Below the pieces are notes generated by a model that saw nothing but the letters and a program-made list of their open reading frames with translations, was not told where the DNA came from and made no database searches. Below, in pieces: positions 1 through 64,000 of a stretch of 64,000 bases of DNA. The position numbers and the translations under genes were made by a program. This stretch comes from Hyalangium ruber. GTDB taxonomy: Bacteria > Myxococcota > Myxococcia > Myxococcales > Myxococcaceae. How positions within the stretch are numbered: position 1 is the stretch's first letter; each line of letters starts with the position of its first letter. The stretch covers positions 682,001 through 746,000 of the forward strand of contig NZ_JAXIVS010000002.1 in NCBI RefSeq assembly GCF_034259325.1, written 5' to 3'.

Positions 1-229
1 CATCCCCGTGCTCCTTACGCGATGAGCGGGACAGCTCCGGACAAAGGACGGCCCCGAATGAATGGGTGGGTGCGGGGCCGCGCACGGTGTCTCTGAAGCG
101 ACGTTCTCATTCTGCCCTGACAAGGACTCCTCTGACCAGAACAGCCACACCACTTGTGCAGTCCTTTCACCGGCAGAGAGCTTCGTGGTTTGTTCCGCAC
201 CCCACACCTGAAGTGAAAGGACGCACCCC

Positions 230-760
230 ATGTCCGAGCCGTTCCTTGGTGAGATCCGGATTTTCGCAGGCAACTTCGCCCCCCGCGGCTGGGCGTTCTG
301 CGAGGGACAGTTGCTGTCCATCGCCCAGAACACCGCCCTCTTCTCGATCCTGGGCACCACCTATGGAGGCAACGGGCAGACCACCTTCGCGCTGCCGGAT
401 CTGCGTGGGCGTGTCCCGATTCAGCCGGGCCAGGGCCCTGGGCTGTCGCCGCACACCCTGGGCGAGGCCGCCGGCCAGGAGACCGTCACGCTGATCAGCA
501 ACCAGATGCCGGCCCACACCCACCCGTTCGGCGCGCACAACGGCCAGGGCGATACCTTCTCCCCGGAGGGGGCCGTGAACGCGGCGGCGGTGGACTCGAC
601 GCAGCAGCCGCTGAACATCTACAGCACGCAGGTCAACACCGTCATGGGGCCGCAGAGCGTGGGCATCTCCGGCGGCAACCAGCCGCACCCCAACATGCAG
701 CCCTACCTCTGCTTGAACTTCATCATCGCGCTCGAGGGAATCTTCCCCTCGCGCGGCTGA
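230..760 (+). CDS. Tail-collar-domain protein, microcystin-dependent (MdpB) type
   Basis: The 176-residue protein opens with the hallmark of the phage tail collar family: a start near FLGEIRIFAGNFAPRGWAFC, the GQLLSI strand, a TTYGGNG turn and an LPDLRGRVPI strand (residues about 5-65). The C-terminal half is rich in Asn, Gln and Gly and ends in PYLCLNFIIALEG, a typical terminal strand. Free-standing copies occur widely in bacteria, where their function is poorly known and they are not evidence of a prophage. The ATG is preceded by AAGGAC at suitable spacing. No other tail gene is nearby; the next gene is convergent. Family call is firm; role is unknown. Confidence 0.9.
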   Translation: MSEPFLGEIRIFAGNFAPRGWAFCEGQLLSIAQNTALFSILGTTYGGNGQTTFALPDLRGRVPIQPGQGPGLSPHTLGEAAGQETVTLISNQMPAHTHPFGAHNGQGDTFSPEGAVNAAAVDSTQQPLNIYSTQVNTVMGPQSVGISGGNQPHPNMQPYLCLNFIIALEGIFPSRG

Positions 761-761
761 G

Positions 762-1217
762 TCAACCGTTGGCGGGTGGAGGCGGGCTCACGGCGGGCTC
801 GCCTCCAGCAGTCGCCGGCGCGAAGGTGCGCCGGTAGTACGGCCAGGCGTCATACAGGTAGAGCGAGAACGGCACCCACCAGATGAAGTCGTTGGTGAGG
901 CAGAGCACGAGCGTGGCTGGGGGCCACTCGCCCTGGAGGATGAGGACGCCCAGCCCCAGTGGGCCGAGCACCTTGCCGAGCAGCCCCACCGCCGCCAGCA
1001 GGAAGCCGTGCTCCGGGCGGCGAGCCACCTCGGCGTAGACGATGCCGTACACGCCGATGACCATGCCCAGGCAGGCGAAGATGGGAGCGTGGTTGAGCGG
1101 CGGCATCCGCGCGAAGCGGAACAGCCACTGCGGATCCACCGAGGAGTACAAGCCCCACAGTACGTTGTAGCCCGCGGCGGCCAGGAACACCGCGCGGTGC
1201 AGCGAGCGCCGCTTCAT
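762..1217 (-). CDS. Small multi-pass membrane protein of unknown function
   Basis: A 151-residue protein with about four hydrophobic segments (near residues 10-25, 40-60, 75-95 and 105-125) and a short Pro-rich C-terminus (SPPPPANG). It begins MKRRSLHRAVFLAAAGYN and contains ND-FIWW-PF, a pattern seen in small integral membrane proteins of unknown role. A TTG three codons upstream (1226) is an alternative start; neither start has a strong ribosome binding site. It ends one base after the collar gene on the opposite strand, so the two are convergent. I do not recognise a function. Confidence 0.7.
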   Translation of the reverse strand: MKRRSLHRAVFLAAAGYNVLWGLYSSVDPQWLFRFARMPPLNHAPIFACLGMVIGVYGIVYAEVARRPEHGFLLAAVGLLGKVLGPLGLGVLILQGEWPPATLVLCLTNDFIWWVPFSLYLYDAWPYYRRTFAPATAGGEPAVSPPPPANG

Positions 1218-1251
1218 GGCGGACAAGCATAGCCGAGCTATCGTGGGTCAC

Positions 1252-1462
1252 ATGAGGCGCCTGAGCCTTGCGCTCATCCTGGGTGTACACGTCCTGCTGG
1301 GAGGAGGCACAGGCTGCGCGCAAGCAAAAGCAGGAGTGCATCAGGTACTACGTTGACTGTCAGAACAAGGGATGGACGGGCAACTGCCACGACTGCATCC
1401 GGCGTTGCGAAGGGCAGCAGGAATGGCCGTTCTCCCTCTGTGCGCCGTCCGAGAAAAGGTAA
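1252..1462 (+). pseudogene. Frameshifted small Cys-rich lipoprotein, Sit-toxin-like context
   Basis: The open frame at 1252 encodes a signal peptide, MRRLSLALILGVHVLLGGG followed by TGC, but stops at 1354-1356. The frame one base later carries a conserved-looking Cys-rich module, with CIRYYVDC, WTGNCHDCIRRCEG and EWPFSLC, and stops at 1462. Joining them needs a one-base shift somewhere around 1300-1325, giving a lipoprotein of about 69 residues. The stop lies four bases before the DUSAM gene ATG, as in an operon. From memory, this Cys-rich tail occurs in small myxobacterial lipoproteins next to DUSAM genes. It may be a genuine pseudogene, a programmed shift or a sequencing error. Confidence 0.55.
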
Positions 1463-1466
1463 AGCG

Positions 1467-1859
1467 ATGGAGCCCCGGGACGCGAACCTCGACTCGCTCT
1501 GGAATCAACTCTGGGAACTGGAGCACCGGTTTCAACAGGGACACGCCCTGGAACTCACCGACGAGCTTCTCGACCTTCTCCGGCGCGCCGCCCCAACGGT
1601 GGACATCCGCGAGCACGAGGTCGTCGCTGCCTTCTCCAGGGTGGAAAGCACCACCGACCTGCTGCGGAACATCCGAGCGCGCATTCGTGACGGCTCGCGC
1701 CGACTGGGCAATGCGTTGCACCGGATGTACCGCCTCCAGGAAAAGGGGGACCTCGATGGAGCACGTCAGCAGATGCGCGACGTGCTCGCGGTGGAGGTTG
1801 TCCCGCTGTACCGGAAGATCGCCCAGGGAGAGCTCGAAAAGATGAACGAGCGGGCCTAG
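1467..1859 (+). CDS. DUSAM domain-containing protein
   Basis: A 130-residue soluble helical protein. It carries the DUSAM signature (a domain described as specific to Stigmatella and Myxococcus relatives): an N-terminal LDSLWNQLWELEHRF segment, LLRRAAP in the middle, RIRDGSRRL-NALHRMYRL, then GDLDGARQQMRDVLAVEVVP and a C-terminal YRKIAQGELEKM helix. The ATG at 1467 was chosen because it begins four bases after the upstream lipoprotein frame and has a purine-rich GAGAAAAGG ahead of it; a longer frame upstream is overlap noise. Molecular function is unknown. Being coupled to a toxin-like lipoprotein suggests, as inference, an immunity or partner role. Confidence 0.9.
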   Translation: MEPRDANLDSLWNQLWELEHRFQQGHALELTDELLDLLRRAAPTVDIREHEVVAAFSRVESTTDLLRNIRARIRDGSRRLGNALHRMYRLQEKGDLDGARQQMRDVLAVEVVPLYRKIAQGELEKMNERA

Positions 1860-2401
1860 CCCTCTTCTGAGGGGTAGGACGTGGCGTGCCACTTCTTCCC
1901 ATCGAAGAGATAGACCCACGTGGCGTTCCCCTCGCCCCAATCGACCAGCCCTTGCCGCTTCGTCGCGGGCACACCGTAAGGGCCGGGCTTGCGGCGCGGG
2001 GGATAGAGTTGCAGGCAGCTCACCTCTCGCGGGAGCGCCCCGACCTCTCGCACCTGCCCGCCACGAGTGAAGATCACCCGCACGGGCACGGACTGGTTGC
2101 ACGAGAAGCCCTTACCCGGGAACGCGTAGTCCGGCTCGCCGTCCTTATCGAAGTCTCCCTTGATGCATGGAGACCCACTCGTCGGGAGCAGGCTCTGATC
2201 CACTCCAATCTCTGCGAGCGCGGTCGCCGCCGTGCCAGGGTTCCCCACGCAGAGGCACTCGCGATCCTTCACCGGATCACAGCCCGACTCCTTATAGGAG
2301 AACTTCACAGGCGGCTGCTGAGGCTTGGCAGAAGACGTCTCAGGCGTGCCACCCAAGGCAACCAGCGGCAGAGTCCACAACATCCAGCGCACATCCATCA
2401 C
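1856..2401 (-). CDS. Secreted hypothetical protein
   Basis: About 180 residues with an N-terminal hydrophobic segment (WMLWTLPLVALGG) that reads as a signal peptide, then a Pro/Ser linker. Two Cys-containing stretches follow (GCDPVKDRECLCVGNPG and SPCIKGDFDKDGEPDYAF); the DFDKDGEPDYAF segment resembles a Ca-binding FG-GAP-like loop. The C-terminus has YLFDGKKWHATSYP. A GTG at 2401 and an ATG at 2398 are both possible, with GGAGG about 9-12 bases upstream. It overlaps the DUSAM gene by four bases tail to tail and is divergent from the toxin gene at 2539. No family recognised. Confidence 0.7.
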   Translation of the reverse strand: MMDVRWMLWTLPLVALGGTPETSSAKPQQPPVKFSYKESGCDPVKDRECLCVGNPGTAATALAEIGVDQSLLPTSGSPCIKGDFDKDGEPDYAFPGKGFSCNQSVPVRVIFTRGGQVREVGALPREVSCLQLYPPRRKPGPYGVPATKRQGLVDWGEGNATWVYLFDGKKWHATSYPSEEG

Positions 2402-2538
2402 GTATCAGGTCCTCCGAAGACTTATGGGACCGTAGCAGGCGGCCATCCGAACGAAATGGAGCGCTGAGGGGAAGAACCGCCTTCCTCAGGAGATGCACAG
2501 CCCGAGTCGGCCAACACACCCGTGATAGTTTGGAGAGA

Positions 2539-3757
<1,219 letters not shown>

Positions 3758-3772
3758 CCCCTAAAAGTTCCG

Positions 3773-3810
3773 GGCCTCCGGACCACTCCCTCTCAAGTGA
3801 TCCGGAGGCC
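3773..3810. terminator. Bidirectional hairpin between convergent genes
   Basis: A perfect 10-base inverted repeat (GGCCTCCGGA at 3773-3782 and TCCGGAGGCC at 3801-3810), extended inwards after one mismatch by CACT/AGTG. It sits between the convergent immunity gene and protease gene. There is no clear T-run, so it would be an atypical terminator for either strand. Confidence 0.6.
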
Positions 3811-3850
3811 TCGGCCCCATTCGGGTACTGCCTATGGGGGATTGGACTGC

Positions 3851-5764
3851 CTACGGAAGCGGCACGAGCTGATCCACCGCGGCGGTGCCCGTGTAGCTCG
3901 TCGGGCCATTCAGGAAGCCCTTGAGCTGGATGCGATAGGTACCCGCGGCCGGGTTGGGGATGGAGACCGCCTCACCCGCCGAAGTCCCCGCCGCGCTCGT
4001 GGCCACCAGGTTGCCGTTGGGCCCGTACACGTACATGTCCAGGTCGAACCCCGGGTTGCCCCAGTTCGTCGAGATGCGCAGGGCGCTCTTACCCGCCGGC
4101 ACCGTGAGCGTGTGGTTGTGCTCGGCCGACACCAGCGTCAGGTCCAGCACCGGCAACCGCACGCTGGTGCTCACCGTCCCCGTCCAGCCCGGCAGCGGCG
4201 TAGTCGTCGTGGTGTAGCGCGTGCCCGCCGTCGAGGCCGCCGCCTTCACCGCCGCGTACGCATCCGCGTAGCCGGCGCCCGCCTCCCACTCCTCGCGCAG
4301 CCGGGTGGTGCCGTTCGCCTCCTGCACGTAGATGGGCTTCGCCGTGGACGTGAGCGCCGCCAGCACCCCGTCCATGTTCAGCGTCGGGTTGGCCTCCAGC
4401 ATCAGCGCCACCACGCCGCTCAGGTGCGGAGTCGCCATCGAGGTCCCCGAGAGCGCCGCGTAGAAGGGCTCCGGGTGCAGGCCGTCCAGGCCCAGGTACG
4501 GCGCGGCGACGGCGGGCAGCGCCGTGGTGGCGCGCGCGGCGACGATGTTCACGCCCGGCAGGGTGATGTCCGGGTGGTGGAGCGCGTCCCCCGGAATGCC
4601 GCGGCTGGAGAAGTCCACCAGCTCGCCCGGCGCGTCCTGCGAGAGCAGCGGGTTGGTCGCCCCCCGCGTGTCGCGCGAGGTGCCGGCCGCCACGGAAATC
4701 ACGCACGGCGAGGCGCTGTACGGGTTGAGCGTGTCGGCGCCCGGGCCGTCATTGCCGGCGGCGAAGGCGACGATCATCCCCGCGTCGTACGCGCGCTTGC
4801 TGGCGATGCTCACCGGGTCGAACGGCGCGAAGTGGCTGCCGCTGGTGCCCCAGGAGTTGGAGATGATGCGCACGTTGTGGGCCTCGCGCACGTCCGGATC
4901 CATCAGGTAGTCGAAGCCCTCGAGCGCGAAGAGGATGTTGATGGCATCGCCCACGCCCACGCCCACCAGCTTCGCGCCCGGCGCCACGCCCTTGTACAGC
5001 CCGTTGGAGCGCGCGCCCGAGCCGCCGATGGTGCTTGCCACGTGGGTGCCGTGGCCGCTGGTCAGGTCGCTGTTGGGCGTATCGATATAGAGCGCCCCGC
5101 CGATGCCCGTGCCCAGCACGTTGCCCACCACCTTCACGTTGGCCACCACGTTGGGGAAGTCCCCGTGCGTGCCGTCGATGCCCGAGTCGATGACGCCCAC
5201 GCCCACGCCCTGGCCCGTAACCTGGAAGGCGCTGCGCGCGGTGTCCGCGCGGATGTAGGTGTTGCTCACATCCAGGAAGTAGTGAAGCGGGCGGTTCTCG
5301 TAGATGGAGATGAGGCCCAGCGGCTGGAGCTGCTGCTTGAGGGTGTTGAGCAGGCTCGGGGTGATGGGCAGGGACACAGCCACCATGGGCAGTTCCTGGA
5401 GCGCCCCGAGGTTCTGCCCCAGCACCAGGCCCAGCGTGCCGGTGAGGGTGTTGAGGGCGGCCGGGAGGGCGGCGTCCTCATTGAAGGAGAGGATGAGGGT
5501 GCGCACCGAGCCGTCGGCCTGGAGGCCCGGATCCACCACGGCCTGCGTGAGGGCCGCCTGGGCCTGGGGGCTGGAGTAGAAGGCAGAGCAGGCGCTCTCG
5601 CTGGCCACGGGCGAGTTGACGATCTTCTTCTTCGCGTGGACGGCGGCCGAGGCGCGCGTGGCCGGGCTCGACGTGTCAGCGGCGGCCGGCTCCGAGGAGG
5701 GGCCTGCCCCACACCCCAGCAAGGTGGTGGTGACGACCAGGCCCAGCGACTTGAACCCCTTCAT
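3851..5764 (-). CDS. Lipid-anchored S8 subtilisin-like serine protease with PPC domain
   Basis: A 637-residue precursor. The signal peptide ends in the lipobox LLGC (Cys18). Residues about 85-180 look like an inhibitory propeptide region. The S8 catalytic domain shows Asp193 in GVIDSGIDG, His238 in SGHGTHVAS, the oxyanion Asn338 in AAGNDG and Ser442 in LSGTSMATPH. The last 100 residues (NPGFDLDMYVYGPNG, GTYRIQLKGF) match a bacterial pre-peptidase C-terminal (PPC) beta domain. The start ATG at 5764 follows a GGAGAG-type SD; the much longer upstream frame is not coding. Predicted to act at the cell surface or outside. It faces the permease gene divergently. Confidence 0.92.
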   Translation of the reverse strand: MKGFKSLGLVVTTTLLGCGAGPSSEPAAADTSSPATRASAAVHAKKKIVNSPVASESACSAFYSSPQAQAALTQAVVDPGLQADGSVRTLILSFNEDAALPAALNTLTGTLGLVLGQNLGALQELPMVAVSLPITPSLLNTLKQQLQPLGLISIYENRPLHYFLDVSNTYIRADTARSAFQVTGQGVGVGVIDSGIDGTHGDFPNVVANVKVVGNVLGTGIGGALYIDTPNSDLTSGHGTHVASTIGGSGARSNGLYKGVAPGAKLVGVGVGDAINILFALEGFDYLMDPDVREAHNVRIISNSWGTSGSHFAPFDPVSIASKRAYDAGMIVAFAAGNDGPGADTLNPYSASPCVISVAAGTSRDTRGATNPLLSQDAPGELVDFSSRGIPGDALHHPDITLPGVNIVAARATTALPAVAAPYLGLDGLHPEPFYAALSGTSMATPHLSGVVALMLEANPTLNMDGVLAALTSTAKPIYVQEANGTTRLREEWEAGAGYADAYAAVKAAASTAGTRYTTTTTPLPGWTGTVSTSVRLPVLDLTLVSAEHNHTLTVPAGKSALRISTNWGNPGFDLDMYVYGPNGNLVATSAAGTSAGEAVSIPNPAAGTYRIQLKGFLNGPTSYTGTAAVDQLVPLP

Positions 5765-6016
5765 GGACGGCTCTCCCTTCGGCGATGGCGCGGACCGCGC
5801 CCACATCCCTCCCTTGTCGCCAGGGATTTTTCGTGGATCTCGCTCAGGACGATTTTTCCGAACGCACGGTCTCTGTCCTGGAATCCAGGTCCAGGGTTGA
5901 GGGGTGGACGCTCCAAAGCGGGCAAGCAGCCAGAATCGAGGGGTACACGTTGCCGGACGGCCGGAGGCGACGCATCGCAGGGGGGCGGGGTGTCCCCGGG
6001 GCGGAGCGGAGCGAGC

Positions 6017-7090
6017 GTGGCGGCGGGCGGATCGACGAACTGGCAGCGGTCCCAGGTGACGCTCAAGACGGCGTTCACGGTGGGCTTCGCCGCGCTGGCG
6101 GTGGTGGTGGCCGCGGTACTGGTGGTGAAGACGCGGGTGGCCCTGACGCTCACGGGCATCGCCGCGCTGCTCGCGCTCTCGCTGGAGCATGGGGTGGCGC
6201 GGCTGGTGCGCGCCGGCTTGCGGCGGGGGCTGGCCATCCTGGTGGTGATGGGGACGGTGGTGGTGCTGATGGCGGGGCTGGGGCTGCTGGTGATTCCGGC
6301 GGCCATCACCCAGGGCGAGGCGCTGCTAACGCAATTTCCGACGCTGCTGGAGCAGATCCGCTCGCTGCGGCTGTTCCGGCTGTTGAGCGCGCACTTCGAC
6401 ACGCTGGCGCAGTTGGGCCAGGAGAACCCCGCGGCGCGCTCCTCGGGGATGCTGGCGATGCCGCCGCTGCTGCGCGCCATCGGCGGGGCCGTGAGCCTGG
6501 CGGGCGCGGCCCTCACCGTGTTCTTCCTGGTGGTGTTCATGCTGGTGTTCGGCGGAGGCCTGCTGCGACGGGTGCTGGCGCAGGTGCCCTCCGAGCACCG
6601 GGCGCGCTACGAGCGGGTGCTGCGCAAGGTGTACGACGCCACGGGCGGCTACCTGTCGGGGCTCACGCTCATCTGCTCGGTGAACGCCACGCTGACGACG
6701 ACGGTGCTCGCGCTGCTGGGGCTGCCGTTCTTCCTTCCGCTGGGCATCGCCAGCGGCTTCTCGAGCATGGTGCCCTACGCGGGGCCCGTGGTGGCCGGGG
6801 GCTTCATCACCCTGCTGACCCTGGTGACGGCCGGGTGGTGGCAGGCCTCGGTGGTGTTCATCTACTTCATCCTCTACGGCCAGCTGGAGGGCAACGTCAT
6901 CGCCCCGCTGGTGTTCCGCCGCACGGTCCATGTCAACCCGCTGCTCACGCTGCTGGCGGTGCTGTTCTGCGCGGAGCTGGCGGGCATCGTCGGCGCCGTG
7001 GTCGCGGTGCCGGTGGTGGCCACGGTGCAGATCATCATCCGCGAGCTGCTCCTGCTCCGGCAGGAGCGCCGCGCCGCCGTGATGCCTTGA
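6017..7090 (+). CDS. AI-2E family transporter (permease)
   Basis: About 357 residues with some eight hydrophobic segments. The family pattern is clear: an N-terminal TM pair, a long amphipathic region (about residues 105-175), then GGYLSGLTLICSVNATLTTTVLALLGLPF, a YAGPVVAGGF segment and the conserved IYFILYGQLEGNVIAPLVFRR loop before the last helices. The GTG at 6017 has GGAGCGGAG just upstream; a GTG at 6056 (344 residues) is possible. Named for E. coli TqsA, but most members have other or unknown substrates. It ends ten bases from the convergent bioA gene. Confidence 0.85.
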   Translation: MAAGGSTNWQRSQVTLKTAFTVGFAALAVVVAAVLVVKTRVALTLTGIAALLALSLEHGVARLVRAGLRRGLAILVVMGTVVVLMAGLGLLVIPAAITQGEALLTQFPTLLEQIRSLRLFRLLSAHFDTLAQLGQENPAARSSGMLAMPPLLRAIGGAVSLAGAALTVFFLVVFMLVFGGGLLRRVLAQVPSEHRARYERVLRKVYDATGGYLSGLTLICSVNATLTTTVLALLGLPFFLPLGIASGFSSMVPYAGPVVAGGFITLLTLVTAGWWQASVVFIYFILYGQLEGNVIAPLVFRRTVHVNPLLTLLAVLFCAELAGIVGAVVAVPVVATVQIIIRELLLLRQERRAAVMP

Positions 7091-7100
7091 ACCGGGTGCG

Positions 7101-8432
7101 TCAGCCGGCGGCCACCTCGCGCAGACACGCCTCCACCCCGTGGAGCAGCTCGTCCAGGGCCGCGTCCGGGATGTTCAGCGCGGGGGAGATGTAGACCGTG
7201 TCGCCCAACGGCCGCAGGTAGAGGCCCCGCCGCCGCGCCGCCTCGTATACGCGCCAGCCCCCGTTGGCCAGGTACCCGCCACCACCGAGGTCCACCGCGC
7301 CCACCATGCCAAGTGCCCGGGGCCGCACCACGCCCGGTATCGTGGCCGCCATCCGCTCGAAGGCCGCCTTCACCCGAGGCGCCTTGCGCGCCACCTGCCC
7401 CGGCACGTCCTCGTCCCGGTACACCGCCAGCACCTCGCGCGCCACCGCCGCTCCCAGCGGGTTCCCGCAGTACGAATGCCCGTAGTACAGCGCCCGATCC
7501 TTCGCGCCCAGGAAGCCCGAGAACACCCGCTCCGTCGCCAGCGTCGCCCCGAAGGGGAGCAGCCCTCCGCTCAGCGCCTTGGCCAGGCACAGCATGTCCG
7601 GCACCACGCCGGCCAGGTCACACGCGAAGCGCGCCCCGGTGCGCTCCAGCCCCGTGAACACCTCGTCCGCGATGAGGAACGTGTCCACCGCCCGCGTCGC
7701 CTCGCGCACCGCCCGCACGAACTCGGGCGCGTACACCTGCATCCCCGCAGCACCCTGTAGCACCGGCTCGAGGATGACGCCCGCCACCGTGTCCCCGTGC
7801 TCGCGCAGCACCTGCTCCACCGCCGCGAACGCCCGCTCCCACCCACCCTCCTCCGCCGGCGACGGCGCATGCACCACGTCGAAGAGCAGCGGCCCGAACA
7901 CGTCCCGGAACGCTGGCACCCCGCCCACGCTCGTGGCCCCCAGCGTCTCCCCGTGGAACGCTCCCGACAGCGTCACGAAGCGCGTGCGCTGGGGCCTCCC
8001 GTTCTGCGCCCAGTACTGCGCGGCCATCTTGATGGCCACCTCCACCGCCGTGCTCCCATTGTCCGAATAGAAGACCCGCGTCAGCCGCTGATCCGCTGCA
8101 ATCCCGGCCGCTTGCGCCCCCGGAGCCAACGCCACCAGCTCCGCGGCCAGCCGAGAGGCCGGCTCGTGGGTGATGCCCGCCAGGGCCGTGTGCGCCAGCG
8201 ACGCGGCCTGATCCACCAGCGCCCGCACCAGCCGGGGGTGCCGATGACCCAGTGTGGACACCCACCACGAGCCGTTGGCGTCCAGGTAACGCGTCCCGTC
8301 CGCATCCTCCAGGTAGGGTCCCTCGGCCCTGACCACCACCAGGGGGTCGGTCCGAGCGATGTAGGCCTCCATCGCCGTGTAGGGGTGCCATACGTGCCGC
8401 TTGTCCAGCGTGACGACGTCCGCTCGCTCCAC
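7101..8432 (-). CDS. bioA: Adenosylmethionine-8-amino-7-oxononanoate aminotransferase (BioA)
   Basis: A 443-residue class-III PLP aminotransferase that makes 7,8-diaminopelargonate from KAPA using S-adenosylmethionine, in biotin synthesis. BioA hallmarks are HVWHPYTAM near the N-terminus, NGSWWVSTLGHRHP, SDNGSTAVEVAIKMA, the PLP-contact region LIADEVFTG, and the Schiff-base Lys in LCLAKALSGG. The GTG at 8432 is preferred because GGAGGAA lies seven bases upstream; an in-frame ATG at 8525 would add a Pro/Arg-rich tail unlike the family. No other biotin gene is in the window, so the pathway is dispersed. Convergent with the permease. Confidence 0.93.
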   Translation of the reverse strand: MERADVVTLDKRHVWHPYTAMEAYIARTDPLVVVRAEGPYLEDADGTRYLDANGSWWVSTLGHRHPRLVRALVDQAASLAHTALAGITHEPASRLAAELVALAPGAQAAGIAADQRLTRVFYSDNGSTAVEVAIKMAAQYWAQNGRPQRTRFVTLSGAFHGETLGATSVGGVPAFRDVFGPLLFDVVHAPSPAEEGGWERAFAAVEQVLREHGDTVAGVILEPVLQGAAGMQVYAPEFVRAVREATRAVDTFLIADEVFTGLERTGARFACDLAGVVPDMLCLAKALSGGLLPFGATLATERVFSGFLGAKDRALYYGHSYCGNPLGAAVAREVLAVYRDEDVPGQVARKAPRVKAAFERMAATIPGVVRPRALGMVGAVDLGGGGYLANGGWRVYEAARRRGLYLRPLGDTVYISPALNIPDAALDELLHGVEACLREVAAG

Positions 8433-8631
8433 GGGCGTGTTCCTCCGGGAAGTACCCTCTCGGGCAGGTCGCGGCAGGCTTCCTGCGCGCCGGGGCGTTC
8501 TGCCTGGGCTGTAGCCCGCTCGCAACCCGTTACCGCCGCCAGGTTCTTTTCAGCCCCATACGTTGGGTCTATCCCTCCCGTGGGCCCTTCGTGGAATAAT
8601 GTTCCTTCGTGCCACAGGAGTCTGTGTCCCT

Positions 8632-9261
8632 ATGATCCAGCCGAACTCACCGGCGCCCTCGACCCCCGAAGCTGGGGAAGCCGAATACGAGCGGCGCATC
8701 GCCCTGGCCACCGCGACGGACACCTCGCGCGGCCTGTTCTTCAACGGCACGCTCAGCGCGGTGAAGAACTTCGGCGGCGAGAATGCCCTGCGTCAGTGCT
8801 ACGAGCTGCTGAAGGACAAGCGCTTCGAGCGCCGCTTCATCGACTTCTCCAGCTACCCCACCTCCGACTTCCTGCGGCTCTTGCACGCCGCCTCGAAGGT
8901 CCTCGGCGCCCACCTGGGCGCGCCCTCGGACACCCAGCGCTGGATCGGCCGGCAGACCACCAGCGACTTCCTTAGCTCCATGGCGGGCAAGACGCTGCTG
9001 CTGCTTTCGGGCAACTCGCCCAAGCGCGCCCTCAACAACCTGCCCTCCGGCTACCGCTCCTCGGTGAGCTACGGCGACCGCATCGTGACGATGAACGGCG
9101 ACTTCGCCGCCCGCGTCTCCTATCGCCGCGACCTCATGCCGCCGCTGCACAACGAGGGCGTGTTGCTGGGCGTGCTCGAGTCCGTCAACGCCCGCAACGC
9201 CCGGGTGCGCACCCAGGTGCTGGGGTTGATGGACTACGACTACGAGCTGACCTGGGAATAG
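8632..9261 (+). CDS. DUF2378 family protein (TIGR02265)
   Basis: About 209 residues of the Myxococcales-restricted DUF2378 family. Recognisable parts are TSRGLFFNGTLSAVKNFGG, RRFIDFSSYPTSDFLRLL, the central ASKVLGAHLG, then SGNSPKRALNNLPSGYRSSVSYG and the C-terminal LGVLESVNARNARV-TQVLGLMDYDYELTW. Function is unknown; some members have been suggested to be signalling proteins, which I cannot judge here. ATG 8632 has AGGAG 12 bases upstream; ATG 8599 is the alternative. Followed by the FemAB-like gene on the same strand after 72 bases. Confidence 0.88.
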   Translation: MIQPNSPAPSTPEAGEAEYERRIALATATDTSRGLFFNGTLSAVKNFGGENALRQCYELLKDKRFERRFIDFSSYPTSDFLRLLHAASKVLGAHLGAPSDTQRWIGRQTTSDFLSSMAGKTLLLLSGNSPKRALNNLPSGYRSSVSYGDRIVTMNGDFAARVSYRRDLMPPLHNEGVLLGVLESVNARNARVRTQVLGLMDYDYELTWE

Positions 9262-9333
9262 CCGCCCGCTGCCTCGGCTCCTTTCAGACGGGCAAGCCAG
9301 CACTCGCGCACGGGGCGCGTTAGAACTGTCCCC

Positions 9334-10500
9334 GTGCGTGCTCCGTCTCTTCGCCTCAAGGTGCTCGAGTCCATCACCGATGTACCCGCCGCCGCGTGGG
9401 ATGCGCTGATCAGCCCGGTCGCGCCCCCCTTCGTGCGCCACGCCTGGCTGTCGGCCATGGAGGAGAGCGGCAGCGCTCAGGAGGAGACCGGCTGGGCGCC
9501 CCACCACCTCACGCTCTGGCGCGGCGACACGCTGGTGGCCGCCTCACCGGCCTACCGCAAGTTCCACAGCATGGGGGAGTACATCTATGACTTCTCCTGG
9601 GCGCAGGCCGCCTCGCGCATGGGCGTGCCGTACTACCCCAAGCTCCTGCTCGGCGCACCCCTGTCCCCCGCCACCGCGCCGCGCTTCCTGGTGGCCGAGG
9701 GCGAGGACGTGGGCGAGGCGCGCAAGGCCCTGCTGAAGGCCGCGCTGGAGAGCGCCCGCGAGGCGGACTGCTCCTCGGTCCACGTGCTCTACCCCACGAA
9801 CGAGGAGGCGGACTTCCTGGAGGGCCAGGGCCTGGCGCGGCGGATGACGCTCCAGTTCCATTGGAAGAACCCGGGCTACCGCACCTACGACGACTACCTG
9901 GGGCGCTTCTCCTCCAAGCGCCGCCACCAACTGAGGCGCGAGCGCGGCGCAGCGGCGGAGCAGGGCATCACCCTGCGCACGGTGCCGGGCACGGAGTTCG
10001 GGCGCGAGCATGCGAAGCGGGCCCACGACTTCTATGCCGCCACCTGCGAGCGCTACTCCTGGGGCCAGGTGCAGCTCACCCCGGACTTCTTCGCCCGCGT
10101 CTTCCGCGCCATGCCCGAGTCCATGCAGTTGGTGGAGGCGGTGCGCGACGGCAAGGTGGTGGCCGGCGCCTTCAACGTGGTGTCGCCAGAGCGGCTCTAC
10201 GGGCGCTACTGGGGCTGCTTCGAGGAGCACCCCTTCCTGCACTTCAACGTGTGCCTCTACCACTCGGTGGAGGAGTGCATCCGCGCCGGCCGCAAGGTGT
10301 TCGAGCCCGGCGCGGGCGGTGAGCACAAGGTGGCTCGCGGCTTCGAGCCCACCGCGGTCCACAGCGCGCACCACATCTTCGATGCGAAGTTGGATAAAGC
10401 CATCCGCGACTTCCTGCGCCGGGAGAACGCGCACCTGGCCCCCGCCGTGGCGGAGGCCGAACAGCTCGCGGGCCTGAAGCCCTGGCCGCTGGAGGGCTAG
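9334..10500 (+). CDS. FemAB/GNAT-like acyltransferase (DUF482, PF04339 type)
   Basis: A 388-residue protein with the DUF482 pattern: PPFVRHAWLSAMEESGSA, HHLTLWRGDTLVAASPAYRK, GEYIYDFSWA, and later RFSSKRRHQLRRERG, YSWGQVQLTPDFF, LYGRYWGCFEEHPFLHFNVC and FEPGAGGEHKVARGFEP. These proteins share the double GNAT fold of Fem transferases and are often annotated as peptidoglycan-related acyltransferases; the substrate is unknown. Starts with GTG. No signal peptide. It overlaps the convergent lipoprotein gene by a few bases at the stop codons. Confidence 0.85.
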   Translation: MRAPSLRLKVLESITDVPAAAWDALISPVAPPFVRHAWLSAMEESGSAQEETGWAPHHLTLWRGDTLVAASPAYRKFHSMGEYIYDFSWAQAASRMGVPYYPKLLLGAPLSPATAPRFLVAEGEDVGEARKALLKAALESAREADCSSVHVLYPTNEEADFLEGQGLARRMTLQFHWKNPGYRTYDDYLGRFSSKRRHQLRRERGAAAEQGITLRTVPGTEFGREHAKRAHDFYAATCERYSWGQVQLTPDFFARVFRAMPESMQLVEAVRDGKVVAGAFNVVSPERLYGRYWGCFEEHPFLHFNVCLYHSVEECIRAGRKVFEPGAGGEHKVARGFEPTAVHSAHHIFDAKLDKAIRDFLRRENAHLAPAVAEAEQLAGLKPWPLEG

Positions 10501-11018
10501 TAGTTCACCGTGAGGTTGGGCAGCAGCAGCCGCTCCTGCTCGGCCACGGGCAGCAGCGACTGGCCCACGTCCAGCTGCACCACCGCGCGGCCGCGCTTCG
10601 AGAGCGAGTCCACCGGAGCGCTGAAGCGCAGCGGCGCCACCCGCGTGTCGAGCGCCCCGGCGCGCAGCCCCTGCTCCCAGCCGCCGAAGTCATCGAAGGT
10701 GAGCGCCACCTGCACCTGCTCCACGCCCTCAGGCACGGTGAAGGTGCCGAGCAGGTGCGCGTGGTCCTTCGCGGTCAGGTCCACCGTGCGCGCCACCAGG
10801 CGCACCGGCAGTCGCGCGCCCCCGGCGGTGACGTCCATCGAGGCGATGGGCACCAGCACGGCGCCATAGCCCTCGGCGTTGTCCCCGCGCAGGCGCAGCT
10901 CGAAGGTGCGGCCCTGCACGGCCTCAGGCGAGGCGTCCGTCTCCGGCGGCAGCGAGTCCCCACAGGCGGACAGGGCCAGCGCGGCGGCACCCAGGGCGGT
11001 CAGCATCAGCTTCTTCAT
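10497..11018 (-). CDS. Lipoprotein of unknown function
   Basis: A 173-residue precursor with a textbook lipoprotein signal (MKKLMLTALGAAALALSAC; Cys19). The mature part is a beta-rich domain (FELRLRGDNAEGYGAVLVPIASMDV, LTFDDFGGW) ending in NLTVNY, similar in texture to DUF4382-type domains; I would not assign that name. ATG 11018 has AGGAGAACAC upstream. It is 37 bases downstream of the secreted-protein gene at 11056 on the same strand, so the two are likely cotranscribed. Confidence 0.8.
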   Translation of the reverse strand: MKKLMLTALGAAALALSACGDSLPPETDASPEAVQGRTFELRLRGDNAEGYGAVLVPIASMDVTAGGARLPVRLVARTVDLTAKDHAHLLGTFTVPEGVEQVQVALTFDDFGGWEQGLRAGALDTRVAPLRFSAPVDSLSKRGRAVVQLDVGQSLLPVAEQERLLLPNLTVNY

Positions 11019-11055
11019 GGTGTGTTCTCCTGGAATCGGGTGGAAGGCGAGCGGC

Positions 11056-12003
11056 TCACTCGCAGCTCTGAGCGCTGGGCTGGGTGTAGTCGTGGGCGAT
11101 GCTCTGGGCGTGCTGCGGCGTGGCGGGCCCCGGGTCGAAGAAGCTCGGCAGCGGCAGGCTCTTGCCCGAGTCATTGAAGGCCTCGAGCGCGGTCTTCAGC
11201 GCCTCCATGCGCTGGCAGCGCGTGCCCGAGAGCGCCTGGTGCGTGCTCTCCATCAGGTCGGGATCCAACGGCGCGGCGCCAAAGAGCCAGAAGTTGCAGT
11301 GCGCGACGAGGTACTGGCGCGCCAGCAGGAAGCGCGCCCTGTCGAGCGCGCTGCGCGGCTCGTTGTTCCTGTGCTGGGCGGGGCTGCCCCACAGCACCCC
11401 GAGCGCCTCCTGCAGGGTGGTGGCCGGACCCACGCTCCCCAGGTCCACGGGGCCCACGTCCAGGCACTGCTGGAGCGCCACCTCGTGGTTCTTGTAGAAG
11501 CCCGCGTCGCGCGTCATCTGCGCCTCCGGGCAGGTGTTGGTGACGGTGCAGTCCTCGGGCGGCGGAGGCGGCGGCGCCAGGCAGACGACGCGCGTGCTGC
11601 ACTGGTCCTCGCCCAGCGGCCACACCACCTGGAAGTTCGTGTCGAAGGCGTTGTCGGCCAGGCCGTCCTCGGCCGCCAGCGCCTTGCACTCCTCATAGGA
11701 GTTCACCGGCAGGGCGAACTTCATCTCCACCCAGCCGCCCACCGGCACCGTCAGGGGCACCGGGTAGCGGAAGCTCCAGCCGTGCTGGGCCAGCACCGGG
11801 TCCTCCGCCACGGTGGCGATGGAGCTGTGCGCGGGGTGGGTGTTGATGAGGCGGTAGTTGAAGAAGAGCGTCGTCGGGTACTCGCTGACCTCAGCCACCT
11901 GCCGGTCATTGACCGTCTTCTCGCACTCGAACTGGTGTGCGCCGGCGCTGCTGCCCACTCCCAACGCCGCGGCGACGACCACGGCCCTCCAACCCCTGTG
12001 CAT
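11056..12003 (-). CDS. Secreted hypothetical protein with poly-Pro linker
   Basis: A 315-residue precursor with signal peptide (MHRGWRAVVVAAALGVGSSAGA). An N-terminal beta domain (residues about 25-150; YPTTLFFNYRLINTHP, GWVEMKFALPV) is joined by a run of six prolines to a helical C-terminal domain with NTCPEAQMTRDAGFYKNHE and RFLLARQYLVAHCNFWLFG. The FYKNHE element recalls C-terminal domains of other secreted myxobacterial proteins. Eight or so cysteines suggest disulfides and an extracytoplasmic site. Upstream of and co-directional with the lipoprotein gene. Function not recognised. Confidence 0.75.
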   Translation of the reverse strand: MHRGWRAVVVAAALGVGSSAGAHQFECEKTVNDRQVAEVSEYPTTLFFNYRLINTHPAHSSIATVAEDPVLAQHGWSFRYPVPLTVPVGGWVEMKFALPVNSYEECKALAAEDGLADNAFDTNFQVVWPLGEDQCSTRVVCLAPPPPPPEDCTVTNTCPEAQMTRDAGFYKNHEVALQQCLDVGPVDLGSVGPATTLQEALGVLWGSPAQHRNNEPRSALDRARFLLARQYLVAHCNFWLFGAAPLDPDLMESTHQALSGTRCQRMEALKTALEAFNDSGKSLPLPSFFDPGPATPQHAQSIAHDYTQPSAQSCE

Positions 12004-12271
12004 AGGCTTCCCCCGTGTGGCGAAGATTCGTTCCGGACTCGTCCCCAGGTCCGTCCCTCTGTGGGGCTCTTCACGTCCCGTACCGACACCCGAAAACCCC
12101 GAGTTGTCCGCGAGACGCCACACGGCGGGTCCTCTGCTGGACACCCAGGGCTGGGGGAAGCCCTCGGTGGGAAGCCCGGCCTCCCAGGGTGTGTAAACAG
12201 TTGCCCACCTTGGGTACGCCCAGTGCGTTCTTGTAGTTGTGAAACCGGGCAGGACCTTTAGAGTCGGTCCC

Positions 12272-12958
12272 ATGAAAGTGCCCGAGACGGATGAGGACTT
12301 CGTCCAGTGGTACGAGGACTGCTGGGCCGACCGTGACGAGGTGGAGTACCCGAAGCTCTTCGGGGCAATCAGTGAGGAGGTCTACACGCTGGAACAGACG
12401 GGCGCGCTGCAGGCGTGGCTCGAGAGTGACCTGGCGCAGGTGCAGGAGCTGGATCCGAACTGGGATCCGATGGGTGTTCGGGTGGCGCCGCCCAGTGAGC
12501 AGTTCCCCTATTGGTCGTACGTGACGAGTGGCCTGTCCAACCCGTTCACGGTGGCGCCGGGCGCGGAGGTAGATGAGAACGCGCCCAGCGGCATCGGCTA
12601 CGAGATGGTCATCCACACGCCCGAGGAGGCGCAGTGGCCGGTGCTCCGGCTGCTGGACATGATGGCCTACAACCTGGTGTGCCTGCGGGCTTTCGCGATG
12701 GGGCACCGCTACCCGGTGGAGGGCTCGCTCACGGGCGGCGAGTCGAAGCTCAACGGCTTCGTCTTCGTGAGGGACCCGTCGCGGCCGGCGGAGTTCACCC
12801 TGCCCTCGGGCAAGGTGCAGTTGCTCACGCTGGTGGGGGCGACGCGCAACGAGATGGCCTTCAGCCGCTCCAATGGCATGGAAAAGCTGATGGCCAAAAT
12901 CGTCGAGGCGGGCTCCGGCTACATCACCCACCCGGACCGCGAAGAGGTGAAGCTGTAG
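12272..12958 (+). CDS. Suppressor of fused (SUFU) domain protein
   Basis: A 228-residue soluble protein. The middle and C-terminal parts follow the bacterial SUFU domain: FPYWSYVTSGLSNPF, YEMVIHTPEEAQWPVLRLLDMMAYNL, then LTLVGATRNEMAF near the C-terminus. In bacteria SUFU proteins are often linked to polymorphic toxin immunity, but no toxin gene is adjacent here. ATG 12272 is preferred over a GTG at 12239. A strong hairpin lies just after the stop codon. Confidence 0.8.
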   Translation: MKVPETDEDFVQWYEDCWADRDEVEYPKLFGAISEEVYTLEQTGALQAWLESDLAQVQELDPNWDPMGVRVAPPSEQFPYWSYVTSGLSNPFTVAPGAEVDENAPSGIGYEMVIHTPEEAQWPVLRLLDMMAYNLVCLRAFAMGHRYPVEGSLTGGESKLNGFVFVRDPSRPAEFTLPSGKVQLLTLVGATRNEMAFSRSNGMEKLMAKIVEAGSGYITHPDREEVKL

Positions 12959-12969
12959 CCGGCAGGCAT

Positions 12970-12997
12970 GGGTGAGGGGCGCTCGAACCCCTCACCC
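12970..12997. terminator. Bidirectional stem-loop terminator
   Basis: A perfect 10-base inverted repeat (GGGTGAGGGG at 12970-12979, CCCCTCACCC at 12988-12997) with an 8-base loop lies between the convergent SUFU and BNR-repeat genes. Only two T residues follow on the plus strand, so it is not a classical U-tract terminator. Confidence 0.65.
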
Positions 12998-13007
12998 GTT
13001 CCCGCGC

Positions 13008-13928
13008 TCAGGCCAGGCGGCCGAAGACCCGGCCGCGCATGTCCGCGCCCAGGCCGTGGCGGCTCGCGATGTCCACGTGCGCGCCCACGTCCAGCTTCTG
13101 CGTGGACCAGCTCTTGCCGCCGTCCTCGCTCACGTGGACCGCCGGCTCCACGCCCTTGCTCGGATCCGCGTTGCGCGTGAGCACTCGCAGCGTGGGGCCT
13201 TCCACCGCCAGTCGCAGCGGATCCCTGCCCGAGGGCAGCGGCGACAGCCAGCGCACCTCTCCGCCGCGCCGCTCGCCCACCTTCGGCTGGTTGCCTTCAG
13301 CGGCCAGCACGTACGCGCCGTCCACGTCCACCAGCTTCGCGGTGCCCTGCGCCTCACGGCTCCAGGAGGTGCCCCCGTCGTTCGACAGCAGCAGGCCCTT
13401 GCCCAACAGCGCCACGCCGCGCTCGGTGCGCCGCAGCCGCTCGGAGTGCGGGTTGCGCTCGCCGTCCAGCGTCGGCTCCGTCCAGTTCGCTCCACCATCG
13501 GTGGTGCGCCCCAGGAAGTACGCGCCGAGCACCCAGATCTCATCGGCGCTCACCGCCAGCACCTGCGCGGCGCTCGGCGCCGGCACCAGGCCCCGGAGGT
13601 TCCACTGCGTGCCACCGTCCGTGGACACCAGCAGGTGATAGTCCGAGCCCGAGCCCGAGGCCTTCAGCGTCGCGCCCAGCGCCACGCACAGCGAGCCGTG
13701 GCAGTCCAGCGCCTGCACCCAGCCCAGGCCCTCGTAGACGCGCTCCAGCCCCTTGGCGGTGGCCCGGTGCAATTGCGCACGCCGGCCCCGCATCCGCTCG
13801 GGAAGAGTCCCCGCCGTGGGCTCCGTACGCGTGCCCACCAGCCCGAACCCCTCACGGCTGACGGACACGGCCCCTACCTGGAGCCCTTCCGCCAGCTCAC
13901 CCAGCTTCTCCCAGTCTTTCTCCGCCAC
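13008..13928 (-). CDS. BNR-repeat beta-propeller protein
   Basis: A 306-residue protein with four Asp-box (BNR) repeats of the form S-x-D-G-G-x-x-W: VSTDGGTQWN, RTTDGGANWTE, LSNDGGTSWS and VSEDGGKSWS. Such repeats mark sialidase or photosystem-assembly-like propellers. There is no signal peptide and no catalytic sialidase residue that I can recognise, so it is more likely a binding scaffold. It starts 50 bases after the stop of the gene at 13979 on the same strand and may share its transcript. Confidence 0.75.
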   Translation of the reverse strand: MAEKDWEKLGELAEGLQVGAVSVSREGFGLVGTRTEPTAGTLPERMRGRRAQLHRATAKGLERVYEGLGWVQALDCHGSLCVALGATLKASGSGSDYHLLVSTDGGTQWNLRGLVPAPSAAQVLAVSADEIWVLGAYFLGRTTDGGANWTEPTLDGERNPHSERLRRTERGVALLGKGLLLSNDGGTSWSREAQGTAKLVDVDGAYVLAAEGNQPKVGERRGGEVRWLSPLPSGRDPLRLAVEGPTLRVLTRNADPSKGVEPAVHVSEDGGKSWSTQKLDVGAHVDIASRHGLGADMRGRVFGRLA

Positions 13929-13978
13929 GTGTCATCCTCTCCCTAGCGCGAGTCGCGGCCGGAAGGATGCCAGCGTGC

Positions 13979-14773
13979 TCACTGCCAGGGAAGGCGCACG
14001 CTCGGCAGCGGCAGCCGCGGGAACTGCGGCAGCTCGATCTTCGGCAGCTTGAAGTTCTTGCGCAGCTCGTCGATCGCCCGGCCCAGCTCCTTCACCGTCT
14101 CACCACCGATGCGGGCCAGATCCTCCGGCTTCAGCCGGCCAATCACGTCGACGATCTGCCGCACGCCGTCCTTGCCCAGCAAGTCCCTGAGCTCCGGCGT
14201 GGTGGCGATCTTCACCAGATCCTGCGCGGGCAGGTTGAACAGGCCCGACTTCACGTACGCATCCGCGTGCGTGTCATAGGCGAACTTCTTGAAGGCCTCC
14301 GGGTCGCGCTCCAGCTGCGCGAAGGCCACGGGGTCCTCGGCCCGCTTCGACTCGATGGCATCCTGCAGCGCCTGCAGCGTGCGGTCGCGCCACGCCTGGC
14401 CCGCGGGCGTCAGGTCCTTGGGGCCCAGGCTGGAGAACTTCTCCAGGTACTTCTGGCCGTAGTTCAGGTAGTAGTCCGGCGGCTTCATGCCCGGGTTGCG
14501 GCGCACGAAGTCGTCATAGCGCTGACGGTAGTAGTCGCTGGCCGGGGTGCGAACCTCGGCGGGCAGGTTGCGCGCCGCCGCCGGGCCGGAGCTACGCGCC
14601 GTGGCGCTCGCCGCGCCAGCGCGCGGGGTGGACTCGAAACCGTCCGAACTCACTCGATTCGTCTGCCGCGTCTCGGAGCCGCGCGCGGGCGTCTCCTTGG
14701 ATGTCGCAGGCTTGTTCGTCTCAACTTCAGCCTGCTTGGGACGGTACGGCCCACCGTTTCCATTGACGCGCAT
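13979..14773 (-). CDS. Hypothetical protein divergent from an S8 protease
   Basis: A 264-residue protein without signal peptide. The first 75 residues are low-complexity (Pro, Ser, Ala, Arg); the rest is helical, with YYRQRYDDFVRRNPGMKPPDYYLNYGQKYLEKF and GRLKPEDLARIGGETVKELGRAIDELRKNF, ending in a Pro/Leu tail. ATG 14773 has GAGGAG seven bases upstream, so the start is secure. It is divergent from the subtilisin-like gene at 14952 with a 178-base shared upstream region. No family recognised. Confidence 0.75.
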   Translation of the reverse strand: MRVNGNGGPYRPKQAEVETNKPATSKETPARGSETRQTNRVSSDGFESTPRAGAASATARSSGPAAARNLPAEVRTPASDYYRQRYDDFVRRNPGMKPPDYYLNYGQKYLEKFSSLGPKDLTPAGQAWRDRTLQALQDAIESKRAEDPVAFAQLERDPEAFKKFAYDTHADAYVKSGLFNLPAQDLVKIATTPELRDLLGKDGVRQIVDVIGRLKPEDLARIGGETVKELGRAIDELRKNFKLPKIELPQFPRLPLPSVRLPWQ

Positions 14774-14951
14774 GACGGAACTCCTCGATGTGGTTCGGCC
14801 CATCCGCGAAAGCATGGGCGGTTGATCCTCGAAACCATTGTCGCACCACCCGGGGAGAAGTTTCCTGCGATCGGCCCGGAAAAGTTTCTCGACTGTCCGG
14901 ACGCAACTCCTCGAACCCTTATCCGACAATGTATTCAAGGAGCTTTTCGCC

Positions 14952-16247
14952 ATGACCACGATCCGCGACGCCATCAAGACCGTTACCGCCGACAAGAAGG
15001 TTACCGCCGACGAGTGGAAGAACGTCCTCAAGCCGGCCGCGGACAAGGCCCCCAAGGAGGCGAGCGCCGACGCCCGTGAAATCGCGAAGTTGTGGGCCAG
15101 CGATGCCTTCGAGGTGGACAGCACGGCGCGCCGCGGCATGCGGGATTTCCTGTCTTCTCGCGGTTACGAGGTGCCAGCGGCCAAGCCGGCGGGCGCCAAG
15201 CCGGCGGAGCTCGAGCAGGCGATCATCTCCAGCAACGTGACGGAGGCGGACGCGGCCTTCCAGTCGCTGGCGGCGGCGGCGGGGCGTGACAAGGCGGAGC
15301 AGACCATCGCGGTGCTCGACAGCGGCTTCGACATCAACCACGAGGGCCTGGACACCAAGCTGTGGACGAACCCGGGGGAGATCGCCGGGGACGACAAGGA
15401 CAACGACGGCAACGGCAAGGTGGATGACATCCACGGCTGGGACTTCTCGACGAACGATGCGGACGTGAACAGCAGCGAGTCGCAGGGCCACGCCACGCAC
15501 GTGACGGGCATCGCCACGGGCGGCACGGACAACGTGAACTCCATCTCCCTGCGGGTGTTCTCGCCGTTCGACTCGAAGAAGGTGGCCGAGGCCATCGACT
15601 ACGCGGCGGCCAACGGCGCGCGGGTGATGAACATGAGCTTCCGCGTGGGCACCGAGGCCGACGTGAAGGCCATCACCGACGCGATGAAGCGGCACCCCGA
15701 GGTGCTCTTCGTGAAGAGCGCGGGCAACGACGGGCGCGACATCGACACCTACGACGCGGACGCGTACCTGCCCTTCCGCGAGCTGCCGAACATGGCGGTG
15801 GTGTCGGCAGCGGACCCCAACGGACAGAAGGCGGACTACTCGAACTACGGCGCGCCGTACGCCACGCACGCCACGCGCGGCACGGACGTGGTCTCCTCGG
15901 TGCCGGGCGGTGGCTACCAGCCGATGAGCGGCACCTCCATGGCGGCCCCGGGCATGACGAACGTGGCGGCGAAGATGCTCATTCTGGACCCGGGCCTGAA
16001 GCCGACGGACCTGAAGCAGATGCTGGCGCAGACCACGGATCGCTCGGACGCGTGGAAGGATGCGACGGCCTCGGGCGGCCTGATCAACGCGCAGCGGGCG
16101 TACGAGCTGGCGGCGCTCACGGGCCTGATGCGCAACGGGGTGCCGGCGGACGCGGCGGCCGCGCAGCTCAAGCTGAGCACGGCCTCGAAGGACGCGCTGC
16201 TGCCCCTGGCCCAGGAGTACGTGAAGCCGGCGGTCGCGGGTCGGTAG
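14952..16247 (+). CDS. S8 subtilisin-like serine protease without signal peptide
   Basis: A 431-residue protein. An N-terminal helical domain (TTIRDAIKTVTADKKVTADEW, residues 1-70) precedes the S8 domain with Asp123 in AVLDSGFDINH, His180 in SQGHATHVTG, Asn259 in SAGNDG and Ser329 in SGTSMAAPG. The first 70 residues lack any hydrophobic export signal, unlike the lipid-anchored protease at 3851-5764. ATG 14952 is supported by AAGGAG nine bases upstream. The second half after Ser329 ends with an Ala-rich helical extension. It may be cytoplasmic or use a leaderless export route. Confidence 0.9.
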   Translation: MTTIRDAIKTVTADKKVTADEWKNVLKPAADKAPKEASADAREIAKLWASDAFEVDSTARRGMRDFLSSRGYEVPAAKPAGAKPAELEQAIISSNVTEADAAFQSLAAAAGRDKAEQTIAVLDSGFDINHEGLDTKLWTNPGEIAGDDKDNDGNGKVDDIHGWDFSTNDADVNSSESQGHATHVTGIATGGTDNVNSISLRVFSPFDSKKVAEAIDYAAANGARVMNMSFRVGTEADVKAITDAMKRHPEVLFVKSAGNDGRDIDTYDADAYLPFRELPNMAVVSAADPNGQKADYSNYGAPYATHATRGTDVVSSVPGGGYQPMSGTSMAAPGMTNVAAKMLILDPGLKPTDLKQMLAQTTDRSDAWKDATASGGLINAQRAYELAALTGLMRNGVPADAAAAQLKLSTASKDALLPLAQEYVKPAVAGR

Positions 16248-16274
16248 CCCCTCCTTTATATGTCAGAGGGCTCG

Positions 16275-16334
16275 GCTCTCCTTCGCGATGGCAGCGGGCG
16301 GCATGACGCCGCCCGAGCCTGCACGAAGGAGAGC
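16275..16334 (+). promoter_or_regulatory. Nested hairpins enclosing the ribosome binding site of the next gene
   Basis: An 11-base perfect outer stem (GCTCTCCTTCG at 16275-16285, CGAAGGAGAGC at 16324-16334) encloses an 8-base inner stem (CGGGCGGC 16295-16302, GCCGCCCG 16308-16315). The AAGGAG ribosome binding site (16326-16331) of the gene starting at 16339 lies in the outer 3' arm and would be hidden when folded. It could also act as a transcription attenuator after the protease gene. Confidence 0.6.
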
Positions 16335-16338
16335 GACC

Positions 16339-16602
16339 ATGCTGCGCAAGACGGCGAAGCTGTTGGTGGGAGCGGTGCTGCTGGTGGGGGCGCCTGCCCT
16401 CGCCGGTGACCAGTACCACGTCTACAAGACCGGGCGGGGCGAGTGTGAGATCGACACGCGCGACCACGAGAAGATGAAGAGCGCTCGTGGCAGCGATACC
16501 AAGTGTCTCGAGCACGATGACTACCGCATGGACGCCGAGAAGATCCGCAAGGAGAAGGTGAAGGCGGGCGCGTGCAAGTGCCCGAGCGGCAATAACTGCT
16601 GA
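16339..16602 (+). CDS. Small secreted protein of unknown function
   Basis: An 87-residue precursor with a clear signal peptide (MLRKTAKLLVGAVLLVGAPALAG) and a mature part of about 64 residues rich in charge: YHVYKTGRGECEIDTRDHEKM, then KCLEHDDYRMDAEKI and a Cys-containing tail KVKAGACKCPSGNNC. Five cysteines are in the mature part. The ATG at 16339 follows AAGGAG at eight bases; an in-frame ATG at 16288 would sit in the upstream hairpin and place the signal internally. No family recognised. Confidence 0.8.
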   Translation: MLRKTAKLLVGAVLLVGAPALAGDQYHVYKTGRGECEIDTRDHEKMKSARGSDTKCLEHDDYRMDAEKIRKEKVKAGACKCPSGNNC

Positions 16603-16674
16603 CCGCTCCACGCCCCCGCTCCCTGTCAGACCCCACGTATAGATATCCCGCACTCAACGTCAAAGCGGGATAAT

Positions 16675-17964
16675 TTGAATTACCAGGGTGTGACAGGGTT
16701 GCGCGGGGCGGCACCGCGTCTGGCGATGGCGGCGGCCTTCATGACCGCCTTGCTGGACTTGCTGGGCGCCTCTCTGGTGCTGCCCATCCTGGCTCCGCTG
16801 CTGCTGCGCGAGTCGGGGGGGATGTTCGCACCCGGCACTCCCGAGACGACCCGCGCGTGGGTGCTGGGGCTCCTGATGGGGGCCTTTCCGCTGGCGCAGT
16901 TCCTGGGCGCTCCCATGATGGGAGCGCTCTCGGACCGGACCGGACGGCGGCGGGTGCTGCGCGTGACGGTGCTGGTGGCGACCCTGGGCTACGTGCTCTG
17001 CGGGCTGGCGGTGCGCTGGGGCAACGTGCCGCTCCTGCTCGGCGGGCGGCTCGTCGCGGGCCTCATGGGCGGCAACATCGCCATCGTCCAGGCGCTCGTC
17101 GCGGACCTCAGCGCTCCCGAGGAGCGGGCACGGCACTTCGGGTTGATCAGCGCCGCGGGCGGCCTTGGCTTCATCATCGGGCCCGTGCTGGGAGGGTGGC
17201 TGGCGGATGCCTCCCTCGGGCCGTGGTTCGACTTCGCCATGCCCTTCTGGGGCGCGGCGGCGCTGATGGCGCTCAACCTCGCCCTGGTGTGGTTCGGCGT
17301 GCCGGAGACGCTGACGCGGCCGGAAGGCTCGGTGGCCCGGGGGCTCGGCGCCACGCTGTCCGGGCTTCGGGGCTCGCTGTCCTCGCCCCGGGTCCGCGCG
17401 CTGCTCGCGGTGGTGGGGGTGATGACGCTGGGCTGGCCCATCTACGTGCAGTTCTTTCCCGTCTACCTCATCCAGCGCTTCGGAGCGGACCCTCGGCAGA
17501 TCGGCCAGCTCTTCGCCTACGTCGGCGTGTGGATGGTGCTCACGCAGCTGGTGATTCTGCGCTGGGCGAGCCGCCGCTGGACCAGCCGCGCCCTGTTCCC
17601 GTGGTGCCTGCTGGGCCTGGCGCTCATCTACCCGCTGCTGCTGTGGCCCCAGCGCATGGAGTTGCTGCTGCTGCTGCTGCCCTTCCAGGTGGTGTTCGAG
17701 GGGCTGGCGTGGCCGAGCGCCATCGCCCTGGCCTCGCAGGCGGCGGGCACCTCGGCTCAGGGGCGAGTGCTGGGCGCCATGGCCAGCGTGCGCTCCCTGG
17801 GCATGGCGGTGGCTCCCGTGGTGTCGGGCTTCATCGTCCGCTTCCACCCGGCGCTGCCCACGCTGTTCGCCAGCGCGGTGATGTTCCTGGCCTTCCTGGG
17901 AGCCGTCCGGGTGCTGGGCGCGACGGCGGAGACACGCATGACGGAAGGAAGGGACGAAGCATGA
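16675..17964 (+). CDS. MFS transporter (drug/metabolite exporter type)
   Basis: About 429 residues with 12 predicted membrane segments. MFS signatures are clear: GAPMMGALSDRTGRRRVLR between TM2 and TM3, GGRLVAGLMGGNIAI, and motif-C-like ISAAGGLGFIIGPVLGGWLAD in TM5, typical of exporters of the TetA/Bcr class. The start is uncertain: TTG 16675 gives the full frame, with GTG 16690 and ATG 16726 as alternatives. The stop overlaps the next gene by ATGA, placing this transporter first in a four-gene coupled operon (Dcd, Dcd-like, GT4). Substrate unknown. Confidence 0.88.
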   Translation: MNYQGVTGLRGAAPRLAMAAAFMTALLDLLGASLVLPILAPLLLRESGGMFAPGTPETTRAWVLGLLMGAFPLAQFLGAPMMGALSDRTGRRRVLRVTVLVATLGYVLCGLAVRWGNVPLLLGGRLVAGLMGGNIAIVQALVADLSAPEERARHFGLISAAGGLGFIIGPVLGGWLADASLGPWFDFAMPFWGAAALMALNLALVWFGVPETLTRPEGSVARGLGATLSGLRGSLSSPRVRALLAVVGVMTLGWPIYVQFFPVYLIQRFGADPRQIGQLFAYVGVWMVLTQLVILRWASRRWTSRALFPWCLLGLALIYPLLLWPQRMELLLLLLPFQVVFEGLAWPSAIALASQAAGTSAQGRVLGAMASVRSLGMAVAPVVSGFIVRFHPALPTLFASAVMFLAFLGAVRVLGATAETRMTEGRDEA

Positions 17965-18509
17965 TCCTCACGGGTCCAGAGATTGCCCGAGCGGTGGGCG
18001 AAGGGCGGATCGACCTCGAGCCCTTCGAGCCCGACCGGCTCAACCCCAACAGCTACAACTACCGGCTCGGCCCCGAGCTGGTGGAGATCCACAACGACGT
18101 CATCGACCTGCGCGGCGAGCAGCACACGGTGCGCACGCGAATCCCTCCCGAGGGCTTCCTGCTCCAGCCCCGGCGCATCTACCTGGGCACGACGCTGGAG
18201 GTCATCGGCAGCGACACCTATGTGCCCAGCCTCATCGGCCGCTCGTCGTTGGGGCGACTGGGGCTGTTCCTGCAGATCACCGCCGACCTCGGCCACCTGG
18301 GCACGCGGCACAGCTGGACGCTGGAGCTCAAGGTGGTGCAGCCGCTCATCGTCTACGCGGGCATGCGCATCGGGCAGGTGTCCTTCTGGAAGCCCGAGGG
18401 GCTCGAGCTGCTCGAGGGCGCCCGCTACCTCCATCAGGCCCACAGCTACGCGCGCTTCTCCGGGCCGCAGACCAGCATGTTCCACAAGCTCCTGGACGAA
18501 CAGCCATGA
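17961..18509 (+). CDS. dcd: dCTP deaminase family protein
   Basis: A 182-residue trimeric dUTPase-fold protein. It shows MILTGPEIARAVGEGRI, LNPNSYNYRLG, the IGRSSLGRLGLF nucleotide-binding motif and HSWTLELKVVQPLIVYAGMRIGQVSFW; the Glu of TLEL aligns with the catalytic Glu138 of E. coli Dcd. Active dCTP deaminase would convert dCTP to dUTP. It overlaps the MFS gene by four bases and its paralogue by four bases, unlike housekeeping dcd genes, which suggests a role in a dedicated pathway. Activity is inferred from residue retention only. Confidence 0.85.
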   Translation: MILTGPEIARAVGEGRIDLEPFEPDRLNPNSYNYRLGPELVEIHNDVIDLRGEQHTVRTRIPPEGFLLQPRRIYLGTTLEVIGSDTYVPSLIGRSSLGRLGLFLQITADLGHLGTRHSWTLELKVVQPLIVYAGMRIGQVSFWKPEGLELLEGARYLHQAHSYARFSGPQTSMFHKLLDEQP

Positions 18510-19036
18510 TCCTCACCGGACCGAAGATTCAGCAGGAGGTGCGGGCAGGCAACATCCGCATCTCTCCTTTCAGCGAGGAGCAGATCAACCCCAACTCGTA
18601 TGACCTGCGGCTGGGGAACACGATCAAGGTCTACAAGGAGCACCTCCTCGACTCGCGCAAGAGCAACGAGACGATGACGCTGCACCTCCCTCCCGAGGGC
18701 CTGGAGCTGCGACCGGACACGCTCTACCTGGGCCACACGGCGGAGGAGGTCGGCAGCGACCGGTTCGTGCCCGTACTGCGGGGCAAGTCCTCCACCGGGC
18801 GCATCGGCCTGTTCGTCCACATCACGGCGGACCTCATCGACATCGGCTCGCACGGGCAGTTCACGCTGATGCTCCACGCGGTGCAGCCGGTGCGCGTCTA
18901 TCCGAACATGCGCATCGGGCAGGTGACGTTCTGGACCGTGCTCGGCGACATCACGCTCTACCAGGGCAAGTACCAGGGCAGCCGGGGGCCTCGGGCCTCG
19001 GAGGTCTACCGGGACTTCGACCGGGAGACGCCATGA
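18506..19036 (+). CDS. dCTP deaminase-like paralogue lacking the catalytic Glu
   Basis: A 176-residue paralogue of the preceding gene, sharing MILTGPKIQQEV, INPNSYDLRLG, GKSSTGRIGLFVHITADL and VYPNMRIGQVTFW. The position of the catalytic Glu (TLEL in the neighbour) is Met here: QFTLMLHAVQP, codon ATG. Loss of this Glu should abolish deamination by the known mechanism while the fold and nucleotide-binding SS-GR motif persist. It may be a regulatory subunit, a hetero-oligomer partner or an enzyme with another nucleotide chemistry. Overlaps both neighbours by ATGA. Confidence 0.8.
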   Translation: MILTGPKIQQEVRAGNIRISPFSEEQINPNSYDLRLGNTIKVYKEHLLDSRKSNETMTLHLPPEGLELRPDTLYLGHTAEEVGSDRFVPVLRGKSSTGRIGLFVHITADLIDIGSHGQFTLMLHAVQPVRVYPNMRIGQVTFWTVLGDITLYQGKYQGSRGPRASEVYRDFDRETP

Positions 19037-20169
19037 GGATCCTCACCGGCATCGACATTCCGTTCACGCCCTTCGGGGGCAGCCCCATCCTCTGCGACGA
19101 CTGGTACAGCCAGCCGCCGCCCGGCGTGCAGGTGCGCTTCCTGACCCTGGCGCCTCCGGAAGGGACCGGCCGGTGGTGGGCGATGGAGGACGTGCATTTC
19201 CTGGAGGCGCGGAAGGCGCGCACGCAGGAGGGGTTCGACGCGTACGTCCAGCAGCTCCGGCGAGAGGTGGCCCGCCACGTGGCCGACTTCCGCCCCACGC
19301 TCATCCACTGCCAACACCTCAACTTCGGCCTGTCGCGCGCCTTCGCGGAGGAGGCTCCGGGCATCGCCAAGGTGGGCATCTGCCATGGCACCGACGTGCA
19401 GAGCGCGACGCAGTCCGGGTTCTTCCTGGCCAACTTGCGCGCCATTCGCGCGGGCATGAACGCGCTGCTCTTCCCGGCTCGGCGCATGGCGGACGACTAC
19501 TTCGCCGTCGATCCCTGTGAGCTCGAGCACACGGTGCTCCCTCATGGAATTCCGGATCGGTTCTATGCGCCTCGACCCGAGGGGCAGCGGGCTCCCTCGT
19601 TGCGCGTGCTGTATGCCGGACGGCTGACGCCGTGGAAGGGCGCGGACATCGCCGTGTCCGCGATGCGCTACCTGCCCGAGGACGTGTCCCTCTCAGTCGT
19701 GGGAGGCGAGGATTCGCCCGGCTACCTGGACCAACTCCGCGCCGAGGTGACCACGCATGGGCTGGAGGCCCGCGTCCACTTCGAGGGACACCTGCCCCGC
19801 GAGCGGCTCGTGGAGCGCTTCTCCGACTTCGACGTCTGCGTCTTCCCGTCGCGGCGCCTGGAGGCGTTCTCCCTGACCACCATCGAGGCGCAGGCCCGGG
19901 GGCTCGTGGTGGTGTACGCCGGCGCGGGCGGAGGGATCGTCGACGCGGTGGGCGAGTCGGGCCTGCAGGTCCGAGAGAACACGCCCGAGGTGCTGGCCTC
20001 CTCGCTCGCCAGGCTGCGTGCCGAGCCGGCGCTGCTGGAGCACTACCGCGCTCGGGGCTATCGCAACGCGGAGCAGTACCGGATGTCCGTCATCCGTCCG
20101 CGCTTCTTCGCGCTCGCTCGGGAGCACGCTCTACGTTCCCGGGCGAACGGCCCCCCTCCTCTGGCATGA
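19033..20169 (+). CDS. Glycosyltransferase family 4 protein
   Basis: A 378-residue GT-B glycosyltransferase. The N-terminal domain has RPTLIHCQHLNFGLSRAFAEE and GICHGTDVQS; the C-terminal donor domain has LRVLYAGRLTPWKGADIAV, VGGEDSPGYLDQLR, HFEGHLPRERLVERFSDFDVCVFPSR and the EX7E motif EAFSLTTIEAQA. This is the typical layout of retaining GT4 enzymes using nucleotide-sugar donors. It is last in the MFS-Dcd-Dcd'-GT4 chain with a four-base overlap, so it may glycosylate the product handled by those proteins; acceptor unknown. Confidence 0.88.
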   Translation: MRILTGIDIPFTPFGGSPILCDDWYSQPPPGVQVRFLTLAPPEGTGRWWAMEDVHFLEARKARTQEGFDAYVQQLRREVARHVADFRPTLIHCQHLNFGLSRAFAEEAPGIAKVGICHGTDVQSATQSGFFLANLRAIRAGMNALLFPARRMADDYFAVDPCELEHTVLPHGIPDRFYAPRPEGQRAPSLRVLYAGRLTPWKGADIAVSAMRYLPEDVSLSVVGGEDSPGYLDQLRAEVTTHGLEARVHFEGHLPRERLVERFSDFDVCVFPSRRLEAFSLTTIEAQARGLVVVYAGAGGGIVDAVGESGLQVRENTPEVLASSLARLRAEPALLEHYRARGYRNAEQYRMSVIRPRFFALAREHALRSRANGPPPLA

Positions 20170-20176
20170 TCGATTT

Positions 20177-20485
20177 ATGTGCCGGAACATCAAGCTGCTC
20201 CATCACTTCGAGCCGCCCGCGTCCAAGGAGGAGATCCGTGATTCGGCCCTCCAATATGTCCGGAAGCTGAGCGGGATGCGGGCCCCCTCGCGAGCCAACC
20301 AGGCGGCCTTCGACCGCGCCGTGGACGAAGTCACGGCAACGATCACCCGGCTCTTCGCCTCCCTGGAGTCCCACGGTCCGCCACGGACACGCGAGGCGGA
20401 GAAGCTCAAGGCCATCGACCGCGGACTCAAGCGGGAGGCGCAGGTGCGAGCCCGCGTCCTCCAAAACATGTCCCGCCAGCGTTAG
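20177..20485 (+). CDS. DUF2277 domain protein
   Basis: A 102-residue basic helical protein. The start MCRNIKLLHHFEPPASKEE and the RAPSRANQAAFDRAVDEV segment are characteristic of DUF2277. Function is unknown; members are small soluble proteins found across bacteria. Its ATG at 20177 is seven bases after the GT4 stop codon, so it may be the fifth gene of that operon, but the family is often encoded alone. A hairpin with a T-run follows at 20681. Confidence 0.85.
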   Translation: MCRNIKLLHHFEPPASKEEIRDSALQYVRKLSGMRAPSRANQAAFDRAVDEVTATITRLFASLESHGPPRTREAEKLKAIDRGLKREAQVRARVLQNMSRQR

Positions 20486-20680
20486 CCGGCCGCTGACACG
20501 CGCCGCCGAACAGAAGGACGGGCTCACCGGTGGGGGTACGCAGGTCGCGGGTCCCTCGTCTCGGCGCGGGGCCCCCCGTCAGCGGACGGGTCCTCCCGCG
20601 CCGGCCGTCCCGCTCTCCCTCGGCTCACGGACTCCCTTTACACCGTGGGTTCAAGGGCCCCCTCGGGTCGCACTCTCGCC

Positions 20681-20707
20681 AAACCTGTCTGGTTGTCTGA
20701 CAGGTTT
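20681..20707. terminator. Inverted repeat with T-run between convergent genes
   Basis: A perfect 9-base stem (AAACCTGTC at 20681-20689, GACAGGTTT at 20699-20707) with a 9-base loop, followed by one more T on the plus strand and preceded by A-richness for the minus strand. It lies between the DUF2277 gene and the convergent AraC gene and most simply acts as a bidirectional terminator. A protein operator is the alternative. Confidence 0.5.
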
Positions 20708-20756
20708 TGACGAACCCCGCCGACGGAGGGGCTGGTCCCTCTGTGTGCCCACGGCC

Positions 20757-21659
20757 TTACGACGGCGCTTCGGGCGAGACCGCCAACACCTTCCTTCTCC
20801 AAGCAGCCGGAGTGAGCCCGTGGACACGCCGGAAGAGGCGGATGAAGTGCGTCACGTCCGCATAGCCCACCCGCTCGGCGATGATGTCCACACGCTCGTC
20901 CGTTCCCCGAAGCCGCCTGCGGGCCTCCGCCATCCGCCGCTCGAGGATCCAGTCCCCCACCGTGCGGCCCGTCTCGCGCCGGACGACGGTCGCCACATGG
21001 GTGGAGGTGCGCCCCACTACGCCGGCCACGTCCGCGAGCGACAAGGGCTTGAGGCCGTTCAGCTCGATATAGGAGAGGACCTGGCGCGTCAGGCCCAGGC
21101 CGGCCGATACGGGGGCCGAGACCGGGACCTCGATCCGCTCCAGCTCGATGAGGACGAGTCTCAAGAGGGCGGTCAGCGCCTCGTCCCGCCCCCTCGCCTC
21201 TCCCTCGAACTCCGTCGCCATGGCGCGCAGCCACCCCTCCAGCCGACGACGCTGGGCCGCCGAGGGACGCAGCACCGGGTGGCAACCGCCACGGATCTGA
21301 AGGAAGGGGCGCAGCCACAGCTCCGGCTCTTCTCCCCAGCCGCTTCCCTGCGCGAACGCCTCGGGACGGAACGCGAGCCCCCAGCCCTCCGCGTCCTGAG
21401 CGTGTGCGGGGCCGTGGGGGTCGCCGGGAGGGATGAGGTGAACGTCCCCCTCCTGAAGCGAGAGTTCCCCCGCGTGCTGGATGCGCGAGTGTCCTCGCGT
21501 GATCAACAGGATCACGGCGTACGAGTGAACGGAGGAGCCCGCGGCACCGTGCGACGACGAGCTTCGATAGGGCCCCACCCACAAGGGCACGCGTCCCGAC
21601 TCGAACGCCTCGCGCGCTGGGGTGGCCGGGTGCTCGCCGTGCGCTCGACTCCTGGGCAT
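20757..21659 (-). CDS. AraC-family transcriptional regulator
   Basis: About 300 residues. The N-terminal half is a cupin-like sensing domain (ILLITRGHSRIQHAGELSLQEGDVHLIPPG). The C-terminal 100 residues form the double HTH: LSLADVAGVVGRTSTHVATVVRRETG and VDIIAERVGYADVTHFIRLFRRVHGLTPAAWRR. ATG 21659 leaves a 10-base gap after the thioredoxin reductase stop; an upstream start at 21695 would overlap that gene. The pairing suggests that it is cotranscribed with and possibly regulates the reductase; the effector is unknown. Confidence 0.88.
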   Translation of the reverse strand: MPRSRAHGEHPATPAREAFESGRVPLWVGPYRSSSSHGAAGSSVHSYAVILLITRGHSRIQHAGELSLQEGDVHLIPPGDPHGPAHAQDAEGWGLAFRPEAFAQGSGWGEEPELWLRPFLQIRGGCHPVLRPSAAQRRRLEGWLRAMATEFEGEARGRDEALTALLRLVLIELERIEVPVSAPVSAGLGLTRQVLSYIELNGLKPLSLADVAGVVGRTSTHVATVVRRETGRTVGDWILERRMAEARRRLRGTDERVDIIAERVGYADVTHFIRLFRRVHGLTPAAWRRKVLAVSPEAPS

Positions 21660-21669
21660 CCCCTGTGTC

Positions 21670-22605
21670 CTAGCGATGGCCAGAGCCGACTTCAACCACT
21701 CCCTCCATGTTGAGCGTGTGGTTCATCATGTACGCGGCGGTGGCTCCCGCCGCCGCCGCCAGGAGCGCTCCCTGCAGAAGGGTCGTAAGGTCTCCCGCCG
21801 CGAAGAGGCCCGGAAGGGAGGTCTCCTTGTGCTCGTTCACGCGCACGAAGCCCTGGTCATCGAGCGCAAGGCCCAGGCGTTGGACGAGCTCGACCTGGCG
21901 CTGAGGCGGTCTCGCGAACAGGACCTCCCGAACGACCTGGGTGCCATCCTCCAGCTCCACCGCCCTCAGGTGCTCCCCCTTCTCGTCGGCGAGCAGACGC
22001 CGGATGCGCCGCTCCTCCAACCGCACCTCTGCCTGGGCCAGCCGGTGCCGTTGCTCGGCGGGTATCTCGAAGCTGCCCTCGGTGAAGACCACGACGTCGG
22101 GGGTCCAGCCCCGGACGAAGAGGGCGAAGTCCAGGAACATCGGGCTCGTGGCCAGCACGCCCCAGGAGCGCTCGCGCACCTCCCAGCCGTGGCAATAGGG
22201 GCACTGGAAGATGCTCTTGCCCCACAGCTCGCGATAGCCGGGCAGATCCGGGACTTCGTCCACCATTCCCGTCGCCAGCAGCACGCGCCGGGTCCGCACC
22301 TCCTCGCCACCATCCAGGGTTACTCGGAAGCCAGAGGCGAGCGGCTCGATGCGCTGGACGCGGACTTCCCGTAGCTCGACGTCGTAGGGACGGAGCTGCT
22401 CTCGGCCGATCCTTCGGAACTCGCTGGGAGGCGTGCCATCCCGGGTGACAAAACCCTGAATGTGCTCGGCGGCCGCGTTCCTCGGCGTTCCGAAGTCACA
22501 GAGCAGCACCTTCTTGAGGCCACGCCCGAGCACCAGGGCCGCGCTCAGGCCCGCGGGGCCGCCCCCGACAATCACCACGTCCTTCACTCCGGATTCACGC
22601 TTCAC
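21670..22605 (-). CDS. Thioredoxin-reductase-like NAD(P)/FAD-dependent oxidoreductase
   Basis: A 311-residue flavoprotein: VVIVGGGPAGLSAALVLGRG binds FAD near the N-terminus, a redox CPYC motif sits at about residues 132-135 (FQCPYCHGWEVRE), and GLFAAGDLTTLLQGALLAAAAG closes the C-terminal FAD contact. The GTG at 22605 is backed by AGGAGG seven bases upstream. The NADPH-site glycine motif (GVLATSPMFLDF, normally GxGxxA) is degenerate, a feature of reductase-like subfamilies that may not use NADPH in the usual way. Cotranscribed with the AraC regulator. Confidence 0.85.
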   Translation of the reverse strand: MKRESGVKDVVIVGGGPAGLSAALVLGRGLKKVLLCDFGTPRNAAAEHIQGFVTRDGTPPSEFRRIGREQLRPYDVELREVRVQRIEPLASGFRVTLDGGEEVRTRRVLLATGMVDEVPDLPGYRELWGKSIFQCPYCHGWEVRERSWGVLATSPMFLDFALFVRGWTPDVVVFTEGSFEIPAEQRHRLAQAEVRLEERRIRRLLADEKGEHLRAVELEDGTQVVREVLFARPPQRQVELVQRLGLALDDQGFVRVNEHKETSLPGLFAAGDLTTLLQGALLAAAAGATAAYMMNHTLNMEGVVEVGSGHR

Positions 22606-22802
22606 TTCCGACCTCCTGATGCGGAAGAGATAAGGGCCGGGCTGGGGACTTCCCAGGGCGGATGCTCCTGCGGAATCGGCGGATCCTTCGATTCCCTGCA
22701 CGCCGGGCCCCTTGCATCCAGGGTCCTCCGGAGACAACCTGGGAGGGCGGTTCTCAGACGCGCGACGCAAGACGTCAGACCCGAGCGCTATGCCTGCCTC
22801 CT

Positions 22803-23396
22803 ATGGAACCGGGCATGGGCGTCGAGGAACATGGGGAAGGAATGGAACGGAAGCCAGCCACCTACGCGGATTTGGAGGCACTCCCCGAGCACATGGTGGG
22901 GGAGCTCATCGCCGGTGAGCTGTACGCCAGCCCTCGGCCGGCGGCGCCTCACACGGTGGCCGCTTCCCGACTGGGCGGCGAGTTGTTGGTCGCGTTCGAT
23001 CGGGGACGCGGTGGCCCTGGGGGGTGGATCCTCCTCGATAAGCCAGAGCTGCACGTCGAGGGGGATGCACTGGTGCCGGACATTGCCGGCTGGCGCCGGG
23101 AGCGGATGCCCCAACCTCCTCGCACCGCGGCCTTCACCCTGGCTCCGGACTGGGTGTGCGAGGTGCTCTCCACGTCAACGGCCGCGCTGGACCGGGCGGT
23201 CAAACTGCCCGTCTACGCGCGCGAAGGCGTTCGGCATGTCTGGCTGGTGGACCCGGTGCTGCGCACGCTGGAACTCTTCCGGCTCGAAGAAGGACGCTAC
23301 ACACTGCTCGTCACGCATACCGGCGGGGCGCTGGTGCGGGTCGAGCCCTTCGAGGCCCTCGAGTTGGAGTTGGCGTTCCTCTGGGGCGAGCGATAG
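22803..23396 (+). CDS. Uma2 family endonuclease-fold protein
   Basis: About 197 residues of the Uma2 (DUF820) family, a PD-(D/E)XK restriction-endonuclease fold. It has ATYADLEALPEHMVGELIAGELY, the acidic site in ALVPDIAGWRRERMP, then WVCEVLSTST and YAREGVRHVWLVDP. The start is uncertain: ATG 22803, 22815 and 22842 are all in frame, and the conserved part begins at 22842. Uma2 proteins are abundant in cyanobacteria and myxobacteria and their biological target is unknown. A clear paralogue lies at 30369-30932. It is 17 bases upstream of the Ser/Thr kinase gene. Confidence 0.88.
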   Translation: MEPGMGVEEHGEGMERKPATYADLEALPEHMVGELIAGELYASPRPAAPHTVAASRLGGELLVAFDRGRGGPGGWILLDKPELHVEGDALVPDIAGWRRERMPQPPRTAAFTLAPDWVCEVLSTSTAALDRAVKLPVYAREGVRHVWLVDPVLRTLELFRLEEGRYTLLVTHTGGALVRVEPFEALELELAFLWGER

Positions 23397-23413
23397 GCGC
23401 GGGCAAGGGTGAC

Positions 23414-24784
23414 ATGGGACGAGCGCGAGACTCTGATCTGCATCCAGCCCGGCTCCCCGTGGGTACGGAGGTGGGCCCCTGGCGCGTGCTGGGCAGCAGC
23501 GCCCAAGGAACCTATGGGGCTGTCTACCGCGCCGTCCGCGTGGGCGAGGAGGGCGCAAAGCCTGTAGCCCTCAAGCTCGCCCTCCTCCCATGGGATCCTC
23601 GCTTCCAGCGCGAGGCGGTGTTGCTCGATCGCATCCGCCACCCCAATGTCCCGCTCCTGAGTGACCATGGGTACTGGCGGCATCCCTCGGCCGCTGTCTA
23701 CCCCTGCCTTGTCATGGAGTGGGTGGAAGGAACTCCGCTGTACGACTGGGCTCTGGAGTACTCCCCCACGTCCCGGCAGATGGCACGGCTCCTTGCCCAA
23801 CTCGCGCGTGTCCTCCAGGCGACCCATTCGGCCAGCGCCGTCCACAGGGACGTGAAGGGCAGCAATGTCTTGGTGCGGCACTCCGACAGCCGCCCCTTCC
23901 TCATCGATTTCGGCGCTGGGAACTACGCCGGAGCCGAACGCCTGACGTGGCAGGCGCTTCCTCCCGGGACCAATGGGTACCGCGCTCCCGAGGCGTGGCA
24001 CTTCGCCCTGCGCTCGCTCCTCGACAAAGAGGCGCACTACACCGCAGGGCCGGCCGATGACGTGTTCGCGCTCGGCGTCACCGCCTACCGGCTCGTCACT
24101 GGCCAGTACCCACCGCCCACCGAGCCCGAGGCCGACACGGCGCGGACCTGGTACCCGGAGAGCGTGGGGCCACAGCCTCCGCTGGCGCTCAACCCCCAGG
24201 TCGATCCGCGCTTGAGCGCGGTGATCCTCCGCATGCTCTCTGTGTGGCCCGAGGCACGCGGCACGGCGGAAGAGCTCGCCGAAGCACTGGAGCACATCGC
24301 CGAGACACCGGTCCCCGAGGCCGCTCCGCCTCCTGCGGAGCCCCTGCCCTCTGCGGGCTGCCAAGCCGCAACGACTCAAGCTCGCGCGCGATTGCGCTCC
24401 TGGCAGCGAATAATGGTCCTGGCCGCGTCGATCGCGCTGTGGGTGGTCGGCATGACGCAGACCACGGACTGGCTGCCCGAGGGGAGCTTCGTTGGCTGTG
24501 AAGATGCTGGCACGGTCGCGCTGGGAGACAGCGCCCAGGTGGAGGAAGACACGCCGGATGCGCCGCCTCGTCCGACAGGCGTCCGCCGCGACATCCCCAA
24601 GAAGCCCCTGCCGGGTCAGCAGCACGCTCCCTGTGGCAAGAGCGAGGAGGCGATCCGGGGTGGGTGCTGGATCAAGCACGGAGGAGCCGTGCCTCCGTGC
24701 CCGTACTACGCCTACGAGTGGGAAGGCGCCTGCTACCTGCCCTTCCTCCAGCCCCCGCGCCCGGCGACCTCCGAGCAGCCATGA
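23414..24784 (+). CDS. Membrane Ser/Thr protein kinase
   Basis: A 456-residue Hanks-type kinase. The kinase domain (about residues 20-290) has a degenerate Gly loop (GSSAQGTYGAVYRA), Lys54 in VALKLAL, the catalytic loop VHRDVKGSNVLV (Asp146), the metal-binding IDFGAGN (Asp165) and YRAPEAW. A single membrane segment (IMVLAASIALWVVGM) is at about residues 335-350. The extracytoplasmic tail ends with a four-Cys module (PCGKSEEAIRGGCWI, PPCPYYAYEWEGACY) seen in many myxobacterial kinases. All catalytic residues are present, so it should be active. Downstream genes are close (18 bases). Confidence 0.92.
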   Translation: MGRARDSDLHPARLPVGTEVGPWRVLGSSAQGTYGAVYRAVRVGEEGAKPVALKLALLPWDPRFQREAVLLDRIRHPNVPLLSDHGYWRHPSAAVYPCLVMEWVEGTPLYDWALEYSPTSRQMARLLAQLARVLQATHSASAVHRDVKGSNVLVRHSDSRPFLIDFGAGNYAGAERLTWQALPPGTNGYRAPEAWHFALRSLLDKEAHYTAGPADDVFALGVTAYRLVTGQYPPPTEPEADTARTWYPESVGPQPPLALNPQVDPRLSAVILRMLSVWPEARGTAEELAEALEHIAETPVPEAAPPPAEPLPSAGCQAATTQARARLRSWQRIMVLAASIALWVVGMTQTTDWLPEGSFVGCEDAGTVALGDSAQVEEDTPDAPPRPTGVRRDIPKKPLPGQQHAPCGKSEEAIRGGCWIKHGGAVPPCPYYAYEWEGACYLPFLQPPRPATSEQP

Positions 24785-24801
24785 ACTTCTTGGACCGCTA
24801 A

Positions 24802-25134
24802 ATGAATGACCCGCCGTCTCGCGACAGACCCTGGTGGCACTACGCGGTCATCGCCTGCGTCACGTTCGCCCTCCCCATGCTGATGATCCTGGATTTGCCC
24901 TGGCATGCCCTCTGCGCCTGGCTGATCGCGGTCCTGGTGTACCTGGGCCTCCTTGGAGTCTTTGGCACCCGCTTCGTCATCGAGGGTGGCATCTTCGTGT
25001 TCTTTCTCGCCGCTCTCATGGCGGCGGTGCTCAACGTCTCTCACCACTTACAGGAACGGGCAGAGACAGCTTCGCGACCCCCTCTTCAGACCCTTGGGTT
25101 AGAGTGCCCCACCGATTCCGGAGGTAACGCATGA
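24802..25134 (+). CDS. Small membrane protein of unknown function
   Basis: A 110-residue protein with three hydrophobic segments (YAVIACVTFALPMLMIL, LCAWLIAVLVYLGLLGVF and GGIFVFFLAALMAAVLNV) and a polar C-terminal tail. It lies between the kinase gene and the PrcB-like gene, overlapping the latter by four bases (ATGA), so it is part of that operon. No known family recognised. Confidence 0.7.
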   Translation: MNDPPSRDRPWWHYAVIACVTFALPMLMILDLPWHALCAWLIAVLVYLGLLGVFGTRFVIEGGIFVFFLAALMAAVLNVSHHLQERAETASRPPLQTLGLECPTDSGGNA

Positions 25135-25532
25135 GCGAGGCACAGGCCCAGAACACGGCCTTCAGCGAGGTGTTCCGTGACGGGCTCAACGGCAGCGACA
25201 AGCCCGAGCACCATGTCCTCTCCTCGCGCGAGGAGTACGAGGCCTGGTTCGAGCATGCCCGGCGCCGCTACCCGCCCAGCGCCGCCGAGGTGGACTTCGC
25301 CCAGGAGGTCGTCCTCGTCGTCAGCGCCGGCCGCAAGTCCACCACCGGCCATGACATCCAGGTGGTGCGCGTGGTGGACCTCTCCGGAGTGCTGGGCGCT
25401 CCCGTGACGTGCGTGCTCTATCGGGAGACCTCCCCCTCGGCCCAGTCCGGCGCGGGCGATGCACTCACCTACCCGGTTCACATGGTGAAGGTGCCGCGCC
25501 GCGACACGCAGTACGTGTTCGCCCGGGGCTGA
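25131..25532 (+). CDS. PrcB C-terminal domain-like protein
   Basis: A 133-residue soluble protein. The segment VDFAQEVVLVVSAGRKSTTGHDIQVVRV, followed by beta-strand YRETSPSAQ and MVKVPRRDTQYVF, matches the PrcB_C pattern named after a Treponema protease-complex subunit. There is no signal peptide. It overlaps the small membrane protein gene and ends the kinase operon. The family often accompanies proteases, but none is adjacent, so the role is unknown. Confidence 0.65.
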   Translation: MSEAQAQNTAFSEVFRDGLNGSDKPEHHVLSSREEYEAWFEHARRRYPPSAAEVDFAQEVVLVVSAGRKSTTGHDIQVVRVVDLSGVLGAPVTCVLYRETSPSAQSGAGDALTYPVHMVKVPRRDTQYVFARG

Positions 25533-25676
25533 GCTCCGTGTACGCCAACCCCGGGGGTCCTCCCCTCCCCCTCCCCGGGTGCCTGTACGATAGGAGGCGG
25601 TGGGCATGCACGCGTCTTGCGGACCCATGCCCAGCGGTTGGAGCCTGTCACTCGCGATCTCACCACGGGGGCCGTC

Positions 25677-26063
25677 GTGCAACGGGTGCTGGTGCTGGAG
25701 GACGATGACGACCTGAGGTTCCTGCTGTGTGACTTGCTGGTGGCCTCCGGCGCGAAGGCCTGTGTGAGCGTCGACTCCTTCGAGGCGATGGTGCTCCGCA
25801 AGGAGCAGGTACTCGAGTGCGGCCTGGCCCTGCTCGACGTCAACCTGGGGGGAGGCGTGCCCAGCGGGCTGGACGCCTACCACTGGCTCAAGGAGCACGG
25901 CTTCACCGGGGGCATCGTCTTCCTCACCGGCCATGCCCGCTCCCACCCACTCGTGCGTCAGGCGCGCGAGCTGACCGGGGCGCGGGTGCTGTCCAAGCCC
26001 GTCAACGCGAAGGAGCTGATGGCGCTGGTGAAGGAGCCCCATGGCCCAGGCTCCACCTCCTAG
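25677..26063 (+). CDS. Single-domain response regulator
   Basis: A 128-residue receiver domain with no output domain: acidic pocket in VLVLEDDDDLRFLLCDLL, phospho-accepting Asp in ALLDVNLGGG (about residue 53), Thr in VFLTGHA and Lys in VLSKPVNAKEL. The GTG at 25677 follows GGGG at six bases and fits the domain boundary; a TTG further upstream would add an unconserved tail. It overlaps the next gene, a kinase-like membrane protein, by 23 bases, which argues for a working pair. Confidence 0.85.
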   Translation: MQRVLVLEDDDDLRFLLCDLLVASGAKACVSVDSFEAMVLRKEQVLECGLALLDVNLGGGVPSGLDAYHWLKEHGFTGGIVFLTGHARSHPLVRQARELTGARVLSKPVNAKELMALVKEPHGPGSTS

Positions 26064-26937
26064 GCGACTCGCGCTGCCCGCGACGGACGCGCAGCGCGGC
26101 CGGGCGTGGTGGGCGGCCCTCTTCGCCACGGGCCTCTCGCTGCTGGGCGAGACGGCCTACATCTTCATCGACTGGCAGGTCCACCCGGGCCGGCTCCTGC
26201 TGCCCTCGCTGCGCGCCCTGCACGTGCTCGAATCCGTGGTCCTGCTGGCGCTGCTGCTCTCGCGCCGACGCGACGCGAGCGAGAAGCTGAGCCCGGGCGT
26301 CTTCACCGCCGTGGCGCTGCCCCACCTCGTCATCTTCGCCGTGGCGGAGGTGGCCATGGCCGCCTCGGGCCGCATGTGGATGCCGCTCACGGGGCACCGA
26401 CTGCTGATGCTGGGCATCGGCCTGCTGGCGCCCACCGGGCCGGCGCTGAGCAGTGGCCTCATCGGCGCCTTCGCCCTGGAGGCCGTCGTACTCTGGTACG
26501 GCCTGGGGCTGCACACGCGCCTGCAGATGCCGTGGGAGCCGTGGATCACCCTCGTCTGGGCGGGCACCGGGTGGGGGCTCCTGGCCTTCCGCGTGAGGAC
26601 CCAGCGCATCGAACGAAAGCTGCTGCTCGCGCGCGCCGAGGCCGAGTCCCTGGAGCGCCTGGCCCGGCTGCTGCTCGTGCTGCGGGACGGGACCAACACG
26701 CCCCTCCAGTCGCTGGAGCTAGGGGTCGCCCTGCTGCAACAGCGCGCCCCGGAGAACGCCGTCCTGCTGGAGACCATGGAGCGCTCCCTGGCGAAGCTCC
26801 GGGCGCTCACCCAGCGCATGGCCATCGCCGATCCGCTCCTGGAGTGGGACTCCGAGAAGGAGTCCTTCGACGTCGAGGAGGTGCTGCGCGGCCTGGAGGA
26901 GTCGCTCATCCGCGAGCTGGAGCGACGGCGCCAGTAG
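26041..26937 (+). CDS. Kinase-like membrane protein without phospho-His or ATPase domain
   Basis: A 298-residue protein with about six membrane segments (residues 22-185), a short linker with a coiled coil (RIERKLLLARAEAESLERLARLL), and a dimerisation helical hairpin resembling a HisKA domain. In HisKA an H-box of the form H-D-L-x-N/T-P-L is expected; here the matching segment is LRDGTNTPLQSLELG, with Arg-Asp where the His would be. The protein stops at about 298 with no HATPase_c domain. It may be a sensor that recruits the upstream receiver rather than a kinase. Confidence 0.7.
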   Translation: MAQAPPPRRLALPATDAQRGRAWWAALFATGLSLLGETAYIFIDWQVHPGRLLLPSLRALHVLESVVLLALLLSRRRDASEKLSPGVFTAVALPHLVIFAVAEVAMAASGRMWMPLTGHRLLMLGIGLLAPTGPALSSGLIGAFALEAVVLWYGLGLHTRLQMPWEPWITLVWAGTGWGLLAFRVRTQRIERKLLLARAEAESLERLARLLLVLRDGTNTPLQSLELGVALLQQRAPENAVLLETMERSLAKLRALTQRMAIADPLLEWDSEKESFDVEEVLRGLEESLIRELERRRQ

Positions 26938-26955
26938 TAAGGTCCCCGCCCATCC

Positions 26956-28032
26956 ATGCACCCCACCCTCATCACCGCGCTGTCCGCCGAGCTACTGGAT
27001 CTGCCGCTCACCGAGCCGTTCGCCATCGCCACCGGCGCGCAGCACGTGGCCCACAACGTGCTCGTGCGCATCACCCTCGCCGATGGCACCACGGGACTGG
27101 GTGAGTCGGCGCCCTTCACCGCCGTCAGCGGAGAGACCCAGGCCGGCACGCTGGCCGCCATCCAGTCGGTGCGCGAGCGGCTCGTCGGCAAGGAGGCCCG
27201 CGCCTGGCGCCCTCTGTCCGCCTGGCTCACGGAGGCGCTGCCCGGGGAGCCCGCGGCCCGCTGCGGCATCGAGACCGCCTTGCTGGACGCGCTCGCCCGC
27301 CACCACCGTGTGCCCCTGTGGGTGTTCTTCGGCGGCGCGGGCACGGAGCTGGACATCGACATGACGGTGACGGCCGGCGACCGCGCGCACGCCGAGGCCT
27401 CCGCCCGCGCCATCCTCGCCCGGGGCATCACCACGCTGAAGGTGAAGGTCGGCGCTGTTTCTCCCGAGCAGGACGTGGAGCGGCTGGTGGCCATCCGCGA
27501 GGTGGCGCCTCGGGCGCGGCTGTTCGCCGACGCCAATGGGGGCTACACCGTGGCCGGGGCGCGCGCGTTCCTCTCGGGGCTGGAGCGCGCCGGGGTGCCG
27601 CTCGCCCTCTTCGAGCAGCCGGTGCCCGCAGAGGACCTCGCGGGCATGGCCGAGCTCACCCGCCTCTCGCGCATCCCCATCTGCGCCGATGAGTCCGCCC
27701 GCTCCGCCGAGGACGTGCTGCGGTTGATCCGCGAGCGCGCCGCCACTGGCATCAACATCAAGACGATGAAGTGCGGCGTGGTGGAGTCCCTGATGATGTG
27801 GCACCTGGCCCGCGCCGCCGGCATGGAGCTGATGATCGGCGGCATGGTGGAGAGCACCCTGGCCATGAGCACCTCGGCCCACCTCGCGGCGGGCCTGGGA
27901 GGCTTCCACTACGCGGACCTCGACACGCCGCTGTTCATCGCGAAGCATCCGTTCCGGGGCGGCTATCATCAGGAGGCCTCCCGGGTCAGCGTCGCGGGGA
28001 GCACCGCGGGTCACGGGGTGGAGCTGGCCTGA
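26956..28032 (+). CDS. Dipeptide epimerase, enolase superfamily (L-Ala-D/L-Glu type)
   Basis: A 358-residue muconate-lactonising subgroup enolase-superfamily enzyme. The Lys pair is in TLKVKVG (Lys162, Lys164), metal ligands are Asp192 (FADANGGY), Glu220 (LFEQPVP) and Asp245 (CADES), and the second acid/base Lys269 is in GINIKTMKCG. These residues match YcjG/YkfB-type enzymes that epimerise L-Ala-D-Glu during murein peptide recycling. C-terminal GGMVESTLAMSTSAHLAAGL is also characteristic. Substrate specificity within dipeptide epimerases cannot be fixed by eye. It stands 18 bases after the kinase-like gene. Confidence 0.9.
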   Translation: MHPTLITALSAELLDLPLTEPFAIATGAQHVAHNVLVRITLADGTTGLGESAPFTAVSGETQAGTLAAIQSVRERLVGKEARAWRPLSAWLTEALPGEPAARCGIETALLDALARHHRVPLWVFFGGAGTELDIDMTVTAGDRAHAEASARAILARGITTLKVKVGAVSPEQDVERLVAIREVAPRARLFADANGGYTVAGARAFLSGLERAGVPLALFEQPVPAEDLAGMAELTRLSRIPICADESARSAEDVLRLIRERAATGINIKTMKCGVVESLMMWHLARAAGMELMIGGMVESTLAMSTSAHLAAGLGGFHYADLDTPLFIAKHPFRGGYHQEASRVSVAGSTAGHGVELA

Positions 28033-28057
28033 GTCACCGGGTCGTTGGGGGGTTCGC

Positions 28058-28312
28058 ATGCGCCCGTTCGTCCGTGCCCTGCTGCTGCTCGCTGGCTGCG
28101 CTGCCCTGGGCTTCGGGCTGCTCTTCACCGGCATCAAGACGTCCTCCGACTTCAGCCAGCGCTATGAGGCCGTGCTGAGCCTGCTCGGCCGTCGCGCACA
28201 CAACACGGTGGACCCGACGGACCTGGTCGCCCTTCCCATGCTCGCGGTGGCGGTGTGGGATGCGCGACGGCTGGCACGCGGTAGCGCGGCAAAGCGTGCC
28301 TCGACCGGTTAG
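28058..28312 (+). CDS. Small membrane-anchored protein of unknown function
   Basis: An 84-residue protein with an N-terminal hydrophobic segment (FVRALLLLAGCAALGFGLLF) and a second weak one (LVALPMLAVAVWD). The AGC could be read as a lipobox (LLAGC), making a lipoprotein possible. It lies between the epimerase and the NarL-type regulator, three bases before the latter. No family recognised. Confidence 0.6.
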   Translation: MRPFVRALLLLAGCAALGFGLLFTGIKTSSDFSQRYEAVLSLLGRRAHNTVDPTDLVALPMLAVAVWDARRLARGSAAKRASTG

Positions 28313-28314
28313 GC

Positions 28315-28965
28315 ATGGGGGACACCGTGCTGGACCTGCCCGCATCGCTGCTGCGCCTCGCCCTCGTCGCCGAGGATCCGCTCGCCCGTGGCGCGCTCTC
28401 CCGAGCGCTGTCCGACCGGGGCGGCGAGGAGCTCTTCGTCGCCGCCTCCGGCACGCTCGCGGAGCTGGAGGCCACCCGCGCCGAGCCTCCGGATGTGGTG
28501 CTGTGGGACGTGGGCCTGCGCCTCTCGGACGCCGAGGGGCGCCTGGAGGCTCCCGAACTGGGGGCTCCCGTGCTCGCGCTGGTGCCGGACGAAGCGGCCG
28601 GAGAGCTGGCGCTGGCGGCAGGCGCCCGGGGGCTGCTCTTCCGGGATGCCTCGCCGGGGACGCTGCTCGCCGCGCTCCAGGCCGTGGCGCGGGGACTCGC
28701 CGTGTTCGAGCCGAGCCTGTCTCCCGTGCGCCCCACGGCCCGGGCCGCCACGCCGAGCACCAGCTCGGACTCGCTCACACCTCGGGAGCGCGAGGTGCTC
28801 GCGCTGCTCGCCGAGGGCCTGTCCAACAAGGCCATCGCGGACCGCCTCGCCATCAGCGAGCACACCGCCAAGTTCCATGTGAACGCGGTGATGGCGAAGC
28901 TGGGGGTGCAGCGGCGCACCGAGGCCGTCGTCCGCGCCGCGCGCATGGGGCTGGTGACATTGTGA
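28315..28965 (+). CDS. NarL/LuxR-type response regulator, modified receiver
   Basis: A 216-residue protein. The N-terminal receiver-like domain has VAEDPLARGALSRAL and a plausible phospho-Asp in VVLWDVGL (about residue 64), but the conserved Lys expected near the end of the domain is Arg (LLFRDASP). The C-terminal HTH is classical LuxR: LTPREREVLALLAEGLSNKAIADRL and ISEHTAKFHVNAVMAKLGV. No partner kinase is adjacent, so it is an orphan regulator. It overlaps the GNAT gene by four bases. Confidence 0.88.
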   Translation: MGDTVLDLPASLLRLALVAEDPLARGALSRALSDRGGEELFVAASGTLAELEATRAEPPDVVLWDVGLRLSDAEGRLEAPELGAPVLALVPDEAAGELALAAGARGLLFRDASPGTLLAALQAVARGLAVFEPSLSPVRPTARAATPSTSSDSLTPREREVLALLAEGLSNKAIADRLAISEHTAKFHVNAVMAKLGVQRRTEAVVRAARMGLVTL

Positions 28966-29435
28966 GCGAGACCCGAATCCTCCCCGCTCTTCAACCGGAG
29001 CAGGTGGAACAGGCGCGCACCCTCGTCCTCGAGTACGTGAACGGGCTGGGCATCGACCTGGACTTCCAGGACTTCGAGCAGGAGATGCGCGAGTTCCCCA
29101 GCGACTACGCGCCCCCGGACGGGTGCCTGCTGCTCGCCATGGATGCCCAGGGGCCCGCGGGCTGTGTCGGCCTGCGCAAGCTGGAGCCTGGCATCTGCGA
29201 GATGAAGCGGCTGTACGTCCGGCCTCGGTGCCGGGGACAGGGCTTGGGACAGCGGCTCGCCCAGGCGGTCATTGAGGAGGCCCGGGTGCTGGGCTACTCG
29301 GCGATGCGGCTGGACACGCTCTCCACCATGCACTCCGCCATTGGCACCTACCGAGGGCTTGGCTTCCAGCCCATCGCGGCCTACTACCGAAACCCGATCG
29401 AAGGAGCGCTGTTCTTCGAGCTGAAGCTTGGATGA
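28962..29435 (+). CDS. GNAT family N-acetyltransferase
   Basis: A 157-residue GNAT enzyme: CEMKRLYVRPRCRGQGLGQRLAQAVIEEARVLGY is the acetyl-CoA-binding motif A, and IGTYRGLGFQPIAAYY is motif B. The GTG at 28962 overlaps the regulator's TGA stop, so they are coupled. Such GNATs acetylate small molecules or proteins; the acceptor is unknown. Confidence 0.88.
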   Translation: MSETRILPALQPEQVEQARTLVLEYVNGLGIDLDFQDFEQEMREFPSDYAPPDGCLLLAMDAQGPAGCVGLRKLEPGICEMKRLYVRPRCRGQGLGQRLAQAVIEEARVLGYSAMRLDTLSTMHSAIGTYRGLGFQPIAAYYRNPIEGALFFELKLG

Positions 29436-29460
29436 TGTCCCCGAACGCCGAGGGCCCGCC

Positions 29461-30231
29461 ATGCGCATCACCCGAAAGACTTCCTCCGAGCTGGACTTCG
29501 TGGCGCGGCCCACGGGAGGGCTGCTCTCCTTCGGCATCGTCAGCCTGATCTTCGGGGTGACGCTGGGCTCGCTCTGGGAACCTTTCTCGCTCGAGTGTAC
29601 GCGCGAAGGAACGTGCCAGCTTCGGCACCCTGGCCTCATGGCTCCGGAACCGAAGCACTTCCCCCGGAGCGCCATGCGGGGCGCCTGGGTGGAGAGCAAG
29701 GGCAGCGGCCGACGCACCCACTACCGCGTGGTGCTCAACACCACCCAGGGCGTCTATCCCCTCCGGGCGGAGTACAGCTCTGGCTACGACTCCAAGCTGA
29801 AGCTCGCGGAGCACCTCGATGCCCTCTCACGTCAGCGTGACGGCGAGGTGCAGGTGGTCGATCTGGATGGCTTCCGGCTCATGCTCGCCCTGGGCGGCAT
29901 GACGGTCGGGGGGCTGTCGGTGTTCCGCGGCGCCAGGCGCTACACCGGAACGCTGCGGCGTGGCACGGGGACCCTGAGGCTCCTTCGCCGGGGGGTGTTC
30001 CGAGCCCGCATCGAGGAGCATCCCCTGGAGACCCTGGCCCCGATGACCGCGACCACCTCCTCGGCGAAGATCAACAAGCAGGCGCTCGTGAAGCTGACCC
30101 TCGCCACCACCCAGGGCGAGCCCGTGCTGAAGTGCTACGTGTTCGATACCCCCGAGGTCCACGCGGACGTCGAGCGGCTGAATGCCTTCCTCGAAAGCGC
30201 CCGGAACCTCCACCTGGTCCACACCTCCTGA
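29461..30231 (+). CDS. Two-segment membrane protein of unknown function
   Basis: About 256 residues with a hydrophobic segment near the N-terminus (GGLLSFGIVSLIFGVTLGSLW) and a second in the middle (FRLMLALGGMTVGGLSVFRGA). The extracytoplasmic part between has one Cys pair (LECTREGTCQL) and a beta-rich segment (THYRVVLNTTQGVYPLRAEYSSGYDS). The C-terminal part looks like a PH-like domain. ATG 29461 was chosen over a TTG at 29428. No family recognised. Confidence 0.7.
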   Translation: MRITRKTSSELDFVARPTGGLLSFGIVSLIFGVTLGSLWEPFSLECTREGTCQLRHPGLMAPEPKHFPRSAMRGAWVESKGSGRRTHYRVVLNTTQGVYPLRAEYSSGYDSKLKLAEHLDALSRQRDGEVQVVDLDGFRLMLALGGMTVGGLSVFRGARRYTGTLRRGTGTLRLLRRGVFRARIEEHPLETLAPMTATTSSAKINKQALVKLTLATTQGEPVLKCYVFDTPEVHADVERLNAFLESARNLHLVHTS

Positions 30232-30368
30232 ACCTGCCGACCCGGTAGGGCGTCTCCCGTCCATCGAATGTCAGGGGTAGGATGTAATGTGGCGGTATGA
30301 ACGAGGAATTGGGTGGGGAGTGGGTGGCGGGCCTTGCGGCGCCTGAGAGCGGCCAGCATCCTGAACGC

Positions 30369-30932
30369 ATGAGCGAGCAGCCGCCGCGACGGGAAGCGAC
30401 GTACGAGGACTTGGAGAAGCTCCCGCCCGAGGTCATCGGTGAGCTGGTGGACGGCGAGCTGTTCGCGAGTCCCAGGCCGGCCATGAAGCACTCGCGGGTG
30501 ACGATCGTCCTGTCGGGCAAATTGATGGACCCGTTTGACCATGGAACGGGAGGGCCCGGTGGATGGTTGCTCCTGTACGAGCCCGAGCTGCATCTCCGGC
30601 GGAACGTTCTGGTGCCCGATCTCGCCGGGTGGCGTCGGGAGCGGATGCCAGAGTTGCCTGACACGGTGGGCGCCACGTTGGCTCCCGACTGGGTGTGCGA
30701 GGTGCTCTCGCCCTCCACGATGAAGCTGGACCGGGGGCGAAAGATGGGTGTCTACGCACGCGAGGGCGTGAAGCACTTGTGGCTGATGGACCCGGTCGCG
30801 CAGCTATTGGAGGTGTATCGGCTGGAAGGAGGCCGGTGGCTGCTACTGGGCACGCACGAGGGGAACGCCACCGTGCGGGCCGAGCCGTTCGAGGTGCTCG
30901 ACCTGGAGTTAGGGGCAGTCTGGGCGCGCTAA
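30369..30932 (+). CDS. Uma2 family endonuclease-fold protein, second copy
   Basis: A 187-residue paralogue of the protein at 22803-23396: REATYEDLEKLPPEVIGELVDGELF, VLVPDLAGWRRERMPELP, LAPDWVCEVLSPST and YAREGVKHLWLMDP. The PD-(D/E)XK acidic residues and nearby Lys are retained. ATG 30369 is the start that matches the family; an in-frame ATG at 30297 would add 24 unconserved residues. It is not flanked by restriction-modification or transposase genes. Confidence 0.88.
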   Translation: MSEQPPRREATYEDLEKLPPEVIGELVDGELFASPRPAMKHSRVTIVLSGKLMDPFDHGTGGPGGWLLLYEPELHLRRNVLVPDLAGWRRERMPELPDTVGATLAPDWVCEVLSPSTMKLDRGRKMGVYAREGVKHLWLMDPVAQLLEVYRLEGGRWLLLGTHEGNATVRAEPFEVLDLELGAVWAR

Positions 30933-31045
30933 GGCCCTCCTAAAGGACAGGCGACCTATCCGAATGGTCAGGTCTCCTCCCTGACCGTCTCGCCGATGTG
31001 CCGATTTCCCGAGGCCTTTAGCTTCTTGGCCAGAAAGGAAACGCC

Positions 31046-31939
31046 ATGTCCGAGCTCGCCTCCCTGTCCCAGTCCATCTCCTCCGTCGTCGAGCGCCTCG
31101 CCTCCAGCCTCGTCCGCGTGGAGGCCCGCCGCCGTGGCGGCGCCACCGGCATCATCTGGAGCGCCGACGGCCACATCCTCACCACCAGCCACGCCGTCGA
31201 GCACGAAGGCCACATCCAGGTCACCCTCCCCGACGGCCGCACCGTCAACGCCGAGCTCGTCGGCCGTGACTCCAGCACCGACCTCGCGCTCCTCAAGGCC
31301 GACGCCTCGGGCCTCACCCCGCTCGCCCCCGCCTCCCTCGACGGCGTGAAGGTGGGCCACCTGGTGCTCGCCCTCGGCCACCCCGGCCGCACCACCCGCG
31401 CCACCCTGGGCATCGTCAGCGCCCTCGGCGATGGCTGGCGCACCCACGCTGGTGGCCGCATCGACCGCTACCTGGAGACCGATGCGGACCTTCCCCCCGG
31501 CTTCTCCGGCGGCCCGCTGGTGGACGCCCAGGGGCGATTCCTGGGCCTGCTCACCGCCGCCTTCTCCCGCACCGCCGCCGTCGTCATCCCCGGCGAGACG
31601 CTCTCCCGCGTGGCCAACGCCCTGAAGGAGCACGGTGGCATCCGCCGTGGTTACCTCGGCGTCGGCGCCTACCCCGTGCGCATCCCCAAGCACCTGTCGG
31701 CCACCGCCGGCAGCGAGACGGGCCTCATCTTCCTCTCGGTGGACCCGGACGGCCCCGCCCAGCGCGCCGGGCTGCTCCTGGGAGATGTGCTGGTGCGCCT
31801 CGGCGACAACACGCTGGAGGGCGTGGAGGACCTGCTGGGCTTCCTGGGCGACGAGAAGGTGGGCACCACCGTCCAGGCCAAGGTGCTGCGCGCCGGCGAG
31901 GCGCGCGAGGTGTCCCTCACCATCGGCAAGCGCTCGTGA
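31046..31939 (+). CDS. Cytoplasmic HtrA-like trypsin-fold protease with PDZ domain (1)
   Basis: A 297-residue S1C protease. The trypsin-like domain has His49 (TTSHAVEH), Asp79 (SSTDLALLKAD) and Ser154 in PPGFSGGPLV, a GFSGG variant of the usual GNSGG. One PDZ domain follows (about residues 205-290; RAGLLLGDVLVRLGDNTLEG). No signal peptide or membrane segment precedes the catalytic domain, unlike DegP/DegS. A second, related gene lies 33 bases downstream, so the two are probably cotranscribed and may form mixed oligomers. Confidence 0.88.
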   Translation: MSELASLSQSISSVVERLASSLVRVEARRRGGATGIIWSADGHILTTSHAVEHEGHIQVTLPDGRTVNAELVGRDSSTDLALLKADASGLTPLAPASLDGVKVGHLVLALGHPGRTTRATLGIVSALGDGWRTHAGGRIDRYLETDADLPPGFSGGPLVDAQGRFLGLLTAAFSRTAAVVIPGETLSRVANALKEHGGIRRGYLGVGAYPVRIPKHLSATAGSETGLIFLSVDPDGPAQRAGLLLGDVLVRLGDNTLEGVEDLLGFLGDEKVGTTVQAKVLRAGEAREVSLTIGKRS

Positions 31940-31972
31940 GCCGTCCCCCCGGCCAGAAAGGCACACCCCACC

Positions 31973-32884
31973 ATGAAACTGCTCCAACAGTTCTCGGATG
32001 ACCTCGAAGCCCTCGTGGCCCGCGCCTCGCCCGCCGTCGTCGGCGTGGAGCACGGGCGCGGCCACGGCACCGGCCTGTTCCTCACCCCGGACGGTTACGT
32101 CCTCACCAACCGCCACGTGGTGCGCCAGTCGCGAAAGATGACCGTGTCGCTCGCCAACGGCGAGGAGCTCAAGGCCACCCTCGTCGGCGGAGATGCTCCC
32201 ACGGACCTCGCCGTGCTGCGCGCCGACGGCACCGACTTCCCCACCCTGCCGCTCGCCGACCCCAAGGACGTGCGCATGGGCCAGCTCGTGGTCGCCATCG
32301 GCAACCCGTTCCGGCTGGAGCAGTCGGCCACCCTGGGCGTGGTGAGCGCCATCAACCGCAGCCTCACCCTGCCCGACGGCACCGTGCTGGAAGGGATGCT
32401 CCAGACCGACGCCGCCATCAACCCCGGCAACTCGGGCGGCCCGCTGCTCAACACCCGCGGACAGGTGGTGGGGCTCAACACCCTGGTGCTGCCCTACGCC
32501 CAGGGCATCGGCTTCGCGGTGAGCGCCACCACGGCGGCCTGGGTGGCCAGCCTCCTCATCCAGCGCGGCAAGGTGGAGCGCCGCTACCTCGGCGTGGCCG
32601 CCCGCGCCGTGCTGCTCGAGCCCGCCCAGGCCCGCGACACCGGCCAGCCCCGAGGCGTGCTCATCCTCCAGGTGCAGCAGGGCACTCCGGCCGATGACGC
32701 CGGCCTGCAGCCCGAGGATCTGCTGCTGGGCATCAACCAGCACCCGGTGGGCAGCGTGGACGATGTGCAGCGGGTGATGGCCCTCTCGGGTGATCCCGAA
32801 GTGCGCCTGGAGGTGCTGCGAAAGGGCCGCCGCCGCCAGCTCTCGGCGCGCACCCGCTCGCGTGCCGAGCCAGTGGCCGCGTAG
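31973..32884 (+). CDS. Cytoplasmic HtrA-like trypsin-fold protease with PDZ domain (2)
   Basis: A 303-residue S1C protease with canonical triad: His48 (LTNRHVV), Asp78 (PTDLAVLRAD) and Ser154 in NPGNSGGPLL. The PDZ domain (about residues 210-295) contains PRGVLILQVQQGTPADDAGLQPEDLLLGINQ. As with its partner, the N-terminus (MKLLQQFSDDLEALVARA) is an amphipathic helix, not a signal peptide. Sequence is divergent from the first copy outside motifs, so this is an old duplication or two independently acquired members. Confidence 0.9.
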   Translation: MKLLQQFSDDLEALVARASPAVVGVEHGRGHGTGLFLTPDGYVLTNRHVVRQSRKMTVSLANGEELKATLVGGDAPTDLAVLRADGTDFPTLPLADPKDVRMGQLVVAIGNPFRLEQSATLGVVSAINRSLTLPDGTVLEGMLQTDAAINPGNSGGPLLNTRGQVVGLNTLVLPYAQGIGFAVSATTAAWVASLLIQRGKVERRYLGVAARAVLLEPAQARDTGQPRGVLILQVQQGTPADDAGLQPEDLLLGINQHPVGSVDDVQRVMALSGDPEVRLEVLRKGRRRQLSARTRSRAEPVAA

Positions 32885-32901
32885 GTCCGCTTTTTAAAGG
32901 C

Positions 32902-32929
32902 TTGCAGACCTACCGAGCTTATGTAAAAT
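32902..32929 (+). promoter_or_regulatory. Candidate sigma70-type promoter
   Basis: TTGCAG at 32902-32907 and TAAAAT at 32924-32929 are separated by 16 bases and lie in a locally AT-rich stretch about 255 bases upstream of the large lipoprotein gene. The -10 match is good, the -35 match weak. The remainder of 32885-33182 shows no convincing gene. Confidence 0.35.
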
Positions 32930-33182
32930 TGCACCCACAACGGCGGTGTACCTCACCGCCACCAGGGCCTCCGGGAGTGGGGCAGGAAGCACCGATGACT
33001 CTGCTGGACACACCAACCCTTCGGAACCCCACGGGCTTTCGGCGGGTAGCGGTGTGTGGCAGGGCGCCACACTGCACAGTCCCGGCGCCACGAGGCGCCA
33101 CTCCCCGGGGTGCATGAGTGCAGAAATTCCCGGGGGTTGGCGGCAGCGAAGCCCCGGCATCGAAGTTGCGAAACGCCCAGAT

Positions 33183-36100
33183 ATGACAAGCCAGCACAAA
33201 GCCATCTGGAAAGCGTTGGGGGTGCTGGTCGCTCTGGCGGTCAGCGCGTGTGGCGTGGAGTCGGGAGAGGCACAGCCCGAGGCGAGTCAAGCCCACGTGC
33301 GCAGCGTGCGCCAGGAGGCGCAGAGCACCCGCAAGGTGCTCGTGCTGGACAGCAGCGTGGCCGGCGGGGCGAGCCGCGAGGTGCAGGCCATCACCGACCT
33401 GGGCTTCGAGCCGGTCCCGGTCTCTCCGGCCGAGTGGGCCACGAAGAGCGCCGAAGAGTTCATGACGTACCGCGCCCTCGTCATCGGCGACGCGGCCTGT
33501 GAGACGGGCACGGCCGCGTTCCAGGCCGCCATCGACACGCGCGACGTGTGGGGCCGCATCATCGACGGCCGGGTCGTCATCATCGGCTCCGACCCGACCA
33601 GCAACAACACCCTGAATCTGGTGGAGAGCGCCATGGCGGTGGCGCTCGAGCGCCCCAAGCTCACGGGCATGTACATCGCCCTGGGCTGCGCCTACGCGGA
33701 CGCGCCGGTCGGCACGGCGGTGCCGCTGCTGGAGCCGTTCGGCACCTTCGAGGTGGGCGGCACGGGCTGCGCCGACGCCGCGCACATCTTCGCCATGAGC
33801 CCGGACACGCTCTCGGCGCCGCTCTGGGACGAGGGGCTGGAGGGCGATGGCTGCGCGGCGCGCTCGGTGTTCACCCAGTACCCGGAGCGGGCCTTCGCGG
33901 CCGCGGCGCTGGGCATCAACTCCAGCGGCATTCCGGTGCCGGGGCAGCAGGACTACCTGGACTACAGCCTCGGAGCCCCCATCACCTTCTCGGGCGCGCC
34001 CTACATCCTGGTGTACGGCGCCATGGCGGTGGGCTCCGGGTGTGGCATGCCCGAGTCGCCCGCCGGTGAGGAGTGCGACCTGGGCGATCAGCTCAACGGC
34101 CAGCCCGCGCTGCCGGGCCAGCCGTCGGGCGATACGTGCTCCTTCACCTGCCGCAACCACTGGTGCGGCGATGGCGTGGTGGACTGGGACCAGGGCGAGC
34201 AGTGCGACAACGGCTTCCAGAACGGCCGCAGCCGCGACGCCGCGGGCAGCATCGGCGAGTGCTCCGCCTTCTGCACCGTGGCCCAGGCGCCCGTCAGCCA
34301 CCCGCCCGTGGCCAACTGCCAGAACGTGACGCTGGTGGCGCGCAACGTGTGCGGCCTGAGCGCCTCCATCGACAATGGCTCCACGGACATCGACGGCGAC
34401 CTGCTGGGCTGCACGCAGAGCCCCGCAGGCCCCTTCCCCATCGGCCAGACGCAGGTGACGCTCACCTGCGAGGACGAGGTCGGCAACGTCGCCTCGTGTA
34501 CCGGCACGGTGACGGTGGAGGACCGCGTGGTGCCGACGCTGGCGCTGGTGGGCTCCAGCCCTCAACTGACGGAGTGCGGCGGGGAGTACACCGAGCAGGG
34601 CGCCACCGCGAGCGACCTGTGCTCGGGGGACCTGACGAGCGCCATCGTCATGAGCGGCACGGTGGACCCCACCCGGAAGGGCGTCTACACGCGCAACTAT
34701 GACGTGACGGACTCGGCCGGCAACAGCCCGCCGACGCTGAAGCGGCAGGTGCGGGTAGCCGACACGCGGCCGCCGCGACTGCTGCTCAACGGCGAGCTCA
34801 TCGCCGCCGTGGAGTGTGGCTCGGGGTACACGGACCTGGGCGCCACGGCGCATGACCAGTGCGCGGGCGACCTGACGGGCTCCATCGTGAAGACCGGCTC
34901 GGTGACGGCGACGGTGCCGGGCAGCTACACGCTGGGCTTCCGCGTGACGGACCCCGAGGGCCTGAGCACCGAGGCGCAGCGCCGGGTGGCGGTGACGGAC
35001 ACCCAGCCGCCCGTGCTGGAGCTCCAGGGCCCCAGCCAGCTGGGCGTGGAGTGCGGCGATGCGCTCGTGGATCCGGGCGCGAAGGCCAGCGACGTGTGCT
35101 TCGGGGATGTCACCTCGCGCATCACCTCGACGGGCAGCGTGGAGACGGGCGTGCCGGGCAGCTACACCCGCACTTATAAGGTGACGGACCCCCAGGGCCT
35201 GAGCGCGCAGCCGGTGCAGCGCACGGTGCAGGTGGACGACACGCGCAAGCCGGTCGTCACGATGAACGGCCCGCGCCAGCAGCAGCTGGAGTGCGGCAGC
35301 GGCCCGTTCGCGGACCCGGGCGCCACGGCCAGTGACGTGTGCGCCGGCACGCTGACGGCGGTGGCCAGCGGCACGGTGGACTCGCGCTCGCTGGGGACCC
35401 ACTCGGTCCACTACAGCGCGACGGACCCCTCGGGCAACACGGGCACCACGGCGGATCCGCGCCTGGTGACGGTGGCCGACACGCTGCCCCCCTCGCTGCT
35501 GCTCCAGGGCCCGGCCTCCGCCAGCATCGAGTGCGGCACGCGCTACGAGGAGACGGGTGCCAAGGCGAGCGACCAGTGCGCGGGCGACGTGAGCGACCGC
35601 ATCGTCATCTCCGGCAACGTGAACCCGGGCGCGGTGGGCAGCTACACGGTGAGCTACAGCGTGACGGACCCCTCGGGCAACGCGGCCAGCACCGCCCTGC
35701 GCACGGTGGCGGTGGCGGACTCGCTGCCGCCCACGCTGACGCTCCGGGGCGCGGCCGCGGCCAGCGTCGAGTGCGGCATGCCCTACGAGGAGTCGGGCGC
35801 CACGGCCACGGACCTGTGCGCCGGGGACGTGAGCAACCGCATCGTCATCTCCGGCGGCGTGGACCCGCGCGCGGTGGGCACCTACGCGGTGAGCTACAGC
35901 GTGACGGACCTCGCGGGCAACGCGGCCAGCACCGCCGTTCGCACGGTGGCGGTGGCCGACACGCTGCCGCCCACGCTGCTGCTCCAGGGCTCGGCCACCG
36001 CGCGCGTCGAGTGCGGCACCCGCTACGAGGAGGCGGGCGCCAAGGCGAGCGACCTGTGCAGCGGCGATGTGAGCGACCGCGTCGTCATCTCCGGCAACGT

Positions 36101-36833
36101 GGACCCCAGCGCGGTGGGCACCTACGCGGTGAGCTACAGCGTGACGGACCTCGCGGGCAACCGGACGAGCACCGCGCACCGCACGGTGGAGGTAGCCGAC
36201 ACGCTGCCGCCGCGGATTGCCTGCCCCGCGCCCATCGTCGCCGAGGCCATCGAAGGCAGCCTGGCCCCCATCAACCTCGGCACGGCGACGGCCACGGACT
36301 CGTGCGACCGCGAGGTGCGCGTGTCCAGCCCTCAGGGCACGCTGTTCGCCGCGGGCACCACGACGGTGACGTACACGGCGACGGATGCCTCGGGTAACCG
36401 CGCCAGCTGCACCTCGACCGTCACCGTGCAGGCCATCGCGCTGCCGGACACCTGGATTGTCCAGGCGCCGCCCGAGCAGACCGAGGACACGCGCGCCACG
36501 TTCGGGTTCGAGGCCTCCAAGCCGGACGTGACGTACGAGTGCAGCCTGGACGGGGTGGACTTCTTCCAGTGCGAGAAGCTCTCCACCTTCGAGGCGCTGG
36601 CCGAGGGCGCTCACGACATCCTCGTCCGCGCCCGCGACACCCGGGGCCTGGTGGATCCGACGCCCGCCTCCGCCAAGTGGATGGTGATGGCGAAGCGTCC
36701 CGAGCTGTGGGACGGTGCGCTCCTGGGCGGCGGCCATGGCGGCTGCGCGGCGACGGGCAGCGGGTCCGCGTCGCTGGCGATGCTGGGGTTGGTGTTGGTC
36801 TCGCTCCTGGAGGCCCGGAAGCGTCGGCGCTAG
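33183..36833 (+). CDS. Large repeat lipoprotein with DUF5011-type domains and MYXO-CTERM-like tail
   Basis: A 1216-residue surface protein. The signal peptide has a lipobox (LAVSAC). Residues about 50-280 form an N-terminal domain (RKVLVLDSSVAGGASREVQAI), followed by a Cys-rich region (EECDLGDQL, CSFTCRNHWCGDGVVDWDQ) typical of myxobacterial surface proteins. After a partial HYR-like unit come seven 80-residue Ig-like repeats, each with a two-Cys pattern (ECG ... CxGD), then one HYR-like domain. The C-terminus (GGHGGCAATGSG, hydrophobic run, RKRRR) fits the MYXO-CTERM sorting signal. Adhesion or surface architecture is inferred. Confidence 0.85.
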   Translation: MTSQHKAIWKALGVLVALAVSACGVESGEAQPEASQAHVRSVRQEAQSTRKVLVLDSSVAGGASREVQAITDLGFEPVPVSPAEWATKSAEEFMTYRALVIGDAACETGTAAFQAAIDTRDVWGRIIDGRVVIIGSDPTSNNTLNLVESAMAVALERPKLTGMYIALGCAYADAPVGTAVPLLEPFGTFEVGGTGCADAAHIFAMSPDTLSAPLWDEGLEGDGCAARSVFTQYPERAFAAAALGINSSGIPVPGQQDYLDYSLGAPITFSGAPYILVYGAMAVGSGCGMPESPAGEECDLGDQLNGQPALPGQPSGDTCSFTCRNHWCGDGVVDWDQGEQCDNGFQNGRSRDAAGSIGECSAFCTVAQAPVSHPPVANCQNVTLVARNVCGLSASIDNGSTDIDGDLLGCTQSPAGPFPIGQTQVTLTCEDEVGNVASCTGTVTVEDRVVPTLALVGSSPQLTECGGEYTEQGATASDLCSGDLTSAIVMSGTVDPTRKGVYTRNYDVTDSAGNSPPTLKRQVRVADTRPPRLLLNGELIAAVECGSGYTDLGATAHDQCAGDLTGSIVKTGSVTATVPGSYTLGFRVTDPEGLSTEAQRRVAVTDTQPPVLELQGPSQLGVECGDALVDPGAKASDVCFGDVTSRITSTGSVETGVPGSYTRTYKVTDPQGLSAQPVQRTVQVDDTRKPVVTMNGPRQQQLECGSGPFADPGATASDVCAGTLTAVASGTVDSRSLGTHSVHYSATDPSGNTGTTADPRLVTVADTLPPSLLLQGPASASIECGTRYEETGAKASDQCAGDVSDRIVISGNVNPGAVGSYTVSYSVTDPSGNAASTALRTVAVADSLPPTLTLRGAAAASVECGMPYEESGATATDLCAGDVSNRIVISGGVDPRAVGTYAVSYSVTDLAGNAASTAVRTVAVADTLPPTLLLQGSATARVECGTRYEEAGAKASDLCSGDVSDRVVISGNVDPSAVGTYAVSYSVTDLAGNRTSTAHRTVEVADTLPPRIACPAPIVAEAIEGSLAPINLGTATATDSCDREVRVSSPQGTLFAAGTTTVTYTATDASGNRASCTSTVTVQAIALPDTWIVQAPPEQTEDTRATFGFEASKPDVTYECSLDGVDFFQCEKLSTFEALAEGAHDILVRARDTRGLVDPTPASAKWMVMAKRPELWDGALLGGGHGGCAATGSGSASLAMLGLVLVSLLEARKRRR
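34533..36212 (+). repeat. Seven tandem 240-base Ig-like domain units
   Basis: Seven consecutive units total 1680 bases, averaging 80 codons each. A unit runs from a small hydrophobic strand (e.g. SLLLQGPASASIECG) through G-A-x-A-S-D-x-C-x-G-D, GSYTVSYSVTD and ends V-A-D-T-L-P-P. Units 5-7 are closest to one another, suggesting the most recent duplications at the 3' end. Confidence 0.85.
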
Positions 36834-36903
36834 CCCGCTGTTCCTTTCGGCCATGGGGCGGGAATTCGGGGCCGCCCCTCCCCTTCTTCGAGCCTTTCAC
36901 TCA

Positions 36904-38511
36904 ATGCCTTCACGAAATCGCTCCCCACGCGCCTGGCTGCTCGCCCTCGCCGCGCTGCTCTGGGGTACCGCCGCCCTCGCTCAGTCGCAGGGCGTCCTTC
37001 CCTCCTTCGAGCTGGAGCGCCTGGAGCTCAACCCGGGCGGCATGGGCTCGCTCCTGGTGGGGACGGGCGAGCTGCTGCCGGACGGCGACTACCGGCTCTC
37101 GCTCACCAGCCACTACGAGAGCAACCCGCTGGTGCTCTTCCGCAACGGCTCGCGGCTGGGGGCCATGGTGGGCTACCGTGCCACGGCGCACCTGGGCGCC
37201 GCCTACGGACTCTGGGACCGGTTCGAGTTCGCGGCGCAGATCCCCGTGGTGCTCTCGCAGCGCGGGGACGATTTGACGCCGTACGGAGCCGGCATCCCCC
37301 GGCGAGGGCTGTCGCTGGGAACGCCCATGCTGGCGGCGCGCGTGAAGCTGCTCTCGGAGGCGGACAGCGACACGGTGGACCTCGCCTTCGGGGTGCAGGG
37401 CAGCCCCCGGCTGGGCAGCAATCAGGCCCTGGCGCGAGAGATGCGCGTGGCGCCCACCGTCATGGTGGGCCGGCGCCTCACGGACTCCCTGCGTGGCGCC
37501 TTCAGCGCGGGCGTCATGTGGCGGCCGCGCGTGGTGCTCACGCCGGACGAGAACATCCAGGACGAGCTGGGCCACGAGCTGCGCCTGGGCGCGGTGTTGG
37601 CCAGCATGGGCCGGCGCCTGCGCGGAGAGCTGGCCGTCACCGGCTCCATCCCCTTCCGGCGCGAGGGCTACTCCTTCGAGACGATGGGCGGGGCGCGGCT
37701 GCCGCTGACTCCGGCGGTCGAGGCCTACGCGATGGCGGGCTTGGGCTTTGGCAGCGCGCCGGGCACGCCGGACTACCGCGTGCTGCTGGGCGTGGCGTTC
37801 GGCAGGAGCGTGCCGGCCTGTGGGCCCGGCGGAGAGAATGATCCGCGCGTGTGCCCGGAGATGGACGGCGACGGGGACGGCGTGGCCAACGGCGACGACA
37901 CCTGTCCGACGGAGAAGGGCCTGGTGGACGCGGGCGGCTGCGTGCCCAAGGACTGGGAAGGCCCGGTGCTGGCCGAGGAGCCCTCGGACTCGCTCGATGG
38001 GCAGGAGGTGACCGTGGCCCAGGGCACCGACGAGCCGGCGGTGGATACGGATGGGGACAGCCTGCTGGACTCGCAGGACTCGTGCCCGGACGAGGTGGGC
38101 CCTCCGGACAACATGGGCTGCCCGGTGTTCACCGAGCCGGTGGTGTCGCTGCAGAAGGACCGCATCAAGCTCACCGACACGGTGCACTTCGACTACGACC
38201 AGGCCACGATTCAGCCCCGCTCCTACTCGCTGCTCGACAAGGTGGCGCGCATCCTCGTGACGCACCCGGAGATCGTCCGGGTGACCATCGAGGGCCACAC
38301 TTCGGACGAGGGCACCGCGAACTACAACCGCGGCCTGTCGCAGCGTCGCGCGGAGGCGGTGCGCGACTACCTCGCCGGCAAGGGCGTGACGCTCGAGCGC
38401 ATGGAGCCCAAGGGCTTCGGCGAAGACCGGCCGGTGCAGTCGAACGCCACCGAGGCGGGGCGCATCGCCAACCGCCGCGTGGAGTTCATCACCCACCAGG
38501 ACGGGCAGTAG
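36904..38511 (+). CDS. OmpA family outer-membrane protein
   Basis: A 535-residue precursor with signal peptide (SPRAWLLALAALLWGTAALAQ). The first 330 residues form a beta-barrel-like region (YRLSLTSHYESNPLVLFRNG, GAYGLWDRFEFAAQIPVVL). Then come calcium-binding thrombospondin-type-3-like repeats (MDGDGDGVANGDDTC, VDTDGDSLLDSQDSC), and a C-terminal OmpA peptidoglycan-binding domain (VHFDYDQATIQPRSYSLLDKVA, TIEGHTSDEGTANYNRGLSQ, RRAEAVRDYL). It lies 70 bases after the repeat lipoprotein and may be cotranscribed with it, linking outer membrane and peptidoglycan. Confidence 0.9.
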   Translation: MPSRNRSPRAWLLALAALLWGTAALAQSQGVLPSFELERLELNPGGMGSLLVGTGELLPDGDYRLSLTSHYESNPLVLFRNGSRLGAMVGYRATAHLGAAYGLWDRFEFAAQIPVVLSQRGDDLTPYGAGIPRRGLSLGTPMLAARVKLLSEADSDTVDLAFGVQGSPRLGSNQALAREMRVAPTVMVGRRLTDSLRGAFSAGVMWRPRVVLTPDENIQDELGHELRLGAVLASMGRRLRGELAVTGSIPFRREGYSFETMGGARLPLTPAVEAYAMAGLGFGSAPGTPDYRVLLGVAFGRSVPACGPGGENDPRVCPEMDGDGDGVANGDDTCPTEKGLVDAGGCVPKDWEGPVLAEEPSDSLDGQEVTVAQGTDEPAVDTDGDSLLDSQDSCPDEVGPPDNMGCPVFTEPVVSLQKDRIKLTDTVHFDYDQATIQPRSYSLLDKVARILVTHPEIVRVTIEGHTSDEGTANYNRGLSQRRAEAVRDYLAGKGVTLERMEPKGFGEDRPVQSNATEAGRIANRRVEFITHQDGQ

Positions 38512-38539
38512 CCCGCGCGCCCATCCTGGCCGGGTGGCC

Positions 38540-38779
38540 CTACTCCTTGCGGCCGCCCTTGTCGCTCACCGGAGGCGCGCTGCGCGGCACCGTGCCCTCC
38601 TGGGCGCCGTAGCCGCCAGTGCCCTTCTGGTGGATGCGCTCCTGGCCCACGTCCTCGTCGGCCACATCCAGGCGCGGCGCGTTCTCGTCCTGGTGCCTCG
38701 ACTTCCTCTCGAGCTCCTCCGAGCCCTCCCTGTCCAAGCGCTCGTCACCCTTCACCGGGTTGCCCTTGTTGTCGGCCAT
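38540..38779 (-). CDS. Small hydrophilic protein of unknown function
   Basis: A 79-residue, highly charged, Gly/Glu/Arg/Lys-rich protein (MADNKGNPVKGDERLDREGSE ..., ending VSDKGGRKE) that is likely disordered. The GAGGAG ribosome binding site eight bases before the ATG supports real translation. Convergent with the OmpA gene, 28 bases apart. Stress-related small hydrophilic proteins look like this, but no family is recognised. Confidence 0.65.
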   Translation of the reverse strand: MADNKGNPVKGDERLDREGSEELERKSRHQDENAPRLDVADEDVGQERIHQKGTGGYGAQEGTVPRSAPPVSDKGGRKE

Positions 38780-38917
38780 GGTCCTGGCTCCTCTTTGGTA
38801 GTGCCGAGGACAAAGGTCCGAATGCCTTCCGCTCGCGGCAAGGCGCCCCGCCCATGCTCCTCCGGCCGTCCTGCCCTGGGGCGCTCCGGGGCCTCTCCGC
38901 TCTCTCTCTCCATGGGC

Positions 38918-38953
38918 AAAAGAAAAGGGCCCCCGCGCGATGCAGGGGCCCCG
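38918..38953 (-). terminator. Rho-independent terminator after the redoxin gene
   Basis: On the minus strand a GC-rich stem (10 base pairs with one mismatch; arms about 38927-38935 and 38943-38953) is followed by TTTTCTTTT (complement of 38918-38926). It lies about 20 bases after the redoxin stop codon, a classic position. Confidence 0.8.
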
Positions 38954-38973
38954 GAGACTGCCTGGCTGGTGGC

Positions 38974-39564
38974 TCAGCTCTTGTACTTCACGGAGCAGCC
39001 ATACGGCTCGGTGGTGGAGGCCGGCACCGCCTTGCCTCCGAGCAGCGCGTCCACGGTCGTCTTCACGTGGTTGACGGCCGCCTTGTCGCTCTTGCCGCGC
39101 GGATCATCGTCGATGGCGCCCGCGTAGCGCAGCACGCCCTTCTCATCGATGACGTACATGTGCGGGGTGGTCTTCGCGCCATACGCGTGGCCGACCTTGC
39201 CCTCGGGGTCCTGGAGCACGGGGTAGGAGAAGCCCTTCTCCTTCTTCCACGCGGCGGACTTGTCCGGGGTGTTGCTGGCGGTGGAGTCGATGGCGAGCCA
39301 CACGACCTTGTTGGCGTCGAAGCCCTTCAGGGTGTTCGACATGGTGGTGGCCTTGTAGTGGCGCTGGACGAAGGGGCAGCCCGGGTTGGTCCACTCGAGC
39401 ACGACGAGCTTGCCCTTGTACTGCTCCAGCGAGTGCTCCTTGCCCGCCTCGTCCTTGAGCGTGAAAGCGGGGGCCTGCTTGCCCACCTCGGCGTCAGCGG
39501 CCAGCGCGGGAACGGCGGCTCCCAGCACTGTGGTGAGCGCGAGAGCGGTGAGGACAGACTTCAT
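38974..39564 (-). CDS. Secreted redoxin (AhpC/TSA-like thiol protein)
   Basis: A 196-residue precursor with signal peptide (MKSVLTALALTTVLGAAVPALA). The thioredoxin-fold domain has APAFTLKDEAGKEHSLEQYKGK, VLEWTNPGCPFVQRHY with a single active Cys (no CXXC) and TTPHMYVIDEKGVLRY. A second Cys is in the C-terminal tail (EPYGCSVKY), which could act as resolving Cys as in some peroxiredoxins. Predicted periplasmic. It follows dsbD, which could supply electrons, though a terminator-like hairpin lies between. AAGGAG precedes the ATG. Confidence 0.88.
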   Translation of the reverse strand: MKSVLTALALTTVLGAAVPALAADAEVGKQAPAFTLKDEAGKEHSLEQYKGKLVVLEWTNPGCPFVQRHYKATTMSNTLKGFDANKVVWLAIDSTASNTPDKSAAWKKEKGFSYPVLQDPEGKVGHAYGAKTTPHMYVIDEKGVLRYAGAIDDDPRGKSDKAAVNHVKTTVDALLGGKAVPASTTEPYGCSVKYKS

Positions 39565-39591
39565 GGGGTCATCTCCTTCACTGCGAGGTTG

Positions 39592-39617
39592 AAACAAAGG
39601 GAGGGTCCTTCCCTCCC
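39592..39617 (-). terminator. Terminator or attenuator between dsbD and redoxin
   Basis: On the minus strand a perfect 7-base stem (GGGAGGG 39611-39617 complement side, CCCTCCC arm at 39599-39605) with a 5-base loop is followed by TTTGTTT. It sits 40 bases after the dsbD stop and just before the redoxin leader, so it may separate or attenuate expression of the two genes. Confidence 0.65.
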
Positions 39618-39656
39618 GGGGTGAAAGGTGCGGCGGCTGGGTCGTGTCAGCCGCGC

Positions 39657-41900
39657 TCAGGTGGCGTCGGCGCGCAGCCCGGAGGCTCGCTCCACGGCCT
39701 GGACGACGAGGTCGGCGGTGAGCAGCTCGGGAAGAACCTCCGGGCGGTCCGGAGCCGAGGGGTTGATGACAAGGTACATGGGCACACCGGCCCGGCCGTG
39801 CGCGGCGAGCTGGGCGGAGATGCGCGCGTCGCGGCGGGTCCAGTCCGCTACGAAGAAGGCGACGTTGTGGCGAGCGAAGGTGGCGCGCACGTCCTCGCGC
39901 GACAGCACGGTGCGCTCGTTGAACTTGCAGGTGAGGCACCAGTCGGCGGTGAAGTCGATGAAGACCGGCTGGCCAGCCTGGAGCGCCGCGGTCACGGCGG
40001 CCTCATCCCATGGCTGCGCGGAGACGGTGGAGACGCGAGCCGTCGCCGCCGACGCATCGAAGCGCAGGGCCATGCCCCCGGTCCCTGCCAGCACCGCGAG
40101 CGCGAGCGCCACGTTCACCCACCGCCGACGGCCCTCGGCGGCCTGCGCCAGCCCGTACAGCCACGCCCCCAGCGCCACGGCGACGAGGAACGCGAGCAGC
40201 CGCGCCATGCCATCCACCCCGGCCAGCCCGCCCACCACCCACACCAGCCACACGGCGGTGCCCAGCAGCGCGAAGCCCAGGAGCTGCTTGGCGCGCTCCA
40301 TCCACGCGCCCGGCTTGGGCAGGCGCCGGGAGAGCCCGGGCACCATCACCAGCACGCAGAAGGGCAGCGCGAGCCCAAGGCCCAGCGCGGTGAAGATGAC
40401 GAGCACCGTGGCGGGACCAGCCGCGAAGGCGAAGCCCACGGCGGTGCCCATGAGCGGCGCGGAGCACGGCGTGGCGAGCACCACGGCGAGCACGCCCTCG
40501 CCCACGCTGCGCATGACTCCGTGCGAGGCGTCCACCTTGCCGGCCAGCGCCGTGCCATCCAACCCGACGTGGAAGACGCCGAAGAGGTTGAGCGCGAAGG
40601 CGACCAGCACCGCGCACACGGCGGCGACGAAGAGGGGCTCCTGGAACTGGAAGCCCCAACCCACGCTGGTGCCACCGGCGCGCACCGCGAGCACCACGAC
40701 GGCCAGCACCAGCATCGACCCGACGATTCCGCCGGTGTACGCCAGGGCATGGCGCCCCACGCGGCCTCGGTCCTCCTGGGCCAGGCGGGTGAAGCCGTAC
40801 GCCTTGAGCGCCAGCACGGGGAAGACGCACGGCATGAGGTTGAGGATGGCCCCGCCCAGGAAAGCGAACAGCACCGCCAGCCCCAGGGACAGCGAGGACG
40901 CGGGTACCACGGGAGCGGCCACGGTCGCGGACCCGGGAGCCCCAGCGACAGGAGCGGCCGGCGAGGCCTTCGCGACGGGCGCGGCCACCGGTGCGCCCTC
41001 CACGGCGGCCAGGGGAAGATCCACCTCCAGCGCCTGATAGCCGGCCTGTGCGGTGCCCAGGCGCAGCACGCCCTTGAAGCGCGGCTCCTTCTCGGGCACG
41101 TCGGGCGCGGCCTCTCCCTTCAGCCCGAAGCGGCCCGAGGCCTCGTGCGTGAGGGCCATGCGAGCGATGCCTGGGATGCGCTCGGAGACGAAGAAGTCCG
41201 TCTCCACACCCGGAGGCACCTGCCCGTTCCGCGCCGAGACCGTGACGCGACCGGTGAAGGGTTGCCCGGTCTTCAAACTCTGCACGTCCAGCGCGAGCGC
41301 CACGTCGAGGCCCGCGGCTTCGGGCGTCCGGGGCACCTTCGCCTGGGAGGCATCGAAGGAGGCAGTGGCCGCCGCGTCGCTCACGGTCTGCGCGCCCACG
41401 GGCAGCTCGCGCGTGAGGACCATCTGCGCGGGGATGCACTCCACCTCGCACACCAGCGCGTCCACGGCGGCCGACAGCGTGAGGCTCCCGGAGGCCTGCT
41501 CGGAGGCGCGCGCCTCGGCGAACAGGAGCACCTCCTCCTTATATCCGTGGGTGACGATGAAGCCGTCGGAGGTGCGGAACGTGGAGGGGAAAGGCCAGCG
41601 CAGCTCGCCCACGGTGACGCCGGGCGTGTCCCACGACACGTCGGTGGAGAGGCCCGCGTCTCCGGGGTTCTTCCAGTAGATGTGCCAGCCGGGATCCATC
41701 TTGAAGCGCACGCCCACGCGGAACGCGTCTCCCGGCTTCACCTGGGAGGCGTCCACGAGCAGCGCCGCCTCCACGCGCATGTTGCCCTCGTCAGGCGCGC
41801 CCTGAGCCACCGCGGAAGAAGGCACCTCCGCCCAGGCCACCGCCGACAGCAGCAGCCCCAGGAGCACTCCCCCCCACCTCGATGACCGATGACACTTCAT
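39657..41900 (-). CDS. dsbD: Protein-disulfide reductase DsbD (thiol:disulfide interchange)
   Basis: A 747-residue membrane protein in the three-domain DsbD layout: signal peptide; periplasmic N-terminal domain with Cys pair CEVEC (in LVCEVECIPAQ); a membrane core of about eight segments with the paired Cys in NLMPCVFPV and ATPCSAPLMG; and a C-terminal thioredoxin domain with WCLTC (TADWCLTCKFNE). It transfers electrons from cytoplasmic thioredoxin to periplasmic proteins. The neighbouring redoxin is a likely client. ATG 41900 has GGGAGG four bases upstream. An Ala/Pro-rich linker joins the N-domain to the core. Confidence 0.92.
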   Translation of the reverse strand: MKCHRSSRWGGVLLGLLLSAVAWAEVPSSAVAQGAPDEGNMRVEAALLVDASQVKPGDAFRVGVRFKMDPGWHIYWKNPGDAGLSTDVSWDTPGVTVGELRWPFPSTFRTSDGFIVTHGYKEEVLLFAEARASEQASGSLTLSAAVDALVCEVECIPAQMVLTRELPVGAQTVSDAAATASFDASQAKVPRTPEAAGLDVALALDVQSLKTGQPFTGRVTVSARNGQVPPGVETDFFVSERIPGIARMALTHEASGRFGLKGEAAPDVPEKEPRFKGVLRLGTAQAGYQALEVDLPLAAVEGAPVAAPVAKASPAAPVAGAPGSATVAAPVVPASSLSLGLAVLFAFLGGAILNLMPCVFPVLALKAYGFTRLAQEDRGRVGRHALAYTGGIVGSMLVLAVVVLAVRAGGTSVGWGFQFQEPLFVAAVCAVLVAFALNLFGVFHVGLDGTALAGKVDASHGVMRSVGEGVLAVVLATPCSAPLMGTAVGFAFAAGPATVLVIFTALGLGLALPFCVLVMVPGLSRRLPKPGAWMERAKQLLGFALLGTAVWLVWVVGGLAGVDGMARLLAFLVAVALGAWLYGLAQAAEGRRRWVNVALALAVLAGTGGMALRFDASAATARVSTVSAQPWDEAAVTAALQAGQPVFIDFTADWCLTCKFNERTVLSREDVRATFARHNVAFFVADWTRRDARISAQLAAHGRAGVPMYLVINPSAPDRPEVLPELLTADLVVQAVERASGLRADAT

Positions 41901-42073
41901 GCGCCTCCCGTTAACCCACCCGCCCGCCGCACGCCATTCTCTCCGTCCGGTCCCTCGCAACTCCCCAGGCGGGCAGGCATTCCCTGGAGCAGTTCGTGAC
42001 ACGCGGCGGGAGAAAGTTTCACCCTGCCGACACGCGAGCGTCCGGAAACAGTACGTGTCAGCAGCGGGCCCCG

Positions 42074-42877
42074 TTACCGGCTGCGTCCGCCAAACAGTTC
42101 CTCGAGGGCTTTGAGCTGGGTGCTGTTCGAGCGCCCTTCGAGCTCGGCGCGACAGACGGTCTTCAGCCGGGCGAGCACACGGTAGGCGGTGGCGCGGGCG
42201 ATGCCCTGCTCGCGCGCCCAGTCCTCGACGTTGCCCTCGTCCACCAGCAGGTGGCGCAGCAACTCGCGCTCCTGGGGCTTGAGCACCTCCAGGAGCTGTC
42301 CCGCCAGGCGGCGCGCATCCATGCGCCGCCGCAGCGCCTCGGGCGGATCGAACCGGCCGGTGTCCTCGTGCCGGTCCTCGGACTCCACCTGGGCATAGCG
42401 GCGCAGCAGCTCGCGCACGGCCTCGGCGGACGTGGGCCAGCGCCCGAGCTCGGCCGCCTGCGCGCGCAGCGCCTCCTCCACGCGCTCGCGAGAGAAGCGC
42501 TCACCCTCGGTAAGGAGCACGGGCCAGGGCGCGGGCACCACGGGCGCGGCATGAGACATCCGCGCGAGCCCCTCGCGCACGTGCGGCCCGAGCGCGTGCG
42601 CGGCGGCGTGGCCCTCCTGCCCATCGGCCACCACCTGGCGGAAGCGGTGGCGCAGGGCGCGCAGCAGCGCCGCGTCATCCATCGCGAGCAGCTCGCGCCG
42701 GCGCGCGTCGTGGAGGATGTGGCGCTCGAAGAAGAGGCCCAGCAGACCATCCACCAGCTCTCCGGGAGCGGTGCCTGCCAGCAGCAGGCGCAGCGCGGAG
42801 AAGGCAGACTCGGAGAAAGCCCCACTGGCATCGAACTCCCTCAGCGCGGTGCGCACGCCGGCCAGCGAAGCGTCCAT
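42074..42877 (-). CDS. Sigma-70 region-4-like regulator
   Basis: A 267-residue soluble protein. The last 70 residues are sigma-region-4-like: LKPQERELLRHLLVDEGNVEDWAREQGIARATAYRVLARLKTVCRAEL. The rest is helical with no recognisable sigma region 2 (-10 recognition), so it is not an ordinary sigma factor. It starts five bases after the VWA gene's stop codon (overlapping transcription unit) and probably forms an operon with it. Likely a DNA-binding regulator; target unknown. Confidence 0.65.
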   Translation of the reverse strand: MDASLAGVRTALREFDASGAFSESAFSALRLLLAGTAPGELVDGLLGLFFERHILHDARRRELLAMDDAALLRALRHRFRQVVADGQEGHAAAHALGPHVREGLARMSHAAPVVPAPWPVLLTEGERFSRERVEEALRAQAAELGRWPTSAEAVRELLRRYAQVESEDRHEDTGRFDPPEALRRRMDARRLAGQLLEVLKPQERELLRHLLVDEGNVEDWAREQGIARATAYRVLARLKTVCRAELEGRSNSTQLKALEELFGGRSR

Positions 42878-42882
42878 GGTCT

Positions 42883-44127
42883 CTAGTGCTCCACCTTCTT
42901 CTTGGGGTTGATGGGGATGCGGATCACCTGACTCACGGCGGTGCGCGCGCCCTCGGCCTTCGCGCGGCGCACCATGAGGGCGGGCAGCTCGGCCACGCGG
43001 CGCTCCACGGCGAGCCGCAGGTCCGCCAGGCGCTCCAGGTGGCGGCGCGCGGGCACCTCTTCGGCGGACAGACGCACCAGCTCGTGCAGCGCGGCCTCGG
43101 CCTCATTGAGCGCGCGCCCCGCCGACTCCACATCGCGCCGGGAGAGCGCCTTCCACGCGGAGCCCTCGGCGGCCACGAGGTCCAGCTCCACGCTCACCGC
43201 GCGCACCATCCGGCCCTGGGGGCTGTCGGGCAGCACGCGGGTCACGGGCACGGAGGGGCGGCGGGTGTCCCCGTTCTCGAGGAAGGAGGAGGTGACGGTG
43301 AGATTCCACTCCGCGGCGGACAGGCGCCCGGAGAAGAGCGCGCGGCGCAGACACGCCTGGGAGACGGCGCCGAGCAGCACGCTCATGGCATCGCCCTCGA
43401 CGCGGGCGGGGTAGCGGTGGCGGCAGCGCAGCTCGGCGAAGCCGCTGGGCAGCACGTGGATGCGGGCCTCGGAGGCCACCTCGCCGAAGAGCTCGGTCAC
43501 CATGGAGGCCACGGTGGTGGGCAGGGCCTCGGCGTCATCGGCGTGGGTGAAGCCGGTGCCGGAGGGGCCGGTGAGGGCCTCGAGAATCTCCGGCATGTAG
43601 TGGCGGCCCAGGCCGAGCGCGTGCAGGGAGACGCCGGACTCGGCCACCTTGGAGCCGAGCTGCCGGAAGTCGACGATGGCGTTGGGGCCCACGGAGGGCT
43701 CGCCATCGGTGAGCAGCAGCAGCTTGGGGCGCGCGCCGGGGACGAGCACGCGGCGCAGGGCGGCGGCGCCCAGGTCCACGGCCTCATGGAGCGCGGTGCC
43801 CGAGCCCGTCTCCAGGGAGGACAGGCGCTCGGCGAGCTCGGCCTTGGCGTCGGGCTCCATGGCGCGCACGGGGAGGATCTGCTCGGACATGCCATCGAAG
43901 GCGAGCAGGCCGATGTAGTCGCGCGGGCCAGCCTGGGCGACCAGGGCCTGGGCGGCCTCGACGGCGGCGACGAGGGGCGCGCCGCGCATGGAGGCGCTGC
44001 GATCGATGAGGAGATTGACGGCGACGGGAGCGCGGGGCGCGTCCGCATCGGCCTCCAGGGTGACGAGCAGATGGACCTCGCGGCCATGCTCCGTGTCACG
44101 CTCCATCGCCCAGGCCATCTGCTTCAT
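42883..44127 (-). CDS. VWA domain-containing protein
   Basis: A 414-residue protein with an N-terminal von Willebrand factor A domain (about residues 30-205): the MIDAS motif DxSxS is LIDRSASM, followed by LLAFDGMSEQ and LLLLTDGEPSVGP. Behind it are a beta-sandwich-like region (LPSGFAELRCRHRYPARVEG) and a C-terminal helical hairpin (RALNEAEAALHELVRL). No signal peptide. Such VWA proteins often bind metal and protein partners. Immediately upstream of the sigma-region-4-like gene. Function not fixed. Confidence 0.82.
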   Translation of the reverse strand: MKQMAWAMERDTEHGREVHLLVTLEADADAPRAPVAVNLLIDRSASMRGAPLVAAVEAAQALVAQAGPRDYIGLLAFDGMSEQILPVRAMEPDAKAELAERLSSLETGSGTALHEAVDLGAAALRRVLVPGARPKLLLLTDGEPSVGPNAIVDFRQLGSKVAESGVSLHALGLGRHYMPEILEALTGPSGTGFTHADDAEALPTTVASMVTELFGEVASEARIHVLPSGFAELRCRHRYPARVEGDAMSVLLGAVSQACLRRALFSGRLSAAEWNLTVTSSFLENGDTRRPSVPVTRVLPDSPQGRMVRAVSVELDLVAAEGSAWKALSRRDVESAGRALNEAEAALHELVRLSAEEVPARRHLERLADLRLAVERRVAELPALMVRRAKAEGARTAVSQVIRIPINPKKKVEH

Positions 44128-44340
44128 GTGCTTCCCTCGGGGTGTAGGCCCATTGTGCCGTGTTCCTGAGAAAAGAAGACGGCAGCTCCGTGCTCCGTGT
44201 CTCACGCGACACGACACCTCAAGGATTCCAGGGGTTTGCGAAGGGGAACTCCCAAGAGGAGCTTCGACCCGACCCGCCACGTCCACTTCCTTGGACTTCG
44301 GATGCCCCCGCGCCGGCGCGAGCCGCGGGGGCACACGACA

Positions 44341-44502
44341 CTATTCAGCGTCCCAGCCACCCCAGGCTTCTTCGCTATAGGTCCACTGCCGGCCTCCGGC
44401 GGTGACCGTCACGGCGAGCACCCCTTCGCTCTCACCGTCATCTCCCAGAACGACGAAGCCCAGTCCTTCATCGTCCGAGTACGTCGTGTCGTCGTGCCGC
44501 AT
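44341..44502 (-). CDS. 53-residue acidic small protein
   Basis: A short ORF, MRHDDTTYSDDEGLGFVVL and onward, ending GRQWTYSEEAWGGWDAE. It is strongly acidic (Asp/Glu-rich) with three Trp. A GGAGAGG ribosome binding site lies at the proper spacing before the ATG at 44502, the reason to call it. It stands alone between the VWA gene's upstream region and the lipoprotein at 44760. Unknown function. Confidence 0.55.
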   Translation of the reverse strand: MRHDDTTYSDDEGLGFVVLGDDGESEGVLAVTVTAGGRQWTYSEEAWGGWDAE

Positions 44503-44759
44503 GCTGCACCTCTCCGGGCGCTCCGCGACCACCTGGCGGGTAGACGGTGGAAACCCACTCGCCCCCCGGCGGGCGCCCCCCTGTTCGGTCGACGGAGGCC
44601 CGCCCCATGCGGTGCCCCCAATCACGCGTTGACCGATTTACGGCCAAGGTGGGCACGTGTCCGGCGGGTGTAAACCGGTTGAGAGGGCAGGTCCCAGGGC
44701 CCGTCGGGCAGCGCACGGCTGCCTGGCTGCTCCCGTCCAGTGACGGATGCTTGGCGGCC

Positions 44760-46115
44760 TCAGCAGCCGCAGTCGCAGTTGGGCAGGAAGCTGGCCGCGA
44801 GCGGAGCGCCGTCCTCGCGCACCAGCGCCACCCGCGAGGTGAACTCCTGGGTCCGCGTGAGCAGCTCCACCTGGCCATCGCCCTCCACGTCGAGCACCGC
44901 GACGATGTCCTCGCCGTTGACGATGCCGCCCACGGGAGTCTCCCGCCCGTCGCTTCCCAGGGCGACCACGCGCGACACAGTGGCCGCGTAGTCCGGCCCG
45001 CCACACTCGGTCATGCCCTCGCCCGTATGGAAGCGCGCGAGCCCCACCACCACCTGGCGACCGCTCGCGGAGTAGGAGCGCAGCTCCAGTTCCTGCCGCA
45101 GCGGTGTGCCCTGCTGCTGGGCATGGGCCTCGCCCTCCGCGCGAGCCTTGGCGAAGGCCGGCACGCCGCGAAGGGCCTCTTCCTGAGCCGCCTTCACCGG
45201 CTCGGGCAGCGCCTCCGAGCGAGTGAAGTACCGAGGCGCCGGGCTACCCTTGGGCAGGACGAAGGCGAGGGAGGGGTCATCCATGGCGCGGGTGCCCAGC
45301 AGGGAGCAGTCCAGCTCGGCCACGGGCCAGGCGTTGCCACAGCCCGGATCCGCTGGGGGCTCGGGCTGCTGGAAGTAGCCGAAGTGGGGAATGCCCCGGT
45401 TGAGCGAGCCGAAGCCCTTCACCCGGCAGCTCACCTGGATGGGGCCCTGCGCGTCGTACAGGTCGAAGGCCTCCCCCTGCTTGAAGGTGCCGGTGGGGTC
45501 CTCCTTCAAGGAGGCGAACCAGAAGCCCCGGTCCTCGCCCACCGGGCGCAGCTCGGCGCCCGGAGTGTCCTGAGGCTCATGGGTCAGCAGGACGAAGGTT
45601 CGCTTCCCGCGCACATCCAGGAACCGAGGCCCCACGGAGCCCGCCGGAGCCTGGGCGAGCGCCTCGCGGGCCTGGGCCTGCTCGCGGCAGTCCGCCTCGC
45701 GCCGCTCCCGGTCCTTGGCCAGGGCGCCGGCGTTCTTCAGATAGTTGTCGATTCCCGCCCCATCCAGGCGCTGGGCCAGGGCGAGCGCCGCGTCCCTGTC
45801 CGCGAAAGCCCCTGCCACCACCACCTCCAGACACGGGCGCAGCGAGGCGAACGGGGTGGTGGACAGGCGCCGGGCCTCCGAGCCCAGGCCGGCCGCGCGC
45901 AGCTTCTCGAGGACGGGCTCGCCCTCGCCGGGAGTAGGCGAGGAGTGAACAATGACGAGGTACTGCTGGGCGAAGCGAGCCTCGGGGGAAGCGGGCTTCG
46001 AGGGGGCGGGCGAGGGAGCGCTGGCCGAAGAGGCGGGAGCCGCGCCGCCACACCCCTTCACCGAGCCGCAGCCTGCAAGCGCTACCAGCGCCAGAAGGGA
46101 CAACCGGGAGTCCAT
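44760..46115 (-). CDS. Lipoprotein of unknown function with SPOR-like segment
   Basis: A 451-residue precursor with lipobox (LVALAGC). After a Ser/Ala/Pro linker come two strand-helix units (YLVIVHSSPTPGEGEPVLEKLRAAG and LEVVVAGAFADRDAALALAQRL) reminiscent of SPOR-type domains. The large C-terminal part is beta-rich (FLDVRGKRTFVLLTHEP, IVAVLDVEGDGQVELLTRTQEF) and ends in a Cys cluster (NCDCGC). Not assignable to a family. Divergent from the Fe-S gene across a 211-base region with a palindrome. Confidence 0.75.
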   Translation of the reverse strand: MDSRLSLLALVALAGCGSVKGCGGAAPASSASAPSPAPSKPASPEARFAQQYLVIVHSSPTPGEGEPVLEKLRAAGLGSEARRLSTTPFASLRPCLEVVVAGAFADRDAALALAQRLDGAGIDNYLKNAGALAKDRERREADCREQAQAREALAQAPAGSVGPRFLDVRGKRTFVLLTHEPQDTPGAELRPVGEDRGFWFASLKEDPTGTFKQGEAFDLYDAQGPIQVSCRVKGFGSLNRGIPHFGYFQQPEPPADPGCGNAWPVAELDCSLLGTRAMDDPSLAFVLPKGSPAPRYFTRSEALPEPVKAAQEEALRGVPAFAKARAEGEAHAQQQGTPLRQELELRSYSASGRQVVVGLARFHTGEGMTECGGPDYAATVSRVVALGSDGRETPVGGIVNGEDIVAVLDVEGDGQVELLTRTQEFTSRVALVREDGAPLAASFLPNCDCGC

Positions 46116-46227
46116 GCAGCGGGCTTTACCACGGGCCGCTGGCCACTCCACGCCGGAGGGGGATGGCCGCCCGCGTGCCAGGCACACACGCGGTGTTGGG
46201 TCCTGTCGCATGAAACGCCAGAGCGCT

Positions 46228-46241
46228 TGATTCGCGAATCA
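46228..46241. promoter_or_regulatory. Perfect 14-base palindrome upstream of the Fe-S gene
   Basis: TGATTCGCGAATCA is a perfect palindrome, 86 bases before the Fe-S reductase start. It overlaps a TTGATT hexamer that, with TAGGTT 16 bases on, could be a weak promoter. A dimeric repressor such as a TetR-type protein could bind here. A further 8-base hairpin (46265-46283) lies between it and the gene. Confidence 0.45.
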
Positions 46242-46326
46242 CCCCTGTTAGGTTTGGATCCTGCCTTGCCGCATCGCGGCAAGTGAAGCCCACCCGTCGT
46301 CCAGGCTTCCGAGCGCACCGGACCCC

Positions 46327-48516
46327 ATGAGCCCCATCATCACTGGCCTGCTCCTCGTCGTCGCCGTCTCCGTCTTCGCCATCACCATGTCAGGTCGCGC
46401 CGGCGTCCTGCTCGCGATGAAGAAGGAGAACCGGCTCGACCACATTCCCTTCCGCGCCCTGCAGCTGTTGCGCTTCGGGCTCGGACAGAAGCGCATGGTG
46501 GACCCGGAGGAGTTCACGCCGGGCCTGATGCACGTCTTCATCTTCGCGGCGTTCATGGTGCTGGCGCTGCGCACCGTCATGCTGTTCGCCATGGGCTTCA
46601 GCGAGACGGCGTTCGCGGTGCTCACGGACCTGACGGACCCGTTCTGGACGGGCAAGGAGCCGCTGCTCGCCGTCTACCGCGTGTACCTGCTGGTGAAGGA
46701 CGTGGCGGCGACGCTGGCGGTGCTGGGCGTGGTGTACTTCGCCTTCCTGCGAGCGAAGGTGCGGCCGGACCGCATGACGCCCTCCTGGGAGGCCTACCTC
46801 ATCCTGGGCTTCATCGGCGGGCTGATGGTGACGGAGTTCCTGTTCGGCGGCAGCCACATGGTTGCGCAGCACGCGCGGGACAGCGCGGCGGGCGGCTTCA
46901 TGTGGTGGGAGCCGACGACGAGCATGTTCGGCCTGGGAATGCGGGCGCTGGGAGAGACGGGCGCGCACTACCTGGGCCTGGCGGGCTTCTGGATCCACCT
47001 GACCATCATCCTCACGTTCCTGAACTTCCTGCCGAAGGGGAAGCACTTCCACATCATCACCGGCCTGCCGAACGTGTTCTTCCAGCGCACGAACCCGAAC
47101 GGGAAGCTGGGCACGCCGAACCTGGAGAAGGAGGAGTTCGGCACGGCCACGGTGAAGGACCTGACGTGGAAGCAGGGCCTGGACCTGTACTCGTGTACGG
47201 AGTGCGGCCGGTGCCAGACGCACTGTCCCACGTACATCACCGGCAAGCCGCTGACGCACAAGGGCGTGAACCAGGACCTGAAGCACTGGCTCTGGGACCA
47301 CGAGCAATGGGTCGAGGAGGGCTACAGCCCGGGCGGCCACGGGGTGAAGGAGCCGCTGCCGGAGATCGTCGGCAGCGCGCTGAAGGCGGAGACGGTGTGG
47401 GCCTGCACGAGCTGCGGCTGGTGCGAGACGGCGTGCCCGGTGTTCATCGAGAACATCCCGCGACTCATCGACATGCGCCGCTACCAGGTGCAGGTGAAGG
47501 CGGAGTTCCCGCCCGAGATTCAGCGCGTCTTCGAGGGCATCGAGCGGCAGGGCAACCCGTGGGGCATCGGCCAGGACCGGCGTGACGAGTGGGCGGAGGA
47601 CCTGGCGCTGCCGACGTGGGGCGACGGGGGCGGTCCGTACGAGTACCTGTTCTTCGTGGGGTGCGCGGGCAGCTACGACGACAAGCAGAAGAAGGTGAGC
47701 CGGGCGCTGGTGAAGATTCTGCGCGAGGCGGGGGTGAGCTTCGCGACGCTGTCGAAGCAGGAGATGTGCAACGGCGAGACGGCGCGCCGCATGGGCAACG
47801 AGTACCTGTACCAGACGATGGCGAAGATGAACGTGGAGTCGTGGAACGGGCTGGGGGTGAAGGCGGTGATTACCCAGTGCCCGCACTGCTTCAACACCAT
47901 CAAGAACGAGTACCCGGAGTTCGGAGGCGAGTACCGCGTCATCAACCACACGCAGCTCATCAACGACTTGTTGAAGGAGAAGCGCATCAAGCTGTCGGCG
48001 GTGATGAACTCGAAGCTGACGTACCACGACCCCTGCTACCTGGGCCGGCACAACGGCGTGTACGACGCGCCGCGCGAGGTGCTGAAGGCGATTCCGGGGC
48101 TGGAGGTGGTGGAGATGCAGCGCAGCAAGCGCGAGGGCTTCTGCTGCGGCGCGGGTGGCGGGCGCATGTGGATGGAGGAGCACATCGGCACGCGCATCAA
48201 CCACAACCGCATCAACGAGGCGTCGCTGACGCTGAAGCACGCGGAGGACCCGAGCACGCCGTTCCCGGACGCGGCGGACAAGCAGAAGCCGGGACAGGTG
48301 GGCGACTACAAGGAGAAGGGCGGCACGGGCGTGGTGGCGGTGGCGTGCCCGTTCTGCTCGACGATGCTGCGCGACGCGGTGAACGACACGGGCCGCGAGG
48401 AGCACATCAAGGTGAAGGACATCACCGAGCTGGTGGCCGACGCGCTGGTGGAGACCAAGTCCGGCGGACCGGCCACGGTGACGCCGGGCCCGACGGTGAG
48501 CGCCAAGCCCGAGTAA
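46327..48516 (+). CDS. Membrane Fe-S oxidoreductase (ETF:quinone/heterodisulfide reductase type)
   Basis: A 729-residue protein. The first 260 residues hold about six membrane segments with a haem-binding NarI-like character. Two 4Fe-4S ferredoxin motifs follow: CTECGRCQTHCP (Cys290 on) and CTSCGWCETACP (Cys360 on). The C-terminus has two CCG domains: QCPHCFNTIKNEYP, DPCYLGRHN, GFCCGAGGG and VACPFCSTMLRD. This is the architecture of proteins linking electron-transfer flavoprotein or similar donors to menaquinone in fatty-acid oxidation. No etfAB gene is within the window. Confidence 0.9.
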   Translation: MSPIITGLLLVVAVSVFAITMSGRAGVLLAMKKENRLDHIPFRALQLLRFGLGQKRMVDPEEFTPGLMHVFIFAAFMVLALRTVMLFAMGFSETAFAVLTDLTDPFWTGKEPLLAVYRVYLLVKDVAATLAVLGVVYFAFLRAKVRPDRMTPSWEAYLILGFIGGLMVTEFLFGGSHMVAQHARDSAAGGFMWWEPTTSMFGLGMRALGETGAHYLGLAGFWIHLTIILTFLNFLPKGKHFHIITGLPNVFFQRTNPNGKLGTPNLEKEEFGTATVKDLTWKQGLDLYSCTECGRCQTHCPTYITGKPLTHKGVNQDLKHWLWDHEQWVEEGYSPGGHGVKEPLPEIVGSALKAETVWACTSCGWCETACPVFIENIPRLIDMRRYQVQVKAEFPPEIQRVFEGIERQGNPWGIGQDRRDEWAEDLALPTWGDGGGPYEYLFFVGCAGSYDDKQKKVSRALVKILREAGVSFATLSKQEMCNGETARRMGNEYLYQTMAKMNVESWNGLGVKAVITQCPHCFNTIKNEYPEFGGEYRVINHTQLINDLLKEKRIKLSAVMNSKLTYHDPCYLGRHNGVYDAPREVLKAIPGLEVVEMQRSKREGFCCGAGGGRMWMEEHIGTRINHNRINEASLTLKHAEDPSTPFPDAADKQKPGQVGDYKEKGGTGVVAVACPFCSTMLRDAVNDTGREEHIKVKDITELVADALVETKSGGPATVTPGPTVSAKPE

Positions 48517-48517
48517 C

Positions 48518-48552
48518 GCTCCCGCACCGGGAGCAGACCTACTGCTGCTCCC
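48518..48552. terminator. Overlapping hairpins between convergent genes
   Basis: GCTCCC/GGGAGC (48518-48523 with 48529-48534) and GGGAGCAG/CTGCTCCC (48529-48536 with 48545-48552) are mutually exclusive stems sharing an arm. They fall between the Fe-S gene and the convergent lipoprotein gene and could end both transcripts; no U-tract is evident. Confidence 0.5.
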
Positions 48553-49156
48553 GGGCGGTGACGCGGGCCTCGATGGCCTTGGCGGCCTCGAAGTCCACGC
48601 GCTGGAGCAGCTTCCACTCCATCTCCCCGTCACGGCCGACGCTGCGGCTCATCTGCGCGGGCCCTCGGGTGAGCGAGGTGTGGTCCGCCGTGAGCCCCAG
48701 CATGTGGTTGAGCTGGATGGGGTCCTCGGCGAAGGGAGAGATGTCGCCCGCGGCACCTACGGTGAGGTTGCTGCCGCCGGCGCGGTTCTCGCGGGCCGAC
48801 ATGCCACCCTTGTCCCCGGTGAAGATGGTCTGCCGGAAGATGCGGACCACGCTGGTGTCGCGGTCGACGCGGTGGCCCTCGATATAGAGCCGGGAGGCGG
48901 AGCTGACGACGCGCGACTCCTGCAGGTCGCTGCGCCACTCGGTCAGGAGGATGAACTCCTGGTTGCCCTTGCGCGGAGGGTAACCCTCCGACGACACGAG
49001 CTTCACCACCTCGGGCCACACCTTCTCGATGGGCCTCGGGTACACGTGGCGGTGGGCCTCCTGGTACAGCGCATCCTGATGACGCAGGCCGGCGCAACCG
49101 CTCAGCGCCGCGAGAACGCCCAGGGCCAGACACCCCCGTACGACAGATGAACGCAT
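48539..49156 (-). CDS. Lipoprotein of unknown function
   Basis: A 205-residue precursor with lipobox ALSGC. The mature part starts with HRHVYPRPIEKVWPEVVKLVSSEGYPP, resembling an START/SRPBCC-like entry strand and helix, then EFILLTEWRSDLQESRVVSSASRLYIEGHR and RIFRQTIFTGDKG. A family of myxobacterial lipoproteins of this layout exists in my memory, without known function. Possibly outer-membrane attached. Downstream of the ankyrin gene on the same strand. Confidence 0.7.
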   Translation of the reverse strand: MRSSVVRGCLALGVLAALSGCAGLRHQDALYQEAHRHVYPRPIEKVWPEVVKLVSSEGYPPRKGNQEFILLTEWRSDLQESRVVSSASRLYIEGHRVDRDTSVVRIFRQTIFTGDKGGMSARENRAGGSNLTVGAAGDISPFAEDPIQLNHMLGLTADHTSLTRGPAQMSRSVGRDGEMEWKLLQRVDFEAAKAIEARVTAREQQ

Positions 49157-49219
49157 GGCGACTCCTCCGAGGAGGAGGAACGCCCGAGGCAGGTGCGCAT
49201 ATCGCGCGCCCTGCCCTTC

Positions 49220-49699
49220 CTACTTCCGGTTCTTCTCGGAGCGCAGCAGCCGGGCCAGCCGCTGGGTCGGCCCGTCATCGCCCAGCTTGCTGGACACATA
49301 CGCGCCCGCGGAGGCGAGCTTGCGGCGCGTGTTGCTCGGTGCCGGGCCCTCGTCCGGCGGGCCGCGTGGAAGATCCAGGAGGCTCTGGCCCGAGTCCCTC
49401 AACAGCCGCTGCGCCAGGTCGCGCTCGTCGTCGCTCGCGTGGGGCATGAGCAGCTTGCACACCCCGGCGTGGCCATGGGCGGCGGCGATCATCAGCGCCG
49501 TCTCCCCCATGGCGTCGGTGAGGATCGGCTCGGCGCCCGCCGCCAGGAGCGCGCGGGCAATGTCCGCGTGTCCATGCTGCGCGGCCACCATGAGGGGCGT
49601 GCGGCCCTGGTCGCCCAGGGGGTTGGGGTCCTCACCCGCGGCGAGCAGCTCCTCCACGCGGGCCTCGTCACCGGCCATCACGGCATCAAAGAGGGACAT
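49220..49699 (-). CDS. Ankyrin-repeat protein
   Basis: A 159-residue soluble protein with three ankyrin repeats: MSLFDAVMAGDEARVEELLAAG, the core repeat GRTPLMVAAQHGHADIARALLAAG and GETALMIAAAHGHAGVCKLLM. The C-terminal third is polar and ends in a basic helix. It should be a protein-interaction module; the partner is unknown. It lies between the beta-propeller lipoprotein and the small lipoprotein, all on the minus strand. Confidence 0.88.
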   Translation of the reverse strand: MSLFDAVMAGDEARVEELLAAGEDPNPLGDQGRTPLMVAAQHGHADIARALLAAGAEPILTDAMGETALMIAAAHGHAGVCKLLMPHASDDERDLAQRLLRDSGQSLLDLPRGPPDEGPAPSNTRRKLASAGAYVSSKLGDDGPTQRLARLLRSEKNRK

Positions 49700-49766
49700 C
49701 GGCTACCTCCAAGCCGGGAGCATGGCGCCTTCGCTCCCGGTACGCCAGTTGCCCCGGGCGGGTGGC

Positions 49767-50735
49767 TCAGGTGCCCCCGTAGGAGGGCTCGGAGGCGGTG
49801 GGCACCAGCAACGTGCCCGGCCCCAGGGTGGAGGAGCCCAGGCTGACGCGGTAGATGCTCTGGGTGCCGCCCGCGTTGGAGAGGAAGCCCACCTGGGTGG
49901 AGCCCACCCAGCTCGGGAAGCTGTCCTGGGCGCCCGGCTCGCCGGGGTGGTCGGTGATCTGCGTGGGCGAAGTGAACGGATTGAGCCCGCCCACGAAGAT
50001 GCGGGTGCCTCCCGAGCCCAGGCGCCCATCCAACGCCACCTGCCGGCCATCGGGCGACACCACCGCTCGGGTAATCACCGCCTGCACCTCGTTGCCCAGG
50101 TTGTTGGTGACGGAGGTGCTGGTGCCGGTGAGGGTCACCCGCTCCAGCAGGCGCAGGTCCGAGCTGGTGTTGCCCGCAGGCGTGAGCACGCTCTGCCCAT
50201 CCGGGAAGAAGGAGGGCGCGCCGTAGGAGAGGGCGGGGTTGTTGGTGAGCTGCTGGAAGTTGCTGCCGTCCGAGTTCACCCGGCCGAGCGAGAAGTTGTC
50301 CGAGCCGTGGTTGAAGGCGAAGACGATGACGTTGCCGGCGGGGTTGAAGGTGGGAAAGCGGAAGTTGGTGCAACGCGAGCACACGGTGCCACCGGAGGCG
50401 AACACGGTGGAGGGCTGGGTGCTGGCATCCGTGGGGACCGTGCGCAGCTCGAAGCTCGTTCCGGTCTGCTGGACGTAGACGACGCTGCGTCCGTTGGCCG
50501 AGACGGCGGGGTGCAAGGCCCCGCCTCCCGTGGTGAGCCGCTTGGGGCTGTTGGCATCTCCGCGGTCGTCCACCACGTAGACGTTGCGGTCCTCGCGAAG
50601 GAAGACGAAGCCCTTGGTGAACAGCACGTTTCCGCCACCGCCACCGCCGCCGCCATCGTCGATCTCAATGGGCTCGCACGCCGCGAGGCCCGAGGCCAGC
50701 GCCATCGCACCAGCAATCCGCCACATGCGCTTCAT
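49767..50735 (-). CDS. TolB-like beta-propeller lipoprotein
   Basis: A 322-residue precursor with lipobox GLAAC followed by a poly-Gly linker (eight consecutive Gly). The propeller shows repeating PD40/TolB-like strands: ANGRSVVYVQQTG, FNPAGNVIVFAFNHG, PSFFPDGQSVLTPAG, VSPDGRQVALDG and FPSWVGSTQVGFLSN. Probably an outer-membrane or periplasmic binding scaffold. TolB itself is longer and acts with Pal; nothing in this neighbourhood indicates the Tol system. Confidence 0.82.
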   Translation of the reverse strand: MKRMWRIAGAMALASGLAACEPIEIDDGGGGGGGGNVLFTKGFVFLREDRNVYVVDDRGDANSPKRLTTGGGALHPAVSANGRSVVYVQQTGTSFELRTVPTDASTQPSTVFASGGTVCSRCTNFRFPTFNPAGNVIVFAFNHGSDNFSLGRVNSDGSNFQQLTNNPALSYGAPSFFPDGQSVLTPAGNTSSDLRLLERVTLTGTSTSVTNNLGNEVQAVITRAVVSPDGRQVALDGRLGSGGTRIFVGGLNPFTSPTQITDHPGEPGAQDSFPSWVGSTQVGFLSNAGGTQSIYRVSLGSSTLGPGTLLVPTASEPSYGGT

Positions 50736-50837
50736 AGGTAGGTTCCCCGCTCCGCTCAGCACTGTCGCGCCCACACTCTGGGGGCGTGCCCCTTCGACGT
50801 CAACGCGCCAACGGCATTCAAGGGCGGGGAAAGTCGT

Positions 50838-51377
50838 CTACCGGTTGAGCTTCGCCAGCTCGTTGCGGCAGATGTTGCAGGGATTCAGTTGCTTGCGGTC
50901 ACAGTCCAGGGGCGACTGGGCGAAGAACATCACGCAGCGCGGGTCCTCGCAGTAGGACAGCCCCAGCAGGTGTCCGGCCTGGTGTACGGCCTCCACCTGC
51001 ACGCGGCGGCGCAGCTGGTCCGCCTCCACCCCCTGACGCAGCCGGGCCACGCTCACCACGGCGCTCCGGGATTCGCGGTCCGCCTCACCGAGGACGAAGG
51101 CCGAGTCCGGCACGAACAGGTCCACGTCCGTCACGCCCAGGACCATGGAGTGCGCGGGCTCCATGAGCGTCACCAGCCGCCGCATGATGGCGTTGCTGTG
51201 GTACTGCGCGCGGCTCTTGTTGAAGGCGTAGTCGGGACGCTGCAGGGCCGTGCGGGATACCACCGCATGCACGCCCATGTGCGTGGCCAGCGGCTCCTCG
51301 AGCTCTTTCAACAGGGTGGGAGCCGGGCCTCCCACGGAGACCAGAAGCAGTTCCCTCTGCTGCGGCATCGGCCCCAC
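50838..51377 (-). CDS. Archaemetzincin homologue with HQxxH in place of HExxH
   Basis: A 179-residue protein of the archaemetzincin (AmzA) family. The signature region reads VHQAGHLLGLSYC, then EDPRCVMFF, with CNIC near the C-terminus, matching H-E-x-x-H-x-x-G-x3-C-x4-C-x-M and a late CxxC. The catalytic Glu after the first His is Gln133 (codon CAG). The zinc-ligand His residues (132, 136) and all four structural Cys are present. Glu-to-Gln should greatly reduce peptidase activity. Start ATG 51377 or 51368. It lies just downstream of tRNA-Gln. Confidence 0.82.
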   Translation of the reverse strand: MGPMPQQRELLLVSVGGPAPTLLKELEEPLATHMGVHAVVSRTALQRPDYAFNKSRAQYHSNAIMRRLVTLMEPAHSMVLGVTDVDLFVPDSAFVLGEADRESRSAVVSVARLRQGVEADQLRRRVQVEAVHQAGHLLGLSYCEDPRCVMFFAQSPLDCDRKQLNPCNICRNELAKLNR

Positions 51378-51428
51378 CGTCCTTTGCGCGCGTCACGAGC
51401 AGCGGCAGTACACCACCCGAGAGCGAGG

Positions 51429-51502
51429 TGGCTGGGGCGCAAGGATTCGAACCTTGATAATCAGATTCAAAGTCTGACGTCCTGCCATTAGACGACGCCC
51501 CA
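51429..51502 (-). tRNA. tRNA-Gln (anticodon TTG)
   Basis: On the minus strand the gene reads TGGGGCG at its 5' end and CGCCCCA at its 3' end, forming the acceptor stem. The anticodon arm is TCAGA-CTTTGAA-TCTGA (anticodon TTG) and the T-arm is CAAGG-TTCGAAT-CCTTG. Discriminator G and an encoded CCA follow. A TACAAT -10 element with a 17-base spacer to TTCCCG stands upstream. Confidence 0.93.
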
Positions 51503-51526
51503 GCAAGTTCGCGTGTCTGGCGGGAG

Positions 51527-51555
51527 ATTGTAGGCCATCCCCGCCGAGGCGGGAA
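51527..51555 (-). promoter_or_regulatory. Promoter of tRNA-Gln
   Basis: On the minus strand TTCCCG (51550-51555) and TACAAT (51527-51532) are 17 bases apart, placing the start of transcription about 18 bases before the tRNA. The -10 match is good; the -35 match is moderate, with GC-rich spacer. Confidence 0.55.
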
Positions 51556-51580
51556 CCTCTCTCGCACATCCGATCGACGG

Positions 51581-51608
51581 AAAAAGGGTGGGACACCTGA
51601 CCCCACCC
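51581..51608 (-). terminator. Rho-independent terminator after rtcB
   Basis: On the minus strand a perfect 7-base stem (GGGTGGG at 51602-51608 complement, CCCACCC from 51586-51592) with a 9-base loop is followed by TTTTT (complement of 51581-51585), about 140 bases after the rtcB stop codon. Confidence 0.75.
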
Positions 51609-51745
51609 CTCCGGGAGCGTTCACTGGGGCACACCCCCAGCCCCCGGGAGCGAGCAGGAGGGAGGCCCCTCCCACCCTTCCCGGGTCCTGCCTGGGACCT
51701 GGACCCTTCAGGTCTCCCTGGGAGCAAACCAGGGCCCGCGGGTGC

Positions 51746-52903
51746 TCAGCCCTTGAGCACGGCGATGGGCGTGAGTCGCAGCAGGGGGGTCACGAGGTCC
51801 TCCTCATCCTCGAGGACCTCGGCGATGTCGCGGTAGACGGCGGGGGCCTCCTCCACGAGGGAGCCCGCGCGCCCCACGTCGAACACCACGCGGCGCATGG
51901 CGTGCTCCAGCGCCGCCGGGCGGATGTGCTCTCGGGCCTCCTTTCGTGTCATGACGCGCCCCGCGCCATGCGAGCACGAGCGGAAGGCTCGGGGCTCGCC
52001 CTTCCCGGCGACGAGGTACGAGGCCGTCCCCATGCTGCCGGGGATGAGGCCCCGCTGCCCGGGCGCCAGCCCCACCGCCCCCTTGCGGTGAACGAGCAGC
52101 GTGCGGCCGAAGTGCGACTCGGCCGAGACGTGGTTGTGGTGGACGTCCACGCGCGAATCCAGGTCCGGCGCCTGCCCCAGTGCTTTGGTGAGCACCTCCA
52201 CCGCCCGGGCGGTGAGCGCCTCGCGGTTGGCTCGGGCGAAGCGGCACGCCTGCTCGGTGTCCGCGAGGCAGGCGACTCCTTCGGGTGTGTCCGTGCGCAG
52301 GCCTGGCAGCGAGCCCTCGCCATGGGTCTGCGCCACGCGGAGGTGGTGCCCGGCGATGGCGGCTCCCACGCCCCGAGAGCCCGTGTGGAGGAGCAGCCAG
52401 AGCGCTCCTCCCGCGTCACGGTCCAGTTCCAGGAAGTGGTTGCCACCGCCCAGTGTCCCGAGGTGCCTTGGGGCCAGCCGCTCCCACTCGCGCTGGAGGC
52501 GGTGGGTGGACAGGCTCGCGGCTTCGAGCTCGGGCGGTAACGGCACTCCCCGCCCTCGGTGTACCGCGTCGCCCACGGGCACTGCTCGCGCCAACTTGTC
52601 GAGGATGCGCGTCAACTCCGCTCGGCTCAACGAGGCCGCGGGGAACTCGAAGCGCAGCGCACTGACGCCACACCCCAGGTCCCCTCCGAGTGCGCCGGGG
52701 ATGATGTGGTGCTCGGTGGCGAAGACGGTGCCCACCGCGACACCCTCGGCCATGTGGACGTCTGGCATCGCGGCCACATGTTCGACGATGTAGGGCTGAC
52801 TGGCGATGTGCTGGAGTTGCTTCACCGCGCCCGCCGGCACCGCGCGGGCCCAGGCGAGGATGGGCAGTGCTCCCGGCGGGCTCTCGAGGACACGGGGCAT
52901 CAT
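51746..52903 (-). CDS. rtcB: RtcB-family RNA ligase
   Basis: A 385-residue RtcB. Signatures are MPDVHMAEGVAVGTVFAT, the metal site GGDLGCG (Asp75, Cys78), LGGGNHFLEL, the histidine-rich DVHHNHVSAE and the guanylylated His312 in SCSHGAGR. RtcB joins 2',3'-cyclic-phosphate or 3'-phosphate ends to 5'-OH ends in RNA repair and tRNA healing. This is the shorter bacterial form. No archease gene is seen. It overlaps an RbfA-like gene by four bases, so translation is coupled; it ends 140 bases before a terminator and 240 before tRNA-Gln. Confidence 0.92.
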   Translation of the reverse strand: MMPRVLESPPGALPILAWARAVPAGAVKQLQHIASQPYIVEHVAAMPDVHMAEGVAVGTVFATEHHIIPGALGGDLGCGVSALRFEFPAASLSRAELTRILDKLARAVPVGDAVHRGRGVPLPPELEAASLSTHRLQREWERLAPRHLGTLGGGNHFLELDRDAGGALWLLLHTGSRGVGAAIAGHHLRVAQTHGEGSLPGLRTDTPEGVACLADTEQACRFARANREALTARAVEVLTKALGQAPDLDSRVDVHHNHVSAESHFGRTLLVHRKGAVGLAPGQRGLIPGSMGTASYLVAGKGEPRAFRSCSHGAGRVMTRKEAREHIRPAALEHAMRRVVFDVGRAGSLVEEAPAVYRDIAEVLEDEEDLVTPLLRLTPIAVLKG

Positions 52904-53352
52904 GACTCACCCCCTTCCTCGTACTCCTCGCCCCAGGCGAGCTCTTCCTGGGACAGGTCCACGGGCTCACGCGACGCGACGCCCACGTAGACGAAGCGCA
53001 GGTGTGGCACTCGCTTGAGGTCCAGCCCGAGCGCGAGCTGGGAGCGGATGAAGCTGCTCGCGCGGGTGAGAGCCTCCTCCACGGGGGCGGGGCCTGCCTC
53101 GGCCTGCTCGGGTGGGAGGGTGAAGCCGATACGGACGTTGCGCCCGTCCGGTGACAGCTCGAGCGAAGTCACGGCGACACCGTCGAGCAACGGATCAGAG
53201 AGTTCTCCTCGGAAGAGGCGCGACACCTCCTGGAACAGGGTGGACTGCACGCGCAGGTGGCGCGCGGGAAGGGCTTCGAGTTCGGAAGACAGCGGGGAAG
53301 AACCCGCGCGCCGATGGGACGCGCGGCTACGGCGATGCTTGGAAGAAGTCAT
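52900..53352 (-). CDS. RbfA-like ribosome-binding protein
   Basis: A 150-residue protein. The central KH-like domain fits RbfA: RVQSTLFQEVSRLFRGELSDPLLDGVAVTSLELSPDG, then EALTRASSFIRSQLALGLDLKRVPHLRFVYVG. RbfA is a 30S maturation factor binding helix 1 of 16S rRNA. Unlike housekeeping rbfA, this copy is not near infB or truB and has a basic N-terminus (SSKHRRSRASHRRAG). It is coupled to rtcB by a four-base overlap, suggesting an RNA- or ribosome-repair role, by inference. Confidence 0.8.
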   Translation of the reverse strand: MTSSKHRRSRASHRRAGSSPLSSELEALPARHLRVQSTLFQEVSRLFRGELSDPLLDGVAVTSLELSPDGRNVRIGFTLPPEQAEAGPAPVEEALTRASSFIRSQLALGLDLKRVPHLRFVYVGVASREPVDLSQEELAWGEEYEEGGES

Positions 53353-53742
53353 GAGGACGAACGGTTCCCGTCAGGCCGCACGCGTCCCCGAGCGGCTCCG
53401 AGACGGAGCACGCGGGAGACACGTCGGCCGAGTCAGCAGACAGAACTCCGTGCTGGCGCCCGCACGCCGGAGGCGGCAGGCCCGTTCATCTCGACTTCAG
53501 CGAGGGAGCGGAGCGCGCCCGGTCAGGCGAGCGTCGGCGCGGAGTGACCCGAGATACCGTTGATGACAGTCCCCATGGCACACCTCCCGCCGCGCAGGGT
53601 GGAACGCGCGGACCGATGAGGGCAAGGTGACACCGCCTCCTGCCCGAGTCAACACAGCCCGGACGGCACGTTGCTCACCGCCTGACGGCGGGCGTGGGTT
53701 ACAACCGGGTTCCGAGCGTGGCTTCCGCCGCCCTCCATCCGA
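53353..53742. other. 390-base intergenic region, possible minus-strand leader
   Basis: No full gene is convincing here. It is the shared upstream region of the RbfA-like/RtcB operon (minus) and the GT87 gene (plus). On the minus strand it holds a 17-codon ORF with a strong ribosome binding site at 53523-53576, described separately. Longer frames across this stretch are Pro/Arg-rich shadows. Confidence 0.5.
53523..53576 (-). CDS. Candidate 17-residue leader peptide
   Basis: A minus-strand ORF of 17 codons (MGTVINGISGHSAPTLA) with GGGAGG seven bases before its ATG, lying 171 bases upstream of the RbfA-like gene. The good ribosome binding site in an otherwise gene-free stretch is the only evidence. 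It could be a leader peptide, a small protein or chance. Confidence 0.3.
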   Translation of the reverse strand: MGTVINGISGHSAPTLA

Positions 53743-54936
53743 ATGAGCACCTTCGACAGTTCCGCTCCCCAGCCACGCGCCCTGGCCTCCGGTCCCAAAT
53801 GGGCCTTTGGGGCGCTGCTGCTGGTACTTGCCGTGATGGCGGTGGTGCTGGGGCAGCACCCAAGGCGCGGCCTGGACTTCCGCGTCTACCTGCTCGCCGC
53901 CGAGCGCTTCCTGGCCGGGGCGGACCTCTACCTCGCCTCCGACGGCATCATGCCGTTCAAGTACGCGCCGCTCACAGCGCCGCTGTTCCTGCCCTTCACG
54001 CTGCTGCCCGCGCGCGTCGCGGCGGCGCTGTGGAACCTGGGCGCGGTGGTGGCCCTGGGCGCGGTGGCCTGGCTGACCTCACGCGCCGCGCCCGCTCCCG
54101 GAGAGCGCACACCCTGGCCCTGGGCGCCCGCACTCGCCACGCTGGCGCTGCTGCCCGCGCTTCACCTCGAGTTCTTCTACGCGCAGGTGGATGGGGTGAT
54201 GCTGCTCCTGCTGGCGCTCACGGCCGTAGGTGCCGAGCGTGGCAGGACGTGGGGGCCGGCTGCCGCCTTCGCCGTGGCCGTCCTGCTCAAGCCGCCCGCG
54301 GCGCTGCTGGGCCTCTTCCTCTTGATGCGCCGTCACTGGGGCGTGCTCGCCGCCAGCGTGGGGTTCGGCCTCGTGCTCACGCTGCCCTCTCTCGCGCGGT
54401 ATGGCCCCGAGGGGCTGCTCGCCCAGTTCCACGCGTGGCTGGAGACACTCGCGCGCACCACCCCGCCGTGGGCGCTCGGGCACAATCCCCAGGGACTGCC
54501 CACGCTGCTGCTCTCGCTGGTGCTGCCCTCCGACGCCATTCCCTCCGGCGCGGCGCTCAGCGGCGCGCAGGGGCTGGCGCTCCTGCTCTTCGTGGCCGCG
54601 GTGCTCTGGAGCCGACCGGGCCCCGTGGAGCTGTTCGCGCTGTGCTGCCTCGGGGTGACGCTGCTCTCTCCCCTGGCGTGGCGCGCGAACTTCGTCATGG
54701 CCTGGCCCCTGCTCCGTGTCGCGGCGGAAGAGCGGACCCGGGGAGGCCTCGCGCTGGTCGTCCTCGCGGGCCTGGTGGGCGTTCTCGCGTCGGACACTGT
54801 GCTCGGCGCGGAAGGGGCTCGACAGGTGCTGCTCTGGCGCCCCTACGCGCTCGTCTTCACCGCGCTGCTGCTGTGGACGGTGTGGCGGTCTCGCCGCACC
54901 GCCACTCCCATGCTCCCACGAAGCTTTCCGACCTGA
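53743..54936 (+). CDS. GT87-like mannosyltransferase (DUF2029)
   Basis: A 397-residue membrane protein with about 9-10 hydrophobic segments. The first loop carries LDFRVYLLAAERFLAGADLY, an acidic site typical of the GT-C fold, and FKYAPLTAPLFLPF follows. LEFFYAQVDGVMLLLLAL and LLSPLAWRANFVMAWPLLR are also typical of the DUF2029/GT87 family of polyprenyl-phosphate-dependent glycosyltransferases. The product could be a lipid-linked or cell-envelope glycan; exact substrate unknown. It ends four bases from the convergent AT-hook gene. Confidence 0.85.
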   Translation: MSTFDSSAPQPRALASGPKWAFGALLLVLAVMAVVLGQHPRRGLDFRVYLLAAERFLAGADLYLASDGIMPFKYAPLTAPLFLPFTLLPARVAAALWNLGAVVALGAVAWLTSRAAPAPGERTPWPWAPALATLALLPALHLEFFYAQVDGVMLLLLALTAVGAERGRTWGPAAAFAVAVLLKPPAALLGLFLLMRRHWGVLAASVGFGLVLTLPSLARYGPEGLLAQFHAWLETLARTTPPWALGHNPQGLPTLLLSLVLPSDAIPSGAALSGAQGLALLLFVAAVLWSRPGPVELFALCCLGVTLLSPLAWRANFVMAWPLLRVAAEERTRGGLALVVLAGLVGVLASDTVLGAEGARQVLLWRPYALVFTALLLWTVWRSRRTATPMLPRSFPT

Positions 54937-54940
54937 TCGC

Positions 54941-55459
54941 TCAGGCCGTGTGCAGCGTGCCGTTGGCGGACTCCGCCTCCACCGCGGCGATGACCTCGGG
55001 CGAGGCCCCCTCCGCGAACAGCGGCGCGCTGGTACGCGCCTTCGGCGGACGTCCCCGGCGGCGCGGCGAGTTCTCCTCCCCCTGGGCCGAGGGAGCCTCC
55101 AGCACCGGCGAGCTTCCTTCCGCGCGCGGCGCCTTGCGCATCGGCCTCGGCAGGCTGATCGCCTCCAGCTTCATGCTCAGCTCCGCGTCGTCCTCGGCGA
55201 AGATGCGCGCGTAGGACAGCGCGCGCTGCCCCTTCTGCAACAGCGCCTCCTGGCTCTCGTGCAGCGACTGGCGCGCCGCATCCAGCGCCGCCTGCGCACG
55301 CGCCACCGCCTCCGCCTTCTCCTTCACCCGCTCCGCCGCCTCCTCCAGCACGCCCCGGTCCATGTCCGGGAACTTCACCGTGGCCAGCTCCTGGCCAAAC
55401 AGCTTCAACAGGTCCTGCAGCGCGGGGGAGATGGGGTCATTTCCAGACGGATCGAACAT
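54941..55459 (-). CDS. Coiled-coil protein with an AT-hook-like motif
   Basis: A 172-residue protein. Residues about 35-85 form a coiled coil (RGVLEEAAERVKEKAEAVARAQAALDA continuing to ESQEALLQKGQRAL). A linker then leads to RRRGRPPKAR at about residue 130, the GRP core of an AT-hook that binds the minor groove of AT-rich DNA. In high-GC myxobacteria, AT-hook proteins such as CarD act in development; this one is a different protein. Function not known. Confidence 0.72.
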   Translation of the reverse strand: MFDPSGNDPISPALQDLLKLFGQELATVKFPDMDRGVLEEAAERVKEKAEAVARAQAALDAARQSLHESQEALLQKGQRALSYARIFAEDDAELSMKLEAISLPRPMRKAPRAEGSSPVLEAPSAQGEENSPRRRGRPPKARTSAPLFAEGASPEVIAAVEAESANGTLHTA

Positions 55460-55583
55460 GGCGAACCTCCGAGGTAGGGTCCACCATCTGCACAGATGTT
55501 CAGCCCCATTTCAAGAGGCTCGTTCCCGAGCCCGACAAATCGGCTCGGGAGCACTCGCCGCCGCCTGAGCCCAGCGGCGCGCC

Positions 55584-56684
55584 TCAGTCCACGCGCACCA
55601 CCGCCACCTCCTGCACCCCCGCCGCCGGATCCACATCCACCGTGAGGTAGTGCCGGCCCACGCCATCGAAGGTCTCTGGAATGGAACCTCCACCTCCGGA
55701 GATGTAGGCGGGGATGCCCGCGTTGGAGAACGCGTAATACGAATGCACGTGGCCATAGAGCGTCAGGTCCACTCCCGCCCGCGCCATCTTGCCCACGAGC
55801 GCGGCCGCCTCGTTGCGGCTGGAGAACGAGCCGTTGCGCACCCCGATGGGGTCCATCGGCGCGATGTGCATGCCCACCACATGCACCGCATTCCGCGACG
55901 CCTCCAACCAGCCGTCGAACTGCTCCTCCACCACCGGATCCACCGTGCCGTTGCCCGTGTCCAGCATCGTGAAGCGCACGCCCTGAAACACGAAGTGCTG
56001 GCTGCCACGCCCCACGAACTGGTGGTACGGCACGTCCAGCGTGAACGTCTCGTGGTTGCCCAGCGTGGCGTACAGCGGCACCCGCGAGGCCTCCAGCCGC
56101 GTCTGGAACTCCTCGAGCTGCTCACGGCTGCCCTGCTCGGTCAGGTCTCCCGAGAAGAAGATGAAGCGCAGCGAGGGGTCCTGGTTCATCCGCGCATAGA
56201 TGTCCCCCACGCGCGGCAGCGCTTCCTGCACGTCCGCCAGCGCGGCGAAGCGGAACGGCCTCGGCGTGTCCCAGTCCGGCGGCGCCACCGTCAGCCGCGC
56301 CTCGCTCCCGGGCCGCAGGCGCACCCGCCACGTCTTCACCGTCGGCACCAGCGAGGGCCCGTCCTCCACCTCCAGCGCCTCGCCGTCCGAGCCCGCCTCC
56401 GCCTTCAGCTCCGCGTCCGGCATGGCGTTGCGCACCACCAACGTCCACCACTCGGGCGCATCCGCCGCGGTCGTGGTGCGCATCCGGAACGCCGGTGCGT
56501 TGCCCCACAGCGTCAGCGCGCCGGACTCCACACCTCGCACCGCCGCCAGCCCGTCCTCCACCGTCACCGAGAGGCCACCACCCGAGGCGCGGCCGATCTC
56601 CAGATCCTTCAGGGCCCGTCCCTCCGCGGGCCGCACACAGCCCGACAGCGGCAACAGCGCCAACAGCACCCACGCGCGGCTCAC
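55584..56684 (-). CDS. Lipid-anchored metallophosphoesterase
   Basis: A 366-residue precursor with lipobox PLSGC. An N-terminal beta domain (residues 20-140) precedes the calcineurin-like domain: LADVQEA (DxQ in place of the usual DxH), FFSGDLTEQG, LYATLGNHETF, VVGMHIAPMD and LYGHVHSYY. The metal-binding GD, GNHE and GHxH motifs are intact; a DxQ first motif is known in some subfamilies. Substrate unknown. It overlaps the upstream outer-membrane-type protein gene by four bases, so they form an operon. Confidence 0.88.
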   Translation of the reverse strand: MSRAWVLLALLPLSGCVRPAEGRALKDLEIGRASGGGLSVTVEDGLAAVRGVESGALTLWGNAPAFRMRTTTAADAPEWWTLVVRNAMPDAELKAEAGSDGEALEVEDGPSLVPTVKTWRVRLRPGSEARLTVAPPDWDTPRPFRFAALADVQEALPRVGDIYARMNQDPSLRFIFFSGDLTEQGSREQLEEFQTRLEASRVPLYATLGNHETFTLDVPYHQFVGRGSQHFVFQGVRFTMLDTGNGTVDPVVEEQFDGWLEASRNAVHVVGMHIAPMDPIGVRNGSFSSRNEAAALVGKMARAGVDLTLYGHVHSYYAFSNAGIPAYISGGGGSIPETFDGVGRHYLTVDVDPAAGVQEVAVVRVD

Positions 56685-57907
56685 AGCTCACCTCCCAGCG
56701 CATACACCGCGGACAACCGCGCCACATAGGCCGAGCCCACCTGCATATCGGCGGACACGCCCCAGCGCTCGCTCAGCAACACCCGGCCCCGCAGGCCGAA
56801 GTGTCCGGGCACGCCCGCGCCCATCTTCAGGCCCCCCGCGTAGTCGTCCTTGCGGTGGTCGTAATAAAGGAGCGCCTCACCCCGCAGCGGCCCGCCGCGC
56901 CCCAGGTAGACGCCATAGCCAAAGGTGAACAGCAGCTGCTGGTGCAGCGCGTCCTCGGCGATGGGGCCGAAGAAGTGGTAGCTCTGGAACGTCACTCCCG
57001 CGCCCACCTCGGCGAACGAGCCCTCCAGCCGAGGGCTCAGCCGCGCCATGGCGTAGCGCCCGCGCAGGCCCACCTCGCCGCTGCCCGCCACGAAGCCCTC
57101 CGTCGGGAAGCGGTGGTAGATCATCCCCGCCTCCACATCCAGCGCCGTGCCGTCCGCCCCGCCTCGCGCGCTCTCGGGCTCGCCCAACAGCCGGTACGCG
57201 CCGCCCAGCCGCACCCGCGTGTTGCCCTCGCTCGGGTCCATGCGCACGGCGCCCTCCAGCCGCACCGAGGACAGGCGTGCGGTGGCCCCCAGCGCCAGGA
57301 AGTGGCGGTAGTCGAAGTTCGGATCGCTCACGTGCTGGTAGCCGAAGTCCAGCTCCAGCGGCGGCAGGCTCGAGGCGGCCACCCCCGGCGTGAAGGCGGG
57401 CGACACCGCCGAGTAGATGTTCGCCAGGGCGGAGATGGAGAAGGTGCTCGCCCCCGCCAGCGCCACCGCGTACAGCGGACCGATGACGCGGCGGGAAGCG
57501 CCGGTCAGGGCAATCGGCACCCCGCTCACCAGCAGCAGCCCCAGGCCCGTGCCCTCCAGGGCGAACAACCGCCCCGCCGTGCGCGTGTCCCCCGCCACCA
57601 GCGGCCCCATCCCGTGGAAGAGCAGCCCCGGAATCACCGAGGCCACCGCCGGCAACACCTCGAACGGAGGCCGCAGCGGGGTCAGCCCCAGCGAGTGCGG
57701 CGTGGGCTTTCCCACCGGGACATCCGGCGTCGCGGGCATCAGCGACACCTCGGAAGTCTTCTGGGGTACGTCGGAGGAGCCCAACGCCAGGTCTGGTTCT
57801 AAGAGCGAGGCCTGCGCCTCTTCCTGCGCCAGCCCCACACGGGGCACCAGGGCCACCACGAGCGCCATGCTCAGGGCGCGCGTCACGGAAATCAGCGGGT
57901 GTGCCAT
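56681..57907 (-). CDS. Secreted or outer-membrane hypothetical protein
   Basis: A 408-residue precursor with signal peptide (TRALSMALVVALVPRVGLA). A middle segment has two hydrophobic stretches (VAGDTRTAGRLFALEGTG, VIGPLYAVALAGASTFSIS). The C-terminal 220 residues alternate like beta-strands (LDVEAGMIYHRFPTEGFVAG, GLRGRYAMARLSPRLEGS, HQQLLFTFGYGVYLG) and end in a strand (VARLSAVYALGG), suggesting a barrel. Coupled to the downstream metallophosphoesterase; divergent from the large kinase. Family not recognised. Confidence 0.72.
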   Translation of the reverse strand: MAHPLISVTRALSMALVVALVPRVGLAQEEAQASLLEPDLALGSSDVPQKTSEVSLMPATPDVPVGKPTPHSLGLTPLRPPFEVLPAVASVIPGLLFHGMGPLVAGDTRTAGRLFALEGTGLGLLLVSGVPIALTGASRRVIGPLYAVALAGASTFSISALANIYSAVSPAFTPGVAASSLPPLELDFGYQHVSDPNFDYRHFLALGATARLSSVRLEGAVRMDPSEGNTRVRLGGAYRLLGEPESARGGADGTALDVEAGMIYHRFPTEGFVAGSGEVGLRGRYAMARLSPRLEGSFAEVGAGVTFQSYHFFGPIAEDALHQQLLFTFGYGVYLGRGGPLRGEALLYYDHRKDDYAGGLKMGAGVPGHFGLRGRVLLSERWGVSADMQVGSAYVARLSAVYALGGEL

Positions 57908-58161
57908 CAGCTTGCCTCGGTCCTCCCGGAAAGCCCCGGCCGTGGCTTCCCGCTCCCGGAGCCCGTCCGGTTGCTCGCGCTGGATAACGTCCTCCCAGCC
58001 AAGCGCCGCACGAACTCACATGAAGAAGTGTGAAGGGCTATGAGGAAGCAAACCCGGGGTTCGGGTCAACCTCGACCCGCTGGGTCGGCTGGAGGCCGGG
58101 CAACTTCCGGATTTCCAACAGAAATAGAGTATGCTCCCCGCGACCTACCCCTTCTGCGCCC

Positions 58162-60894
58162 TTGGCAGACCCCAGCTCCCAGGAATTTGGCAAGTACGTC
58201 CTGCTGTCCAAGCTCGCGGCGGGCGGCATGGCCGTCACCTACCGCGCGCGAATGACGGGCGCGGCGGGCGTGACGAAGCCGTGCGTCATCAAGCAGATCC
58301 TCCCCCACTTCGCCGATGATCCCGACTTCATCGAGATGTTCGTCAGCGAAGCGCGGGTGGCCGCCGGCCTGAGCCACGGCAACATCGCCCAGGTCTTCGA
58401 CTTCGGCGAGGTGGGCGGCCAGTACTTCATCGCCCTGGAGCTCGTCCACGGCCAGCCGCTGTCCAAGGTGCTGCGCCGCTCCGCCAAGTCCGGCATGGGC
58501 TTCTTCCCCATCCCCCTGGCGCTGCACATCATCAGCAAGATGTGCGACGGGCTGGACTACGCGCACCGCTTCGTGGGCGAGGACGGCGAGGCCATGGGCC
58601 TGGTCCACCGCGACGTCTCCCCGGACAACGTCCTCATCTCCTATGAGGGCGAGGTCAAGGTCATCGACTTCGGCATCGCCAAGGCCACCAGCGTGGTGGA
58701 GCAGAAGACCTCGCCGGGCGTGGTGAAGGGCAAGTACCCGTACTTCTCCCCGGAGCAGGCCCAGGGGCGGCAGGATCTCGACTCGCGCACGGACGTGTAC
58801 GCCGCCGGCGTGGTGCTCTACGAGGCGGTGTGCGGCAAGCGCCCCTTCGAGGGTGAGTTCGTCACCGTGCTGCCGCGCATCCTCACGGGCGACTTCGTTC
58901 CTCCCTCCCAGGTCAACCCCGCCGTCAGCCCGGACCTGGAGGACATCATCTACCGGGCCATGGCGCTGGAGCGCGAGGACCGCTTCCCCACCGCCAAGGC
59001 GCTCAGCGAGGCGCTGCTGGAGCTGCTCTACCGGGAGAACCCGCGCTTCACCCCCACGATGCTGTCGCAGCTGGTGGCGCACCTCTTCACCGAGGAGCTG
59101 ACCGCCGAGGGCCGCAAGGTGGAGCTGCCCCCCACCTTCCGCGAGCAGCTCGTCGCCTGGCAGAACCCGGGCCCCGCCGAAGGCTCCCAGGCCCGCGCCC
59201 GCGCACCCGCCTCTGGCAGCGGCCCCCGGACCCCGGGCGGCGGCAGCCGACCGCCCTCGGGCTCGGTGCGCTCCGTGAACTCGCGGCCCCCGAGCTCCGG
59301 CGCGTCCCGTCCGGCCAGCAATGGCGCCCCGCGCACCCCCAGCTCCAGCGGCGTGCGGGTGGCCACCACCGGCGCGCGGCGGGTGACCAACCCCGGCGGC
59401 GCGCGGCGGGTGACCAACCCCGGTGGCCCCACCTCGGGAGTGCGTCGGGCCCTGAACTCCAACCCCGGCGTGGCCATGCCCGAGGCACCGGCACGCAACG
59501 CCTCGGCCGAGGACGCGACGCCCCCTGAAGGCACTCCCTTGCCGCCGGGCGACGCCGCCAGCCTGCTCACGGAGACGCCTCACCCCACGCCGGTGGAGAC
59601 GCCCGCCGCGACCGTCGTCCGGCCGGTGGATGCGGCGGCCGCCGTGCGCGCGGCCAACGCGAAGAAGGAGGCGGAGCTCGCCGAGCGGCGCCAGAAGCTG
59701 GTGCGCAACATCAGCCTGGGCGTCTTCGGGGTGGTCGCCCTCCTCGGCCTCTTCGTGCTGCTGCGCCCCAAGCCCCCCGAGGCCGGCGCCCGCACCACCA
59801 CCATCTGGGTGACCTCGCTGCCCGAAGGCGCCGCGGTGACCCTCAACTCGCAGATGGTGCGGGGCAAGACGCCGCTCTTCGTCGAGGGCTTCGTGCTCCA
59901 CGAGGCCAACACCCTGGTCATCACCGCCCCCGGTCACCTGGCGTGGACCAAGCGCTTCACCCCCACCAGCCACAACGAGTCGCCCATCCACGCGGATCTG
60001 CGGCGCGGCACGGCCGAGCCCACGCCGCCGGTCAAGCCACCGCCGGTCATCGTCGCCGACGCGCCGGACGCGGGCTCGCAGGCCGACGCGGGCTCGCAGG
60101 CGCTCGCGGTCCAGACGGGCACGGAGTCCCCTCCCGTGGACCCGAAGCTCGACTTCCACCAGGTGAGCTACCCGACGCGGCTGCTGGTGCTTCGCACCGC
60201 GTACAACGCCCTCCCCATGCCCGAGTACGCCACGGCCAGCATCGAGCTGAACCCTGGCACCACGTACTCGGTCCGCGCCGAGGGAGGCGCGGCGTATACG
60301 GCCGACAGCCCCACCTCCAGCAGCCTGGCCTACTTCCTGGAAGGAGAGCTGCCCGCGGACGACAGCTTCGGCGTGCTCACCGGCACCGCGCGCTCCATCA
60401 AGGGCGCCAGGCGCCTGCACGTCTTCGCCTTCGACGAGAACGGGCTGGAGGACAACCGCGGCAGCATCCGCGTCCAGCTCACCGAGTCCAAGTGGAAGCC
60501 GCCGCGCTACCTCGTCTTCGACCCGCAGAAGCACGCCCTGCCCCTGAAGAACGAGCACCAGGTGATGCTGCGCGGCCTCAACCCGCGCTCCACCTACCTC
60601 TTCACCGTGCGCGATGACTTCGCCGAGCTGTTCCCCGGCGCCAAGGGCCGCATCCGCCGCGTGCTGTGCATGGAGCGCGGCGGAGACGCCGCCACCTCGC
60701 GCCGCGGCTACCGCCTGCTCGAGGCCGGCAAGCGCTACCAGCTCGACGGCCTGGACACGCTGCGCTGCACCTTCCCCGACACCAAGGTGAGCAACAACCA
60801 GGGCGCGCTCGAGGTGGACCTCGTGGATGTGACGACCATGTCGCGCAAGCAGCGCGAGGAGTACATCCGCAACTCCCGCCGCACCGAGCGCTAG
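58162..60894 (+). CDS. Large Ser/Thr protein kinase with PEGA-like extension
   Basis: About 910 residues. The kinase domain (residues 10-290) has Lys44 (PCVIKQIL), HRDVSPDNVLI (Asp151), IDFGIAK (Asp169) and YFSPEQAQGR; all catalytic residues are present. A Pro/Ser/Gly-rich linker with short tandem repeats follows, then a membrane segment (ISLGVFGVVALLGLFVLL, about residue 525), a PEGA-like domain (WVTSLPEGAAVTLNSQMVRG) and a C-terminal beta region with AEGGAAYTADSPTSSSLAYF. The start is uncertain: TTG 58162 suits the family, while GTG 58030 would add 44 residues of poor coding character. Confidence 0.88.
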   Translation: MADPSSQEFGKYVLLSKLAAGGMAVTYRARMTGAAGVTKPCVIKQILPHFADDPDFIEMFVSEARVAAGLSHGNIAQVFDFGEVGGQYFIALELVHGQPLSKVLRRSAKSGMGFFPIPLALHIISKMCDGLDYAHRFVGEDGEAMGLVHRDVSPDNVLISYEGEVKVIDFGIAKATSVVEQKTSPGVVKGKYPYFSPEQAQGRQDLDSRTDVYAAGVVLYEAVCGKRPFEGEFVTVLPRILTGDFVPPSQVNPAVSPDLEDIIYRAMALEREDRFPTAKALSEALLELLYRENPRFTPTMLSQLVAHLFTEELTAEGRKVELPPTFREQLVAWQNPGPAEGSQARARAPASGSGPRTPGGGSRPPSGSVRSVNSRPPSSGASRPASNGAPRTPSSSGVRVATTGARRVTNPGGARRVTNPGGPTSGVRRALNSNPGVAMPEAPARNASAEDATPPEGTPLPPGDAASLLTETPHPTPVETPAATVVRPVDAAAAVRAANAKKEAELAERRQKLVRNISLGVFGVVALLGLFVLLRPKPPEAGARTTTIWVTSLPEGAAVTLNSQMVRGKTPLFVEGFVLHEANTLVITAPGHLAWTKRFTPTSHNESPIHADLRRGTAEPTPPVKPPPVIVADAPDAGSQADAGSQALAVQTGTESPPVDPKLDFHQVSYPTRLLVLRTAYNALPMPEYATASIELNPGTTYSVRAEGGAAYTADSPTSSSLAYFLEGELPADDSFGVLTGTARSIKGARRLHVFAFDENGLEDNRGSIRVQLTESKWKPPRYLVFDPQKHALPLKNEHQVMLRGLNPRSTYLFTVRDDFAELFPGAKGRIRRVLCMERGGDAATSRRGYRLLEAGKRYQLDGLDTLRCTFPDTKVSNNQGALEVDLVDVTTMSRKQREEYIRNSRRTER
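59371..59424 (+). repeat. 27-base tandem repeat in the kinase linker
   Basis: Two adjacent 27-base units (59371-59397 and 59398-59424) differ by a single final base and encode GARRVTNPG twice. A similar 18-base duplication (DAGSQA) lies near 60067-60102. They probably expand a flexible linker. Confidence 0.7.
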
Positions 60895-60950
60895 CCCTCG
60901 GGTTCAGGCAGGCGAACAGCCGAGCCCCCGCCGCGCCTCCCGAGGGGCTA
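60892..60950 (+). terminator. Stem-loop after the large kinase gene
   Basis: AGCCCTCGGG (60893-60902) pairs with CCCGAGGGGCT (60939-60949) with one bulged base, enclosing a 36-base loop, starting within the kinase stop codon. There is no U-tract, so terminator function is tentative. Confidence 0.4.
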
Positions 60951-61051
60951 CCACCCTTCCCCTTCTTCTGGATCTGTTCACCGGTCGCGCTCCCCGCCAG
61001 AGGTGGGATGCCTACCCTCATGGCATTCACCGCTCAACCTGGAGTGATTCG

Positions 61052-61609
61052 ATGACGCCTGTGCTGTCCTCGACCGGTCTCGTGTTGCACAACCTCGGCC
61101 TCGCGGCCGGCTTCGGCGGCTCCCTCTTCGGGAAGATCGCCTTGAACCCCGCCGTGAAGGTCATCTCCTCCAAGGAGGAGCGTGGGCAGGTCACCAACCT
61201 CGCCTGGAACGGCTACAACATCGTCAATGCCATCTCCGTGGGCACCTCGGCGCTCACCTGGCTCATCGGCCGCTGGAAGCTGTCGGGCCGGGAGATCGAC
61301 GACACCACGCGCGGGCTGGTGATCGCCAAGGACGTGCTCCTGGGTGCCACCGTGGCGCTGGGCGCCGCCAACATCGCCAGCGGCATCTACCTCGCCAACC
61401 AGGCCCCGGAGGGCCGGGTGCCGGCCGAGACGGGCAACATGCCCACCGCGGAGACGCCGGAAAACGCGGCGAAAACCATGAAAGCCCTCGACATCCTGGG
61501 TATGATCAACCTGGTGTGCATGGCGGGCGTCATCGGCGTTACCGCCCTGCTGAACATGAAGGCCGGCAGCTCTTCGAAGTGGGCGCTGGTCACCAAGTTC
61601 CTTCCGTAA
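61052..61609 (+). CDS. Membrane protein of unknown function
   Basis: A 185-residue protein with four hydrophobic segments (GLVLHNLGLAAGFGGSLFG, YNIVNAISVGTSALTWLI, LLGATVALGAANIASGIYL and ILGMINLVCMAGVIGVTAL). A polar loop of about 40 residues (APEGRVPAETGNMPTAETPE) lies before the last segment. No family recognised. No gene follows on this strand for 870 bases. Confidence 0.75.
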   Translation: MTPVLSSTGLVLHNLGLAAGFGGSLFGKIALNPAVKVISSKEERGQVTNLAWNGYNIVNAISVGTSALTWLIGRWKLSGREIDDTTRGLVIAKDVLLGATVALGAANIASGIYLANQAPEGRVPAETGNMPTAETPENAAKTMKALDILGMINLVCMAGVIGVTALLNMKAGSSSKWALVTKFLP

Positions 61610-61716
61610 GGGCCCCCAGGCGCCGCGAGGCGTCCTCGGCCAGCTCAACAAGGACGGGAAAGGCACGTGGGCGCGGAGCCGAGGTGGGCACCGGGCCCAT
61701 GGGTCTTTTTGAGGCC

Positions 61717-61756
61717 AAAAAAAAGCCGCACCCGGGTGAGGAGTCCCGAGTGCGGC
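61717..61756 (-). terminator. Strong rho-independent terminator with U8 tract
   Basis: On the minus strand GCCGCAC and GTGCGGC arms (61750-61756 and 61725-61731), continued by a 4-base inner stem after one mismatch, are followed directly by eight T residues (complement of 61717-61724). It is the clearest intrinsic terminator in the window, about 250 bases downstream of the lipoprotein at 62007-62291. Confidence 0.85.
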
Positions 61757-61759
61757 CCG

Positions 61760-61792
61760 GCGCCCGGCACGGAGGGGTAAGACACCGGGCGC
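61760..61792 (-). ncRNA. Candidate structured RNA or 3' UTR element
   Basis: A perfect 8-base stem (GCGCCCGG 61760-61767, CCGGGCGC 61785-61792) just upstream of the U8 terminator, with another 8-base stem and 4-base loop at 61851-61870 (TCTGGCCG/CGGCCAGA). Together they look like a folded minus-strand RNA of unknown start. Direct evidence of transcription is lacking. Confidence 0.35.
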
Positions 61793-62006
61793 GCGATTCT
61801 GCGTGAGAGTGGTTCCACGCTAACGGCCGGGTCTGACATCCGCACAAGGTTCTGGCCGACAGCGGCCAGATTGACTCCCCCCTCCCTCCGGCGGCGATGC
61901 GCCTCGGGCTCACACGCGCGCTGTGGCGAGCGGGCGCACCGACACCGAGGCTGATCCGCGCACGACAGGCGTGCCTGGCTCACCCTGCCCTCGGGTCGGA
62001 GAGACC

Positions 62007-62291
62007 TTAGAGGGGGCCTTGGACGCCCAGGCAGTCATCGACGCAATCGTCGAACGACGCCGCGCAGGTGCGCGTGTCCACGCAGCTGGCGCACTCCTCC
62101 ACCTTGGACTCGTGGTCACGGTCGGCCTCGGAGGCCGCCTCGCACCGATCGGTGCAGGCGTCCACCTCGATGTCGTCCTCGATGCACTGCTGGTACCGAT
62201 TGCAATAGACCCTGCACTCGCTGGTGCTGCAGCCGGTCAGTCCGAGAAGGATCAGGGCCGCGAAGAGCAACCCTGGAGCTGTGCGTCTCAT
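62007..62291 (-). CDS. Small Cys-rich lipoprotein
   Basis: A 94-residue precursor with lipobox GLTGC. The mature part is packed with cysteines (ECRVYCNRYQQC, CTDRCEA, CASCVDTRTC, CVDDCLG), about ten in 70 residues, suggesting a disulfide-stabilised fold. Such Cys-rich lipoproteins are frequent in myxobacteria and of unknown function. GGAGGA precedes the ATG at 62291. Confidence 0.75.
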   Translation of the reverse strand: MRRTAPGLLFAALILLGLTGCSTSECRVYCNRYQQCIEDDIEVDACTDRCEAASEADRDHESKVEECASCVDTRTCAASFDDCVDDCLGVQGPL

Positions 62292-62481
62292 CGTGTTCCT
62301 CCGTGTCTGGAAGCCTCCCGTGCGCGAGGCACGGCCGGCGAACAATGCCAGCGCGCGAGCGGGGTGTGCGAAAGGAGTGTGTTGCATAGGAGCTTCGCGA
62401 ACACTCCAGGCCGCACTTCCTGGCGGGAAGCGCAGGGGCTCCGGCTAGGGTGCTCCACCACGCCTTCAGGAGGAACCGACC

Positions 62482-63600
62482 ATGATGGATGCCCTGGCTC
62501 GAATCATCTCGGAAACCATCGAGCCCAACGCCCTCGCCGTCGACCGCGACGGCACCTTCCCCCACGCCGCCATCGAGGCCCTGGGACGCGCGGGACTGCT
62601 CGGGTTGATCAGCGCCAAGGGCGCGGGCGGCATGGGAGAGGGCCTGCGGGCGGCGGCCTGGGCCGTCGAGCGGGTGGGCGAGGCGTGCGGCTCCACGGGC
62701 ATGGTGCTGTGCATGCACTACTGCGCCGCGGCGGTCATCGAGCAGCACGGGCCATGGGCCACCCGGCAGGAGATCGCCGCCGGTCGCCACCTGTCGACGC
62801 TGGCCTTCTCCGAGGTGGGCTCGCGCAGCCACTTCTGGGCGCCCGTGAGCACCGCGAAGCTCGTGGACGGGAGCGACTCCATCCGGCTGGACGCGGACAA
62901 GAGCTGGGCCACCTCCGCGGGGCAGGTGGACAGCTACGTCTGGTCCAGCCGCTCCCTGGCCAGCCCGACCAAGAGCACGCTCTGGCTGGTGCCGGGCAAG
63001 GCCCCCGGGCTGACGTACCCCGCGCCCTTCGACGGACTGGGCCTGCGCGGCAACTCCTCCTCCCCCATCCAGGCGCGCAACGTCCTCGTGCCGCGCACGG
63101 CGATGCTGGGGCCGGATGGCGGCGGGTTCGACATCATGATGGGCAACGTGCTGCCCCACTTCCAGGTGCTCAGCTCGAGCTGCTTCCTGGGCATCATGGA
63201 TGCGGCGACGAAGAAGGCCGCGGCGCACGTGGCGAAGACACGCCTGTCGCACCTCTCGCAGTCGCTGGCGGACCTGGCCACCATCCGCGCGTACCTGGCG
63301 CGCATGCGGCTGAAGACGGACATGGTGCGCGGGCTGCTGCGCGACACGCTGGACGCGATGGAGGAGGGGCGCGAGGACACCCAGCTGCGCGTGCTGGAGG
63401 TGAAGGCCGGGGCGGCGGAGATGGCCACCGAGGTGACGGAGCTGGCCATGCGCGTGTGCGGCGGCGCGGCCTTCCGCAAGGAGGCGGGGCTGGAGCGGCA
63501 CTTCCGCGACGCGCGCGCGGCCTCGGTGATGTCGCCGACGACGGACCTGCTCTACGACTTCATCGGGAAGGCGGCGGCCGGAATGCCCCTGTTCGAATGA
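62482..63600 (+). CDS. Acyl-CoA dehydrogenase family protein
   Basis: A 372-residue FAD enzyme: MDALARIISETIEPNALAVDR, then GAGGMGEGLRAAAWAVERVGEACGSTGMVLCMHY in the N-terminal helical domain, LAFSEVGSRSHFWAPVS in the beta domain, and LGIMDAATKKAAAHVAKT with AMRVCGGAAFRKEAGLERHFRDARAA in the C-terminal domain. The ATG has AGGAGG eight bases upstream. Substrate is unknown; related proteins act in acyl chain or sulfur-substrate oxidation. It overlaps the convergent AraC gene by about 40 bases at the 3' ends. Confidence 0.9.
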   Translation: MMDALARIISETIEPNALAVDRDGTFPHAAIEALGRAGLLGLISAKGAGGMGEGLRAAAWAVERVGEACGSTGMVLCMHYCAAAVIEQHGPWATRQEIAAGRHLSTLAFSEVGSRSHFWAPVSTAKLVDGSDSIRLDADKSWATSAGQVDSYVWSSRSLASPTKSTLWLVPGKAPGLTYPAPFDGLGLRGNSSSPIQARNVLVPRTAMLGPDGGGFDIMMGNVLPHFQVLSSSCFLGIMDAATKKAAAHVAKTRLSHLSQSLADLATIRAYLARMRLKTDMVRGLLRDTLDAMEEGREDTQLRVLEVKAGAAEMATEVTELAMRVCGGAAFRKEAGLERHFRDARAASVMSPTTDLLYDFIGKAAAGMPLFE

Positions 63601-64000
63601 GCGAAGCGCTGCGCGCGGCCCTGCCCCGCTCCCGGAGCCCCCGCCGCGTCCTGCCCGTTCCCTGAGCGGCGGGAGGCGGGACGAGGAGCCGGGAAGCAGC
63701 GTCCGGACGTGGCGCCAATACCTCACCGCCCGGGCGGGGCGTCCGTGCGTCCCGCGCCTGCTCGCGGTAGCGGCCTGGAGGCACGCCCCGGACGCGGTGG
63801 AAGGTGCGGTTGAAGGCGAACTCGGAGGCATAGCCCACGCGCTCGGCGACGGCGGCCAGGGGCTGATCGCCCTCGCGCAGCAGGCGCGCGGCCACATCCA
63901 TGCGCAGGCGAGTGAGATAGACGAGGGGTGGCTCGCCCACCAGCTCCCGGAAGCGCCGCGAGAAGGTCGCGCGAGAGCAGGCCACCTCCGCGGCGAGCGC
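63560..64000 (-). CDS. AraC-family transcriptional regulator (3' part only)
   Basis: The frame enters from the right edge and encodes at least 146 residues. The visible part holds the C-terminal double HTH: ACSRATFSRRFRELVGEPPLVYLTRLRMDVAARLL and AAVAERVGYASEFAFNRTFHRVRGVPPGRYRE. The C-terminal tail past the HTH is Pro/Arg-rich and unusual; the true stop may be as drawn at 63560, making a 41-base overlap with the convergent acyl-CoA dehydrogenase gene. The sensing domain lies outside the window. Confidence 0.75.
   Translation of the reverse strand, partial: ALAAEVACSRATFSRRFRELVGEPPLVYLTRLRMDVAARLLREGDQPLAAVAERVGYASEFAFNRTFHRVRGVPPGRYREQARDARTPRPGGEVLAPRPDAASRLLVPPPAAQGTGRTRRGLRERGRAARSASLIRTGAFRPPPSR

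Follow-up and report, generated by a model that had tools for sequence, protein, structure and literature searches.

Enzymes of the dCTP-deaminase family are trimeric, with intersubunit sites (PMC4827122). The known dCTP deaminases and DCD-DUT enzymes, such as those of E. coli (1xs1), M. tuberculosis (2qxx), M. jannaschii (1ogh) and B. halodurans (4xjc), are homotrimers in which every chain carries all of the elements. A partial departure from this plan is seen in the long fused Dcd proteins of rhizobia and agrobacteria (PF06559; A. tumefaciens 2r9q; locus L093), in which a single polypeptide holds two unequally retained Dcd domains, with motif II in the N half, the arm in the C half, and the catalytic Glu in both. 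The two adjacent Dcd genes described here share the two-domain, unequal pattern with these fusions, and in their case two chains, encoded side by side, share out the elements between them. In contrast, their closest single-chain relatives (L010 on a Paenibacillus plasmid, L117-L120 in Myxococcota, and L102-L105 on viral contigs), most of which have a WTLE motif, combine motif II, the Glu, and an arm-like C terminus in one chain and likely represent the state before duplication. A search of the open-access literature returned no description of such a pair; the papers on Dcd structures provided family background only.

An operon with two Dcd genes

The window, a stretch of 64,000 nucleotides from Hyalangium ruber, contains the following features:

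16675 to 17964, + strand: MFS transporter, DHA/TetA-NorA-like, 429 aa (PF07690, MFS_1, 8.1e-47; the homologue in the G150 operon is 77% identical and in the same place)
17961 to 18509, + strand: Dcd-a, Dcd-fold protein, 182 aa, catalytic Glu kept, C-terminal arm degenerate (PF22769, 2.7e-33)
18243 to 18257, + strand: motif II of Dcd-a, S95-S-L-G-R99, aligned with E. coli S111..R115
18324 to 18326, + strand: GAG codon of Dcd-a E122, matching catalytic E138 of E. coli Dcd in a structure-sequence alignment
18506 to 19036, + strand: Dcd-b, Dcd-fold protein, 176 aa, Met in place of the catalytic Glu, motif II and arm intact (PF22769, 4.2e-40)
18788 to 18802, + strand: motif II of Dcd-b, S95-S-T-G-R99, from the alignment; S and R invariant in 84/84 b subunits
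18869 to 18871, + strand: ATG codon of Dcd-b M122, aligned with the catalytic Glu position
18968 to 18991, + strand: C-terminal arm of Dcd-b, K155-Y-Q-G-S-R-G-P, aligned with E. coli K178-Y179..G184
19033 to 20169, + strand: GT4 glycosyltransferase, 378 aa (PF00534, GT group 1, 6.9e-22)

The four genes are joined by ATGA overlaps at 17961, 18506, and 19033, and the reread frames agree with the original prediction of successively overlapping, coupled genes. The MFS frame opens with TTG; the alignment with the G150 homologue begins only at residue 14, and translation may really begin as much as 17 codons further in. A DUF2277 gene (20177-20485) begins 8 bp after the GT4 gene; it has no match at the G150 operon locus and is thus probably outside the unit. 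Scans for sigma-70 promoters and terminators gave no result above chance. There was no compositional sign of recent transfer, with GC and GC3 of the operon close to those of its neighbors and the window. When flanking synteny was searched for an empty site, the AraC neighbor was retained in G007 and G014, without the left flank alongside.

G150, a genome from another genus of the same family, has all four genes in identical order, joined by the same ATGA overlaps and with amino acid identities of 77, 83, 86, and 75% for MFS, Dcd-a, Dcd-b, and GT4, which argues that the arrangement exceeds chance. All four genes are under purifying selection between G000 and G150 (dN/dS of 0.21, 0.13, 0.16, and 0.19, respectively); the value of 0.16 for Dcd-b implies strong constraint on a protein that has no catalytic Glu.

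Dcd-a and Dcd-b are complementary

Dcd-a and Dcd-b are paralogues, 45% identical, and a direct DNA repeat of 79% (18318-18390 and 18863-18935) is a trace of that relationship. Both share the fold of the four known enzymes listed above (Foldseek probability 1.00; TM 0.72 for a and 0.90 for b), and motif II and the position of the catalytic Glu match as well. The AlphaFold structures, predicted as monomers, have a pLDDT of 86 for Dcd-a (50-69 in the arm; TM 0.72 to the M. tuberculosis DCD-DUT) and of 93.6 for Dcd-b (TM 0.90 to 4xjc and to the M. tuberculosis DCD-DUT). Dcd-a and Dcd-b alike carry the motif II Ser and Arg (S95/R99; E. coli Ser111/Arg115). At the catalytic position, Dcd-a has E122 and Dcd-b has M122, so that the family's Glu is provided for only if a and b are taken together as a single enzyme. 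E122 aligns with precisely the residue at which 1xs1 (wild type), 1xs4 (E138A), and 2v9x (E138D) differ; the mutants crystallized for the family are these two and M. jannaschii E145A/E145Q. The arm (K178-Y179..G184 in E. coli) is KYQGSRGP in Dcd-b and is absent from Dcd-a. The original prediction did not anticipate that the two proteins are complementary halves. Consecutive action of two separate Dcd enzymes was considered as well and rejected on account of the missing Glu of Dcd-b.

This division of elements holds across a sample of 84 tandem Dcd pairs from many phyla. The catalytic Glu is in exactly one partner in all 84, the other partner having Gln, Met, or, once, His; among b subunits, Gln occupies the position in most relatives of Dcd-b. 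Every b subunit keeps the motif II Ser and Arg, while one or both are changed in 13 of the 84 a subunits, severely so in four (HS, RS, AS, and AY in L012, L090, L077, and L091). A K/R-Y arm is found in 84/84 b subunits, and the full K-Y..G pattern is intact in 65 of them versus 2/84 a subunits. The one combination complete in every pair is the Glu of a with the motif II of b. In the tree, the a and b subunits fall into two distinct clades, except for the early-branching L012/L090 pair, and L010, a single-copy homologue with all catalytic elements, is sister to both. As judged from these alignments, Dcd-a and Dcd-b are complementary degenerate paralogues, and the sequences imply a single old duplication as the origin of the pair.

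Because one partner has the Glu and the other the arm in 84/84 pairs, we propose that Dcd-a and Dcd-b would together make up a single metal-independent deaminase of cytosine nucleotides, an obligate heteromer of the DCD/DCD-DUT family, and we regard such a composite heteromer as quite probable. A catalytic site would lie at each a/b interface, with Dcd-a contributing the general base, E122, and Dcd-b contributing both the triphosphate-site motif, with its Ser and Arg, and the arm closing over the nucleotide. A point against this model is the layout of the fused rhizobial protein L093, one half of which carries motif II and the other Glu plus arm; it would fit an arm and Glu supplied by one chain, in which case the composite site would use the altered arm of Dcd-a.

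Distribution and neighboring genes

Within Myxococcota, only two of the 195 genomes searched have the pair at this level of similarity, and the same two are the only ones of 193 with the GT4; four further Myxococcota genomes have single-copy Dcd homologues. The Dcd-Dcd'-GT4 order recurs in Patescibacteria and, more distantly, in actinomycetes. The pair and GT4 are directly adjacent in L013-L015, L012, and L047 and are separated by one or two genes in L008, L025, and L037; MFS proteins also adjoin the pair in L065/L073/L088 and L090. An order unique to this genome, which would have spoken against the original prediction, is not what is seen, and its view that this is not a housekeeping arrangement is supported. 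No GT4/MFS operon was seen in the loci read for the fused rhizobial and agrobacterial proteins.

More broadly, the pair occurs in scattered bacteria and archaea, within varied small clusters that include GT4s, aminoacyl-tRNA synthetase (aaRS)-like enzymes, methyltransferases, S66 peptidases, HIT proteins, and transporters. This setting speaks more for a small-molecule pathway, one for nucleosides, than for housekeeping or phage defense, although an HD-TIR protein adjoins some relatives, and the pair looks like part of an uncharacterized pathway making small nucleotide-derived molecules. Since the neighbors differ between lineages, no single pathway is fixed.

The GT4 of the operon belongs to the family found downstream of the pair in Patescibacteria (48 to 51% identity to L013-L015) and actinomycetes (31 to 37%). 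It is well above the domain cutoffs (PF00534, 78.2 bits, cutoff 26.4; PF13692, 75.4 bits, cutoff 27), and MshA and sucrose-phosphate-synthase-like enzymes are among its best solved relatives. It shares the GT4 fold and donor-site domain with the small-metabolite enzymes MshA, BshA, SenB, and tetrahydrobiopterin glucosyltransferase but is far under every equivalog cutoff, and it falls in none of the characterized subfamilies compared (MshA, EpsE, GlgA, and others), the best being MshA at 64 bits against a cutoff of 462.5. For the MFS protein, the best solved relative is NorA (4e-19), and the score against the TetA-D tetracycline-efflux equivalog, 150.6 bits, is below the cutoff of 475.

We propose that the deaminase would act on dCTP, or on a cytosine nucleotide related to it, and yield the corresponding uracil nucleotide, that the GT4 would add a sugar to the resulting nucleos(t)ide or to something derived from it, and that the MFS protein would export the glycosylated product; the substrate could also be another or a modified cytosine nucleotide instead of dCTP. 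The modification, glycosylation, and export pathway of the original prediction stands as the best-fitting reading of the operon, with its substrate, product, and export step put forward here as inference. A glycosylated, exported nucleos(t)ide as the operon product is possible, if somewhat doubtful. For heteromeric deaminase, glycosylation, and export taken together, the balance is about even, a judgment weighted to the heteromer.

Alternative explanations

The pair might simply supply dUMP for thymidylate as the organism's dCTP deaminase, with incidental neighbors. Consistent with this, G000 has no other Dcd and only a Dut, the pair is alone in the minimal genomes G060, G061, and G067, and in rumen alphaproteobacteria/Holosporaceae it adjoins lnt with no biosynthetic cluster. 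In G060 and G061, which hold only the pair, it may serve dTMP supply. However, a close pair is missing from all but 2 of the 195 Myxococcota genomes, the tight linkage to GT4 is left unexplained, and at least 10 of the 24 pair-bearing genomes checked also carry an ordinary Dcd, which argues that the pair is not simply a housekeeping enzyme; we consider this explanation unlikely. Slightly less likely still is a peptidyl- or aminoacyl-nucleotide antibiotic pathway, microcin C-like or phosphoramidate, of which the window operon would be a reduced, glycosylated version. Relatives of the pair do lie near AlaRS-like catalytic proteins (about 20 loci), duplicate ProRS, Lys/Asp-RS-like proteins, S66 LD-carboxypeptidases (MccF family), HIT proteins, and ATP-grasp ligases, and HIT hydrolases have been reported to confer resistance to microcin C (PMC7157772), but the window operon neither contains nor adjoins any aaRS-like, S66, HIT, or ATP-grasp gene.

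Two further explanations concern the proteins themselves and their use. Each protein could form a homotrimer of its own, Dcd-a as an active deaminase and Dcd-b, lacking the Glu, as a dNTP-binding regulator or carrier, with no mixed active site. Dcd-a does retain both Glu and motif II here, and the binding site of Dcd-b is complete except for the Glu. Yet motif II is gone from several a subunits, which should therefore be inactive alone, nearly all a subunits lack a normal arm, and a and b are strictly coinherited; we give separate homotrimers little credence. Least probable is the other alternative of the original prediction, a nucleotide-depletion defense in which the deaminase drains dCTP upon phage infection. 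Depletion of dCTP by this family is chemically plausible, the distribution is sporadic and at times plasmid borne, and an HD+TIR protein, often with a P-loop kinase-like protein, lies beside relatives (L020, L027, L048, L055, L056, and L057). Nothing in this operon supports it, however: PADLOC gave no match for the four operon proteins or the HD-TIR protein, and the operon has no toxin, sensor, or nuclease inside. An MFS exporter and GT4 are also foreign to known depletion systems, and matches on viral contigs are few, those read being of the single-copy type.

Implications

If the heteromeric reading is right, the pair would show cleanly, in nature, how a homo-oligomer passes into an obligate hetero-oligomer with shared active sites, and it would also be a ready genomic hook to clusters for small nucleotide-derived metabolites in streptomycetes, enterobacteria, candidate phyla, and myxobacteria. 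One can envision, as a speculative and rather unlikely extension, that this is the first heteromeric split-site enzyme of the dCTP-deaminase family, derived from one old duplication and spread as a module among bacteria and archaea, Patescibacteria and DPANN among them, and that the glycosylated or aminoacylated pyrimidine-nucleotide natural products founded on it make up a class not described so far. On the heteromeric reading itself, automatic annotation would mislead: both proteins pass PF22769 (115.6 bits for Dcd-a and 137.8 for Dcd-b; cutoff 27), and at the dCTP-deaminase equivalog TIGR02274 (cutoff 92.8) the Glu-less Dcd-b passes with 111.8 bits while the Glu-bearing Dcd-a fails with 73.6.

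RESULTS

The four-gene set that had been proposed from the sequence was confirmed: an MFS transporter, two dCTP-deaminase-fold (Dcd) proteins, and a GT4 glycosyltransferase are encoded in succession, with an ATGA overlap at each of the three junctions.

Open reading frames of the operon
16675-17964, + strand, MFS transporter
17961-18509, + strand, Dcd-a, dCTP-deaminase fold
18506-19036, + strand, Dcd-b, dCTP-deaminase fold
19033-20169, + strand, GT4 glycosyltransferase

Dcd-a and Dcd-b are 45% identical, and their AlphaFold models, built on alignments computed here (pLDDT 86 and 93.6), reached TM scores of 0.72 and 0.90, respectively, to solved dCTP deaminases. A SUFU (suppressor-of-fused) domain protein is encoded nearby (window positions 12239-12958).

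The interesting part of the operon is the apparent splitting of the enzyme between these two proteins. The E. coli sequences 1xs1 (wild type), 2v9x (E138D), and 1xs4 (E138A) place the catalytic Glu within IVLEFYN; aligned with E138, Dcd-a has E122 and Dcd-b has M122. Dcd-b in turn retains the arm KYQGSRGP at its C-terminus (E. coli K178-Y179..G184), which Dcd-a lacks. In 2005, Johansson and colleagues reportedly found E138A and E138Q of E. coli Dcd inactive and its site formed by two subunits. At 111.8 bits, the Glu-less Dcd-b passes the NCBIfam cut-off of 92.8 and would be named "dCTP deaminase" (17961-19036); the Glu-bearing Dcd-a, at 73.6 bits, would not.

Related loci were gathered from plasmids and a scan of genome contigs, and alignment of all Dcd-like ORFs gave 84 complete pairs, which are related sequences and not 84 independent events. 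Exactly one member carries the Glu in each pair (84/84); the partner has Gln at this position in 72 pairs, Met in 11, and His in one. Motif II (Ser and Arg; E. coli S111/R115) is kept in all 84 b subunits; one or both residues are altered in 13/84 a subunits, with outright loss in L012, L090, L077, and L091. Independent evidence comes from this repeated loss, which is limited to a subunits. Among b subunits, 65/84 have an intact K-Y..G arm and all 84 have K/R-Y; among a subunits, the arm is intact in only 2/84. The sole combination complete in every pair is the Glu of a with motif II and the arm of b.

Judging from sequence, this division is what an obligate heteromer would be expected to show if its sites lie between subunits, where the dCTP-deaminase family has them (PMC4827122). 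Separate homotrimers with Dcd-b as regulator seem improbable. The fused rhizobial Dcd (L093) apportions its elements differently. If one chain supplies both arm and Glu, the pair's site would use the altered arm of Dcd-a; the composite Glu/motif II conclusion would hold even then.

In the tree, a and b form two clades, except for the early-branching L012/L090 pair, and their sister is L010, a single-copy homologue on a Paenibacillus plasmid with every catalytic element, which argues that the split is apparently old and single.

Gene order, whose conservation the original prediction had named as a check, is indeed conserved. In G150, a genome of another genus in the same family, the whole operon recurs with identical order and overlaps (identity and dN/dS: MFS, 77% and 0.21; Dcd-a, 83% and 0.13; Dcd-b, 86% and 0.16; GT4, 75% and 0.19). 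The close Dcd pair occurs in 2/195 Myxococcota genomes, H. ruber and G150, and the GT4 in the same two (2/193). G150 also has a second, decayed copy (L116:4179-5629), in which MFS and Dcd-a fragments adjoin, Dcd-b is gone, and the GT4 is full-length (76% identical to the window's), hinting that GT4 is retained for its own sake. Beyond Myxococcota, Dcd-a/Dcd-b/GT4 order extends to L013-L015 (a Woesebacterium, a WWE3 bacterium, and a Saccharibacterium), where the GT4 is 48-51% identical, and to actinomycetes (GT4 31-37%). This GT4 is rare in Patescibacteria (2/380 genomes). The MFS is a less constant partner; Serratia/Erwinia loci and Streptomyces loci have other MFS proteins beside the pair.

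DISCUSSION

We imagine, as the simplest chain for the window operon, that a heteromeric Dcd-a/Dcd-b deaminase would yield a uracil nucleotide, that GT4 may add a sugar to it or a derivative, and that the MFS protein may export the product. The original prediction, a nucleoside modification, glycosylation, and export pathway or a nucleotide-depletion defence, was right in spirit and missed the split enzyme, with Glu in Dcd-a and arm in Dcd-b. The open-access papers searched gave no account of a pair of this kind.

Among 24 genomes with the pair, at least 10 also carry an ordinary Dcd, so the pair is more than the housekeeping enzyme, and housekeeping dUMP supply is an unlikely role; in minimal genomes where it is the only Dcd (G060, G061, and G067), it may be just that. 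In Patescibacteria, DPANN, and alphaproteobacteria, AlaRS-like, methyltransferase, and S66 peptidase genes surround the pair, resembling by analogy parts of peptide-nucleotide antibiotic clusters; a peptidyl-nucleotide pathway is unlikely, a shade more so than dUMP supply. Some actinomycetes have the order HD-TIR-P-loop kinase-like-pair, which looks like an undescribed defence-type cluster. PADLOC matched neither the window operon's four proteins nor the HD-TIR protein. Anti-phage nucleotide depletion is the least probable of the readings considered.

The pair's neighbourhoods are of several kinds; most of the genes serve tailoring, transfer, or export, or may confer self-protection, a content like that of small biosynthetic clusters. 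Streptomyces has metallophosphoesterase-TauD-pair-WbqC-GT4-ProRS-MurG-HIT, a candidate nucleoside antibiotic cluster with a self-resistance aaRS in streptomycetes and Kitasatospora; Serratia/Erwinia, methyltransferase-pair-AlaRS-like-phosphoesterase-two ATP-grasp-MFS; actinomycetes, P-loop kinase-like-pair-methyltransferase-Gfo/Idh-GT; Holosporaceae, pair-lnt; and the window, L013-L015, and others, pair-GT4.

Several further observations concern these loci. AlaRS-catalytic-domain-like and/or S66 LD-carboxypeptidase genes and methyltransferase genes flank the pair in L016, L034, L042, L053, L054, L058, L067, L068, L069, L080, L089, and L092 (Patescibacteria, DPANN archaea, and alphaproteobacteria). 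A second ProRS-like gene, MurG-like GT28, HIT, TauD, WbqC, and metallophosphoesterase genes occur in L008, L022, L025, L028, L030, L033, L037, and L060 (streptomycetes and Kitasatospora). In rumen alphaproteobacteria and Holosporaceae (L059, L061, L063, L064, L066, L071, L077, L081, and L083), lnt (apolipoprotein N-acyltransferase) follows the pair directly. In L020, L027, L048, L055, L056, and L057 the pair adjoins a protein of ~660 aa, TIR by Pfam, whose N-terminal part, without a Pfam match, was judged HD-like by eye; a P-loop kinase-like protein of ~190 aa, also without a Pfam match, often accompanies it. In L032, L046, L055, L057, and L072, the pair is followed directly by a third, remoter Dcd homologue with the Glu; an AIR-synthase-like gene lies upstream in L032, L055, and L072. 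In Saccharibacteria and one further bacterium, a protein of ~600 aa nearly without Pfam match immediately precedes the pair (L024:8223-9962, L031:8205-10004, and L039:8172-10004).
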